Positions 1 through 48,845 of a DNA stretch of 48,845 nucleotides are shown one piece after another. The stretch's first letter is position 1; the number at the start of each line of letters is the position of its first letter. Position numbers and translations under genes: made by a program. Origin of the DNA: Acidobacteriota bacterium (GTDB taxonomy: Bacteria > Acidobacteriota > CAIWXX01); NCBI GenBank assembly GCA_016191015.1, contig JACPPM010000123.1:1-48845 (forward strand). Reading direction: 5' to 3'. The notes under the pieces were generated by a model that searched no databases, was not told the DNA's origin, and saw only the letters and a program-made list of their open reading frames with translations.

Positions 1-127
1 CGCTGGCTCGCCCCGGGTCCCTGTCCTATCAGACCGATGATGCACATGGCGCGCAGCGTCATATCTCTGCTCGCCTCGAACGACTAATGGTCTGAGCACC
101 AAAGTGCGGTAAGCGCATAGTGACTGA

Positions 128-661
128 ATGGACGAGCCGGAGGTAAGGACACTATTGGAACGCCACCATGCGGAGAGTTACGGCTGGGCCATGGCTTGCT
201 GCCGCCGGGATTCCGCCGAGGCGGAGGCAGTCCTCCATGCCGCGTACGTGAAGGTGCTGGAAGGCAAGGCACGCTTCGACGGGCTGGCGAGTTTCAAAAC
301 ATGGCTCTTTTCCGTCATCCGCAGGACAGGGGCTGATGAGTGGAGGCGACGCGTACTTCGAAAGTTGAGGCTCGCGAAACATCTGGAGAGCCTCCCACGA
401 GTGGCTGAGTGCGAGCGTCCCGACGATGCCGTCTATCGGTCAGAAGTTCAGTCGATGTTCCGCGCAGCGCTCGCGGCCCTGCCACGGCGGCAACAGGAGG
501 TCCTGCAACTGGTTTTCTATCACGACCTCAGCCTCGTCGAGGCGGCGCGAGCAATGGACATCTCGGTCGGGTCGGCGCGGACGCACTACGACCGGGGAAA
601 GAGGCACTTGCGGTCGTTGATCGAAAAGTCGAAGGTGTTGGATGAATCGCCAGTTGGATGA
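128..661 (+). CDS. ECF-type sigma-70 family RNA polymerase sigma factor
   Basis: A 177-residue sigma factor of the extracytoplasmic-function class, which directs RNA polymerase to a stress regulon. Residues about 3-75 resemble region 2 (core binding and -10 recognition), with a run of Trp and basic residues around SFKTWLFSVIRRTGADEWRR. Residues about 110-165 are region 4, with the usual LPRRQQEVLQLVFYHDLS opening and a helix-turn-helix (VEAARAMDISVGSARTHYDRG). Length is normal for the family, and no C-terminal extension is present. No clear Shine-Dalgarno sequence precedes the ATG. The end overlaps the start of the next gene by 20 bp, so the two are probably translationally coupled. The following membrane protein and Spy-like protein suggest that release from a membrane-bound regulator controls this factor. 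The family call is secure; the regulon is unknown. Confidence 0.93.
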   Translation: MDEPEVRTLLERHHAESYGWAMACCRRDSAEAEAVLHAAYVKVLEGKARFDGLASFKTWLFSVIRRTGADEWRRRVLRKLRLAKHLESLPRVAECERPDDAVYRSEVQSMFRAALAALPRRQQEVLQLVFYHDLSLVEAARAMDISVGSARTHYDRGKRHLRSLIEKSKVLDESPVG

Positions 662-1070
662 CGGCGGATTGCAGAGGCTGTTCCGTGGAATGCGGGATGA
701 AGACGAGCGCGCCGCGCCGCAGTTCGCCCGGGTCCTGGGAGGGGCGGAGGTGCGCATCCGCAGACCCGCTTGTCTCCGGCTGCTCCGAATCACCGCGGTT
801 GGTGCGGCGCTCGTGGTGCTCTGCGTGGTCGGAATCGAGATCGCGACGAGGCCTGAAGATCACAGGGCGGTCCTGGATCGGGCGCCGAATGCGACCGGGT
901 CCAGCCCTGCGCCCGAGCGCGATCTTCAGTCAGGAATCCCCATATGGCGGTGGCAGTCACCGACAGGCTTCCTGCTGAGGAACCCAGGCGATGAGATCCT
1001 GAGGGCGGTTCCGCGGCTGGACCGCTCGTTCATCGAGATTGACGCCACCACGTTCGAAGAAATCAGTTGA
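642..1070 (+). CDS. Single-pass membrane protein, candidate anti-sigma factor
   Basis: A 142-residue protein overlapping the sigma gene by 20 bp. The N-terminal 45 residues are charged and likely cytoplasmic (LFRGMRDEDERAAPQFARVL). They are followed by one hydrophobic segment at about residues 48-66 (LLRITAVGAALVVLCVVGIEI), and the rest is probably periplasmic. That topology and the overlap with a sigma gene are what an anti-sigma factor would show. I see no zinc-binding HxxxCxxC motif, so it is not a classical zf-HC2/ZAS protein. The periplasmic tail ends with a Trp-Arg-Trp and Phe-rich stretch. The anti-sigma role is inferred from position and topology only. It could instead be a membrane component that relays a signal from the periplasmic protein encoded next. 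Confidence 0.7.
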   Translation: MNRQLDDGGLQRLFRGMRDEDERAAPQFARVLGGAEVRIRRPACLRLLRITAVGAALVVLCVVGIEIATRPEDHRAVLDRAPNATGSSPAPERDLQSGIPIWRWQSPTGFLLRNPGDEILRAVPRLDRSFIEIDATTFEEIS

Positions 1071-1086
1071 AATGGAGGGTTTGTTT

Positions 1087-1515
1087 ATGCGACAGAGTGC
1101 GTACTCGTTGATTCTGATGCTCCTGACTGCGGGGGGAGTATTCTCGCAGCCAGCGGAGCATCCCGACCCAATCGGTGACAACCTCTTTCCACCGGAGCTG
1201 GTCATGCAGCACCAGCAGGCAATTGGGCTCACCGAAGAGCAGAAAACCGCGCTCAAGAGCGACATGCAAAGCGCTCAGGCCCGATTCACGGAATTGCAAT
1301 GGGCGCTGCAGGAAGAGATGGAGCGGATGGCGACGGTGGCCAAGGCCAAGCGCATCGACGAACAACAGGCCCTCGCGCAGCTCGACAAAGTGCTCGGCGT
1401 CGAACGCGAGATCAAGCGTGCTCAGCTCGGTCTCGTCATCCGCATCAAGAACAGGCTAACTCCCGATCAGCAGGCGCAGCTTCAGGCAGTCAGGAGCAAG
1501 CTGCGCGACAAGTAG
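1087..1515 (+). CDS. Spy/CpxP/CnrX-like periplasmic LTxxQ protein
   Basis: A 142-residue exported protein. The chosen start is the ATG at 1087, because GGAGG (1074-1078) lies 8 nt upstream and a signal peptide begins there (MRQSAYSLILMLLTAGGVFSQ). The mature part is helical and charged. It carries two LTxxQ-type motifs, LTEEQKTALKSD and LTPDQQAQLQAVRSKL, which are typical of Spy, CpxP, ZraP and CnrX. These are periplasmic alpha-helical hairpin proteins that act as chaperones or metal/stress sensors. Being third in an operon after a sigma factor and a single-pass membrane protein, it resembles CnrX in the CnrYXH nickel/cobalt switch, where the periplasmic sensor controls the anti-sigma factor. 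Only one Met and no His-rich metal site stand out, so a metal ligand cannot be named. It could equally be a general envelope-stress chaperone. Confidence 0.78.
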   Translation: MRQSAYSLILMLLTAGGVFSQPAEHPDPIGDNLFPPELVMQHQQAIGLTEEQKTALKSDMQSAQARFTELQWALQEEMERMATVAKAKRIDEQQALAQLDKVLGVEREIKRAQLGLVIRIKNRLTPDQQAQLQAVRSKLRDK

Positions 1516-1587
1516 CATTTCGCGCCTTGTTCGAATCAACCGTGGTTGCGTTGAAGGGACGAGTTGCTGTCCTTGTCTCGCTCCAGA

Positions 1588-2464
1588 ATGGAGAAACGCA
1601 CGGACACACGGCAGAGGCGAGCACTGGGACGGTGGTGGCTGCTCGCGCTTCTCGCCGGAAGCGCCTGGGGCATCATCGCGGTCAGTACCTGGCCTGGCAG
1701 GGGAGCCAGTTCGCTTCCGGCGAACGCGGATTCGTCCGGAAGCACGGAGACGAAGGCCGGGGGCGGCTGGACGCCCGACCGCCGGCTCACATTCGATCCC
1801 GGCGCCTCCAGGCTCAGCCCCAACTTTGCGTGGTCGGTCGCGGCGGACGCCGGAGGCCGGGTTCACGTCGTCTGGTACGACGACCGCGCCGGCACCTCGC
1901 AGGTGTACTACAAGCGCTCTCCGGACCAGGGCACCTCTTGGGGGCCGGACACAAGGCTCTCCAAGAACCCAGCGTGGAGAGAGCACCCGGCCATCGCGGT
2001 CTAAGGTGCATCAGATACACGCGACAGCTCCCACATGGGTCGGACACGGCGGGGACCAGGCGCGGCTCGAGGCCATCCTGAGAGATTTCGAGCGAATGAT
2101 GAAACTGGCGATGTCCGAATGGGACATCTACTACAAGCGGTCTACCGATGGGGGGCTGACCTGGACCGCCGAACGGCGGCTGACCGATGCTCCGGGGCTG
2201 TCGCAGCGGCCGAGCATCGCCGTGTCAGCGGACGATGTCCACCTCGTTTGGTTCGACGGAAGAGACGACAACGAGGAAATCTACTACGAACACTCCTCCG
2301 ACGCCGGCATGACTTGGGAAGAAGACATGAGGCTGACGGACGCGCCGGGCCAATCCCTTCACTCGAGCGTCGCCGTGTCCGGCACAGATGTGCACATCGT
2401 CTGGTTTGACCATCGAGATGGAAATCCGGAGATCTACTACAAGCGGAGTGCACACGGGCGCTAA
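1588..2464 (+). pseudogene. Broken exported Asp-box (BNR/sialidase-like) protein gene
   Basis: Two adjoining reading frames encode one repeat protein. The first part (from ATG 1588, in-frame stop at 2002-2004) has a membrane/signal segment (RWWLLALLAGSAWGIIAVST) and one full Asp-box repeat ending HPAIAV. The second part, in another frame (about 2120-2464), continues with two more 50-residue repeats (IYYKRSTDGGLTW, IYYEHSSDAGMTW) and a final IYYKRS. The repeats carry the S-x-D-x-G-x-T/S-W Asp-box and the motif VHLVWFD-R-D. From the spacing of the intact repeats, about 54 nt are expected between HPAIAV and the next IYYKRS. The sequence has 124 nt there (2002-2125) with no repeat homology, shifting the frame by one. 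This fits an insertion/replacement in an inactivated gene, or an assembly fault. Asp-box proteins form beta-propellers; no glycosidase active site was identified. Confidence 0.7.
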
Positions 2465-2588
2465 CGCGGCCCCTCGAGCTGTGGCCTCGCCGCGAAGAAA
2501 GATGTGGAGCCCTGTACTTTGGTACGATGCCCGCGGCGCCACGCCGACCCATATCTCTCTACAAGACACATAAACGAGGAGACATTCG

Positions 2589-3227
2589 ATGTCATTACTC
2601 AAGATGGCTGCCATGGGTGTGCCCGTCATCCTGCTGGCACAGGGATCAGAAGGCCAGAGCAACCCGGTGTCAATCGCGACGGCATACTCCGAGAGCTTCG
2701 AGACAGGTATGGGAGGGTGGATGCCCGACCACCATTTGGCCTGTGAGCCGGCGTGCTGGCCTCTTTCGTGGCACATCGTCAGAAGCCCTACTCGCGCCTA
2801 TCACGGTGCCTACTCTCTTGATTGCTATCTCAACGGCGATCACGATGACGGCACAATTTGGGTGGAGCGGCCGTTTCAGACCTCCGCCCTGGCACCGGGT
2901 TCCTACAAGGTGTCGCTTTTGTTTTATCTTTGGAGCGACAGCTATTCCCATGTCAACCGGTGGCCGGTTGTGGCGTTTCTCGGCTCCGCAGATCCCGAAA
3001 GGGAGGACCAGTTTGCCATCATCGGGCAGACCAACATGGTCGCGGGCTGGAAGCAGTACAGCTATTCGCGAGTCGTGAGCCTGAAGCCGACCCAAGCGCT
3101 CTGGGTGGCATTTGGCTTCGGTGCGACATGGGAAGTCCCGCGCACGTACGCCATGGACATGGTCCGGATCACGGTGGAACCCGCGCGGGCTCGACGAGCT
3201 CAGCCCACCAGACATCACGAACGATGA
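2589..3227 (+). CDS. Secreted protein of unknown function, jelly-roll-like
   Basis: A 212-residue protein preceded by GAGGAG at about 2575-2580. A short hydrophobic N-terminus (KMAAMGVPVILLAQGSEGQS) suggests export. The body begins with ESFETGMGGW and continues with Trp/Tyr-rich strands (GSYKVSLLFYLWSD and WVAFGFGATWEV). This is the usual look of a beta-sandwich domain of the kind seen in secreted carbohydrate- or cell-surface-binding proteins. Two closely placed Cys residues (HLACEPACW) may form a disulfide. I do not recognise a named family, and the binding role is only a guess from the pattern. It lies between the broken Asp-box gene and a repeat-rich secreted protein on the same strand. 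Confidence 0.72.
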   Translation: MSLLKMAAMGVPVILLAQGSEGQSNPVSIATAYSESFETGMGGWMPDHHLACEPACWPLSWHIVRSPTRAYHGAYSLDCYLNGDHDDGTIWVERPFQTSALAPGSYKVSLLFYLWSDSYSHVNRWPVVAFLGSADPEREDQFAIIGQTNMVAGWKQYSYSRVVSLKPTQALWVAFGFGATWEVPRTYAMDMVRITVEPARARRAQPTRHHER

Positions 3228-3290
3228 TGGGACGTGGACATCGGGTTTCTGATGCCGAGAACCGTGTCGACAAGACAAGGGAGGTAACAT

Positions 3291-4793
3291 ATGACGGGAA
3301 AGGTCTTCTGGCTCTTCGCAGTTTGCGGTGTGACGATGCTGTGCTCGGCTCCTACTCATGTCGCCACGCAGCCCGTGGAGAGCGTTGTCGAGACCGTTGG
3401 GTCAGAGACAGCCTCCACCGAGGCGCGGGAGGAGCGGGCTCCAACCTTCCTTGGGCGCGTGCTGGATAGCGCCAATGAGCCGATTCCACTGGCCGAAGTG
3501 ATGGTGACTACGCCCGGAGCGGCAGACCCCCAAGGTCGGGAGACGATTGCGGCGACCGAGACCGACGAACAAGGGTACTTCGGTCTGAGCCTCGACCCCG
3601 GAGTATATGTCGTGGAGGTGAGCGCGCCCGGGTACATGCCAGTTGCGGCCAATGTCGATATCACCGAAGGGCCCGTCGCCCGGGATTTCTTTCTGAATCG
3701 GACCGGGACTGTTTTCGGACGCCTCATTGGCCTAACTGCAGAAAAGGGTCGTTCTCTCGCGGCTCGCGCGGAGCAAGGGCCCGGTCGGACGGCTTCTGAT
3801 GAAAGGCTGAGCTTCACAACTCCCGTCATTGACGGTGTCTATGAGATAGGCGACCTGACAGAAGGGTGGTATCAGCTCTACACCGTGATCGCCGGTCAGG
3901 CCTACCCATCCGGACCGCAGGTTTTCGTCGCGGCGGGGACGCGGAATGAGGTAGACCTTCCCGTTCCGGCGCTCGGCACGCTAGAAGGCATTGTGCGCGC
4001 CGGAGCCGAAGGTTCGCCGTCACTGTTGAGCTTCGAGATTGTCTACCGGGAGCCTGAGTACACAGAGTGGGCAACCGTTCCCGTGCTGCCGGGAGGACGC
4101 TACAAATTGGAGGGGCTGCGCCCTGGGCCGGCACTCATTGGCGTGCGGGCACGTGGGTTCGCCGCGCTTCGTCGAACCGCGGTGACAGTTTCCCCCGGTT
4201 CTCCCCCAACGCGTTTCGACATCGACTACCGGGGCGGCGTCCTATCAGGGAAGGTCATTAGTACGGGGTCGGGCCGGCCCGCGTCGAACGCTTCCGTGCG
4301 ATTCTTGACCTTGGATACCGCATGGCGAGCGGAAACCGGGAATGCTGAGATCGGCCGTGCCGTCGTCGGTCCCGACGGCGCATTTCGCCTGGCGGGTCTG
4401 GCCGAGGGAAGCTATCTGGTGGTTGCAGAAGCCGCGGGGCTAGCGCCTTGGTCAAAGCAGGTCACGTGCAAGAACGGCGCAGACTGTGTGCTCAACGTGG
4501 CCATGTCGGCCGGATACGACGTGACGATCCAAGTCGTGGATCCTCAGGGGGAGATCGTCCCAGAGACCATAGTGCTCCTCAGGCAGGAACCGATATCTGC
4601 TTGCCTGTTCGAGGGCAGGACTGATCAGGAGGGCCGACTGGTTCTGCATGGAGTTCCTGCCGGCGACTTCACACTGAGTGTCGATCCAGCACTGGGCAGA
4701 CCCGCCGGATCTCCTGACAGCGGGTCTGGTATCACTGACACGATCATCACGGTGTCCAAGTACACCCGTGAATTCCTGGTTCGGTGCCAGTAG
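3291..4793 (+). CDS. Secreted protein with repeated carboxypeptidase-regulatory-like domains
   Basis: A 500-residue protein with a strong ribosome binding site (AGGGAGGT ending at 3285) and an N-terminal signal segment (KVFWLFAVCGVTMLCSA). It is built from several beta-sandwich units of the CarboxypepD_reg-like / Cna-B type. The first is at about residues 53-120 (FLGRVLDSANEPIPLAEV, DEQGYFGLSLDPGVYVVEV). Weaker copies follow at about 130-310. Another lies at about 315-400 (GKVISTGSGRPASNASVRF, PDGAFRLAGLAEGSYLVVAE), and a last one at about 405-480 (VDPQGEIVPETIVLLRQ). The D-x-x-G-x-F followed by L-x-x-G-x-Y signature recurs. Such domains are structural spacers or ligand-binding modules in exported proteins. 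No catalytic domain is attached. The function is unknown; the domain call is good. Confidence 0.85.
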   Translation: MTGKVFWLFAVCGVTMLCSAPTHVATQPVESVVETVGSETASTEAREERAPTFLGRVLDSANEPIPLAEVMVTTPGAADPQGRETIAATETDEQGYFGLSLDPGVYVVEVSAPGYMPVAANVDITEGPVARDFFLNRTGTVFGRLIGLTAEKGRSLAARAEQGPGRTASDERLSFTTPVIDGVYEIGDLTEGWYQLYTVIAGQAYPSGPQVFVAAGTRNEVDLPVPALGTLEGIVRAGAEGSPSLLSFEIVYREPEYTEWATVPVLPGGRYKLEGLRPGPALIGVRARGFAALRRTAVTVSPGSPPTRFDIDYRGGVLSGKVISTGSGRPASNASVRFLTLDTAWRAETGNAEIGRAVVGPDGAFRLAGLAEGSYLVVAEAAGLAPWSKQVTCKNGADCVLNVAMSAGYDVTIQVVDPQGEIVPETIVLLRQEPISACLFEGRTDQEGRLVLHGVPAGDFTLSVDPALGRPAGSPDSGSGITDTIITVSKYTREFLVRCQ

Positions 4794-5149
4794 CGATGCA
4801 TGTTTGGCGATTCAATAGCCATGCTGCTAAAGAGATCGGTCCTGCGTGTTGGCGTGATGTCAGGGACGTAATGATGGCCACAGTTCAACGCCTTGGGGGG
4901 ACCCGGACGCCCGGCCCGATTGGTACCCGAGAACTCACGGCGTATGGGCCGGCGGAGCGAATGTCCGGAGATGCGGTGCCTCCCGTGTGTCGCAGGGCTG
5001 AGGCAATCGCTCGGTCGCCTCCGGCATGCCGTGCCCTGCGAACCGGGTTCTTCAAGGTGCGGGAGAGGCAGGCGTTTCAAAGGCGGGCGCGGAGCCTTCT
5101 GTCACGTTCTCCCAGCGATCCTGGAGTCATCAAAGAAAGGAGATGCCAA
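4794..5149. other. 356-bp gap without a recognisable gene
   Basis: Open reading continues through this stretch in the frame of the next gene, but the composition and lack of any ribosome binding site argue against coding. Only the ribosome binding site AAAGGAG at 5136-5142 for the next gene stands out. It may contain that gene's promoter and a long leader. I see no repeat or strong hairpin here. Confidence 0.5.
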
Positions 5150-6163
5150 ATGGCACGATTGACCAGAACGATGATTGGCCTGTTGGCGGCAATCGGAACC
5201 TACATCAGCCCAGCCCCCGCTGCGGCCTACATCTACCAGGAGCTCAACGGCGTCACGGTGACGGAAGCCACCTATGTCCAGCAGATTCTCGATGGAAACT
5301 GGTACGCCCTCCGAAATCCACTTGGAGCAGGCAACGTGTACAGCAAGGTAAACTGGGACTACCAGTCAAAGACCATCACGAGTCCCTCGGATTGGACAAT
5401 CCGCGGACTGCTCATTCACAGGTATGAGCTTCAGGGACCGAAGAATGCCAACGGGACCTACGTCTACTTCATGGAGACACACGAGACCCAAGTCAGGTAC
5501 CTGAACGGCAAGCTCTATGTGTACCTGCCCTATGCGCAGCCAAGCGACCCTCCGATAGATGATCCGAATCAGAGGACTTACACGGGCAAAGTCGTCGTCA
5601 CGGTCGCTGCAAGTCGGACGAACGACACGTCCTTCTCGATAGGGAGTGGGTTCGGCTTCAGTCTGACGAAGAAATCGTCATCCTCGGCGACCACCATGGC
5701 CGTGGTCGTGTGGGGTATGCCATACCAGCAGACCCGGCCTGTGGCCTTGAGACGGGATCAGTTCACCGGCGCCCTCGTTGTGGAGATGGGTAACGATTGG
5801 ATCTCTCGGAAGACCCTGAACGGAAGGTCCACGATCGTGACCACCACGATAGGTTGCCAGAGTGGTTACGAGTCGAGTTGGTCCAGCGAGCATTCCGATC
5901 AGAACGGAGGCAACAAACAATCGGGGGCGTCCGGCAAGACGTGTGTTCTTTCAAGAAGCGCGTTTGAAGGAGACGTTAGCTCGCGGTCGAATGGGCTGGG
6001 GCTGAGTGGGCTGCTCAACATAGACACCACAAGGTCGCCCGCAAGACCCTGGGTTCACTTCGCCGTGGACCTGAGATGGTTTACGGACGTCACTTCCACG
6101 CCGATCCAGAGTTTCATAAACGAGAATGTACAGAGCCTCGACAAGTCAATGACTGCCTACTAG
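5150..6163 (+). CDS. Secreted protein of unknown function
   Basis: A 337-residue exported protein. The ATG at 5150 was chosen over an upstream in-frame start because AAAGGAG lies 7 nt before it and a clear signal peptide begins there (MARLTRTMIGLLAAIG, cleavage probably after PAPAAA). The mature protein is rich in Tyr, Thr and Ser, with beta-strand-like stretches (YVYFMETHETQVRYL, GKLYVYLPYAQPS, GKVVVTVAASRTNDTSF). Two Cys (GCQSGYES and GKTCVLS) are placed to form one disulfide. I recognise no family. It ends the run of exported proteins that starts at 1.6 kb. A strong stem-loop 70 nt after its stop probably marks the 3' end of the transcript. Confidence 0.8.
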   Translation: MARLTRTMIGLLAAIGTYISPAPAAAYIYQELNGVTVTEATYVQQILDGNWYALRNPLGAGNVYSKVNWDYQSKTITSPSDWTIRGLLIHRYELQGPKNANGTYVYFMETHETQVRYLNGKLYVYLPYAQPSDPPIDDPNQRTYTGKVVVTVAASRTNDTSFSIGSGFGFSLTKKSSSSATTMAVVVWGMPYQQTRPVALRRDQFTGALVVEMGNDWISRKTLNGRSTIVTTTIGCQSGYESSWSSEHSDQNGGNKQSGASGKTCVLSRSAFEGDVSSRSNGLGLSGLLNIDTTRSPARPWVHFAVDLRWFTDVTSTPIQSFINENVQSLDKSMTAY

Positions 6164-6232
6164 TAGGAGGTCAGACAGCTCATTTCGACAGAGCAACGGG
6201 TGCACGGTATCAAGAACGCGAAAAGTTTTCGA

Positions 6233-6269
6233 GGGCGATGTGGGAAAGTGCGGCTTTTCCACATCGCCC
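6233..6269 (+). terminator. Long stem-loop between the secreted gene and the sensor kinase
   Basis: GGGCGATGTGGGAAA pairs with TTTTCCACATCGCCC with one mismatched position and a short loop, giving a stem of about 15 bp. It lies 70 nt after the stop at 6163 and 84 nt before the kinase start. No T-run follows on the plus strand, so it is not a textbook intrinsic terminator. It may end or stabilise the upstream mRNA. Confidence 0.55.
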
Positions 6270-6352
6270 GGGATGGGCTGCGCGTCGAATCCACACGGTC
6301 TCTCCAAGCAGTGAGAGTGCCCGATGGCACGCTCTGAGCTCAGCGCCCTTCC

Positions 6353-9300
6353 GTGTCCAGGCTCATGATACCTTTCAGATCGCGGTGGTTTCTGTGGGAG
6401 AGACCCCGGAACGCCACCACCCGCGACATTCGATTGTGTGGTCGATGGCGACGGCACTGTCCCCTCGCCTGCGTGCTCACCATGGCGTCTGCCTGCACGT
6501 TGGTGGCCCTCGACCCCAGCAAAGCCGTCACGCAGTACATGCACAAAGCGTGGACCACCGACGATGGCCTCCCGCAAAGCTCGGTGCAGTCAATCATTCA
6601 GACTCGTGACGGCTACCTCTGGCTTGGTACCCAGGAAGGACTCGTCTGTTTCGACGGGGTGCGATTTACCGCGTACGACAAGGGGAACACTCCTGAAATC
6701 ACCAGCAACAACATCACGGCCCTCTATGAGGACCGCCAAGGTAGCCTGTGGATCGGCACCCGCGGCGGCGGGCTCGTTCGGCTTCGAGACGGCACGTTCA
6801 CCACATACACGACAAAGCAGGGCCTTGCACACGACCGAGTGTGGTCGATGTGCGAGGATGCTGATGGAGCCCTCTGGATAGGGACCACCGATGGGTTGAG
6901 CCGATTTCAGGACGGTAAGTTCACTGCAGTTGCTCTCCACGATAGTCTTCCGAACCGTTTCGTCCGGGCGGTGCACATGGATCGTGACGGCACCCTCTGG
7001 GTCGGCACCTACGGAGGTGGCCTGTTCCGGATCAGGAACGGACGAGTTACCGTCTACGATACGAAATCCGGACTGGCCAGCGACGTGGTGTGGGCTCTCT
7101 GCGAAGACCACCTCGGCGGGCTCTGGATTGGAACCGACAGTGGGCTCCAGCTCCTCAAGGACGACAGGCTGGCTCTGTACACCACCGCCGAAGGCCTCAC
7201 CGAAAATGTCGTGCGGTGCATTGCTGAGGACGGTCAGGGCAACATCTGGATCGGTACCACCAGCAAGGGACTGAATCGACTGAGAGGCGGAAAATTCGCC
7301 GCATTCACGCGGGATGAAGGATTGGTCGGCGATCGAGTTGTGTCGCTCTACGAGGACCGAGAGGGAGACCTGTGGATCGGCACCCTAGGGGGCGGATTGA
7401 ATCGTCTCCGAGATGGCAAGTTTGTCTGCTATACAACCAGGGAAGGTCTGCCGCACAACACCGTATTCACGATTTGCGAGGATCGGAGTCGCCGGCTTTG
7501 GATGGGCACGGCTGGTGGCCTCGCCTGCTTCGCCGATGGGACGTTCACGACGTTCAGCATGAGGCATGGCTTGGCGGAGGACCTCGTCCAGTCCGTCTGG
7601 CCCGATCCCGCCGGGGACGTCTGGATTGGCACGTATGGCAGCGGGATCGGCCGAATGAGCGGCGGGCGCGTGACGACGACCTATACGGCACGACAGGGAC
7701 TGGCCAGTGATCTTGTCTCCTCGATCCTGGTGGATCGCGAGAAGAACGTCTGGGTCGGAACGGTCGGCGGCGTGAGCTGCTTTGCCGCTGGGACATTCAG
7801 AACGTACACCAGCAAGGATGGCCTGTCCAACGACATCGTCCGGTCGCTCTTCGAGGACCACGAAGGCACGCTCTGGATCGGCACGAATTCTGGGTTGAGT
7901 TGGATGAGGGGAGGGAGGCTTTCGAGCTATTCCGGATCAGACCTCTCTCAGCAGACTGTTCTTTGCATGTCCGAGGATTCGGACGGTACCCTCTGGATCG
8001 GCACTCTCGGCGGAGGTCTGTACAGGGTCGCGAGGGGAAGATCCGCCAGATTCTCGACCAAGGAGGGTCTGTTCGGCGATGTGATCTACCAGATGCTCGA
8101 GGATGCTCAAGGCCGGCTCTGGATGACCTGCAACCGCGGGATCTTTTGGGTCGACAGGAAACAGCTCAATGAGATGGCGGAAGGGCGCATCGACTCGATT
8201 CATTCTGTCGCCTACGGTCAGAACGACGGGCTTGCGAGCAAGGAATGCAACGGCGGCTTTCAGCCCGCCGGGTGGAAGGCGGCGGACGGGCGGCTGTGGT
8301 TCCCCACCATGAAAGGGGTCGTCGTGATAGACCCCTCGAATATCGCTCTGAACACGTACGTACCTCCGGTCCACATCGAAGCATTCACGGTCGATCACCG
8401 GACGATCGCGCGAGTCCAGCCGGTTGAGCTTCCACCTGGCAGCAGGTCTCTGGAGCTCCAGTATACGGCATTGAGCCTGGCTGCGCCGGAAGACGTCCAT
8501 TTCGAGTACAAGCTGGAGGGGTTCGATCGTGAATGGGTGCAGGCAGGACACCGCCGCGTCGCCTACTACACGAACTTGCCTCCGCGGAGGTACCGGTTTG
8601 TCGTGAGGGCTTCGAACCAGGACGGGGTCTGGAACAAGACCGGGGCATCGCTCAGCTTCTCGCTCAAACCTCATTTCTATCAAACGACCTTTTTCTATCT
8701 GGTGTGCGTCGCCTGCACGGCGCTCTTCGGTCGCTGGCTCCATCAACTCCGGACCCAGAAGCTGAGAGCGAGAGCCGCAGTCCTCGCGGAACGGTACCGG
8801 ATGGCGCGCGATCTCCACGATACCCTGGCGCAGGACCTGGCCGGCATTGTCGTGAGCCTGGAAGCCATCGAGGAGTTTGGTTGGGAGAGTCCACCGCAAG
8901 CGAAAGAGCTCCTGGACCGGGTTCGTCGAGCGGCGCGAAAGAGCCTCCTGGGGATCCGAGGTGTCGTCTGGGAATTGAGAACGAATGGGTCACACAATCA
9001 GGACCTGGTCGATTTGTTGAGGCGAATGATCGCGGAGACATTCTCTGGAAGCACGATGGAGATCAGGCTCGTCACGAGTGGAACGCAGCGGCCCGTGTCA
9101 CCGCTGGTCGCGGCCGAGCTGGTGCAGATTGCTCGCGAAGCGCTGACGAACGCCCACCGGCATTCGACGGCCGCACGTGCAAATCTAGAGATCACGGTCG
9201 ACCGGAAGCTGCTGACGCTCGCCATCCGCGATGCGGGTCGTGGATTTGTCCCGGATAACGTGGTCGGCAGGGCAAGCGGATTCGGCATCGCGGGGATGCG

Positions 9301-9391
9301 CGAGAGAGCTCAACTGCTGGGGGGTGAGATGACCATTCGTAGCCAACCGGGTCGCGGCACCGAGGTCGTGGTCAGTATCCCACTGCAGTAG
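6353..9391 (+). CDS. Two-component sensor histidine kinase with two regulator-propeller domains
   Basis: A 1012-residue hybrid of a periplasmic sensor and a NarL-type kinase. An N-terminal export segment (CPLACVLTMASACTLVAL) is followed by 13 recognisable propeller blades of the L-W-I/V-G-T type, about two seven-bladed Reg_prop propellers (residues about 60-620). A Y_Y_Y domain follows (about 700-770, HFEYKLEGFDREW). One membrane helix lies near 780-800 (FFYLVCVACTALFG). The HisKA_3 dimerisation domain has phosphoacceptor His822 in MARDLHDTLAQ. The HATPase domain has an N-box EALTNAHRH and glycine boxes DAGRGF and GFGIAGMRER. The start is uncertain: GTG 6353 or ATG 6365, neither with a good ribosome binding site. 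By analogy with Reg_prop sensors of Bacteroides, it may sense a glycan or other envelope ligand. The response regulator at 9705 is the evident partner. Confidence 0.92.
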   Translation: MSRLMIPFRSRWFLWERPRNATTRDIRLCGRWRRHCPLACVLTMASACTLVALDPSKAVTQYMHKAWTTDDGLPQSSVQSIIQTRDGYLWLGTQEGLVCFDGVRFTAYDKGNTPEITSNNITALYEDRQGSLWIGTRGGGLVRLRDGTFTTYTTKQGLAHDRVWSMCEDADGALWIGTTDGLSRFQDGKFTAVALHDSLPNRFVRAVHMDRDGTLWVGTYGGGLFRIRNGRVTVYDTKSGLASDVVWALCEDHLGGLWIGTDSGLQLLKDDRLALYTTAEGLTENVVRCIAEDGQGNIWIGTTSKGLNRLRGGKFAAFTRDEGLVGDRVVSLYEDREGDLWIGTLGGGLNRLRDGKFVCYTTREGLPHNTVFTICEDRSRRLWMGTAGGLACFADGTFTTFSMRHGLAEDLVQSVWPDPAGDVWIGTYGSGIGRMSGGRVTTTYTARQGLASDLVSSILVDREKNVWVGTVGGVSCFAAGTFRTYTSKDGLSNDIVRSLFEDHEGTLWIGTNSGLSWMRGGRLSSYSGSDLSQQTVLCMSEDSDGTLWIGTLGGGLYRVARGRSARFSTKEGLFGDVIYQMLEDAQGRLWMTCNRGIFWVDRKQLNEMAEGRIDSIHSVAYGQNDGLASKECNGGFQPAGWKAADGRLWFPTMKGVVVIDPSNIALNTYVPPVHIEAFTVDHRTIARVQPVELPPGSRSLELQYTALSLAAPEDVHFEYKLEGFDREWVQAGHRRVAYYTNLPPRRYRFVVRASNQDGVWNKTGASLSFSLKPHFYQTTFFYLVCVACTALFGRWLHQLRTQKLRARAAVLAERYRMARDLHDTLAQDLAGIVVSLEAIEEFGWESPPQAKELLDRVRRAARKSLLGIRGVVWELRTNGSHNQDLVDLLRRMIAETFSGSTMEIRLVTSGTQRPVSPLVAAELVQIAREALTNAHRHSTAARANLEITVDRKLLTLAIRDAGRGFVPDNVVGRASGFGIAGMRERAQLLGGEMTIRSQPGRGTEVVVSIPLQ

Positions 9392-9704
9392 TAGGGAAGC
9401 GCGAGCTGAGCAGAGTTACGCGCTGATCCTAGCGCGGCCCGTGAGGCGGGGTGCATGCCGAAGACCGATCGCGGGACGGCCGTCCACACGCCCGCCAGGG
9501 TTGACCGGAGGATGGGGAGGATGCGGCTCACGCCGGGCGTCACGCGAGGAGTGCGCGGAGCACCTCCCCGTGGGCCTGCGTGGGCATTGCTTGAGCGCGA
9601 ACCGGCGAGGCACCGAGCCTGCCCCGAGAGTCTTCTTGTTCGGTGGGGATCTGTGGCAGAATGGAGCCATCCATGCCGAACAAGAACTCCGTGGAGCGGC
9701 CTGA
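9392..9704. other. 313-bp gap between kinase and response regulator
   Basis: No credible gene is seen. The last 72 bp hold an 11-bp inverted repeat (separate entry) and the ribosome binding site GGAG at 9693-9696. The rest is GC-rich and featureless to my reading. Confidence 0.5.
9633..9686. promoter_or_regulatory. 11-bp perfect inverted repeat before the response regulator
   Basis: TTCTTGTTCGG at 9633-9643 is matched by its exact reverse complement CCGAACAAGAA at 9676-9686, with a 32-bp spacer. The right arm ends 6 bp before the ribosome binding site of the GTG start at 9705. The centres of the arms are 43 bp apart, about four helical turns, as for two dimer-binding half-sites on the same DNA face. 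It could also fold as a hairpin in the leader mRNA. An operator for the response regulator itself is an inference. Confidence 0.5.
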
Positions 9705-10340
9705 GTGACGACGGACGAGCCGGTTCGAGTTTTCATTCTGGACGATCATGCCGTGGTCCGCGAGGGACTGGCCGCGATTATTTCGCGCCAGCAGGGCATG
9801 ACTGTCGTGGGGCAGGCTGGGAGCGGGCGGGAGGCGATCGAGATGATCGAGCACGACGACCCGGACGTCCTTATCGTGGATCTGCGCCTCCCCGACACGA
9901 CAGGCATCGAAGTCATCCGCGCGATCAGGCGGAGACGGCCCGAGGTCCGGCTTATCGTCCTCAGCGTCTATGCCGGGGAAGAGGAGATCGCTGAGGCCAT
10001 AGAAGCCGGCGCACAGGCCTACCTCCTGAAGGACGTCACCCCGAGTGAGCTTGCCCACGCCATCAGAACCGTGATGCGCGGGAAGAGCTACGTTCCGGCG
10101 ACGATCGCAAGCCGGCTCGCAGATCGACTGACCAGTCCGGATCTGACATCGAGAGAAACCGATGTCCTCCGACTCATGGTTGACGGCAAGAGCAAGAAGG
10201 AAATCGCCAGTGAGCTCCGTGTCGGAGAGGCGACCGTAAAGACACACGTGGCGAACGTCATGAGCAAGCTCGGCGTGCGGAACCGGGTGGAAGCGGTCAT
10301 CGCCGCTCTCGAGCGCGGGATCGTACACCGCTGGAAATGA
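9705..10340 (+). CDS. NarL/FixJ-family response regulator
   Basis: A 211-residue DNA-binding response regulator. The receiver domain (residues about 7-125) has the acidic pair Asp13-Asp14, phosphoacceptor Asp59 (VLIVDLRLPD), Ser87 in the Thr/Ser position (LIVLSVYA) and Lys109 (YLLKDV). The LuxR-type helix-turn-helix at about 145-205 reads LTSRETDVLRLMVDGKSKKEIA ... VKTHVANVMSKLGVRNR in outline, which is complete. It starts at GTG 9705, with GGAG 8 nt upstream. It follows the HisKA_3 kinase on the same strand; this kinase family pairs with NarL-type regulators, so the two almost certainly form one phosphorelay. An inverted repeat just upstream may allow autoregulation. The gene ends convergently with the hybrid kinase, 59 bp away. 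Confidence 0.95.
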   Translation: MTTDEPVRVFILDDHAVVREGLAAIISRQQGMTVVGQAGSGREAIEMIEHDDPDVLIVDLRLPDTTGIEVIRAIRRRRPEVRLIVLSVYAGEEEIAEAIEAGAQAYLLKDVTPSELAHAIRTVMRGKSYVPATIASRLADRLTSPDLTSRETDVLRLMVDGKSKKEIASELRVGEATVKTHVANVMSKLGVRNRVEAVIAALERGIVHRWK

Positions 10341-10399
10341 GCGAGGCGGTCCAAACAAAAAGGAGTGTCGCCTCCGGCCCTCTCTCGCCAAGAAGTTCG

Positions 10400-12643
10400 C
10401 TACGACTCGGTCAGTGCGGCGTGCACTTCCCGGGCCAGAGTCTCCAGGGTGAATGGCTTGCCCAAGAATCGAAAACCACCGCTTTGACCGTCCGCCGTTT
10501 CCGGTCGCAGATCGGAGTAGCCGGACGTCACCATGGCTCTCAGGTGAGGCCAGCGCGTTCGCAACTTCCCGACCAGCTCGACACCTCCGATCCCAGGCAG
10601 CATGAGATCGGTGAGCACGAGATCGATTGCGGGGTGATCTGGGAGGTCGGCGCACTCTTCGCCATTGGCCGCGGCGACGACTCTGTATCCCAAGAGTGAC
10701 AGCATCTCCTGCAAGGCTCCACGAACAAACACATCGTCCTCGACCACCAGCAGATGCTCACCGCCGCTCGAGCGGGGGCTCGAATCCGCCTGCGGAAGCT
10801 CGGTCTGCGTCAGCGCCTCTTCGCTGGCGAGCGGGAAAACCACACGGAACGCCGTGCCTCCCAGAGCGCTGCTCTCCAACTCGATCCGACCGCCATGACC
10901 GGTGACGATGTCTCGCACCACCGAGAGGCCCAGCCCCGTTCCTCGGCCCGGACCTTTCGTCGTGAAAAACGGTTCGAAGATTCGATCCTGGAGCTCCGAG
11001 GGTACTCCGCAGCCGTTGTCGCGCACCTCCAGCCAGGCGCTTCCCGTCTCGTCGTGACCAGAGAGAATCAGAAGGTCTCCCCCCTGCGGCATAGCGTCGG
11101 AGGCGTTGACCACGAGGTTCGAGAGAAGTTGCTCGATCTGCCCGCGGTCAGCCAGAACCGGGATGGGTCCCTCCGCAAGGTGCTCGGCAAACCTGATATT
11201 CTCCCGAATGAGGCGTCGCATGAGGGCATTGGTTTCGCGGATGACGACATTCAGATCAAGCCGTTCACGCTGGGGGATTTCGCTGCGGGAGAACAGGAGG
11301 AGCTGGCGGGTCAACGCGCTGCCCCGACGCACGTGGGCATCGAGCTCTTGCGTCGCCCGCTCGACGACGCCGGTATCCGCGCCCTTTCGCCTGAGCAACT
11401 CAATGGCGCCGAGCATTGCCTGCATGAGGTTGTTGAAATCATGCGCGACTCCTCCGGCCAGGTGCCCCAGGGCGCGCATTCTTTCCTCCGCCTGAAGCTG
11501 CTCCGCGAGCGCCATCTCGCGGGTGACGTCGCGAATGACACCGACGTAGCTCACGATCTCACCCGATGCGTCCCGAACCGGGGAGATCGTCGCGTCCGCC
11601 TCATAGAGATCGCCGTCCTTCCTCCGGTCCTTGAAGTGCCCGCCCCAAACATCTCCACGTTCCAACGTGGACCAGATCTCCGCATTCGACTCGAGGTCGC
11701 AGCAAGGTCTCCCGAGGATGCCCGGGCATCGCTCGCTCACCTCCGCAGGTGAATAGCCCGTGATCCGCTCGTAGGCCGGATTGGCATAGCGCAGGGCACG
11801 GCTCCTATCGAGCACGAATATGGCCTCCGCGCTCTGCTCGACTGCCTTGGCAAGGAGATGATTGGCCTCCTCGGCTTCCTTCACGCCTGTGACATCCCGC
11901 GCGATGACCGCTGCATGCACGACCTTCCCCTGCTCGTCAAAGATCGGATACACGCTGCTCTCCCACCGCTGACCCCGCCGGCTGTCGTCGAACCGCATGG
12001 GCCTGCCGGTCCGCACGACCTCCTCGAGCACCCTCCGGCGGGACTGAGCGACATCCGGCTCCAGGAGGTCGAACACGCAACGTCCGAGGAGATCAGGTGC
12101 GGTTGCGCGGAACGTGTGTTCTGCCTGCGCGTTCACCGTGACGATAGTACCGCCAGTGTCGAGGAGCAATGCTACATCGCCGGGGGCATTGACCACTGCC
12201 TGCGCCACAGCCTTGCTCGCCGCTGGGAGGGGCTCACGCGTGATGCCGCCGCCTGTGGTGTGCGAGCGCCGGAATCCTTCCAAGGCCCGGTGTATGGTGA
12301 CATCCAATGCACACCCACGCAGGTCCGTCTTGGCAAGAAGCTCATCGGCTCCGGCGACAAGCGCGGCATCGACGAATGCCTTCTCCTCCGATTCGACGAG
12401 GGCCACGATCGGGAGCTTCGGCGCCAGCGCGCGCGTCCGGCGGATCGCGTCAGTTCTCCCCCAGCCGGCACAGGTCGCATCCACGACGATGACATCCGCG
12501 TCGACGCTGGCAGCCTCAACGAGCTCATCGGGCGTGCTCCGCGAGAGCACGAGCTCACTTGAGAGCGATGAGATTCCGTTTCGCGGACCGACGAGGGCGG
12601 AGAACCCCGCCTCCTCGGCCACCAGCCTGACTCTGATGCTCAT
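10400..12643 (-). CDS. Orphan PAS-containing hybrid histidine kinase
   Basis: A 747-residue soluble kinase with no membrane segment. In order: a receiver-like N-terminal domain (1-120) that keeps an Asp (D55 in VIVVDAT) and a Lys (K105 in LLAKTD) but has lost the acidic pair near residue 10; PAS 1 (about 150-260); PAS 2 with a PAC motif (about 265-390, [17 protein letters not shown]); a HisKA domain with His401 in [10 protein letters not shown]; HATPase (about 510-620, with [15 protein letters not shown] and [11 protein letters not shown]); and a C-terminal receiver (about 630-747) with Asp in [10 protein letters not shown] and Lys in FLGKPF. The HDFNN box is typical of the hybrid family that passes phosphate to its own receiver. 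No response regulator with an output domain is adjacent on this strand. The partner and signal are unknown. Confidence 0.93.
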
Positions 12644-13066
12644 GCGAAAATCCTCTCCTGAGCACGCTCCCGAAGATACCCAGTCGTCCCGATGTGTGTG
12701 AATGCGATAATCATAGCACGAGCGGCTTTCGTGTCCAACGTCTTCGTGTGGTCAGCCAAGGCTACGGCAAGGTCCCGGAAACCGCAGATTTCACAGATTG
12801 ACTCGCAGATGTCGCCGATTGCTTCCCGCCGACCCGAGAGTGAGGAGCAAGTTGCTCGTCGGTTGAATGCTGGAAGAATCTGCGTAATCTGCGCGGAAAT
12901 CTGCGCCATCTGCGGTTTCGCACGGAACGGCCTCGCCCGAGTCGGCGCCTCGACTTTGCCGCAGCCCGGGCTCGTTGGGTCCAGCCATTCCAATTGGAGA
13001 TGATTTGCGATAGATTATCCACTTGGTAGGGGCAGACGAGAGAACCGCTGAAGTCGGAGAATGCCA
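12644..13066. other. 423-bp intergenic region holding repeat copy 1
   Basis: This divergent region lies between the hybrid kinase (minus) and the PilZ gene (plus). Half of it is the 210-bp inverted-end repeat at 12757-12966 (separate entry). The rest must hold both promoters, but I cannot assign boxes with confidence. GGAG at 13056-13059 is the PilZ ribosome binding site. Confidence 0.55.
12757..12966 (+). repeat. 210-bp MITE-like repeat, copy 1
   Basis: This stretch matches 25761-25970 in reverse orientation over 210 bp, with about 9 mismatches and no gaps by my reading (about 96%). Its ends are inverted repeats. The outer arms are GGCTACGGCAAGGTC at 12760-12774 and the complement of GGCTGCGGCAAAGTC at the right end, with 2 mismatches in 15. 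The inner arms are AAACCGCAGAT at 12779-12789 and ATCTGCGGTTT at 12908-12918, perfect. The interior is rich in the word ATCTGCG. There is no coding capacity, and no clear target-site duplication was seen. It could be a miniature inverted-repeat transposable element or a REP-like intergenic repeat. Confidence 0.8.
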
Positions 13067-13381
13067 ATGACAAGTGACAAACGGAAGAGGAAGAGAGTCA
13101 ACGTTGGTTTCCCGGTGAGGGTGTCCGGGGTGGGGACCGACGGAAGACCATTCGAGGAGCTGAGCCATACTATCAACGTGAGCTCGGCGGGCGTGAAGTT
13201 CCCGTCAAAGATTGCGTACAGAACCAACGACCTGGTCACGGTCACCCTCCCATTGCCGAAGGACATGAGGCCGGTTCCGTCGTTCGACTACACCTACTCT
13301 TCTCGCGGCGTTGTTGCGCGAGTGGATTCGGCCCCCGGGCATCCCGACAAGTCCAACGTCGTTGTCAAGTTCGTGAGATAG
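13067..13381 (+). CDS. Small PilZ-domain protein
   Basis: A single-domain protein of 104 residues. Two ATGs are available. The second (13067) is preferred because GGAG (13056-13059) lies 7 nt before it, whereas it almost touches the first (13061). The sequence has the PilZ features: a basic N-terminal KRKRKRV stretch fitting the RxxxR motif, followed about 30 residues later by NVSSAGVKF, matching [D/N]xSxxG. PilZ domains bind cyclic di-GMP and regulate motility, polysaccharide or transcription through partner proteins. The Arg pair is present within KRKRKRVNVGFPVRV, but exact alignment is uncertain. No diguanylate cyclase lies nearby. A GC hairpin follows immediately after the stop. Confidence 0.83.
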   Translation: MTSDKRKRKRVNVGFPVRVSGVGTDGRPFEELSHTINVSSAGVKFPSKIAYRTNDLVTVTLPLPKDMRPVPSFDYTYSSRGVVARVDSAPGHPDKSNVVVKFVR

Positions 13382-13384
13382 CTT

Positions 13385-13408
13385 CACGCGGCTTCGCCTC
13401 GCCGCGTG
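13385..13408 (+). terminator. Stem-loop directly after the PilZ gene
   Basis: CACGCGGC pairs perfectly with GCCGCGTG across an 8-nt loop, starting 4 nt after the PilZ stop codon. No T-run follows. It may be a factor-dependent terminator or a 3'-end stabiliser. Confidence 0.45.
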
Positions 13409-13571
13409 CGCGACTGTCCGGCGCGCCCTGCGCGTCCGGAGCATGGGAAGATGGAGCGCCAGAGGGCCTCGCGGTGGCAGCCTGAATCCTGGCGCCTCGT
13501 GAGCGCAGGAAGGAGCCGACGACAGGGCCCCGGCGCAGTCTATTCCGGACTCCGCCGTTTTTGCCCGGCGC

Positions 13572-13600
13572 TTGACAGTATACCGTCCGGTAAGTACACT
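13572..13600 (+). promoter_or_regulatory. TetR-gene promoter with operator palindrome in the spacer
   Basis: A perfect -35 box TTGACA (13572-13577) stands 17 bp before TACACT (13595-13600), which matches the -10 consensus at 4 of 6 positions. Between them lies TACCGTCCGGTA (13581-13592), a 5+2+5 palindrome typical of TetR-family operators of efflux systems. A repressor bound there would block polymerase. Transcription would begin near 13607, only a few bases before the ATG at 13610, so the mRNA would be nearly leaderless. The repressor's identity is inferred from the adjacent TetR gene. Confidence 0.72.
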
Positions 13601-13609
13601 GGCGTCTCC

Positions 13610-14290
13610 ATGAAGAAGATGACGGGTAACGCTGATCGCATTCTGACGAAAGCGCTGAGGCTCTTCTCTTCCAGGGGATATCATGCGACATCGGTCAGGG
13701 AGATCTGCCAGGCGGCCGGAGTTACGAAGCCCACGCTCTACCATTTCTTCGGAAGCAAGGAAGGGGTCTATCGGGCTCTCGTCGACGGGGCTCTGGAGGA
13801 TTTCAAGGAGCGGCTGACGATTGCGTTGAGCCGAGCGGGATCGGCCGAGGAGCGGCTCAAGCGTATGGCCAGGCTCTACTTCGAAGGCGGTCAACGGAAC
13901 CCTGACCTCATGCGATTCATTTTTGGAGTCATCCACAACAACCAGCGCACCTCGGCCCCGCCTACGGATTTCGCCCGATTTTACGAAGATGTGGTGAGGA
14001 TGGTCTCCAGATGTGTCGAAGAGGGTGTCCTGCGGGGTGAGCTTGAGCGGGGTCCGGACGAGCTGCGCATGCTGGTGCTCATGGGTACCCTCGGCGAAGC
14101 GCTCTGTGGCTACCTCATCATCGGGAGGCCGGAGATCACGCCTGCCCTGGCTGACAGGCTCGTGGAGTTGGTGTTGCAGGGCTGGAAGAGGCGAGCGGAT
14201 GTGAGTCGTCGTCGGCGGGGGAAGGCCCTCGGTCCGGGAGGAAGGCGCCGGGTACCCCGTCGGCGGCCCTCTTCCGGCTCCTCAGGATGA
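13610..14290 (+). CDS. TetR/AcrR-family transcriptional regulator
   Basis: A 226-residue repressor. The ATG at 13610 is chosen because the TetR domain begins a few residues later and the promoter lies directly upstream; a longer upstream frame is only open reading. The N-terminal helix-turn-helix is canonical (ILTKALRLFSSRGYHATSV ... AGVTKPTLYHFFGSKEGVY). The middle helices (about 55-190) would bind a hydrophobic ligand. The last 30 residues are a basic, low-complexity tail (SRRRRGKALGPGGRRRVPRR), longer than usual. It is followed at 57 bp by the TolC/MFP/RND genes, so it almost certainly represses this efflux operon and itself, with pump substrates as inducers. No separate ribosome binding site is visible, consistent with a near-leaderless start. 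Confidence 0.93.
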   Translation: MKKMTGNADRILTKALRLFSSRGYHATSVREICQAAGVTKPTLYHFFGSKEGVYRALVDGALEDFKERLTIALSRAGSAEERLKRMARLYFEGGQRNPDLMRFIFGVIHNNQRTSAPPTDFARFYEDVVRMVSRCVEEGVLRGELERGPDELRMLVLMGTLGEALCGYLIIGRPEITPALADRLVELVLQGWKRRADVSRRRRGKALGPGGRRRVPRRRPSSGSSG

Positions 14291-14347
14291 CACTCGAATA
14301 AATGTCCGTGATCGCAGCGGGATTGTGAACGACCCGGAGTTGAGAAC

Positions 14348-15703
14348 ATGAGATCGATGAAACTGAGAATGATGATGGTCCTGGTTGTCACTGCGTCGGC
14401 ACATGCTGAACCGCTCTCGCGGGCCACCGCGGTTGCGACGGCACTGTACGCCAATGTGGATGTACGCAAGAGCCAGGAGAGCATGTCTTTGCTGGAGGGA
14501 AGGGTCCGCGAGGCCCGTGCTGACGCCCTTCCCGACGTGACTCTTTTCGGCTCGGGGACCCGCTACCGGGATCCCTCGCTCCTGAACAGCAGCGCCTTCG
14601 ACTCGTTTCCGCCCGAGCTGCGGGATGCGCTCAAGCCGGTCGCAGCCGACCTCTATGAGGGCACCCTGCAGGTTCGCCAGACGGTGTGGAGCTTCAAGCT
14701 GGCGAAGGCGGTGCGAGCTGCCCGGTTCGGGGTGGCGTTCGGCCAGGAAGAAATCCGACGCGTACAGCAGGCGGTGGCGCTCGAGACCATCCACGCTTAC
14801 AACACCTACCTGCTCAGCCTGGAGAAGGTGAAGGTCACCGAGAAATCGGTGAGTCTCAAAGAGCGCCACTACGAGATGGCCAAGAACCGTCGCGCGGCGG
14901 GAGTCGCGACCGACCTCGACGTTCTCCGCTCAGGGGTCGACCTCGAAAACCAGCGCGCTCAGCTCGAGCGGATTCGAGGTGAAGCGGGGCTGGCCCTGGG
15001 GGAGCTCAACGCAGCCATGCTGCGCCCGATCGACGATCCGGTCGAGCCGACCGACACGCTCGCCTTCGAGCCGTTGGAGGTGGATCTCGCCGAGGTCGTC
15101 AGGGCGGCGCTCGAAAACCGGCCCGACATGAAAGGCGCCTCGCTCAGCGAAAAGGTCTATGGGCAGTTTATCGGCGTGGCGCAGGCTGACTCGAGGCCGC
15201 GGATCGATTTCACCGCGACCTGGGGATACTCGGTGCGCAAACCCGAGAACTTCTTCAACAACGATTTTCAGAAGTGGAGCGCGGCGATCACAGTCACCGT
15301 TCCCCTGTTCGACGGATACCGCACCAGCGGGCGTGTCGCCCAGGCGGTGGCCGAGCGGGCGAAGGCGCATCTGGACCTCATCGACCTGGAGAACCGGATC
15401 CAGCTCGAGGCCAAGGATGCCGTCGATCGTCTGAATGTGGCGAGCCGGGTGTTGGGGGCGGCCGAGCTCAACGTCGAGCAGGCTCAGAAGGCGCTCGATC
15501 TGACGCAGGCCAATTACAGTCACGGGGCCGCCACGACACTCGATGTCATGGATGCGCAGGCGGCTCTCACACTAGCCGAGAGCATCCGCATTGAGGCCCT
15601 TTTCGAACATGCCAACGCCCGCGCTACTGTGCGCTACGTGATGGGTGCCGATCCGTTGGGCGTTCGGGCTCTCTCGCAACCGGCGCCGTCCACCCAGGAG
15701 TAG
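14348..15703 (+). CDS. TolC-family outer membrane efflux channel
   Basis: A 451-residue outer membrane factor, the exit duct of the tripartite pump. GGAG at about 14335 precedes the ATG. Residues 1-20 form a signal peptide ending in ASAHA. The mature protein has the long alpha-helical repeats of the family (VREARADALPDVTLFGSG early; later LEKVKVTEKSVSLKERHYEMAK and DLDVLRSGVDLENQ). The second half repeats the pattern (RPRIDFTATWGYS, LTQANYSHGAATTLDVMDAQ). The length agrees with TolC/OprM-class proteins. No lipobox is seen, so it is probably not lipid-anchored. It lies 3 bp before the membrane-fusion gene in a tight operon. Confidence 0.94.
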   Translation: MRSMKLRMMMVLVVTASAHAEPLSRATAVATALYANVDVRKSQESMSLLEGRVREARADALPDVTLFGSGTRYRDPSLLNSSAFDSFPPELRDALKPVAADLYEGTLQVRQTVWSFKLAKAVRAARFGVAFGQEEIRRVQQAVALETIHAYNTYLLSLEKVKVTEKSVSLKERHYEMAKNRRAAGVATDLDVLRSGVDLENQRAQLERIRGEAGLALGELNAAMLRPIDDPVEPTDTLAFEPLEVDLAEVVRAALENRPDMKGASLSEKVYGQFIGVAQADSRPRIDFTATWGYSVRKPENFFNNDFQKWSAAITVTVPLFDGYRTSGRVAQAVAERAKAHLDLIDLENRIQLEAKDAVDRLNVASRVLGAAELNVEQAQKALDLTQANYSHGAATTLDVMDAQAALTLAESIRIEALFEHANARATVRYVMGADPLGVRALSQPAPSTQE

Positions 15704-15706
15704 GCC

Positions 15707-16798
15707 ATGAAACTTCTTCAACTCTGCCCTCTTGCATTCCTCATGTCCGCCATCATCGTTTTTTCCGCCTGCGGCGGGAGTCCATCACGGACCGGCGTCG
15801 ATGTTGCGGCGAGTGCGATGCCGGTTCGGACCGCACGGGTCGTGCTCCGCGACCTCGACGAGACACTCGTTCTGACCGGCAATCTGCGGCCTCGCGCTCA
15901 GGTCGAGATCGTGGCAGAAGTCGCGGCGCGTCTTCTGCGAATCGAGAAAGACGAGGGGGCGCGGGTCACGAAAGGAGACGTCCTTGCCGTGTTGGATGAC
16001 ACCGACTACGGGCTCGCCGGCGATCGTGCTCGCGCGGCACTGGCCGTGGCTGAAGCCAACCGGGCCCATGCCGTGGTCGAGAGAGAGCGAGCCGACAATC
16101 TTCTCAAGACCGGCGGAATCACCGACAAAGACCATCTCTCAGCTCAGGTGAATCTGCAGGTGGCCGATGCAGCCTTCGCACAGGCCCGCGCGGAAACCGC
16201 GATCGCGGCCGAACAGCAGGCCCGCTGCCAGGTGAGGGCGGTTTTCAATGGCAGGATCGCCAGACGCCTTGTGGATCCCGGCGCCATGCTCGCCGTCGGA
16301 ACACCTATCTTCACTCTCGTGGATGATTCCGTTCTCGAATTCCGCGCGTCGGTCCCCTCAGGAGACTATGCCAAAGTACGCGTCGGAGCCCAGGTCGATG
16401 TCACGGTGGACTCGCTGCCGGGTTTCAGGGCCCACGGCAAAATGGCCAGAGTGGCGCCGATTGTGGATGAACGCAGCCGCGCGTTCGACGTGGTGGTCGA
16501 GGTGCCGGGTGGGAAGGAGCTGGTCGGTGGGCTGTTCGCGAGGGCGACGGTGGACGTGGCGCGCATCGCCGGCGCGGTCGTCGTGCCTCCTGCGGCCCTC
16601 ATCCGCGACGGCTCCAAGCCGGGCGAGGCGCAGGTCTTCGTGGTCGATGGCACCAAGGCCCTCAGGAAAACGGTCGCGCTCGGAACCGAAGCTGCCGATG
16701 CGGTGCAGATCACACATGGCCTTTCGGAAGGGGATATCCTGATTCTCGATCCGCCGGTCGCGCTGGCCTCGGGCACCCTCGTCGAAGTGAAACGGTAG
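15707..16798 (+). CDS. RND efflux periplasmic adaptor (membrane fusion lipoprotein)
   Basis: A 363-residue HlyD/AcrA-type adaptor that joins the inner-membrane pump to the outer channel. The N-terminus has a lipobox, FSAC with Cys22, so it should be a lipoprotein anchored in the inner membrane. The lipoyl/barrel-sandwich halves are visible (LRPRAQVEIVAEVAARLLRI, DEGARVTKGDVLAVLDDTDY; then AVFNGRIARRLVDPGAML), flanking a short helical hairpin at about residues 105-165. Beta-barrel and membrane-proximal domains follow (SVPSGDYAKVRVGAQVDVTV, VVVPPAALIRDG). Spacing is 3 bp to the channel gene and 7 bp to the pump gene, so all three are co-transcribed. Confidence 0.95.
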   Translation: MKLLQLCPLAFLMSAIIVFSACGGSPSRTGVDVAASAMPVRTARVVLRDLDETLVLTGNLRPRAQVEIVAEVAARLLRIEKDEGARVTKGDVLAVLDDTDYGLAGDRARAALAVAEANRAHAVVERERADNLLKTGGITDKDHLSAQVNLQVADAAFAQARAETAIAAEQQARCQVRAVFNGRIARRLVDPGAMLAVGTPIFTLVDDSVLEFRASVPSGDYAKVRVGAQVDVTVDSLPGFRAHGKMARVAPIVDERSRAFDVVVEVPGGKELVGGLFARATVDVARIAGAVVVPPAALIRDGSKPGEAQVFVVDGTKALRKTVALGTEAADAVQITHGLSEGDILILDPPVALASGTLVEVKR

Positions 16799-16805
16799 GA
16801 TTGGA

Positions 16806-19800
16806 ATGTTCCTCAGTGATCTCTCCATCCGCCAACCTGTCCTCGCCACAGTCATGATGGCTGCTTTGGCCGTCCTCGGTGTCAGCTCATACCGCCAGCT
16901 CAAGGTCGATCAGTTCCCCGATGTCGAGTTCCCGGTCATCACGGTCACGACCCTGTATGTGGGAGCGTCACCGGAGACGGTCGAGCGGGAGGTGACGAAG
17001 AAGATCGAAGAGGCGATCAACACGATCGAGGGGGTGAAGCACATCGAATCGATCTCGCAGGAGGGGATATCGAGCATCGTCGTGCTGTTCCACCTGGAAG
17101 TGTCGACACAGGTGGCGGCGCAGGACATCCGGGGCAAGGTGGCGAGTATCCGCGGAGACCTTCCGCGCGAAGTCGAGGAGCCGATCGTGCAACGGATCGA
17201 TCCCGGGCAGATGCCGATTATCTCGCTATCAGTCAATGCGGAAGGCATCTCGCCGAAGGCCGCCACAGACATCGCTGACAAGGTCGTCAAGCGGCGGCTC
17301 GAGAACGTACCCGGCGTCGGCGCGGTGAATCTCGTAGGTGAATCCAAGCGGGAGATCCAGCTCGTCGTCGATCGCAGCAAGCTGGAGGCCTACCACGTGT
17401 CGCTGGCGGAAGTCGTCGATGCACTGCGCGGGGAAAACGTGGATGCGCCGGCGGGGTCGGCCGATCGAGGCGCCACCCAGGCACTCGTCAGAGTTGCGGC
17501 GCGCGGGCGCACGGCTGAGGAGATCGCAGCCATCCCGGTCAAGAGAGTCGGTGACGCCGCCATCCTCGCCGGGAACCTCGGGCAGGTGATCGATGGCATC
17601 GAAGAGCCCAAGAACCTGGCGCTGCTCGATGAGCGCCCGGCCCTCGCCCTGGACGTGATGAAGCAGTCCGGCGCCAACACGGTCGCGGTCGCCGACGGCG
17701 TTCGCAAGGCCGTCGATCGCCTCGCGCCCGACCTCCCCAACGGCGTGACACTCCAGATCGTGCGCGACGACTCTCTGTTCATCCGAGAGTCCATTCACGA
17801 TGTGAACACTACGATCATTATCGGGGGCATCCTGACGGTGCTCATCGTCTTCGTCTTCCTCAACTCCTGGCGCTCCACCGTCATCACCGGCCTGACACTC
17901 CCCATTTCGGTCATTTCAGCCTTCATCGCGATGAAAGCCTTCGGGTTCACTCTGAACGTCCTGACGCTGATGGGTCTCTCCCTTGCGATCGGCATGTTGA
18001 TTGACGATGCGATTGTGGTCCGGGAAAACATCGTTCGCCATCTGCAGCGCGGCAAAGACCACTATCAGGCGGCGCGCGACGGGACATCCGAAATCGGCCT
18101 CGCGGTCATGGCGACGACCTTCACGATCGTGGCGGTGTTCATCCCGGTCGCGTTCATGGGCGGGCTGGTGGGGCGGTTCTTCTATGAATTCGGGATCACA
18201 GTCGCCGCGGCGGTGCTCGTCTCGCTCTTCGTCAGCTTCACACTCGACCCGATGCTTTCATCGCGGTGGGTGGATCCCGATATCGAGATGGATCGCCACA
18301 CGACCTTCCTCGGCCACGGTCTGCAGCACTTCAACCACTGGTTCGATGACATGCACGTCCGCTACGAGAAGCTTCTCGCCTGGGCCCTCCGCCACCGGCT
18401 CGTCGTCTCGGCGATCGCCATCGCGGCTTTCCTGGGAAGTTTCCCGATCCTCGGCATCCTCGGCGGAGATTTCATGCCCGACTTCAATCGCGGCGAGTAT
18501 CAGATCACGTTCAAGGCGGCCCCAGGGACGACGCTGCGGGAGGCCGGCGATCGGGCCCGGGAGGTCGTGCGCCGCCTCCGAACGCTTGCCGATGTCGAGT
18601 ACACGTACACGACGATTGGCGAAGCGGGGAGCGTGTACAGACCGGCAAACGAAGGATCCATCTACGTCAAGCTCAAGGAACACACCGGCAAGACGTTCAC
18701 GCAGGTCTTGCGTGAGGCGCGAGCGTTGATTCAGCAGGTCCCGGGCCTCACCTACGGGCTCATCGAAGCCGGCCCATTCGGACAGAAACCGATTCAGATC
18801 AGTGCGAGGGGACCCGAGGTGGATCAGCTCGACAGGATCTCCCGAGAGCTGGTTCAGGCGATGTCCCGGATTCGCGGCGTCGCGGATGTGGAGACAAGCC
18901 TGGAGAAGTCGAAGCCTGAGCTCAAGGTGCGGGTCGACCGCGACCGCGCCAACGACCTCGGGATCCAGGCAGGCTCGATCGCAGTGACGCTCCAGGCAGC
19001 CATCTCCGGCGAGGTGGCGACGACGATCGAAGACGACCTCGGCGACAGCCACGACGTGCGGGTGCGCCTGAGAGCGGATCAGCGACGGTTCGCCGATGAT
19101 CTGCTCGATCTCCGCATCGCGACCGATCGCGACGATCCCTACGGCGACAAGATCCAGGTGCCGTTGAGCGAGGTGGCGGCGGCCGAGGCGGGCAGCGGCC
19201 CGTCGACGATCCGGCGCAAAGATCTGCAACGCGAGGTGCGAATATCCGCCACAGCCGACGGTCGCGCCTTGGGCGACATCACGGCGGACGTCGAAGCGGC
19301 TGCGGCGCGAATCAGCCTGCCGGCCGGATACGACATCGTCCATGGCGGCGACGCAGAGGAGCTCAAGGACATGTTTTCCAACATGTTCCAGTCTCTCTTC
19401 CTGGCCGTCATCTTCATCTACCTGATTCTGGCATCGCAGTTCGAGTCGTTCATGTTGCCGCTCTCGATCATGCTTTCGCTGCCGCTGTCGCTTGTCGGCG
19501 TGGCCCTGGCGCTTCTCGCCACGCATGACACGCTGAACATCATGAGCATGATCGGGCTGATCATGCTGATGGGATTGGTGACCAAGAACGCGATCCTGCT
19601 TGTCGACTTCACCAATCAGGCGCGCGCGCGCGGCACCGACCGTAGCGCCGCCCTGATCCAGGCGGGCAGCACGCGATTACGGCCGATCGTGATGACCACT
19701 CTCGCGATGATTTTCGGGATGCTCCCGCTCGCCCTCGCCATCGGCGCCGGAGCGGAGATGCGCGCGCCCATGGCGAGAGCCGTCATCGGAGGACTGATCA

Positions 19801-19889
19801 CCTCGACCTTGCTGACACTCGTGGTCGTGCCGGTGGTCTACACCTTCCTCGATGACCTGCGGCTGGCAGGCAGAAGACCGAATCATTGA
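16806..19889 (+). CDS. RND-family multidrug efflux permease (HAE1/AcrB type)
   Basis: A 1027-residue proton-driven inner-membrane pump. It has the two-fold repeat of the family: TM1 ([17 protein letters not shown]), a large periplasmic loop, TM2-6, a second periplasmic loop and TM8-12. The proton-relay residues are present: Asp400-Asp401 in TM4 ([13 protein letters not shown]) and Lys927 in TM10 ([13 protein letters not shown]). The first loop starts with [14 protein letters not shown]. Length is normal. With the adaptor and channel it forms a complete exporter, under the TetR repressor upstream. Its substrate cannot be read from sequence; residues match the hydrophobic/amphiphilic (HAE1) group rather than the metal (CusA) group. 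An 8-bp tandem array overlaps its stop codon. Confidence 0.96.
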
Positions 19890-19937
19890 GTCATTGGGAG
19901 TTGAATCAATGCGCCATTGGGTCATTGATCCATTGCC
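19882..19937 (+). repeat. 8-bp-period tandem array across the RND stop codon
   Basis: The word CATTG recurs with a step of 8 bp at 19884, 19892, 19915, 19923 and 19931, with degenerate copies near 19900 and 19907. The first units include the RND stop codon (19887-19889). Units vary (ATCATTGA, GTCATTGG, CCATTGGG, TCATTGAT). Confidence 0.6.
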
Positions 19938-19994
19938 GGACGTCGATCATTCGGACCTCGTTACAAGATGGAGTGGTCCCCCATGACTCAATCG

Positions 19995-20738
19995 TCAATT
20001 CCGGTTTGAACGCCTGATTCGTTCGGGGGCATCGTGTGGCCGCGGTGGCGGGATGGTGACGAGCCGCGAGACGTCGAGGATTCGCGCGACATGGTGTCTG
20101 CCGTGGTGATCGGTGACGTCGTATTCATCCGAAAACCTGAAAGCCAGCATTCTCAGGAAGTCACCGAACTCCTCCATCGGAAATCCGCTGGCGAAGCGTT
20201 CCCACGCGTCGCGCGAGACGATGACGTAGTTTCTGTCTCCGACGAATGCCATCGCTTTTTCCCGGATACTCCGGTGCCTCAGCAGCCGCTCGCAATCGTT
20301 GAGGCCCTGTCCGACGTAGTTCTCCTTCCCGGTGGCATCAACGAACGGCAGCGCAGTACCGTAGTGCACGGCGACCCGGATGCCGCGCTCCAGACCTCCT
20401 CGGCGCCGACTCTCGCTCAACAGGTCGTTGCGGAGAGAGAGAGCGAAAAGGGGGCCGTAGCCGGCCATCTCCTCGCGAAGGATCACGTAGAACCCGTCTC
20501 CGGTCGGGATGATGGCCAGCACGATCTCGGAGACCTGCATCAAAGACTGTGCCGGCATGATGTTGAGGAACGCCTTGATGCCGTCATTGATCGCCATGGC
20601 CGTCACGAGCTGCTCATCGTCGGAGAGCTCGGAGAAACTGGCGACGTCGACGAGCACGATGTCGGTGGTGATAGTTCTGCTGTCCATTCGGATCGTGACG
20701 CCTGCCGCACAAATGTGGGCGGCTGGCACCGTGGCCAT
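19995..20738 (-). CDS. Small class III nucleotide-cyclase-homology protein
   Basis: A 247-residue soluble protein (183 to about 230 residues are the domain, depending on start). It fits the adenylate/guanylate cyclase catalytic fold. Asp31 in IVLVDVASFSEL and Asp81 in IPTGDGFYVIL correspond to the two metal-binding aspartates. Asn147 and Arg151 in GQGLNDCERLLRH fit the transition-state Asn-x-x-x-Arg pair. Substrate-specifying Lys and Asp are not obvious. It may therefore be an active but divergent cyclase or a degenerate sensor. The start is uncertain: ATG 20738 or ATG 20687 (MDSRTITT), neither with a clear ribosome binding site. A shared upstream block (20776-20906) precedes it. No effector gene is adjacent. 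Confidence 0.7.
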   Translation of the reverse strand: MATVPAAHICAAGVTIRMDSRTITTDIVLVDVASFSELSDDEQLVTAMAINDGIKAFLNIMPAQSLMQVSEIVLAIIPTGDGFYVILREEMAGYGPLFALSLRNDLLSESRRRGGLERGIRVAVHYGTALPFVDATGKENYVGQGLNDCERLLRHRSIREKAMAFVGDRNYVIVSRDAWERFASGFPMEEFGDFLRMLAFRFSDEYDVTDHHGRHHVARILDVSRLVTIPPPRPHDAPERIRRSNRN

Positions 20739-20775
20739 TCTACAGCATCGGCGGGTGGCTTTCGCTCAGAGCCCG

Positions 20776-20906
20776 AGAAGTTGATTGTTTGCAAAAAATG
20801 GCAAAAACTTTGACGTGGCGTGGTCTTCCGGACTCCTCTCCGGGAAGAAGGAAGGGAGGAATGCAGAAACGGACCGCTGGTTCGGGACGATCAGAGTGCC
20901 ACGGGC
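20776..20906 (-). repeat. Diverged upstream block, copy A
   Basis: Aligned without gaps to 48715-48845, with the best conservation in three parts. These are AGAAGTTGA-TGTT at the left end, AAATGGCAAAA, and AGGAAGGGAGGAATGCAG near 20849-20866. A further match TCAGAGTGCCA / TCAGGGTGGCA falls at exactly the same offset (115 bp). Overall identity is roughly 65-75% over about 126 bp. Read on the minus strand, the block leads into the start of the cyclase-like gene about 38 bp later. The other copy leads into the methyltransferase gene about 27 bp later. Confidence 0.62.
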
Positions 20907-20944
20907 CACTCTGACGCACCACCCTCCAGGCCCGCGAAGCGGGC
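20891..20944 (-). terminator. Paired hairpins downstream of the minus-strand sigma gene
   Basis: Two stem-loops lie just past the sigma factor stop at 20974. GCCCGC-GAA-GCGGGC is at 20930-20944, and TCAGAGTG with CACTCTGA is at 20891-20914 (8-bp stem, 8-nt loop). There is no clear T-run. Together they may end the sigma transcript and separate it from the cyclase-like gene. Confidence 0.45.
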
Positions 20945-20973
20945 TGGACGGTCTCACGCGCGGCTTCGCCGAG

Positions 20974-21441
20974 TCAAAGCCGTGCCTGTGCCCGTGACTC
21001 GGAGAGGCGCCGATAGAGGGTGCCTTCGGGGATGCGGAAGCGCGTGGCCAGTGAACGGATTGTGGCTCCACCGAGCGCGGATTCGAGAGCCTCTCCTGCA
21101 TGTGGGCCGAACACGTGGTGGAAGACGGTCTCGATCTCGAGGCGGCGGTGACAGGCGGCGTCGACCGCCGGATTGCGAGCCGACTCCTCGTGGCCGGTGA
21201 CATCACGCCACCGTGCCTCCTTACGCCGAAGGTTGCGGGCGAAGTTCTCGAGCACCTTCAAAAGCCAGCAGAGCGCCGTCTTTTCATCCTGCAGCCTGTC
21301 GCAGGCGAGGAGGAACGCGTCCTGAACCAACTCCTCGGCCGCCTCCCGTGGCAGCCGGTGTCGCCGCCGAACGTGATTGACGAGCCGGGTGAACGATTCG
21401 GAGTACAGTTGCTCGATGTAACCCTCACTGATCTTCGGCAT
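20974..21441 (-). CDS. Sigma-70 family (ECF-like) RNA polymerase sigma factor
   Basis: A 155-residue sigma factor, short even for the ECF class. Region 2 is at residues about 8-75 (FTRLVNHVRRRHRLPREAAEELVQDAFLLACDRL) and ends in a Trp/aromatic helix (ALCWLLKVLENFARNLRRKEARW). Region 4 is at about 105-155 (FGPHAGEALESALGGATIRSLATRF ... GTLYRRLSESRAQ). Region 4 departs from the common LP-x-x-x-R-x-V pattern, so promoter recognition may be unusual. A purine-rich GGGGAAGGGGG lies upstream of the ATG. No anti-sigma gene is adjacent on this strand. Together with 128-661 and 22094-22831 it makes three sigma factors in under 50 kb. Confidence 0.82.
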   Translation of the reverse strand: MPKISEGYIEQLYSESFTRLVNHVRRRHRLPREAAEELVQDAFLLACDRLQDEKTALCWLLKVLENFARNLRRKEARWRDVTGHEESARNPAVDAACHRRLEIETVFHHVFGPHAGEALESALGGATIRSLATRFRIPEGTLYRRLSESRAQARL

Positions 21442-21885
21442 CGGTCTGCCCCCTTCCCCAACGAACCTGTGAGAGAGAGAAGAGCAAGGTCGATGCCAAG
21501 CAAGGCTCTCGCACGTTCAGCCGTTTAGAGTGGCGCCTCGGGGACACGCGTTCAGTGAGACAGCATGTGGGTGTTAGAATCCCGAGCACCCACCGCATCC
21601 GGCGACCCCAACACGGCCACGACAAATAGTCAGCTCAAACGGGGCGCGAAGCGAGGGCCGCCGAATCCGCGGGCTCAGCGGCCATTCTCACCGTGCGAGC
21701 GCTCACTCCTGACGGAGCCTCGAACCCACTCACATATGGTAGAATGAGTAAGGTGAGGAAGGGAGACGATGAGGTCCGCTTTCCCACGTTCGTGCCCCTG
21801 ATAGCGAGGTCATGACAGGGCGAACCGCCGTGCGCGCTTTCATGACTCGATGGTCGATTCTCCGAGATGTCGGAGGTGGTCACCG
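21442..21885. other. 444-bp divergent region without a clear gene
   Basis: It lies between the minus-strand sigma gene and a small plus-strand gene. It holds the ribosome binding site of that small gene (GGAGG 21872-21876) and presumably promoters in both directions. TTAGAAT near 21575 resembles a -10 box but has no good -35 partner. A 23-codon frame at 21744-21815 lacks a ribosome binding site and is not called. Confidence 0.45.
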
Positions 21886-22008
21886 ATGGAAAAGTCTGAA
21901 TCGATCGCAACGCAGATTCAGTCGATACACCATCGGCTACGGGCCGAGTTCCCCGAAGTGGAGCGCGTCGCCGTGGCGCTCCGCCGATCTCTTGCCGGTG
22001 GCCCGTAG
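21886..22008 (+). CDS. Candidate 40-residue microprotein
   Basis: A short frame encoding 40 residues with GGAGG (21872-21876) 9 nt before its ATG. The peptide is soluble and predicted helical (MEKSESIATQIQSIHHRLRA, then EFPEVERVAVALRRSLAGGP in outline). An amphipathic helix and balanced charge make it look like a real small protein or the N-terminal part of a degraded gene. It stops 85 bp before the sigma factor at 22094 and points the same way, so it could be its leader peptide or a small regulator. No family is recognised. Confidence 0.42.
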   Translation: MEKSESIATQIQSIHHRLRAEFPEVERVAVALRRSLAGGP

Positions 22009-22093
22009 GCTGGGCTACACTCGCTGCGAGCAAACCTCAGCTCTGCCCGGGTGCCGGTGCAGAACTGATGTGTGAAGCGGAGTGGGAGAGATC

Positions 22094-22831
22094 ATGAGTG
22101 CTGAACGCCGGGGGTTTCCGACGACGCGGCTGTCGGTGCTGGCTCGCGCGCGAAGCCCGGAAGGGGAGATCCGACGTGCGGCGTATGAGGCCCTCGTCAA
22201 CGGCTATTGGAAGCCGGTCTACATGTATTTGCGAGCGCGCTGGAATCTCTCGCCTGAAGATGCCGGGGATGCGACACAGGAGTTCTTTCTGAAGGCGTTC
22301 GAGAAGGAATTCTTCCAGGGCTACGTTCCGTCGCGGGCCCGTTTTCGGACCTACGTGCGCCTCTGCCTCGATACGTTCGTGCTGAAGGATCGCCGGGCCG
22401 CGCGGCGGCTGAAACGGGGAGGGGAGTACGAGATTGTCCCGATCGATTTCGACAGTGCAGAGGGGGAGCTGCGCGTGAGTGGACACGGGAAGGTCACGGA
22501 TGTCGAGGAGTACTTTCGCAGGCAGTGGATCAGCGGCCTCGTGGACATGGCCGTGGCGTCTCTGCGCGAGCAGTACGAGTCGTCAGGCCGTGGGGTGCAG
22601 TTCGCGGTCTTCGAGAAGTATGAGCTGGAGGCTCCCGAGTCCCCGGACAAGCCACGCTACGAGGATCTGGCGCGCGAGCTCGGCCTCTCGGTCGCACAGG
22701 TCACGAATTATCTCTCATCCGTCCGCAAGGCATTCCGGAGCGCGGTGCTCCAGAAGCTGCGGGAGGCCACCGGCTCGGAGGCGGAGTTTCGTGCAGAAGC
22801 CGAGGAGCTTTTTCCAGCGGGCAAGAAGTAG
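22094..22831 (+). CDS. Sigma-70 family RNA polymerase sigma factor, extended type
   Basis: A 245-residue sigma factor. ATG 22094 is chosen for GGGAG at 22084-22088; an in-frame GTG/ATG at 22082 is less likely. Region 2 is at about residues 25-95 (VNGYWKPVYMYLRARWNLSPEDAGDATQEFF, then FRTYVRLCLDTFVLKDRRAARRLKRGG). A 60-residue insert separates it from region 4 (about 190-230, EDLARELGLSVAQVTNYLSSVRKAF). The TQEFF motif and long linker match the larger ECF-related factors common in Planctomycetes and Acidobacteria, often found with protein kinases. Here the neighbour is a TonB-dependent receptor 9 bp downstream, so the two are co-transcribed. A sigma factor paired with such a receptor could mean surface signalling, but no FecR-like anti-sigma is present. 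Confidence 0.88.
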   Translation: MSAERRGFPTTRLSVLARARSPEGEIRRAAYEALVNGYWKPVYMYLRARWNLSPEDAGDATQEFFLKAFEKEFFQGYVPSRARFRTYVRLCLDTFVLKDRRAARRLKRGGEYEIVPIDFDSAEGELRVSGHGKVTDVEEYFRRQWISGLVDMAVASLREQYESSGRGVQFAVFEKYELEAPESPDKPRYEDLARELGLSVAQVTNYLSSVRKAFRSAVLQKLREATGSEAEFRAEAEELFPAGKK

Positions 22832-22840
22832 GACGGGAAC

Positions 22841-25741
22841 ATGGGTTCTCATTGGACGTCTCGTTACCTCGCCTTCTGTGGCTTCGTTTGCGCCTCGGCG
22901 CCCTGCCTCGGACAGAGCTCGCTCGGGCGTCTCTACGTGCGCGTTTTCGACCAGACAGATGCCGTGCTCCCAGGCGTGACGGTCACGCTTCGTGGCGCAG
23001 GCATCGGAGGGGTTTCCGGAGCGACGAGCATTCTCGGGGACTTCTGCTTCATCCGGCTGCCACAGGGTTCCTATGAACTTACTTGCGACCTCGACGGCTT
23101 CGAATCTCACAATCAGCAGCACATCCGTGTGTCGGCCGGCGAGACTGTGAGCCTTCGCGTGCTGATGCGGCTGGCAGTGATCGCCGAGACGGTGACTGTG
23201 ATCGCACCTCTGGCAGATGAGGCGGGTTCGAACCCCTCTCCTCCACACATTTTCACGAAAGCAGATCTCGCTCTCCAGCCGATCGTCCGCGATCCGGGCG
23301 GCGTCGCCTCGCTCGTCTCCGGCATCATCATCGACCGCGCCGATCTCGGAGCGTTCATCGCCGGCCGACAGATGTCGGTCGGAGGCTTCGGAGATCTCAC
23401 CGGCAGAAGCACGACCTGGAATATCGAAGGGCTGACGATTACCGACATGCGCGAGATCGGGACGTCGCCGATCCAATACGACTTCGATACCATCGATCGG
23501 ATCGAAATCACAAGCGGTGGAGTCGATCCCTCTGTTGCCACCGGCGGGATCACGCTGAATATCGTCTCCAGGCAAGGGGATGACAGTTGGAACGGCTCGG
23601 CGCGGCTCATGGCGAGCGGGAGGAGTTGGCAGGACAACAACATTGAACGCCTGGCGACCCCCGACAATCCCGGCGGCGAGACCAGCCTCGCCGGCTTCCT
23701 CTGGAGCTCAACGTTCAAACGGCCCGTTCTCTCGCGCTGGTACGAGCTGGGCCTGGAGAGCGGCGGGCCGATTCGCAAGGGACGCGCCTGGTTCTGGGGC
23801 GCCGCCGGTCTGCAGGGCATCGACGGAAGCGCGATCAGCGGGGATCCGGACGAGACGAGAGTCGCCAATCTGGGCCTGAAGCTGAACGCAGCCACCGGCG
23901 GAACTACCCGTGTGTCGTACACGTATCTGTCGAGCCGTCGCAACGGCTTGGGCCCCGGATATCGTTCATCGCGACCGATCGGGGCGAGCCTCCGCACCAG
24001 GAACCCGTCCGGTCTTCACAAGTTCGAGGCGGTTTCGGAACCGTTTTCAGGCCTGATGCTCACTCTCCGCGGTGGGTATACCGCCGAGTCCGAATCGCGG
24101 CTCCCCGTCGAAGGGCTGGATGAGCCAAGCTATAGGGACGCCTCCGGCGAGTGGTCCGGTTCATACCGCTCCTCCGACATCTCACGGCCGCAATGGGAAG
24201 TCGAATGTGACGCGATGCGTCAGAGCAGCTTTTTCGGGAATCCGCACTCGATGAGATTCGGGTTTTCCTACCGCCAGACGGAGGCAGACACCACCACGCG
24301 GTGGCCCGCCGGCGGCGTGATCTCCGATCTCTTTCGCGGGCTCGCGCGGATCACCCGCCCCGCCCACAGCTCCGTGGGCACCGGTTACGCCGGACTCTGG
24401 GCAGGCGACACGTTCACGTCCCGGAGGTGCACGATAAGCGCCGGCCTGCGCTTCGACCACCAATTCGGCCGGGTGCTGGCCGCGTCGACACCGGGAAGCT
24501 CGACGTATCCGGAGCTTCTGCCGGCCGTGTCGGTGCGAGAGCAGGAGACGCCCTTCGTATGGAACGATTTGTCCCCACGCGTCGGGATCTCCTTCGACGT
24601 GACCGGTAGAGGTCGGACGTTTGTTCGCGCCAGCTATGCACGATACGCCGATCAGCTCAGCGGAGCGCTGATTGCGGGCCTGACTCCCATCGGCAGCGTG
24701 GGCGAGATCGACTTCCCGTGGCGGGATGCGAATGGAAACGGCCTGGCCGATCCCGGGGAGATCGATGTCTCGACGGCGCCCACCGAGTTCTACAATATCG
24801 ATTCGCTCGATCCCGGCAGTGCCCGCAGCCCTCGGACGGCAGACAGATCTCTGACCGCCCCGCGGCGCACAGAGATCGTTGGCGGCATGGAGCACGAGCC
24901 TTGGTTCGGGTTCGTCATCGGGATCAACGCGATCTGGAAGAAACTCGAAAACGATACGTGGGTCGTGGGAACGGACTACAAGAATCCCCAACGCCTGTAT
25001 GCCATCGACGACTACACCCTAGCCGGATACGTGACCGGCTCGCTCCCCGACGGAAGCAGCTATTCGGTCCCCTACTACGAGCTCAAGCCCGAGCGGGCGG
25101 AGATGCCTGGAGCGGGCGTCGATTCAGTCCTGACGAACCGCCGCGGCTACTGGGAGGAATACGCGGGGGTCGAGTTGTTCGCCTCGAAGACACTGACCCG
25201 GTGGTGGTCCGCGCACGGCTCGCTCTCCTGGCAGCGCAGCCGTCGCTTCTATCAGGGGACGGCCGGCATCTCCGATCCGACCAATATTTTCCCCGGCGAG
25301 GACGTGATCACGCTGTCCGACATCGGCGGCCGCGCCGAGCTCTTCGTCGGCACGCCACACTGGCATCTGGTCGCAGGAGGTCTCTGCCAACTCCCCGCCG
25401 GCGTCGACGTCTCGGCTAATGTGTCCGCGCGCGAGGGATATCCGCTCGTGTACTTCGTTCGCAAGGTGGCCGTCGATCCGGGATCGCCGAGGAAGGATGT
25501 GCGGGTCGAACACGCCTACGAGCGTGCTCTTCCCGCTGTCTGGCAGCTCGACATCGGGCTCTCCAAGTCGGTGACGCTCCGTGGGGCCGTCAATGCTGCG
25601 TTTCGCGTCGAGGTCTTCAACGTGCTCAACCGCAACACCCCCCTCCAGGTGGATGGCCGCCTCGATGTGCGCGAGACGAACGAAGTCAAGGATCTGATGC
25701 AGCCGCGAACCGCAAGAATCGGTGTGCGGGTTTCATTCTGA
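22841..25741 (+). CDS. TonB-dependent receptor with N-terminal carboxypeptidase-regulatory domain (Oar-like)
   Basis: A 966-residue outer membrane protein. The signal peptide covers residues 1-25. A CarboxypepD_reg-like domain follows at about 28-115 (LYVRVFDQTDAVLPGVTVTLRG, LPQGSYELTCDLDGFE). A plug domain lies at about 130-245 (RQMSVGGFGDLTGRSTTWNIEGL, DFDTIDRIEITSGGVDPS). The long beta-barrel ends in Phe (RIGVRVSF), the usual outer-membrane assembly signal. The N-terminal domain places it with the Oar/SusC-like receptors abundant in Acidobacteriota rather than with simple siderophore receptors. A TonB box is not evident. It is 9 bp after the sigma factor gene. The substrate is unknown; peptides, glycans or metal chelates are all possible. 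Confidence 0.92.
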   Translation: MGSHWTSRYLAFCGFVCASAPCLGQSSLGRLYVRVFDQTDAVLPGVTVTLRGAGIGGVSGATSILGDFCFIRLPQGSYELTCDLDGFESHNQQHIRVSAGETVSLRVLMRLAVIAETVTVIAPLADEAGSNPSPPHIFTKADLALQPIVRDPGGVASLVSGIIIDRADLGAFIAGRQMSVGGFGDLTGRSTTWNIEGLTITDMREIGTSPIQYDFDTIDRIEITSGGVDPSVATGGITLNIVSRQGDDSWNGSARLMASGRSWQDNNIERLATPDNPGGETSLAGFLWSSTFKRPVLSRWYELGLESGGPIRKGRAWFWGAAGLQGIDGSAISGDPDETRVANLGLKLNAATGGTTRVSYTYLSSRRNGLGPGYRSSRPIGASLRTRNPSGLHKFEAVSEPFSGLMLTLRGGYTAESESRLPVEGLDEPSYRDASGEWSGSYRSSDISRPQWEVECDAMRQSSFFGNPHSMRFGFSYRQTEADTTTRWPAGGVISDLFRGLARITRPAHSSVGTGYAGLWAGDTFTSRRCTISAGLRFDHQFGRVLAASTPGSSTYPELLPAVSVREQETPFVWNDLSPRVGISFDVTGRGRTFVRASYARYADQLSGALIAGLTPIGSVGEIDFPWRDANGNGLADPGEIDVSTAPTEFYNIDSLDPGSARSPRTADRSLTAPRRTEIVGGMEHEPWFGFVIGINAIWKKLENDTWVVGTDYKNPQRLYAIDDYTLAGYVTGSLPDGSSYSVPYYELKPERAEMPGAGVDSVLTNRRGYWEEYAGVELFASKTLTRWWSAHGSLSWQRSRRFYQGTAGISDPTNIFPGEDVITLSDIGGRAELFVGTPHWHLVAGGLCQLPAGVDVSANVSAREGYPLVYFVRKVAVDPGSPRKDVRVEHAYERALPAVWQLDIGLSKSVTLRGAVNAAFRVEVFNVLNRNTPLQVDGRLDVRETNEVKDLMQPRTARIGVRVSF

Positions 25742-26023
25742 GGAGCGGCAGCGCACGCGCGGCTGCGGCAGTGTCGAGGCGCCGACTCGGGCGAGGCCGT
25801 TCCCTGCGAAACCGCAGATGACGCAGATTTCCGCGCAGATGACGCAGTTTCTTCCAGCATTCAACCGACGAGCAACTGGCTCCTCACTCTCGGGTCGGCG
25901 CGAAGCAATCGGCGACATCTGCGAGTCAATCTGTGAAATCTGCGGTTTCCGGGACTTTGCCGTAGCCTTGAATCATGTGGCCTCGCTGTTGACATCTGGT
26001 GCGTGATGCGTGTTGATGATCGC
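25742..26023. other. 282-bp intergenic region holding repeat copy 2
   Basis: It is filled mostly by the 210-bp repeat at 25761-25970. The remaining 50 bp contain TTGACA at 25989-25994, the best -35 candidate for the toxin-antitoxin operon. The sequence 17 bp downstream (GTTGAT) is a poor -10, so the promoter call is weak. If used, transcription would start at or next to the ATG at 26024. Confidence 0.45.
25761..25970 (-). repeat. 210-bp MITE-like repeat, copy 2
   Basis: The reverse complement of 12757-12966 with about 9 differences. It carries the same outer and inner inverted arms (GGCTGCGGCA at the left end, TTGCCGTAGCC at the right; AAACCGCAGAT and ATCTGCGGTTT inside). It sits 19 bp after the TonB receptor stop and 53 bp before the toxin-antitoxin start. 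The two copies share 3 more bases (CAA/TTG) outside one arm. Confidence 0.8.
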
Positions 26024-26275
26024 ATGAGAACTACCCTGGATATCGATTCTGACGTTCTGGCGGCTGCCAAGGCGCTCGCCACAGCTCACAAGGAAACCGT
26101 GGGGAAGGTCGTCTCGGAACTGGCGCGACGGGGTCTGCAGCCGGCTGCCGCAGGAATCGATCGCCGTGGCGGATTCCCCTCCCTGCCCAAGCGAACCGGT
26201 GTGGTCATCACCCCCGACCTGGTCGATCGGCTGCTCGACGTGGACGTGGATGCATCGATACCTACTCGACGTTAA
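26024..26275 (+). CDS. VapB-type ribbon-helix-helix antitoxin
   Basis: An 83-residue antitoxin. ATG 26024 is chosen because the ribbon-helix-helix strand starts there (MRTTLDIDSDVLAAAKALA). The motif continues with a second helix (TVGKVVSELARRGL). The C-terminal half (PSLPKRTGVVITPDLVDRLL) is the usual toxin-binding arm. No ribosome binding site precedes any of the possible starts, which suggests leaderless translation. The gene overlaps the PIN toxin by 26 bp, as in other vapBC operons. The complex normally represses its own promoter. Confidence 0.85.
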   Translation: MRTTLDIDSDVLAAAKALATAHKETVGKVVSELARRGLQPAAAGIDRRGGFPSLPKRTGVVITPDLVDRLLDVDVDASIPTRR

Positions 26276-26684
26276 CGTTCTTGTCGCGCTGGCCGACCAG
26301 AGCCACGTGCATCATCACTCTGCGTTGGCGTGGTTCGAAGGGAACGGATCGCGTGGTTGGGCGAGCTGCGATGTGACACAGAACGGACTCCTTTGCGTCT
26401 TGCTCTCATCACGATACCCTTGGCCCTCCAACCGGCGTGGAACTCTTCTCGCCCTGTTCCGCGAGGTCTTCTCGCATCCCGCGCACAGGTATCTCGCCGA
26501 CGGCGTGAGTCTTCTGGACCGACGGCGCTTCCGACTGGATGCGCTCGAGGGACACCGCCAGGTCACAGACGTTTACCTTCTGGGCTTTGCCGTGCGCCAC
26601 GGATGCCGGCTCGCAACTTTCGACCAGAGTGTCAGGGTTGACGCGGTCGTCAGGGGCGCAGCGTCGCTCGAGACGATTCACTGA
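26250..26684 (+). CDS. VapC-type PIN-domain RNase toxin
   Basis: A 144-residue PIN ribonuclease that overlaps its antitoxin by 26 bp. The N-terminal strand reads MHRYLLDVNVLVALAD, with catalytic Asp7. It also has the segments GWASCDVTQNGLLCVL, GHRQVTDVYLLGFAVRHG and LATFDQSV. Together these match the PIN subfamily well known from mycobacterial VapC proteins. Two of the acidic metal ligands (TDVYLL and TFD) are intact; the usual Glu after TQ is Asn-Gly-Leu, as in this subfamily. It would cleave tRNA or rRNA when freed from the antitoxin. The operon looks complete. Confidence 0.88.
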   Translation: MHRYLLDVNVLVALADQSHVHHHSALAWFEGNGSRGWASCDVTQNGLLCVLLSSRYPWPSNRRGTLLALFREVFSHPAHRYLADGVSLLDRRRFRLDALEGHRQVTDVYLLGFAVRHGCRLATFDQSVRVDAVVRGAASLETIH

Positions 26685-26728
26685 TCGCTCACGCACGGTG
26701 GGGGACGCTGGACACGCCCGCCCGGACA

Positions 26729-26770
26729 TGTGAACATAACCAGGGTATGTCGTGCTATCTGTGAACATAA
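26729..26770 (+). promoter_or_regulatory. Two direct repeats before the metallo-hydrolase gene
   Basis: TGTGAACATAA occurs twice, at 26729-26739 and 26760-26770, 31 bp apart from start to start (about three helical turns). The second copy ends 8 bp before the ribosome binding site of the GTG start at 26791. Direct repeats spaced by whole turns suggest tandem binding sites for a regulator. The factor is unknown. Confidence 0.5.
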
Positions 26771-26790
26771 ATGCCCTCAGGAGGGAAGAA

Positions 26791-27684
26791 GTGAGGTACG
26801 CGCCAGTCTGTCTGATTACGACGCTTCTCGCGGTCATGCCTGCACAGGCCCAGGACCGCGATTTCTCGAAGGTCGAGGTCAAGGCGATCCCCGTGGCCGG
26901 GAGTGTCCACATGCTCACCGGGGCCGGCGGAAACATCGGTGCATCGGCGGGGCCGGACGGCATTCTGATCGTTGACGACCAGTTCGCGCCCCTTGCCGAC
27001 AGGATCAAGCAGGCGCTGGCCGGCATCAACCCGGGCAAGCTCAAGTTCATCTTGAATACGCACTACCACGGCGATCACACTGGAGCGAACCCTGCCTTCG
27101 GCAAGGATGCGACGATCATCGCGCAGCAAAACGTACGCACGCGGCTCATGACACCTCAGACACTCTTTGGCGAAGTCCGACCGGCTCTGCCCGCTGAGGC
27201 GTGGCCGGTGATCACGTTCGATCAATCGGTGTCGGTTCATTTCAACGGCGAAGAGGTCCGTGTCGTGCATTTTCCCAGCGGTCACACTGACGGGGATTCC
27301 GTTGTCTTCTTCAACGGCTCGAACGTCGTTCACATGGGAGATCTCTTCTTTAACGGCATGTTTCCCTTCATCGACAGCGATCATGGAGGTGACGTGAAAG
27401 GGTACATTGCCGATGTCGACGCGATTGCGAAGCAGCTGCCTCCGGGTGCGAAGATCATTCCCGGCCACGGCCCTCTTGCCGGAGCTGCCGAGCTGGCCGC
27501 TTTCCAGCGGATGCTCCACGAGACGAGCCGAATCGTCGGGGAGAGGATCAAAGCAGGGAAATCAGTGGACGAGTGCAAGAAGTTGGGGCTACCCGACGAG
27601 TGGAAGTCCTGGAGCACCGACTTCATCAGCACCGAAAAGTGGGTCGAGACACTTCACAAGGGGTTGAGTGCGACCGTTCAATAG
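26791..27684 (+). CDS. Exported MBL-fold metallo-hydrolase (class B beta-lactamase-like)
   Basis: A 297-residue protein. GTG 26791 is chosen because AGGAGGG (26779-26785) lies 5 nt before it and a signal peptide starts there (MRYAPVCLITTLLAVMPAQAQ). All zinc ligands of the metallo-beta-lactamase fold are visible: His91, His93, Asp95 and His96 in NTHYHGDHTGAN, His165 in FPSGHTDGD, Asp184 in HMGDLFF and His226 in IPGHGP. The HTDGD context resembles the periplasmic MBL hydrolases often annotated as cyclases or quinoprotein-like relay proteins, so beta-lactamase activity is not assured. Two 11-bp direct repeats lie in its promoter region. It ends convergently with the serine hydrolase. Confidence 0.92.
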   Translation: MRYAPVCLITTLLAVMPAQAQDRDFSKVEVKAIPVAGSVHMLTGAGGNIGASAGPDGILIVDDQFAPLADRIKQALAGINPGKLKFILNTHYHGDHTGANPAFGKDATIIAQQNVRTRLMTPQTLFGEVRPALPAEAWPVITFDQSVSVHFNGEEVRVVHFPSGHTDGDSVVFFNGSNVVHMGDLFFNGMFPFIDSDHGGDVKGYIADVDAIAKQLPPGAKIIPGHGPLAGAAELAAFQRMLHETSRIVGERIKAGKSVDECKKLGLPDEWKSWSTDFISTEKWVETLHKGLSATVQ

Positions 27685-27736
27685 CTGGCCACGCGACTGG
27701 GGAGCGGCCACTACTTGGGGCGATACTGTCTGCGAC

Positions 27737-27752
27737 GCGGGCTTTAGCCTGC
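27737..27752. repeat. REP-like palindromic motif between convergent genes
   Basis: GCGGGCTTTAGCCTGC is a near-perfect palindrome (one mismatch in a 7-bp stem) in the 132-bp gap between two convergent genes. It resembles the dispersed GCGGGCT-AGCCCGC words common in many high-GC genomes. It may act as a bidirectional 3'-end hairpin. Confidence 0.35.
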
Positions 27753-27816
27753 GCGCAGGTTGAATGTAGAGCAATGAGCGAGCGCCAGGCGAATCCGGTT
27801 GCTCCGGGGGGGCAGC

Positions 27817-29505
27817 CTACCTCCTTCTCTTCGCGGGCATGTCTCTGCCGCCCTGGTGAAGGATGATCGCGTCGACTGCGCCGGTAGGACCGCGGACGAA
27901 CGTCAGCTGGGCGTCGATTACTTTGAGGAAAAACTCGGTTGCGGATGATGGGAAGATCTCGACCTTTTCCTGACCGGTGGCCTGCGTCATGAGTTTGTCG
28001 CCCTCGTGCGTGATGGTGAGGATGAAGCCCGGGGCGAGCTCGTACTCGCCGGCGTACGCGTCGTAGATCGCCGGGTCGACCGCGACGACCTGGCGCTCGG
28101 CGGGCTTCCCGGCCACTCTCGGAGCATGTTCAGGGACCTCGGTGCCGTCCTGATACATGAGCATTCCGGTCACCTTCCCGTTCTCGTCCATGACGAACTT
28201 GCCATGGGTGAAGGTGTTCTCGTAGAAGAACTCCGTCTCGGACTGTGGCTTTGCTTCGAGTCGCTCGCCTCCAGTCCTCATCGAGTACATCTTGCCTGAT
28301 TCCACCGTCACAGTCCGCTGCGTGTCCTTGTCAATCTGGTAAACGCCTGTGTATTTCTCCAAAATCTCCGGGCTGAGGTGGATCGCGACGGGCTCAGGGA
28401 AGGGCTTGCCGACGAGCACCGCCGCGATCTTCTTGGCGAGAAAGCCTGGATCGGCCTTCGGGGTGGTCGTGTTACAAAGCACCGCGACGTAGACATGGTC
28501 GTCGGGCAGCCGCAGCCCGTACGACGTGAATCCGAATATCCCACCGCCATGCTCGACCGTGCGCCGGCCCTGCAGCTTCGAGAGCGTCCACCCGTACCCG
28601 TAGTCTGTCGGCTTGCCGTCCTTGAGCTTGTATGGAGTCCACATCTGCTCGAGCACCGGCTTCTTGAGCAGCCTTTCGGTGTACAGCGCCTCATCCCAGC
28701 GTGCAAGATCGTCAACGGTGGAGACCAGCGATCCGGCCGCGTAGGGCTGGGTCATGCTGAGGTAACGGGCGTTCCGTTGCTCGGCCTGGCTCCCGTCGTA
28801 GCCTTCGACGCGTCGCGGGATGATCCGTTCGTTTGTGCCGTAGTACGAGCTGTTCATCCCGAGCGGCTTGAAAATGTGGTCGGTGATGAACCTCCCATAA
28901 TCCTCGCCCGACGCCTTTTCGATAATGGCGCCCAGCAGGATGTATCCCGAGTTGTTGTAAGCGAATCTCTCCCCCGGCGCGAACTGCATCGGCTCCCTCT
29001 TGAATCCGTCGATCAACTCCTGGACGGTCATGTCGGCGAGGATCTTGCTGGTCATCCACCCCGGCATGTCCGTGTAGCTCTGGATGCCAGAGGTGTGCGT
29101 CAACAGATGTTCGACCGTGATCACGTGTCCTTGCATCGGGTAGTCGGGGAGGTACTTGGTGATCGGATCCTGAATCGAAAGCTTGCCCTCTTCGGCGAGC
29201 ATCATGATGGCCGTCGCCGTGAACTGTTTTGTGACCGAGCCCAGCCGGAAGACCATGTCCGGTTTCAACGGCACGCCGAGCTCAAGGCTCGCCGACCCGT
29301 ACGCCTTCCGGAAGATCACCTGACCGTTCTTGACTGCGATGATCGCGGCCCCCGGTCTGTCGGCCGGGAACAGGGTTCTGATTATCGCGTCGATCCGAGC
29401 CGCTGTTTCCGGAGGCCTTGCAGCCTGGCTGACCGCCGGGATGAGCAAACTCGCGGTCGCCAACGCACACATCGCCACTCTGGCGCGAGGACTCGAAATT
29501 CTCAT
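27817..29505 (-). CDS. Exported serine hydrolase of the class C beta-lactamase family
   Basis: A 562-residue protein with a signal peptide (residues 1-28, ending in SQAA). It has the penicillin-recognising fold: Ser90-Val-Thr-Lys93 (RLGSVTKQFTA), Tyr183-Asn-Asn185 (FAYNNSGYILLG) and His319-Gly-Gly (VEHGGGIFGF) in place of KTG. The HGG triad and long C-terminal extension (about 380-562) point to the EstB / PBP4* / D-aminopeptidase-like esterases and peptidases rather than to a true beta-lactamase. The extension carries two beta-rich segments similar to the DUF3471-type lid domain (YTGVYQIDKDTQRTVTVESG; YAGEYELAPGFILTITHEGD). No operon partner is visible. The natural substrate cannot be told. 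Confidence 0.92.
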   Translation of the reverse strand: MRISSPRARVAMCALATASLLIPAVSQAARPPETAARIDAIIRTLFPADRPGAAIIAVKNGQVIFRKAYGSASLELGVPLKPDMVFRLGSVTKQFTATAIMMLAEEGKLSIQDPITKYLPDYPMQGHVITVEHLLTHTSGIQSYTDMPGWMTSKILADMTVQELIDGFKREPMQFAPGERFAYNNSGYILLGAIIEKASGEDYGRFITDHIFKPLGMNSSYYGTNERIIPRRVEGYDGSQAEQRNARYLSMTQPYAAGSLVSTVDDLARWDEALYTERLLKKPVLEQMWTPYKLKDGKPTDYGYGWTLSKLQGRRTVEHGGGIFGFTSYGLRLPDDHVYVAVLCNTTTPKADPGFLAKKIAAVLVGKPFPEPVAIHLSPEILEKYTGVYQIDKDTQRTVTVESGKMYSMRTGGERLEAKPQSETEFFYENTFTHGKFVMDENGKVTGMLMYQDGTEVPEHAPRVAGKPAERQVVAVDPAIYDAYAGEYELAPGFILTITHEGDKLMTQATGQEKVEIFPSSATEFFLKVIDAQLTFVRGPTGAVDAIILHQGGRDMPAKRRR

Positions 29506-30104
29506 CTGATCACCTCACCGAAGTTCAGGATGACACACAGGTATATCCAAGACGCACGCCGATCATCGTGAGAATCTAGAACCGACTGGCTCCCGAGTCA
29601 ACTGGATCCGAACCGGGCTGAGATTCGGAGCACGTCGTGGACCCGGTAGTGATCTACGCTCTCTCTTCGACCCAGAGAATCGATGGCGATCTGCGGGATC
29701 GACGGGTCGTCCCCGATCGCAAGGGTTCGCTGCCACGGGCGCCCCGGAGGGGCGCGACGAGAATAGACCACCGATTCATCGGTGGGCTCGATTGGAAGCG
29801 GAGAATCTGGAGTCCCGGAGGGACGACTGATGTGTCGCCGATCCGGTGCGGGTGTTCTCAGCCGTCCCTCCGGGACTGGCTGATCCCTCGGACACATTGA
29901 CCCAGGGCTGGCGCCCGGGGCTGATTTCGCCGCGCCCCTCCGGGGCGCCGGTGGGCGGCCGATTCCAGCGATCTTGGGCGTTCGATTGCGCAGAGTCCTC
30001 GTCCGAACGCCTGCCACGGTCCCGTATTCGGGATGGGCGCAAGAGAAACCATGACTTCCCGAGCTCCGAATCTCAGGAACCGGGCCCTGCCTCGCCCGAT
30101 GGCA
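29506..30104. other. 599-bp intergenic region with a nested palindromic element
   Basis: No credible gene is present on either strand; several open frames arise from GC-rich palindromes. Positions 29738-29949 form a nested inverted-repeat element (separate entry). The remainder presumably holds the promoter of the serine hydrolase and the 3' region of the VOC gene. Confidence 0.55.
29738..29949. repeat. 212-bp nested inverted-repeat element
   Basis: The outer arms are perfect over 19 bp: GGCGCCCCGGAGGGGCGCG (29738-29756) and its complement at 29931-29949. The inner arms are perfect over 15 bp: AGTCCCGGAGGGACG (29811-29825) and CGTCCCTCCGGGACT (29863-29877). Each arm is itself nearly palindromic, so single arms can also fold. 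Words such as CCCAGGGCTGGCGCCC and CACCGATTCATCGGTG add further hairpins. From general knowledge, similar CCGGAGGGGC-type repeats are scattered in Acidobacteria and Planctomycetes genomes. The origin and role are unknown. Confidence 0.75.
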
Positions 30105-30518
30105 TCAGCCCGCGGAGTCCCCCTTGCGCGCCGCCTGGTACAGGGCCAGCGGAGCGCCTGAGGGATCACGGATCACGCAGTAACGTCCCTCCTTGCCCAT
30201 GTCCTTGGGGCCGGCGACGATGCTTCCGCCCAGCTCGAGACAGCTGCGCACACTCTCGTCCAGGTTCTCCACCATGACGTAGATCAGCCATGTGTTCGGG
30301 AGACCCGCGTTCGTACCACGCGCATGGCAGACCCCTGCCACGGTCCTCCCCGTTGATGGCTCCACCATGCAGTAGTCGTCGTAATCATCCATGCGCACAT
30401 TCGAGCTCTTCCATCCCACAACCTTCTTGTAGAAGTCCCGCAGCTCTTCGGCGTGTTCGACGGTGAGGTCGACCCACGCGATCGAGCCGACAGCTTGTGT
30501 CGTGCCACTCTCGCTCAT
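30105..30518 (-). CDS. VOC-family (glyoxalase/bleomycin-resistance fold) protein
   Basis: A 137-residue protein. The ATG at 30518 is chosen over a longer start because AGAAGGAGGG lies just upstream of it, in the 29-bp gap after the kinase stop. Two beta-alpha-beta-beta-beta units are visible: AWVDLTVEHAEELRDFYKKVVGWK, then WLIYVMVENLDESVRSCLELGGSI and RYCVIRDPSGAPLALYQ. These are typical of VOC proteins that bind a metal or small ligand. The metal ligands cannot be assigned with certainty. It directly follows the protein-kinase gene and is probably its co-transcribed partner, which is a little unusual. Confidence 0.87.
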   Translation of the reverse strand: MSESGTTQAVGSIAWVDLTVEHAEELRDFYKKVVGWKSSNVRMDDYDDYCMVEPSTGRTVAGVCHARGTNAGLPNTWLIYVMVENLDESVRSCLELGGSIVAGPKDMGKEGRYCVIRDPSGAPLALYQAARKGDSAG

Positions 30519-30547
30519 TGGCCCTCCTTCTGAAACGGCACTGCCTA

Positions 30548-33500
30548 TCACTTCGAGGCGATTTCCTTTCCGGGCGGGCGGCGTGCCTGGCGTGCGAGCC
30601 TGCTGAGCCCCAGGGCATCGGCCCTCTCGGCGACGTCTTTGAGAATCACCGCGACCTTCTCGGCCCGTCCGTCGTCCTCCTCCACCTCGGCTTCGGCCAG
30701 CCGCACCTCGATCTCGCGAATGCTCAAGCCCGCACGCGCGGCATCCGCCTGTGCCTGAGCGAGGATCGAACGCGCCTGGCCCGGATTGCCGGCGCTTGCG
30801 CGAACCCGTGCCATCGTGATCGCCGCTGCGATGCGCAACTCGAGTGAGGCGCCGCGGCTCAGATACGCGACCGTCCGTTGCGCCGCTGCTTCCGCGCCGG
30901 GCATGTCGCCGCGGGCGAGGAGTGAGCGGGCGAGCAGATCGGCCGCGGCAGCTCCTGGATTATCGGGTCGCCATCCGGGTGCGAAGCTCAGCGCCTTCCG
31001 CGCAGTCGCCTCGGCCGCCGCCGCGTCACCCTGGTCAAGATCGAGCTCTCCGAGACTCAGGCGAGGCATGACGGCGCCGCGCTCGTCGCCGATTGCCTTG
31101 AGGATTGCGATGGCCTCCTCGCCACAGCCTCGTGCCGGCACCGGCTCTCCCAACTCACGGAGAACCATCCCCAGCTCATAAAGCGCTGCAGCCGTGATCG
31201 GGCGATTGCCTCGCGCGCGTGCGATCTCCAGGGCCTTCTCAACCGACGTGCGTGCCGACCCCACCTCGCCACGCAGTCGGTCGCACTCGCCCTGACGGAG
31301 CAGTGTTTCGGCTAGAACCCCGTCATCATCGCGGTCCCGTGCGGCCCGTGATGCTTCGTCGCAGATCCGGCACGCCGTGGCGATCTCGCCGTCCTGCATC
31401 AACATGAAGGCATAGTTTCCGAGAGTCCGGCTTTCGCCCCGCTTGTCCTTCATCTTTCGGCAGACCGTGGCAGCTTCCTCGGTCCGCTGCTTCGAGCCGT
31501 CCCGGTCGCCGCGCAGCCACGCGACCACGGCAAGGTTGTTCAGGATCGCCGCGGCCGCCTCGTCGTTGCCCGCCTCCTGCGCGATCAGCAGCGCCTCCTC
31601 GAATGATTCCTCGGACCCACCGAGATCGTCCTGCAACCGCAAGGCAATCGCCTTTCGGCTCAACGCCCACGCCTCCCCACGCCGGTCTCCGAGCTTCCGG
31701 AACGCCTGCCTTGCCTCGGCATACAGCCGCTCCGCCTCCGCAAACCCACCAGCTTCCTGCCTGGCCGCGGCGATCGCGATGAGCGCGCTCACCTCGCCCG
31801 GCCGATTTCCGACCTCCGCGCAGATCTTCCTTGCATGCTCAAAACAGACGATCGCCTCAGTCGGACGATTGAGGTTGCTCAGAGCATCTCCTTGCAGCAT
31901 GAGTGCTTCTGCGAGGGACCCGCCAGCGCCCGCGGCGCTCGCCGCCTCGACTGCGCGCGTGGCCGCCGAGTGCTGTCGCTGTGTATCCCCCAGGGCTGCG
32001 GCGGCCGAGGACTCGGTCATTGCGATCCTCGGATCGTCGCGCAGAGGACGCGGCAGAAGCCGCAGATCCGCGATGGTCTTCAGCGCGTCGAGCTCGTGGG
32101 CCCCCCGAATCTGCGCGATGGCCAGCCGCAGGCCGTCTTCGAGGCTGTCGGGGAACTCGCGCCAGAGTGTCCCATAGGCCTCGATCGCCTTGGTCCAGTC
32201 CCGAGCGCGCTCGCGATACCGGCCTTCGATCGATAGTCTCAACTCCGGCGGGAGCGGCCCGGAGAAGTCGTACGCTTTCTTAGCCTCGTCAGCGGCGTGC
32301 CCGGCATAGCCGAGTGCCAGCCATGTGTCGGAGAGTGCGAGGTGGGTGAGCGGATAGGCCGGTTCTGCGTCGACGGCCTTCTGCAGCGTGTTGCGCGCGG
32401 CGAGGGCATCGAAGCCGCGGAGCTGATCCAAGCCCTCGGCGTAGGTGCGCACGGTGTCGATGCTGCCTGGACGGGTGGAGCTCAATGCTTTCGATCCCTC
32501 GGGTGAGAGCGATGCAATTCCGAGCGCGTCGCGGAGATCTGTCCCCGCGCTCGCGACGAGACTGAGCAGCTGCGACATGTTTCCCGTGCGAGTGATGACG
32601 CGCGTCGTCTCACCCTTGGCTGTGTCCTGCAGGCAGAGGTCCATGCGGAAAGACTCTCCGCTGGCGAAATACGATCCGATGACGACATGCTGGGCTCCGC
32701 AGGCGTCGCGGACGCGGCTGAGCGTTTCCGCAGAAAAGCTGTCTGCCGCAGGGAGTCGCAGGTCCGTCTTCAATCGTGATACCGATTCGCCGGGGAGGCA
32801 TCGGGCCTGCGAGGATGAGGCGAGCTCGGCGGTGAGCATCTCGCTGAGGGCCGTCGAGATCCAGGCCGTGTCGGCACTCTCAGCAAGGTTCTTGAATCCG
32901 AGCAGTGCCACGATGGGGCGACCCGCTCTGTTACCGGCGGGCTCAGGCTGCCCGGCTCCGCCCGCGTCTCGTCGCTCAGCGCAGTCACGAATCAGGAAAG
33001 CGCCGGCGGCACCGAGTGCGACCAGGATGAGTGCCAGGAAGCCACGCCGTCGGCGGGTCGACGGTTCAATCCCGGCGAAGACCGGCGCGGACTCAGGCGA
33101 TTCCCCGGACGAGAGGTCCGCGACGAGATCCAACGGTGATCGATACCTGGCACCGGGATCCTGGCGCAGGCATCTGAGGATGGCCTCTTCCCATTCCACG
33201 CTCAGATCCGGCGCGATCAAACGCGGCGACGGCGGCTGTTCAACCACGCTCCTGATCGCCGTGGCGATCGGACTCGTGCCGCTGAACGGGACCGACCCTG
33301 TCACCATTTCGTACATCACGACGCCGAGTGAGTAGATATCCGACGCAGGCGTCAGCTCGGCGCCCGTCAACTGCTCGGGGGACATGTACTCGAGCGTGCC
33401 GGCGATGGCCCCGCCCGATGAAGAGCTCTGCAGCCGATTGTCCAGCAGCTTCGCAAGTCCGAAGTCGGTGACGGCGGCGCGGTCACCGACGAGGATGACG

Positions 33501-34000
33501 TTCGAGCTTTTCAGATCGCGGTGCAGGATACCCTGCGCGTGAGCCGCGGCGAGTCCCCCGGCGATCTGGCGAATGATCGGCAGAGCTGCGTCCGGAGCGA
33601 ACGGGCCTTCCCTCCGGATTCTTTCCATAAGGGTCTCGCCCTCGAGCAGCTCCATCGTGAGGAAATAGACCTCCCGCGCGCGGTCATCGCCCGACAGACG
33701 ATGACAGCCCATGTCGTAGACTCGGCAGACGTTGGGGTGCGTCACCTCGAGGGCAAGCTGGACCTCGCGGCGAAAGCGTTCGACCGACGACTCTCTCATC
33801 GACGCCTGGAGGAGCACCTTCAGCGCGACCCGACGTCGCAGCAGTGCATCGTCGGCCTCGTACACTTCGCCCATTCCGCCGCGTCCGATGAAACGCACAA
33901 TCGTGTACCGCCCGGCCAGAACAGTTCCTTCGCGCAGAGCGGGTTCCTCGGGCGGGAGACCGCCGCCGGTCAGGCCCAGGGTGGAGCCCGAATCAGTCAT
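30548..34000 (-). CDS. Membrane serine/threonine protein kinase with long TPR domain
   Basis: An 1150-residue eukaryotic-like (Hanks-type) kinase. The kinase domain spans about residues 32-295, with glycine loop GRGGMGEVYEAD, Lys61 (VALKVLL), catalytic Asp162 (ILHRDLKSSN), DFG Asp179 (TDFGLAK) and the SPEQ/APE-like motif YMSPEQLTG. A juxtamembrane linker leads to one membrane helix at 320-337 (GFLALILVALGAAGAFLI). The extracytoplasmic part starts with a CsgG/FlgO-like stretch (about 350-470, IVALLGFKNLAE) and continues into more than ten TPR-like helical repeats (about 510-1130). This layout is common in Acidobacteria and Myxobacteria. All catalytic residues are present, so it should be active. 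Its targets are unknown. The VOC gene follows in the same transcript. Confidence 0.95.
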   Translation of the reverse strand: MTDSGSTLGLTGGGLPPEEPALREGTVLAGRYTIVRFIGRGGMGEVYEADDALLRRRVALKVLLQASMRESSVERFRREVQLALEVTHPNVCRVYDMGCHRLSGDDRAREVYFLTMELLEGETLMERIRREGPFAPDAALPIIRQIAGGLAAAHAQGILHRDLKSSNVILVGDRAAVTDFGLAKLLDNRLQSSSSGGAIAGTLEYMSPEQLTGAELTPASDIYSLGVVMYEMVTGSVPFSGTSPIATAIRSVVEQPPSPRLIAPDLSVEWEEAILRCLRQDPGARYRSPLDLVADLSSGESPESAPVFAGIEPSTRRRRGFLALILVALGAAGAFLIRDCAERRDAGGAGQPEPAGNRAGRPIVALLGFKNLAESADTAWISTALSEMLTAELASSSQARCLPGESVSRLKTDLRLPAADSFSAETLSRVRDACGAQHVVIGSYFASGESFRMDLCLQDTAKGETTRVITRTGNMSQLLSLVASAGTDLRDALGIASLSPEGSKALSSTRPGSIDTVRTYAEGLDQLRGFDALAARNTLQKAVDAEPAYPLTHLALSDTWLALGYAGHAADEAKKAYDFSGPLPPELRLSIEGRYRERARDWTKAIEAYGTLWREFPDSLEDGLRLAIAQIRGAHELDALKTIADLRLLPRPLRDDPRIAMTESSAAAALGDTQRQHSAATRAVEAASAAGAGGSLAEALMLQGDALSNLNRPTEAIVCFEHARKICAEVGNRPGEVSALIAIAAARQEAGGFAEAERLYAEARQAFRKLGDRRGEAWALSRKAIALRLQDDLGGSEESFEEALLIAQEAGNDEAAAAILNNLAVVAWLRGDRDGSKQRTEEAATVCRKMKDKRGESRTLGNYAFMLMQDGEIATACRICDEASRAARDRDDDGVLAETLLRQGECDRLRGEVGSARTSVEKALEIARARGNRPITAAALYELGMVLRELGEPVPARGCGEEAIAILKAIGDERGAVMPRLSLGELDLDQGDAAAAEATARKALSFAPGWRPDNPGAAAADLLARSLLARGDMPGAEAAAQRTVAYLSRGASLELRIAAAITMARVRASAGNPGQARSILAQAQADAARAGLSIREIEVRLAEAEVEEDDGRAEKVAVILKDVAERADALGLSRLARQARRPPGKEIASK

Positions 34001-34125
34001 GGGTTTGCAGCGGCTCGCCGCGGTGCGGTTCGCCGCGGTAGAGGAGAGGGTCGTTTCATGAAACAGATCCTAGCACGGGCTGAGGTCGCCGCGCCGCCCG
34101 GTCCCAGTGATCCGGGCTCCCCACC

Positions 34126-34153
34126 TTTGAACTTTGAACTTTGAAATTTGAAC
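34126..34153 (+). repeat. Four-unit 7-bp tandem repeat abutting a stop codon
   Basis: TTTGAAC, TTTGAAC, TTTGAAA, TTTGAAC occupy exactly 28 bp. The last base overlaps the minus-strand stop codon (34153-34155) of the duplicated-domain protein gene, so on that strand the array begins right at the stop. It is AT-rich against GC-rich surroundings. Confidence 0.85.
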
Positions 34154-35157
34154 TAATTGGCCGTCGCTTTGGCACCGATGATCAGGTTGACGTCGGTGTC
34201 GGGTATGTCCTTGTCGACGGTGATGACGGAGATGTCGAGGGATTCTTTGAGACCGCTCGCATTGCCGACTGTGAAGGCGAAGCTCTTTGACGTAATCGTT
34301 CCCGAGGCCTGGAGAGTGTAACTAAGCGTGTCGGTCTTCAGCAGCACGCCGGTGGGGTCATAGTGCTTGATGATGACTCGCAGCTTGGTAGGCAGGGCCG
34401 CTCCTCTGCTGTCGTCCTTGATCTGGCCTTTCATGTAGAAGGTGCCCCCGAGGGTGTACACGGGTCCCTTTGGCGAGTCGAGCCTGATGTGAAAGAACGA
34501 CTGTCCCTTCTTTGCAGCCAGGAGGTAGCCGGCGTAGGTGAGCTGGACCTGCTTGATTGAAGAGCTCGTCACAAGCTCGCGCTCCGGCGCCCGGCTCGGG
34601 AAGGCAGCATATGGCGGCTGGAAGGCGGTGGTGAGGTTGAGAGTGCCCGCGGGAAGCGAGCGATCCAGTGGCGCGACGGTGACTTCCACGATCTCGCCTG
34701 GTGCGATCTGGACGAACGAGCTGGGGCTGAAGTTGAAGGACTGAGCGGGGATCGTACCGTCGGCGAGCACGTTTGAGTCGAAGTTGAAAGTGCGAAGGAC
34801 CTTCCCGCTCTTATCCTTATGGAGGAACTGGAAGCGGAGTTTTGCGGGCAGCGTGGTTCCTGCGGTCTTCGGGGTGAGCTTGCCGGCGAAGCGGAAGGTC
34901 CCTTTCACCAGCACGAGCCACCCTTCCGTCAGCAGGACTTTGCCGTCGAGAACGGCTGCTGTTTTCCCCTTGGCTGTGGCGGGGACATCGCCGTTGAAAA
35001 TGTACTCGACCTTATGCGTTGCGCTCGGCCTGAGAAGAGCTTTCAGCACGAGCAACGGGTATCGCCAGTGCGCGGAGGAGGCCGACGCGCCCAGTGCGAT
35101 CAACAGAAAGGCGGCGACCGCGACGAGCGTCCTCGTTCTCAACTTGCTTGACGGCAT
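34153..35157 (-). CDS. Secreted protein with an internally duplicated unknown domain
   Basis: A 334-residue exported protein. ATG 35157 is chosen for GGGAGGA just upstream and for the signal peptide that starts there (MPSSKLRTRTLVAVAAFLLI, cleavage near residue 29). The mature part contains two copies of a domain of about 93 residues, at about 86-179 and 238-330. Each copy has the order GTF-x-x-x-G, LP-x-KLR, a Gly/Lys turn, a Gly-Thr-Ile segment (ADGTIPAQSFNF / ASGTITSKSFAF), then a strand ending in LNL / VNLI. The domain is all-beta by appearance and not one I can name. It lies 75 bp downstream of the next secreted protein gene on the same strand, so the two may form an operon. Confidence 0.8.
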   Translation of the reverse strand: MPSSKLRTRTLVAVAAFLLIALGASASSAHWRYPLLVLKALLRPSATHKVEYIFNGDVPATAKGKTAAVLDGKVLLTEGWLVLVKGTFRFAGKLTPKTAGTTLPAKLRFQFLHKDKSGKVLRTFNFDSNVLADGTIPAQSFNFSPSSFVQIAPGEIVEVTVAPLDRSLPAGTLNLTTAFQPPYAAFPSRAPERELVTSSSIKQVQLTYAGYLLAAKKGQSFFHIRLDSPKGPVYTLGGTFYMKGQIKDDSRGAALPTKLRVIIKHYDPTGVLLKTDTLSYTLQASGTITSKSFAFTVGNASGLKESLDISVITVDKDIPDTDVNLIIGAKATAN

Positions 35158-35232
35158 GGTGTCCTCCCGTGTGGAGACTTCAGTCATTCGACTTGGGGGT
35201 TTGGACTTTGGTGGGGAGCCGACATCCATCCC

Positions 35233-36585
35233 TCATTCCACTCTGAATTTCTCGAAACAGATCTCGGTGCGGCCATTCGTTTTTCTCTCAGCCCAGACAA
35301 CGAGGACGTCACGGCCGTAAACGCCGACGTCCATCCATTGTAACTGGTCAACGATGGGACCGAATGCCTGCTTCGGCATTCCAAAGATGCTGTCGGGCGA
35401 GACCGATCGATACGCAAACGTATGCTCCTCGTTGTGGTAGAGGGCGTACGCCTGCTGAGCCTCTGACAGGGGATCACGAATCGAGAAGAAGCGCTGGTCC
35501 ACGAGAGTGGACGGCGGGGCGAGGGGGCCGAGCTTCTTGAATGATTCCGCCGCGAGGTCGCCCCGAAAGGCTCGGACATTGAAATCCATGTTGCTCGCAG
35601 ACAGGATCGCGTAGGAGCCCGCCGGACTCGCATCGTCGATGCGGATGACTTCGCCGAAGGCGCGGTCCGCCGGTTTCTGGCTGCGCGGGTGGATCGTACC
35701 GGTGATGACGAAGCGCTCGACCTTCGAAGCGGCCGGATCGATCATCAAAACTCCCCCACGACCCGTAACCCCACTTTCGTCGAAGTCCATCTTGACGCCG
35801 CCCGCATATATCTTCCCGTCGGCCAGGAACCCCGAGAGAGCTGCCCCGATCATTTCCCATGAAGTCATCTTCACATTCCGCGAGATCGCCAGATCGACGT
35901 CTCCATCTCTGGTGACACCACACTGCGCCCCCCACATCCCCGCCACCCAATGTTTTCCGTCTCTCCCGCCTTCGTTGCTGCCCAGGTACGTGACGAAGAC
36001 ATCATCGTGGACAGGCCCGCCCAGCGTGCGTGGCGGGGCCGGCATCGCGACGGCAAACGGCATCGCGGCCAGGGCGACTCCTGCCGCATTGAGCTTGATG
36101 ATCCGGCCGAGGTGGCCGCTCGAGCGGACAACAGAAGAGGGCGGTGTGTATGTGCGCACCAGGACGTCCGAGCTCCTGAACGGCCTGTCGTCGACAGGAT
36201 CCAGAGTGAGAAAGCAACCGAGGTCCCGGTACGCGGTATCCCACACAACCAGATAGGTCCCCGTCTGCGCGAGATACACGACCAGGGGACGCTGATGAGA
36301 CCCGGAATCGGGTGAGATGAGAAACGGTGCGGAGCACGCGTAGGTGCCATCTCCCCGCCGCCGGAGATCGGCCGCGTAAACTCGCCCGAACTCGTTGTCG
36401 CCCCGATCTCCCTGACTCCATGTCACGAGCGCATCGCCGCTCACCGGATTCACGGCAATCCGGACCTTCTCATTGATTTTGCCGATGCCGCCTGATACCT
36501 TCAGTGAATTCCCGATTGCCGCCTCGGTCCCGCCGAGAAACAACACCGCTCCAATAGCGAGGAGAGATCCTGACAACTTCGCCAT
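35233..36585 (-). CDS. Secreted beta-propeller-like protein of unknown function
   Basis: A 450-residue exported protein with a strong ribosome binding site (AAGGAGGA) and a signal peptide (MAKLSGSLLAIGAVLFLGGTEA). It contains repeated strands of the type N-P-x-S-G-D-A-L-V-T-W and GTYLVVWDTAYRD, usually seen in secreted beta-propeller proteins of Acidobacteria and Myxobacteria. The last part (MDVGVYGRDVLVVWAERKTN) repeats the same pattern, closing the ring. No catalytic motif was found. Three or more Cys (TYACSAPF, LGCFLT, AQCGVT) could form disulfides. It is probably transcribed with the duplicated-domain protein that follows. Confidence 0.78.
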   Translation of the reverse strand: MAKLSGSLLAIGAVLFLGGTEAAIGNSLKVSGGIGKINEKVRIAVNPVSGDALVTWSQGDRGDNEFGRVYAADLRRRGDGTYACSAPFLISPDSGSHQRPLVVYLAQTGTYLVVWDTAYRDLGCFLTLDPVDDRPFRSSDVLVRTYTPPSSVVRSSGHLGRIIKLNAAGVALAAMPFAVAMPAPPRTLGGPVHDDVFVTYLGSNEGGRDGKHWVAGMWGAQCGVTRDGDVDLAISRNVKMTSWEMIGAALSGFLADGKIYAGGVKMDFDESGVTGRGGVLMIDPAASKVERFVITGTIHPRSQKPADRAFGEVIRIDDASPAGSYAILSASNMDFNVRAFRGDLAAESFKKLGPLAPPSTLVDQRFFSIRDPLSEAQQAYALYHNEEHTFAYRSVSPDSIFGMPKQAFGPIVDQLQWMDVGVYGRDVLVVWAERKTNGRTEICFEKFRVE

Positions 36586-36741
36586 ACCATCCTCCTTGAT
36601 GCGCTTACCCCCGAAACTGCCCGTCTTCTGAACTTATCACCGCGGATTCAGGCAATCAAGCGGAAGGAAGAATGACCGGAACCTCGGCCGGGAAGGCACA
36701 CGGGCATGGACGTGACGTCACCCGCGGCCCGTCACTCCGGG

Positions 36742-37044
36742 TCAGATCTCGCCGCGGCGAATCCGCTCGACCTTCGCGTCGCAATCGTCGTTGAACCGAG
36801 CTCGATCCCGCCGGAATTCCTCCTCCAGTTTCGCACGCTCCTCGGGGTTGGCCGTGCGAGCTAGCTGAGAACGGTGCAGAACTTCCGTCTCCGCGACCTT
36901 CGCCCGGTAGTAGCTCCTCGTATCGGCGATTGCCGCCCGCTGCTCTTCGGTCAGAGGGCGGAGCTCGACGCCGTCTTCGGCGTCCTTCCGCCGCAGCCGC
37001 TCCATGGCGATCTCCAAGGCACTCTTCGGTGCTTCGTCGCGCAC
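36742..37044 (-). CDS. Small charged coiled-coil-like protein
   Basis: A 100-residue hydrophilic protein, starting at GTG 37044. It is very rich in Glu, Arg and Lys, with long helical stretches (LEIAMERLRRKDAEDGVEL; TEEQRAAIADTRSYYRAKVA; EERAKLEEEFRRDRARFNDD). No membrane segment or cysteine cluster is present. No good ribosome binding site precedes the start. The regular heptad-like spacing suggests a helical bundle or coiled coil. I know no function for it. It stands alone upstream of the divergently transcribed sulfatase. Confidence 0.68.
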   Translation of the reverse strand: MRDEAPKSALEIAMERLRRKDAEDGVELRPLTEEQRAAIADTRSYYRAKVAETEVLHRSQLARTANPEERAKLEEEFRRDRARFNDDCDAKVERIRRGEI

Positions 37045-37162
37045 GCCTGGAATGCTACCACAAGATCAACGCAAAGGAATTCCCGGGGGAAGGATATGAG
37101 ACAGGTAGGCGCGCCACAGGAGCTGAATGGAGCGTGCCAGATGGCAGTCATGGAGGTGTCAA

Positions 37163-38905
37163 ATGAAACCCAAGACCGTTCCGCTCGTCGCGGTTCTCCT
37201 CGCGCTCATGCTCGCTCCCGAAGCGTCCTCGCTCAGACTCGGTCGTCACCAGAGGCCGTCAGGTCAGCCCAAATACAACATCATTCTCATCCTCACTGAC
37301 GATCAGCGATGGGATACGGTCGACATGACGCTCGATGGTCAGGACGTCATGCCTGCGCTGCGCGAAGAGCTCCTCGAAAAGGGCGTCGACTTCACGAACG
37401 CTTTTGTCTCGACCCCACTGTGCTGTCCGGACCGAGCCAGCCTGCTCTCCGGCGGCTACTACGCTCACAACACCGGCGTCCTCACCAATGAGGGGCCGAA
37501 TGGTGGATTCGAGAAGTTCCAGGATGATGACGCACTCTCGGTCCGGTTGCGGCAGGCCGGTTACAGGACAGGACTGGTCGGGAAGTACATGAACAGGTAT
37601 GCACTCTCGCATGCCTACGTCCCGCCCGGCTGGTCCTACTTCGCAGGAATTGGGGGAATGCGTAGCTGGTTCGACTACAATGTCGTCGTCGGCAAGGGAT
37701 CAGTCGACGGACCGGGGCGTGGAACGGTGGAGCCGTCGGAGGAGTATCTGACCGACCACCTGAGGGAACGGGCGGTGGATTTCATCGAGACTTCCGGAAC
37801 GGCCCCGTTCTTCCTCTATTTTAGTCCGGTGGCGCCACACGAGCCTGCCACGCCTGCGCCTGGCGATGAAACCCTCTTTCCGGAGTTCTCATATGAAGGA
37901 CGGGGGTCGGGCGAAGAGGATCTCTCCGACAAGCCGGCCTGGGCGAGCTACCTCGCCTCCGGATACGACCCTGCGCAGAACGCCGCATTTGTTCGCGAGC
38001 AGCTCAGGTCGCTCCGCGCCATCGACCGAGCCATCGTGTCATTGGTTGACGCCGTGCGCCAGAGAGGCGCACTCGATCGGACCGTTTTCATCTACACATC
38101 GGACAACGGATATCTCTGGGGTGAACACAGGCTCAGCGGCAAGGCATTTGCCTACGAGGAGTCCATCCGTGTGCCCCTGATCGTGCGGATGCCGGGCCTG
38201 CTGCCTCGTCAGGAGAGTAAGGCCGTCGTGACCAACGTGGATATCGGAGCGACGATAAACGATCTGGCCGGGCTGAACAGAGTCTCCGACGGGACCAGCC
38301 TGCTGCCTCTGCTCGCGGATTCATCCACCGCATGGCGCACCGAGTTCCTCATCCAGAACCACGGCGGGTTGAGGTGGTCGGGAGTCCGCGCTGAGGTGGG
38401 TGGGCGGACCTGGAAATACATCGAGCATGCCACGGGAGAGAGGGAGCTCTACGATCTAAGTACGGATCCATTCGAGATGACGAGCCGGCACCGGGACCCA
38501 AGCCAGATCGTGAGAGACGCAATGAAAGCACTCAAGCTGAAATTGGCCGGGATGCGCGGTTTGAACATCATCAGCCGTTCGGCGCCAGGAGGGCAGGCCG
38601 GGACCGCTTACGCATTCCCGATCGCGACATGGGGCGGGCGCGCGCCGTTCAGCTGGTCCGTCACTGCCGGCGTTCTTCCGATCGGACTCACCCTCGATCC
38701 CGCAACCGGGCTGATCAGCGGGACGCCCGAGGGCCCTGCTACCGAAAGGGTGCGCATCCGGGTCGAGGATTCGTCCGTGTCGCCCCATTCGGGCCACCCA
38801 CAGGCCTTCGAGCAGGACTATGTCGTTGCTATTCGACAGAGTGGGCAAGAACCGTCCTCACATTCTCCCGACGCAATCGTAGACATGAGCGGGGATCAGC
38901 TATGA
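37163..38905 (+). CDS. Exported sulfatase with C-terminal putative Ig domain
   Basis: A 580-residue alkaline-phosphatase-superfamily sulfatase. ATG 37163 is chosen for GGAGG (37152-37156) and the signal peptide beginning there (MKPKTVPLVAVLLALMLAPE). Metal-binding Asp46-Asp47 lie in ILTDDQRW. The formylglycine signature is Cys87-Cys-Pro-Asp90-Arg91 followed by ASLLSG, like the CCPSR of N-acetylglucosamine-6-sulfatases but with Asp in place of Ser. Later motifs include HEPATPAP, TSDNGYLWGEHRL and KWKYIEH-type ends (TWKYIEHATGERELYDL). After residue about 480 comes a He_PIG-type Ig domain (LPIGLTLDPATGLISGTPEG). It probably desulfates an extracellular glycan or sugar. Maturation needs a formylglycine-generating enzyme encoded elsewhere. 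Confidence 0.92.
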   Translation: MKPKTVPLVAVLLALMLAPEASSLRLGRHQRPSGQPKYNIILILTDDQRWDTVDMTLDGQDVMPALREELLEKGVDFTNAFVSTPLCCPDRASLLSGGYYAHNTGVLTNEGPNGGFEKFQDDDALSVRLRQAGYRTGLVGKYMNRYALSHAYVPPGWSYFAGIGGMRSWFDYNVVVGKGSVDGPGRGTVEPSEEYLTDHLRERAVDFIETSGTAPFFLYFSPVAPHEPATPAPGDETLFPEFSYEGRGSGEEDLSDKPAWASYLASGYDPAQNAAFVREQLRSLRAIDRAIVSLVDAVRQRGALDRTVFIYTSDNGYLWGEHRLSGKAFAYEESIRVPLIVRMPGLLPRQESKAVVTNVDIGATINDLAGLNRVSDGTSLLPLLADSSTAWRTEFLIQNHGGLRWSGVRAEVGGRTWKYIEHATGERELYDLSTDPFEMTSRHRDPSQIVRDAMKALKLKLAGMRGLNIISRSAPGGQAGTAYAFPIATWGGRAPFSWSVTAGVLPIGLTLDPATGLISGTPEGPATERVRIRVEDSSVSPHSGHPQAFEQDYVVAIRQSGQEPSSHSPDAIVDMSGDQL

Positions 38906-38971
38906 GGACCACATCGCACTCCAGGTCGTGGTCCGGACAACAATCGCCGCGTTTGCTACCAACGGCTGCCG

Positions 38972-40603
38972 TCAGCGCATCAGGCTTCCAAGGGCCGCTC
39001 TGACTTCCGGCTGGCTCTCGTTGAGCTCCAACGACCTTCCAAAGAGCTCCACGGCACGCTCCCCCTCTCCGATCTCGAGGTAGGTGCCGGCGCAGAAGTT
39101 CAACGCCGTGACGCTCTGGGGGTGCGTGTCCAGAATTGTTTCCAGTCCCTCGAGCGCCTCCTGCCGGCGCCCCGACCGGAGCAGCGCAAGGGTTCGCACT
39201 TCAAGCGCCTCGAGGTGCGATTCGTTCATCGCGAGCACGGGATCGAGCACCCGAACCGCTTCGTCATACTGACTGAGTCGGAGCCTCGCTCTGGCCAGGT
39301 CGATTCGCACATCGAGATCGTCGGAATCCATATCGACCGAGCGCTGGAGCTCCGCCACCCCGGTTTCGACGCATCCGGCTGAGAGGTATTCGACACCCAG
39401 TGTGGCGTGGCGCTCGGCCTCACCCATCGCAGCAGCTTCGAAGCGGAACGCGCCGCCGGTGTCAGGCGGCTCCGTGACGTCCCGAGCAGATTCACCCTCA
39501 CCGGGCATTGAGCGGTCAATCGGACAGACTACGTTCACATCCCTTTCGACTCGCCCGCTGCGGCCTGATGCGTAGTCGACGGCAATGACATTGAGCTGGT
39601 ACCCACCGGGTATCACGGGAATGCGCGACGCGTATCGCAGCGAGTAAGCGCGCGATTTGCTGAGCTGCTCCTCGGTGAGCGCGATCGGCAGCGTCTCGTT
39701 TCGTTCCGACAAAATCTGATGCTTTCCATCAAGCAGCCTGATGATCAGATCGATCCGCGCAGCGTATTGTCTCTTGCTCTTCTCGAAGGTGATCCCTTCG
39801 GGTCGGAGATCCACGGTGGTATCCAGATTGGCCGTGTCGTTGGTATCCGGGACAACGGCGTAGGTCACTTCGAGCGGGAGTGTGGCCTCTCCTTGCAGCG
39901 CGACCTGCGTTCTCACCTTCGTCTTGATATCGTCGCGGAACAGCTCGCTTCCGCCGTAGAGGAGCTTCTGGGCGGCGACTTCCGATCCGAGCTGGGGGAA
40001 GAGGCCGTGCCACATGCCAGGCGATCCGTCCACGTTTTCGAAATCTACCGGGGGCATGCGCGAGCTCCTCTGGTCGGCTCTCGGGCCCCACCCTATACCG
40101 ACTCGATCGGACGGATCGGTGAAGGGAGAGAAAAGCACATATTGGCCAAACCCCCACCGTCTGATGAAGACGAGGTTCAAGTATGTCGGGAGCCCCTTCA
40201 CGCACAGGCCCCAGTACTGCCACGAGACTTGAGGGTAGCGAGAGCCGATCACCGGGTTCGCGCTCATCCGGGTGGGCCGCCCGAGCAGGATCCACACGCG
40301 ACCCTGGTCGCTGTCGACGCCAAAGTGATCTCGCGCGTAGGCCAACCTGGCATAGTACTCTTCTTTGGATTCGTTGGCGGGAGTGAGAGGGTTTGGATCG
40401 AGTCTGTTCCAGAATTCGCGAATGAATAGGTCCCGCTGCTCGTCGGTTTTGAGACTGGAGAAGCGTAGGCGTTCCTCCTTGGTAATGATGTACTTCACTT
40501 CATCGTCGATCCATCCGCGGTAGCGCGCAGGCAGATCCACGGCTGCGACAAGCTTGGCGCACAAGAACAGACTCATGACGGGGAGAACGATAACAGTCTT
40601 CAT
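38972..40603 (-). CDS. GWxTD-domain protein with C-terminal TPR repeats
   Basis: A 543-residue exported protein. ATG 40603 is chosen because a signal peptide begins there (MKTVIVLPVMSLFLCAKLVA); the frame is open further upstream only by chance. The N-terminal domain at about 27-130 is the GWxTD family, typical of Acidobacteria, here in the form RYRGWIDDEVKYIIT, then FIREFWNRLDPNP and WILLGRPTRM. A middle all-beta region (about 190-330) follows. TPR repeats at the C-terminus (about 380-540; AERHATLGVEYLSAGCVETG and similar) complete it. The function of the GWxTD domain is not established. Its divergent neighbour at 40811 shares the promoter region. Confidence 0.9.
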   Translation of the reverse strand: MKTVIVLPVMSLFLCAKLVAAVDLPARYRGWIDDEVKYIITKEERLRFSSLKTDEQRDLFIREFWNRLDPNPLTPANESKEEYYARLAYARDHFGVDSDQGRVWILLGRPTRMSANPVIGSRYPQVSWQYWGLCVKGLPTYLNLVFIRRWGFGQYVLFSPFTDPSDRVGIGWGPRADQRSSRMPPVDFENVDGSPGMWHGLFPQLGSEVAAQKLLYGGSELFRDDIKTKVRTQVALQGEATLPLEVTYAVVPDTNDTANLDTTVDLRPEGITFEKSKRQYAARIDLIIRLLDGKHQILSERNETLPIALTEEQLSKSRAYSLRYASRIPVIPGGYQLNVIAVDYASGRSGRVERDVNVVCPIDRSMPGEGESARDVTEPPDTGGAFRFEAAAMGEAERHATLGVEYLSAGCVETGVAELQRSVDMDSDDLDVRIDLARARLRLSQYDEAVRVLDPVLAMNESHLEALEVRTLALLRSGRRQEALEGLETILDTHPQSVTALNFCAGTYLEIGEGERAVELFGRSLELNESQPEVRAALGSLMR

Positions 40604-40754
40604 GATGACTCCATCCGCTTCGAAAGAGGCTCGATCGTTCCACAGGCTACGGACTCCAGCGTGCCTATCTCTATCAGCGCAAAGCGTGATCGTGCCGGGT
40701 GGCACTCGCGATGCGGTCACAGCCCGACTTTGATGAGGCGGCCTGCGCACATCG

Positions 40755-40783
40755 TTGAATCCGATCGCGGCCTGGAATAGGAT
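40755..40783 (+). promoter_or_regulatory. Sigma-70-type promoter before the secreted protein gene
   Basis: TTGAAT (40755-40760) and TAGGAT (40778-40783) are separated by exactly 17 bp, matching the consensus at 4-5 of 6 positions each. The expected transcription start is near 40790, 20 nt before the ATG at 40811, leaving room for the AGAGGAGGA ribosome binding site. Confidence 0.5.
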
Positions 40784-40810
40784 CGTCGCGCAATCGAAGA
40801 GGAGGATGCG

Positions 40811-42418
40811 ATGCACAGACGATCCATAGTGACACTGTTCGATGCCGGCGTCCTGAGCCTCGTGCTCGTGGGCGTGGCGTCGGCCGATGGCGGGTGGCAG
40901 ACGGTCCGTGCCGAGGTTCGTGACTCTCCGCGGCCGGCCTACCCGGTCGTGGAAAACGCCTGTGCCGCCCCCATCCCTCAGGTCACTGACGGAGAGGTCG
41001 TGCACATCAACCATCCGAAGGAGCCGCTGCCGCGCAAGGCGGAGCTCCCGGTCGATCCGCGCGGGCAGATGGACGGAGGCGGGCTTGATGGAACCACCCC
41101 ATCGACGGCGTTCCCATCAAAGATGCCCGCTCCGAAATCGACCTACGCGGGGATTTCCTTCACACGCTTTTTTCCCCCCGATCCGAATATGGCATGCGGA
41201 CCCCAGCACGTCGTGCTTGTGGTCAATACAAGCTGGGCGGCCTATCGGAAGTCGGACGGGGGCCTGGCAATACCGTCGGTCCAGGGGCTCAACGCGTTTT
41301 TCAGCTCTGTGATTGCCGGCGGTGAAAGCTGCTTCGACCCGAAGGTGATCTACGATTCGCAGGCAGGCCGCTGGGTCCTCGTCTCCATGGCGGTGAGCGA
41401 TGACTATTCGCTCTCCTCGTGGCTGCTCGCTGTCTCGAAGACATCCGACCCCTCAGGCGACTGGTACAAGTACCGTCTCGACGGGAGGCTCGACGGTTCG
41501 ACCTCGACCGGTAACTGGGCCGACTTCCCAGGGGTTGGAGTGGATGGCGCCGCGATCTACTTGACCGCGAACATGTTCACCTTCGATGGAACAAAAAACG
41601 TATTTCAATACTCCAAGATCCGCCTGCTGAGAAAGAGCTCCCTCTACGCCGGGGCGCCGGCCACATGGAAGGACATCACCAGGATCAAAGACACCGATGG
41701 ATTTGCGTTCACTGTTCAGCCGGCTCAAAACTATGACAACACTACAGGCAACTACCTGATCAGCGCGAACTACGGCACCGAAGCCAACGAGTATGTATCG
41801 GACAAGCTGACGCTCTGGAAGATCACCAACCCGACCGGCACTCCGAAGATCACGAAGAAGTCGCTGATCGTGAGATCGTTTACCTACGCCCCCGATGCCG
41901 TGCAGAAGGGGGGCGGGGATAACTACAGGGTCGCAACGAACGATCACAGGTTGTTGAATGCCGTAAGCCGCAACGGCAAGCTCTACACCGTCCACACGAT
42001 CGGCAAGAATTGGGGCAGCGGCACGGTGGCGGCGATCCGCTGGTATGAGATCACGGCGGCGAGCGGGGCGGTATCCCAGACCAACGATTTCGGGAAGGAC
42101 AAGTTCTACTACTTCTTCCCGGCCGCGATGCCTGACGCCCAGGGCAATCTCTACCTGGCCTTCAACCGGTCCAGCTCAACCGAGTACGCCGGCATCCGCT
42201 ATACGGGCCGCAAGCCGACTGCACCCGCCAATCAACTCGACGCCTCCGTCGGCCTCCTCATCAGCGGCAAAAACACTTACGCACCGTGGACCAACCGCTG
42301 GGGAGACTACAACGGCATCGCCTGGGATCCGGCAGATCCGGGCTCGGTTTGGATCTTCAGCGAGTACGCCTCGTCGTTGAGCAGTTGGGGCACACAGTTC
42401 GGGCATATCGGATATTGA
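40811..42418 (+). CDS. Secreted protein of unknown function
   Basis: A 535-residue exported protein with an excellent ribosome binding site (AGAGGAGGA) and a signal peptide (residues 1-25, ending VASA). After a Pro-rich linker (about 40-110) the body has repeated Trp/Asp-rich strands (RWVLVSMAVSDDYSLSSWLLAV; NWADFPGVGVDGAAIYLTANMF; GDYNGIAWDPADPGSVWIFSEY). This gives a beta-propeller look, similar to other large exported proteins of this phylum. Its opening FFPPDPNMACGPQHVV and closing FSEYAS motifs recur in related unnamed proteins as I recall them. No catalytic residues are recognised. It is divergent from the GWxTD gene. Confidence 0.8.
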   Translation: MHRRSIVTLFDAGVLSLVLVGVASADGGWQTVRAEVRDSPRPAYPVVENACAAPIPQVTDGEVVHINHPKEPLPRKAELPVDPRGQMDGGGLDGTTPSTAFPSKMPAPKSTYAGISFTRFFPPDPNMACGPQHVVLVVNTSWAAYRKSDGGLAIPSVQGLNAFFSSVIAGGESCFDPKVIYDSQAGRWVLVSMAVSDDYSLSSWLLAVSKTSDPSGDWYKYRLDGRLDGSTSTGNWADFPGVGVDGAAIYLTANMFTFDGTKNVFQYSKIRLLRKSSLYAGAPATWKDITRIKDTDGFAFTVQPAQNYDNTTGNYLISANYGTEANEYVSDKLTLWKITNPTGTPKITKKSLIVRSFTYAPDAVQKGGGDNYRVATNDHRLLNAVSRNGKLYTVHTIGKNWGSGTVAAIRWYEITAASGAVSQTNDFGKDKFYYFFPAAMPDAQGNLYLAFNRSSSTEYAGIRYTGRKPTAPANQLDASVGLLISGKNTYAPWTNRWGDYNGIAWDPADPGSVWIFSEYASSLSSWGTQFGHIGY

Positions 42419-42632
42419 TGCATGAGGGGAGCGAGGGCTGAAGCTGGAATATTCGCAGCTTTCGCATGCCACCGTCGCAAGGTTCCAGAACCGGACGGCG
42501 AATCTAATTTTTTTTCTTGTGACTATTTCTTTTCGTCGCGACTTATGGTATCTTGTGGGGTCTTGTCGCCACAGAGTTTGCGGGCAATGATGCCCATACC
42601 TCTTTAGCGGCGCCCAGCCTTAAGGAGGCTTT

Positions 42633-42956
42633 ATGGGTAAGAAACTTTACGTAGGTAACCTTCCGTTCACTGTCACCGATCGATTCCTGCAGGACACGTT
42701 CTCACAGTGTGGAACAGTCGAGTCCGCGAGGATTATCACAGACCGCGACACGGGCCGGAGCAAGGGCTTTGGCTTCGTCGAGATGGCGAGTGAAGAAGAG
42801 GCGGCGGCGGCGATCAAGAAGTTCAACGGGATGAACCAGGATGGCCGTCCGATGACCGTCAACGAGGCGAAGCCGATGGCTCCTCGCGAGGGCGGCTTCG
42901 GTGGCGGCGGCAAGGGTGGCCGTGGTGGGTTCGGCGGAGGCCGGAACCGGTACTGA
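42633..42956 (+). CDS. RRM-type RNA-binding protein
   Basis: A 107-residue protein with one RNA recognition motif (residues about 3-80) and a Gly/Arg/Phe-rich tail. RNP2 reads KLYVGNLPF and RNP1 reads KGFGFVEM, both intact, so single-stranded RNA binding is expected. The tail (GGFGGGGKGGRGGFGGGR) resembles that of cyanobacterial and eukaryotic RRM proteins. The ribosome binding site TAAGGAGG is strong, and the leader is long and AT-rich. It is followed by a DEAD-box helicase, so it probably helps RNA remodelling, perhaps in the cold as its cyanobacterial Rbp relatives do. Confidence 0.94.
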   Translation: MGKKLYVGNLPFTVTDRFLQDTFSQCGTVESARIITDRDTGRSKGFGFVEMASEEEAAAAIKKFNGMNQDGRPMTVNEAKPMAPREGGFGGGGKGGRGGFGGGRNRY

Positions 42957-43003
42957 TCGGCGCTTCTGAGCTCGTCTCGTTTACCGCTTTCGCGCATTGC
43001 TCG

Positions 43004-43037
43004 CCGCGGGCGGAAAGGTGTCCGCGTACGCCCGCGG
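43004..43037 (+). terminator. GC-rich hairpin between RRM and helicase genes
   Basis: CCGCGGGCG (43004-43012) pairs perfectly with CGCCCGCGG (43029-43037) across a 16-nt loop, 48 bp after the RRM stop. No T-run follows. It could terminate or attenuate read-through into the helicase gene. Confidence 0.5.
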
Positions 43038-43113
43038 TGTGTCGATGCTCCCGCTATGACCCGATACGAGAACAGTATTCATGGCGGGTCTTCTGTTAAG
43101 ATTAGGGAACTAA

Positions 43114-44247
43114 ATGTCTGAATTCAAGGATATGAATCTGCCTGCTCCGATTGAAACGGCGCTCACGGCGATGCGCTTCAGCACGCCGACGCCGATCCAG
43201 GAGCAGGCCATCCCCGTGGCGCTATCCGGCCGCGACCTGATTGGTTGCGCCCAGACGGGGACCGGGAAGACAGCGGCATTCTGCATTCCGCTGATAACCC
43301 GGCTACTGAGTGTGCCTCAGAAAACGGCTCTGATTCTCGCGCCGACTCGCGAGCTGGCCGTGCAGATCACCGATGTCATCGCGCAGCTCACCGTTGCCGT
43401 GCCTGCCATCAGATCAACACTTCTCATCGGCGGAGCCGCCATGGAGCCACAGATCCGGTCGCTCGCCAGAAAGCCCCGGATCGTGGTCGCCACTCCGGGC
43501 AGGCTCCTTGACCATCTCCAGCGCAGGACTGTCTCGCTGGCCGCCACGGAGATCCTGGTCCTCGACGAAGCGGACCGGATGCTCGACATGGGCTTCGCCC
43601 CGCAACTCGACGCCATCCGACGTTTCCTGCCGCATACAAGGCAGACCCTCCTTTTTTCGGCGACGATCCCCGATGACATCCTGAAGCTGGCTTCACGATA
43701 CCTGAAGGATCCCGTCCGGGTGAACGTCGGAGCCATTGCACAGCCGGTGCAGGAGGTGAGGCAAAGCGTGGTCCAGACGACGGGCGCGGCCAAGAATGAT
43801 GTGCTGCTGGACGAATTGAAAGCCCGGCGCGGCTCGGTGCTCATCTTCGCACGGACCAAGCGCCGGACCGATCGCCTCGCCAAGCGGCTCGCGCAAGGCG
43901 GTCACTCCGTGACCCACATCCACGGCGACCGGAGCCAGAGTCAGCGCGACAGGGCGATCAAGGGATTTCGATCAGGGGCCTACCGCATATTGGTGGCCAC
44001 CGACATCGCAGCCCGGGGTCTGGATGTTCCTCACATCGCTCATGTCATCAACTATGACATGCCCCAGGCGCCGGAGGACTACGTTCATCGCATTGGGAGG
44101 ACAGCCCGTGCGGGAGCCTTAGGGGAATCCCTCTGTCTCGTGGTCCCCGAGGATCAGAGCCAGTGGCGCAGGATTTCCCACCTAATTGTTCAAGGAGGTC
44201 TCCATGGCCAAGCCAGGAAGAGCGACTCAGGGAAAGCGCATTCGTGA
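43114..44247 (+). CDS. DEAD-box ATP-dependent RNA helicase (RhlE-like)
   Basis: A compact 377-residue helicase core with a short C-terminal tail. Motifs in order: F-x-x-M, Q motif TPTPIQEQAI, Walker A AQTGTGKT, Ia PTRELAVQ, GG, TPGRLLD, DEAD (VLDEADRMLDMGF), SAT (FSATIPDD), then in domain 2 IFARTKRRTD, TDIAARGLDVPHIAHVINYD and HRIGRTARAG. All are intact. The long basic tail of typical RhlE is missing. The small basic protein encoded next overlaps its end and could supply that function. A weak AGGG precedes the ATG. With the RRM gene it suggests a cold-shock or ribosome-biogenesis module. Confidence 0.96.
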   Translation: MSEFKDMNLPAPIETALTAMRFSTPTPIQEQAIPVALSGRDLIGCAQTGTGKTAAFCIPLITRLLSVPQKTALILAPTRELAVQITDVIAQLTVAVPAIRSTLLIGGAAMEPQIRSLARKPRIVVATPGRLLDHLQRRTVSLAATEILVLDEADRMLDMGFAPQLDAIRRFLPHTRQTLLFSATIPDDILKLASRYLKDPVRVNVGAIAQPVQEVRQSVVQTTGAAKNDVLLDELKARRGSVLIFARTKRRTDRLAKRLAQGGHSVTHIHGDRSQSQRDRAIKGFRSGAYRILVATDIAARGLDVPHIAHVINYDMPQAPEDYVHRIGRTARAGALGESLCLVVPEDQSQWRRISHLIVQGGLHGQARKSDSGKAHS

Positions 44248-44398
44248 GAGAGCCAAGCTGGAGAAACGTCAACACAAGCTGGAGAGACGAGCCGAGCGGA
44301 AGGCCGAGAAGGAAAACAAGCCCCGTGCCGAAGGGGGAGTGGACCCGGATCTCGCTGGAATAGTGCCCGGCCCCCAGCCACTACCGGACATCGATTGA
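44204..44398 (+). CDS. Small basic helical protein overlapping the helicase
   Basis: A 64-residue protein whose ATG lies 44 bp inside the helicase end, with a perfect ribosome binding site AAGGAGGT (44192-44199). The first 45 residues are very basic and helical (MAKPGRATQGKRIRERAKLE, then KRQHKLERRAERKAEKENK in outline). The tail is short and acidic (DPDLAGIVPGPQPLPDID). I recall similar small proteins (GxDPDIAGIVPGPQP ending) beside helicase or cold-shock genes in Myxobacteria and Acidobacteria. RNA binding is likely from charge. Translational coupling to the helicase is evident. Confidence 0.85.
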   Translation: MAKPGRATQGKRIRERAKLEKRQHKLERRAERKAEKENKPRAEGGVDPDLAGIVPGPQPLPDID

Positions 44399-44469
44399 GT
44401 GCGATCGAAGGCGGCGGAGACGCGGCCAAGCAGGTCGCGCCTCTGCCATCCCTGCGATGATGCCTGACG

Positions 44470-45081
44470 ATGAGAGCCCGGAGTAGGGAACCACTCTACC
44501 TCCTCGGCATCTGCCTTTTGCTCCTGGTCGCTTCGGGAATACATCCGTATGACCGGTTCACGTGGATCCTCGAGGTTGCGCCGATTCTGATCGGTGTTCC
44601 GATCCTGCTCGCCACGTATTCGCGATTCAGACTGACCGATCTTCTCTACCGGTTGCTCCTGGTGCACGCCGCAATCCTGATGCTCGGCGGGCACTACACC
44701 TACGCGCGCGTGCCGCTTGGGTTTTGGGCCCAGGAGCTGTTCGGGTTCGCACGCAATCACTACGATCGCATCGGCCATCTCGCGCAGGGATTCATCCCGG
44801 CGATCCTCGCCCGCGAGGTGCTCTTGCGCCGGTCGCTGCTGCGGCAGGGCGCATGGCTCTTCTTTCTGGCGACCTCTGTGTGTCTCGCCTTCAGCGCATT
44901 TTACGAGCTCATCGAATGGTGGACGGCGGCCGCAACTGGGGAAGGAGCCACCGCATTCCTCGGAACGCAAGGCGATCCATGGGATACGCAATGGGACATG
45001 TTCCTCGCATTGATCGGGTCGATCGCCGCACAACTGACGCTAGCTCGCTGGCACGATCGACAGCTCTCGCGCCTTGCCTAG
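44470..45081 (+). CDS. DUF2238 (YjdF-like) integral membrane protein
   Basis: A 203-residue membrane protein with about six hydrophobic helices (LYLLGICLLLLVASGI, WILEVAPILIGVPILLATY, LLYRLLLVHAAILMLGGHY, and so on). It has the two signatures of the family: NHYDRIGHLAQGF with a following EVLLRRS, and FLGTQGDPWDTQWDMFLALIG near the end. The family is widespread but its function is unknown. No clear ribosome binding site precedes the ATG. It follows the small basic protein by 71 bp on the same strand; whether it belongs to that operon is unclear. Confidence 0.9.
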   Translation: MRARSREPLYLLGICLLLLVASGIHPYDRFTWILEVAPILIGVPILLATYSRFRLTDLLYRLLLVHAAILMLGGHYTYARVPLGFWAQELFGFARNHYDRIGHLAQGFIPAILAREVLLRRSLLRQGAWLFFLATSVCLAFSAFYELIEWWTAAATGEGATAFLGTQGDPWDTQWDMFLALIGSIAAQLTLARWHDRQLSRLA

Positions 45082-45252
45082 CCGGCGCCCTTCGCGCATG
45101 TGGCCAGCCTGAGTCAGCAGCGGCTCAGCCGCGGGTGCGTTCTTTCTTGACCCTGCCCGGGGGTGTGGGAAGTGCGAGAGCTGGGGATTCCACAAGAGCT
45201 TGAGGTTCTTGCTCTGGGCAGTTTTTGACCGCCAGTTTCTCGGGGAGCTCCG

Positions 45253-46128
45253 CTACCGAATAGCCTGCGGACTACCGAGCCCCGATGAAGACATGTGCTG
45301 ATCCTTGGCGTGCTCAACCGCGAACACGTGCGAGTACAGGTTGGCGATCCATTGCCTTCCTTCCTGGGTCACGCGGAGATACCGGAGGGCGTCACCGACA
45401 TAAGGCTGCACCACATTCCAGTAGAATCTCGGATACGCGTCAGTCAGGTCCGCCGGGCTGTTGTAGCCGTACTCGCGAGCCGCACCGATTTCCTCGAACT
45501 CCCGATAGAGCGCGGGGTGCTTTCGGAGGTACTGTGGGTCGGCGAGTTGACCGATGAGATCGGCCGCGCGCACAAGACCTGGGTAATCGCCGGTCTTCTT
45601 TCTGTCTCCTTCGTACGGCACCGGAAATCGCGTGAACTCGATGTTGGCAGCGAGGAGGTCTGCGTCGATGACAGAATGGCCCTCAAACCTTTCCCTGACG
45701 AAGAGTTTTCCTCGATCGACGTGGTAAGGTGCCAGGGAGGCATCGGTGGCACCCTGAGGGAGCTTGATTCTCCGCTTCCCTACACCAGTCGTGTAGTGGC
45801 CGTCCCCGTCGTCCCGGCAGACACCCCCGACATACCCTATGTCGTGACAGATCAGCGACAGCAAGACATGCAGCCAGTCACGTGGAGTCACGCGACCTTC
45901 TTTGAAGTGTTTCCCACCCAGGATCTCCTTTCCGACGGCGGTGACCAGGATTGTGTGCTCAATGTTGTGGTACAACGCATTAGTGTTCGCGATTTGTTCG
46001 AGCGCCATGCGGCCGGCCCAGCGCACGATCTTGGGAAACTCGGGCTCGAGGAGCCCGTATGCACGGTGGTACGATGCGTAGATTTCGTCGACGAAAGCGT
46101 CGATCACAACCTGTGTCAGGTTGATCAC
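45253..46128 (-). CDS. HD-domain / PDE-fold metal-dependent phosphohydrolase
   Basis: A 291-residue soluble enzyme. It starts at GTG 46128, with AGGAGG 8 nt upstream. Metal ligands are His54 and His58 in YHNIEHT, His95-Asp96 in LICHDIGYVGG, and a later Asp in RAADLIGQLAD, as in HD phosphohydrolases. The HNxxHT motif is the one seen in eukaryotic-type cyclic nucleotide phosphodiesterases, so a nucleotide substrate is plausible. Such proteins occur in cyanobacteria and other groups as unnamed phosphohydrolases. No membrane segment is present. It heads a run of three minus-strand genes at the window end; a link with them is unproven. Confidence 0.86.
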   Translation of the reverse strand: MINLTQVVIDAFVDEIYASYHRAYGLLEPEFPKIVRWAGRMALEQIANTNALYHNIEHTILVTAVGKEILGGKHFKEGRVTPRDWLHVLLSLICHDIGYVGGVCRDDGDGHYTTGVGKRRIKLPQGATDASLAPYHVDRGKLFVRERFEGHSVIDADLLAANIEFTRFPVPYEGDRKKTGDYPGLVRAADLIGQLADPQYLRKHPALYREFEEIGAAREYGYNSPADLTDAYPRFYWNVVQPYVGDALRYLRVTQEGRQWIANLYSHVFAVEHAKDQHMSSSGLGSPQAIR

Positions 46129-46580
46129 ACTCGACCTCCTGGTTGGAATTTATGGAGCGATCGGCGCCCAAAGTGGGGGATCGCAACTGCCGCATGACTC
46201 CGCTACGATGGCAGAACCGAATCGCTACTTCTGGCATGGGCTCCCTGCCTGTCACAAAGACTATCGCGACGCGAGACATCACTTCACCTGGAAGGGGACG
46301 CGGATTGGCTCCCGATCTCAGCCCGGAACTGGCCGCCCAGAACAGGCTTGCTGCTTTCGCCGCGTACTGACACGTCCTTGTATTCATGCTGAGACCTACT
46401 CGCAACTACTCCTCCCTGTGAAACGCAGCAGGAGCGGAAATTCTTCAGAGCGAAGGAGGTTCTGGAGCATCGCGCACCGGCCCACACTTCGCGGTCAGTT
46501 CTTGGTGCACGGGACCCTCCTCCCGTGCCTCCACCCGCTCGCGAATCAGTCCCTGACTCCGACAGATCCCGGACGTGAAC
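46129..46580. other. 452-bp gap with a hairpin but no convincing gene
   Basis: Open frames on both strands lack ribosome binding sites and recognisable products. GCACGGGA (46507-46514) and TCCCGTGC (46521-46528) form a perfect 8-bp stem with a 6-nt loop. The stem lies 53 bp past the end of the next minus-strand gene (stop at 46581), possibly its terminator. Confidence 0.45.
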
Positions 46581-47576
46581 CTACTGGGGCTGGGGGAGGA
46601 GGGCGAGGAGGAACCGAAACGCCGCACGGCCGGCCACGGCCTCGCTGGCAGACGGCATGCTGAGATCGAGGTCGACTTCCTCATGCAAATCTATCCGATC
46701 CGGATGGATGACTCCGTACTGAGACCAGCCCTCATTCCAGGTCTTCACCACCTGAGAGATCGGGCAGTTCCGCAGGTCGAGTCTCAGTCGGCCAGCGAGA
46801 TGGTGGATCATGCAGGTTCCCGGGATTGCGATGCCTCCGCTGCGCAGGATCTCACGCTGCTCGCGGTCGAAGAAATTCTCGGGAGCGTAGCGTTCCGGCA
46901 ACCCCGAAGCAGGGCCCGGGTCGGCGGGGTATGACAGCGCAGCGAGTGCGGCATACAGCTCCTTGCGACTGCCCATCACGTAAGTTCCCTCCGCAAATTC
47001 CGTGAACTGCTGGAGGAGGCGGTCATAGCGGCGCTGATAGTTTGCGCTGACTAGCGCCATCTCCACGTTCTGCGTTTTGGTGAACAATCCCTTTGAGGCC
47101 GCGACTTCGAAGGCCGGGTGGAGAGGTACTTTCAACTCAGACCTATCGAGTGGGTCAAATGTGAGAAGTACGAGCAACCCGGCTTCACCCGTAGGTACCC
47201 TTCGTGCGATGGCGTTCGCCTCAACTCTCATCTCGAAGCGCCCGGCAGGCGAGCCCAGCACATGTGTGAAAGACTCGGCTGCGCTGCGCAAAGGTTCGCT
47301 TCCAGGAACTACCAACCAGTAGGCAAGCCTCTCCTTCAGATCCCTGCCGACGACGACACGACAGGGGAGAGGCCGAGTGGCGGCGATATCGCAGAACTGT
47401 GGTGGGAGCGCCTCTTTCAGCTCGATCTGCAAGATGCCATCATCACGGCCTCGCCCCTTGGACGTGATATCCCCGGCGCCCATACTGCCGAGAAAGTCCT
47501 CGTAGCGCCCCTGGGTTGCAACCATGGAGGGCTGAGGCAAGCCCAACAGCGCACTCAACAAGAGAACGCGTTTCAT
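46581..47576 (-). CDS. Exported protein of unknown function
   Basis: A 331-residue protein. ATG 47576 is chosen over an upstream in-frame start because a signal peptide begins there (MKRVLLLSALLGLPQPSMVA) and GGAG lies just before it. The body has a mixed alpha/beta look (LKEALPPQFCDIAATRPLPCRV, VVVGRDLKERLAYWLVV, and a helical part NVEMALVSANYQRRYDRLL). Four Cys could form two disulfides (FCDIAATRPLPC; GTCMIHHLAGRLRLDLRNC). I recognise no family. It lies between the HD hydrolase and the methyltransferase on the same strand, but 293 bp separate it from the latter. Confidence 0.75.
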   Translation of the reverse strand: MKRVLLLSALLGLPQPSMVATQGRYEDFLGSMGAGDITSKGRGRDDGILQIELKEALPPQFCDIAATRPLPCRVVVGRDLKERLAYWLVVPGSEPLRSAAESFTHVLGSPAGRFEMRVEANAIARRVPTGEAGLLVLLTFDPLDRSELKVPLHPAFEVAASKGLFTKTQNVEMALVSANYQRRYDRLLQQFTEFAEGTYVMGSRKELYAALAALSYPADPGPASGLPERYAPENFFDREQREILRSGGIAIPGTCMIHHLAGRLRLDLRNCPISQVVKTWNEGWSQYGVIHPDRIDLHEEVDLDLSMPSASEAVAGRAAFRFLLALLPQPQ

Positions 47577-47869
47577 CAGGTTGCTCAGGCTCCAAGAGGG
47601 ATTGCTATCAACTTTTTCGCCGGGGCCAGCCGGGAACCGCGACCACGGCTCCGGTCCCAACGCCCAACTGCTCGCAGTCTACAGGTGCCTGCCCGGCCGT
47701 GTCCAATCACTATCTCGCGCGCCCCCTTCGACGGCACAGAAGGTTGTGACAGGCGGGTCCCCTGACAAGGTTGGTACCACTGAATACACCGGATGCCTTT
47801 GCTTCCGTCCGAAGAGAATGCGCCACACGGCGCTCCCCACCACGCAGACAGGCTTTCGTGCACGGCAAT
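47577..47869. other. 293-bp gap after the methyltransferase gene
   Basis: Searched on the minus strand for a small RiPP precursor. Only a 36-codon GTG frame near 47660-47790 was found, without a ribosome binding site. Imperfect copies of CAACCTT occur on the minus strand. I see no convincing gene. Confidence 0.4.
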
Positions 47870-48688
47870 TCAGTCAAGAAAGACGATCTGGCGCAGATGA
47901 TCCTGTGATGTCATCAGGCGCAGCAGATTGGAATCTCTCGGCTTCTCCTGAACCGGAGCGATGTACAGAGTCGCGGCCAGGGTGAGCTCCTCGTAGGCCG
48001 TCTCCAGCTCGGACAGTACGATCGGGACCATCATTGTTTCGATACACGGATCGGGCGCAGCACGGCAGATCATGAGCTCATGTGAGCTGGGGTAGAACTG
48101 TAGAAGATGCCTCTTGAAGAGTTCGAATCGCCGCGGCCGATTTTTCCCTCTGAAGGCCAGGAAGCTCTCGACGGATCCGATCTGAAGAATCAGGCAAGGG
48201 ACATCCTGTTGAAGGGGTCGGTGTCGAAGCAGAAGATCGTTGGCCTCGTAGATCTGGAGGCCGCGCACGACCGGGTCCAGGCCCAGAAGGACCATGAGCA
48301 CATCAAGGGACGAAATCCCCGGGAATACTTTTGTGCGTAGGCCGCGCTCATGAGCTCTCTTCAGGAGGATCTGCGTGGGGGTAGCGCCGTAGAGGGGGTG
48401 GCCGTAGAGGGCGAGCGCGACGGGAGGGTCCAGAGAGGCCGCCATCAGCGTGCGCTCCGCCATCTCCTCATACGTCTGACTACGCTGCTTGAAGTCCGCG
48501 TACTCGGATCGCAGGTTGAATGTCCGTGGACAGAACCCCGGAAGATGAATCTGAGCCGCGGGTCTCGGATCCACGTAGTATATGGACTTGCACTGCCGGA
48601 GCGCGCGTTCAACTTCCCGCGTGACCTGCTCGAAGCCATAGATCCCCAGCCCGACGATGTAAACGTGAAAAGGAGGCTCCAGCTCCAT
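47870..48688 (-). CDS. Tetrapyrrole-methylase-fold methyltransferase, borosin alpha-N-methyltransferase-like
   Basis: A 272-residue SAM-dependent enzyme. ATG 48688 is chosen because GAGGAGGTGAG lies just before it and the fold starts there. The opening VYIVGLGIYGFEQVT is the SAM-binding loop of tetrapyrrole methylases. The pattern then follows borosin peptide N-methyltransferases (OphMA, SonM) rather than cobalamin enzymes: KQRSQTYEEMAE, ALYGHPLYG, VFPGISSLDVL, LQIYEANDLLLRHRP, LILQIGSVESF. Tyr63, Arg69 and Tyr73 align with OphMA Tyr66, Arg72 and Tyr76, which I recall as catalytic. It ends 20 residues after the fold, so no precursor or core peptide is fused. A split-borosin enzyme that methylates backbone amides of a separate peptide is the best inference; the substrate is not found in the window. 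Confidence 0.8.
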   Translation of the reverse strand: MELEPPFHVYIVGLGIYGFEQVTREVERALRQCKSIYYVDPRPAAQIHLPGFCPRTFNLRSEYADFKQRSQTYEEMAERTLMAASLDPPVALALYGHPLYGATPTQILLKRAHERGLRTKVFPGISSLDVLMVLLGLDPVVRGLQIYEANDLLLRHRPLQQDVPCLILQIGSVESFLAFRGKNRPRRFELFKRHLLQFYPSSHELMICRAAPDPCIETMMVPIVLSELETAYEELTLAATLYIAPVQEKPRDSNLLRLMTSQDHLRQIVFLD

Positions 48689-48714
48689 TCTCACCTCCTC
48701 AAGGTTAGTGTCTA

Positions 48715-48845
48715 AGAAGTTGAGTGTTGACACGAAATGGCAAAACGTTCGAGTGGGTGAGATCCTCCGAACCCCTCTCAGGAAAGCAGGAAGGGAGGAA
48801 TGCAGGAATGGAGCAGTCATCTCCGGAGCTCAGGGTGGCATCGAA
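48715..48845 (-). repeat. Diverged upstream block, copy B (cut by window edge)
   Basis: The counterpart of 20776-20906, in the same orientation, 27 bp upstream of the methyltransferase start. Shared words are AGAAGTTGA, AAATGGCAAAA, AGGAAGGGAGGAATGCAG and TCAGGGTGGCA, all at identical offsets. It continues to the last base of the window, so its full length is not known. On the minus strand it places a TTTTGCCATTT motif about 60 bp before the gene. Confidence 0.62.

Follow-up and report, generated by a model that had tools for sequence, protein, structure and literature searches.

Within the analysed stretch of 48,845 nucleotides (the window), we focused on a gene close to the right-hand end, hereafter the query, and on the DNA that immediately flanks it. 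Four features describe the locus:

47870..48688, minus strand: predicted borosin-type peptide alpha-N-methyltransferase of the tetrapyrrole-methylase fold, 272 aa, without fused leader or core (from sequence, profile and fold comparison)
48395..48502, minus strand: codons 63-98, with the predicted active-site residues Y63, R69, Y73 and Y95 and the YGHP motif (from alignments with SonM and OphMA)
48693..48699, minus strand: ribosome-binding site AGGAGGT, four bases 5' of the ATG (read from the sequence)
48705..48845, plus strand: left 141 bp of a dispersed repeat of ~249 bp, inside which the contig ends; not part of the enzyme system, but it hides the upstream neighbour (99.3% identity to the consensus used)

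We observed an intact, uninterrupted frame of 272 codons on the minus strand, with its ATG at 48688 and its stop at 47870, where the preliminary description had placed the gene. The start at 48688 is backed by the strong ribosome-binding site that directly precedes the ATG, and the GC content by codon position 1/2/3 (0.66/0.39/0.72) is coding-like. A longer open reading frame with an ATG at 48820, preferred by the mechanical ORF list, is not the gene; its start falls in repeat DNA. The 293-bp gap downstream and the 157-bp flank upstream are as originally reported. The frame encodes NLRSEY-x5-R-x3-Y, YGHP, PGISSLD and LYIAP, the motifs previously claimed for it, together with YEANDLLLRHRP, and the protein stops shortly past the YIAP strand with a C-terminal extension ending DHLxxI. 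As in split borosin methyltransferases (types IV-X), there is no fused core or clasp, which implies a separate peptide substrate, as had been argued from the early end of the protein. Downstream of the query lie a protein without a family and with a secreted-like beginning, and an HD-domain protein; both appear unrelated, and we found no RiPP genes on this side.

The contig itself (contig 68), and not just the window, terminates at 48845 inside the repeat, which begins 17 bp upstream of the query start codon. The ~249-bp element (TTAGTGTCTAAG...CCGCGTTAGG) contains internal inverted repeats and occurs in one palindromic form. At least ~40 copies at 93-100% identity are present in the genome, many of them at contig ends; the genome is estimated to be 100% complete, but is divided into 349 contigs, with many of the breaks lying in this repeat. 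The part within the window has no match in Rfam. A copy at 79% identity lies in the window at 20776-20873, and further copies were seen in L031-L080 and L089-L104. The right part of the repeat begins ~30 other contig ends, none of which was singled out as the upstream contig by a target-site duplication or a precursor. Contig 219, where a B12/radical-SAM gene faces the repeat, was rejected as the upstream neighbour when its radical-SAM protein scored below every RiPP family cut-off. The open frame at 48705-48845 was likewise dismissed as the tail of a precursor gene, as it consists of repeat DNA.

Next to its single Pfam domain, TP_methylase (PF00590, E 3e-14), the query is closest in sequence to the borosin enzymes. 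A phmmer search of the PDB returned MroMA (9e-20), dbOphM (1.5e-19), OphMA (~1e-17) and SonM (2e-17), followed by diphthine synthases at E 0.6-0.7. A three-row profile of the query and its relatives from Haloarcula and Nannocystis sharpened this separation, with dbOphM at 7e-44, OphMA at 1e-39 and SonM at 4e-33, and the best non-borosin match at 5e-4. The query thus has the tetrapyrrole-methylase fold and stands nearest to OphMA and SonM, not to corrin, diphthine or RsmI methylases. An AlphaFold2 model, from a set of five window and locus proteins, was of moderate quality (pLDDT 74, pTM 0.72). When it was used in a Foldseek search, the matches among the 50 listed were all borosin enzymes (E ~1e-17 to 1e-15). 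Superposition on the borosin crystal structures gave a TM of ~0.45 and an rmsd of ~9, which we read as two halves oriented unlike those of the crystals, so that the model supports the fold but not its details. The affinity to borosin enzymes that had been proposed from the letters alone is therefore borne out by both sequence and predicted fold. Best matches to CobA/CbiF or RsmI, which would have spoken against it, were not obtained, and cobalamin enzymes scored far lower.

Alignment with the characterized enzymes places Y63, R69, Y73 and Y95 of the query opposite Y58, R67, Y71 and Y93 of SonM and Y66, R72, Y76 and Y98 of OphMA, so that all four positions are kept. In the first segment, NLQQFY-AQNGEVKN-R-RDT-Y of SonM aligns with NLRSEY-ADFKQ-R-SQT-Y of the query. 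The substitutions Y58F, R67K and Y71F in SonM reduce efficiency by ~14-, 97- and 98-fold with varied precursor, and Y93F causes a 1.6-fold loss with a higher KM for SAM (Miller et al., PMC8429565). The alignment upholds the catalytic set of Tyr63, Arg69 and Tyr73 suggested earlier and extends it by Y95; loss of the set, which would have argued against a borosin-type enzyme, was not seen. In the Nannocystis relative, R, Y and YGHP are kept and the equivalent of Tyr63 is lost. The catalytic set is thus not fixed in the lineage, and this counts against the reading that we prefer.

To place the query, we computed a maximum-likelihood tree of 61 sequences. SonM, OphMA, MroMA and most bacterial homologues form one branch (support 95/97), which includes every borosin methyltransferase in the tree that has been validated; the query falls outside it. 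Instead, it groups with the Haloarcula and Nannocystis proteins (100/96), with an inner pair of query and Nannocystis (99/77). These three join by long branches and the grouping is flagged as possibly false, although a C-terminal tail, LL...S-DHL--I, is common to the query and the Haloarcula proteins and lends their grouping some added support. The Nannocystis protein is the closest relative found (36-37% identity), and the Haloarcula protein is 33% identical over 99% of the query. The motifs of OphMA and SonM are present, but the original statement that they are tracked over the whole length is too strong for a protein outside the validated branch, with ~25-30% identity and a higher YabN-model score than classical borosins have. 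From its sequence, the query is probably a borosin-type methyltransferase, likely a split one, from a deep-branching lineage; we do not count it among the type IV (SonM-branch) enzymes.

Homologues occur in only 12 of 396 Acidobacteriota genomes, and the one other genome of the same class that we examined contains no relative. This rarity in the phylum suggests that the gene was likely acquired by horizontal transfer. Scanning genome contigs for relatives with a narrow pattern yielded four loci, and because the pattern was narrow, the lineage is under-sampled. No relatives were found in phage records or in two of three viral-contig scans. Separately, an IMG/VR contig classed as viral (L026 4542-5768) carries a borosin methyltransferase with an N-terminal borosin-binding domain (BBD) and an acidic linker.

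The two nearest relatives lie in gene neighbourhoods that point to peptide substrates. The archaeal one is listed here:

L083 7728-10894: candidate archaeal split borosin cluster, Haloarcula sp. CBA1115 plasmid NZ_CP010533.1 (SG26_RS19885/RS19880/RS20925)

Its gene order is MSHQTVVDIIERSMSDLTFAHRFKSDPETILQEYDDLTKEEAKALKSGNQNKLNEIVEKRANGIQIAGIVLPSSEA, methyltransferase, prolyl oligopeptidase. The BBD precursor has 71-76 aa, lies 79 bp upstream of the methyltransferase and was recovered by our BBD model at E 3e-7 in the scan; an ABC transporter gene lies upstream on the opposite strand. The prolyl oligopeptidase matches PDB prolyl endopeptidases at 2e-81, with OphP among the matches. The fungal omphalotin methyltransferase is also paired with a prolyl oligopeptidase, OphP, according to PMC12235650. 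In Nannocystis poenicansa FL3 (NZ_CP114040.1), a leader-peptide gene (L027 9270-9977) lies upstream of the methyltransferase and overlaps its start via ATGA. The encoded protein consists of a helical leader, a long Pro/Gly stretch and a helical-looking C-terminal part, and it matches PF14407 weakly (E 9e-4). Further genes downstream encode a sulfotransferase, a 2OG oxygenase and a TIGR03975 RiPP radical-SAM C-methyltransferase (658 bits, cut-off 282); the query genome contains no TIGR03975 member above the cut-off that might mark a Nannocystis-like cluster. It is quite possible, if somewhat short of probable, that the query, Nannocystis and Haloarcula enzymes make up a deep lineage of their own among split borosin-type methyltransferases, one that reaches across Bacteria and Archaea and acts together with further RiPP chemistry. 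In the archaeon, the partner would be a prolyl oligopeptidase, as in the fungal omphalotin system; in Nannocystis, it would be radical-SAM C-methylation.

We then asked where precursors are kept in related loci, using a BBD model (A6) that was built from eight homologous loci and run over all methyltransferase loci. A separate BBD gene lies upstream of the methyltransferase in 18 of 20 loci, 12 to 873 bp away and on either strand (6 of the 18 were also used to build the model), and ~1.2 kb downstream in the other 2; other loci have the domain fused to the enzyme. Over the window and the whole query genome, model A6 found nothing significant (best E 0.57). The same was true over the genome for model A8, which includes the Haloarcula and Nannocystis leaders (best E 0.44), and PF14407 had no match there. 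The ~30 repeat-flanked contig ends contain no BBD-like frame within 1.5 kb. A weak BBD match in C168 was discarded as fortuitous; it covers 24 residues of an ORF that lies opposite a larger gene. The sensitivity of the model is uneven: a held-out Haloarcula precursor was recovered at E 1e-6, and a held-out Nannocystis leader was barely seen (E ~2). A divergent precursor would thus escape detection, which makes the negative search weak counter-evidence.

The contig breaks in the repeat on the very side where relatives keep their precursor, and so its absence from the assembly is not evidence that it is absent from the organism. The enzyme had been described as lacking a visible precursor. This is accurate for the window, where the BBD models found none, but it need not carry over to the organism, as the contig stops on the side where relatives keep their precursor. 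The proposal of a split borosin fares similarly: the stand-alone enzyme, its fold and its residues agree with it, and on the side of the precursor the contig ends in the repeat 157 bp upstream and no BBD was found. As far as can be told, the missing precursor is an assembly effect, and on the best reading it is either unassembled or divergent.

Taking these observations together, we consider it probable that the query acts in trans, as a split borosin-type methyltransferase from the deep lineage that it shares with Nannocystis and Haloarcula, with its precursor most likely encoded directly upstream, beyond the repeat. The frame, the homology, the active-site residues, the repeat at the contig end and the gene layout in relatives are observed; a peptide as substrate, N-methylation of its backbone, dimer formation and the position of the precursor are parts that we infer. 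As in SonM and OphMA, a query dimer would hold the separate precursor by a helical leader, the BBD, while the C-terminal core of the precursor threads through the active site. There, the target amide would be polarised and kept in place by Tyr63, Arg69 and Tyr73, and successive SAM-dependent methylations of backbone nitrogens would proceed along the core in the N- to C-terminal direction. Less likely than a precursor past the repeat is one that was cut off by it, leaving the enzyme an orphan.

In this last scenario, insertion of the repeat would have cut the gene off from both promoter and precursor, and it would now be substrate-less or decaying. The closeness of the repeat to the start codon, the failure to find a BBD or PF14407 gene in a genome estimated to be complete and the lack of RiPP genes downstream would all fit such a relic. 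Against this, neither the frame and its ribosome-binding site nor the motifs and codon pattern show any damage, and a genome so often broken in the same repeat does not establish that the precursor is absent; we regard a relic as unlikely.

Slightly less likely still is a non-peptide methyltransferase of the same fold that acts in a small-molecule pathway, stands near the methylase half of YabN and only resembles borosin enzymes. Besides the position outside the validated branch, this is suggested by the family models, among which NCBIfam YabN is the best for the query (62.7 bits). The query, Haloarcula and Nannocystis lineage scores 60-68 bits with this model, compared to 35-42 for classical borosins, and an outlying group (L028) also reaches 60. 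These scores are our main reason for caution about the substrate, and they fit a position nearer the family root. As an identification, YabN fails: the score is far under the cut-off of 525, the methylase half alone is matched, and the protein has no MazG half or any other second domain. In addition, the query retains R69 and the YGHP tyrosine. Both of its nearest relatives have a gene resembling a peptide precursor immediately upstream; a RiPP maturase is encoded near one of them, and a prolyl oligopeptidase gene adjoins the other. A corrin or 16S rRNA (RsmI) methylase, which would have the PF00590 domain in common, is very improbable, given 13-19 bits for cobI/cobJ against cut-offs of 163-246, no match to solved corrin enzymes in the PDB, no RsmI model among the family-model matches and a separate, far stronger PF00590 protein elsewhere in the genome (contig 89, E 3e-47); diphthine synthase was rejected at E 0.6 or worse.

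Several other loci deserve mention in their own right. In Acidobacteriaceae, borosin-like methyltransferases with YGNP and PGISSLD (L028 8291-10786, L029 8421-10624, L021 3-2283) have as neighbours a radical-SAM maturase of the GrrM/OscB cyclophane type and a small precursor with N-W/N-F repeats at its end, so that peptides with both cyclophane and N-methyl groups are possible. In Sphingomonas sp. ERG5 (L030 9793-9957), a 54-aa ORF in which ARVVRQLTSVPK occurs three times immediately precedes a highly divergent methyltransferase with QGNP and no YGHP. A BBD precursor with ~ten tandem AIKAKTAP/A repeats after the leader (L022 1011-1460, minus strand, G317) is divergent from a borosin methyltransferase. 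At L020 2381-3543 (minus strand, G285), a methyltransferase whose tail is rich in Pro and Gln has two proteins encoded upstream of it: one full of TFPPPP-type repeats, and a BBD protein whose tail is YPQQ-rich. Finally, in L008, L012, L013 and L015 (G029, G042, G067), borosin methyltransferases occur in arrays of up to three, among them one that is fused to an N-terminal BBD, and the arrays adjoin a frame with many copies of LSPDGLQALKLAPEDGLSAAKAAPD.

Backbone N-methylation contributes to the stability and membrane permeability of peptides, and for engineering it is the trans-acting enzymes that are of use. On its own, the window contributes a single orphan enzyme; the lineage to which it points is of greater importance, and the novelty lies there rather than in this gene. 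The branch that underlies everything now known of borosin enzymes does not include this lineage. No borosins outside fungi and bacteria are described in the open-access literature that we examined, and in the archaeal plasmid locus the precursor, the methyltransferase and the prolyl oligopeptidase are encoded next to one another, an arrangement that is directly testable.

Compared to known systems, the query shares the fold of the YabN methylase half, its nearest curated NCBIfam model, but not the score or the MazG domain of that family. YabN is not known to have the borosin active-site Arg. The query resembles SonM of the split, type IV SonM/SonA system of Shewanella oneidensis (PMC8429565) in being a stand-alone protein of ~263-272 aa with the same fold and Y/R/Y/Y set and no fused core. 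It differs in lacking the three-residue insertion between Y58 and R67, in its place outside the SonM/OphMA branch, in the C-terminal extension ending DHLxxI and in having no precursor in view. The fused fungal enzymes OphMA, dbOphMA and MroMA are the highest-scoring solved relatives and have the same catalytic residues, but they continue into a C-terminal clasp and core (~400 aa), whereas the query ends after the fold. The Nannocystis enzyme departs from the query in the lost Tyr63 equivalent and in its RiPP cluster with TIGR03975, sulfotransferase and 2OG oxygenase. The Haloarcula enzyme matches the query over almost its entire length, in the C-terminal tail and in the full active-site set; in contrast to the unrelated-looking genes downstream of the query, it has a BBD precursor on its upstream side and a prolyl oligopeptidase on its downstream side, and an ABC transporter is encoded close by.
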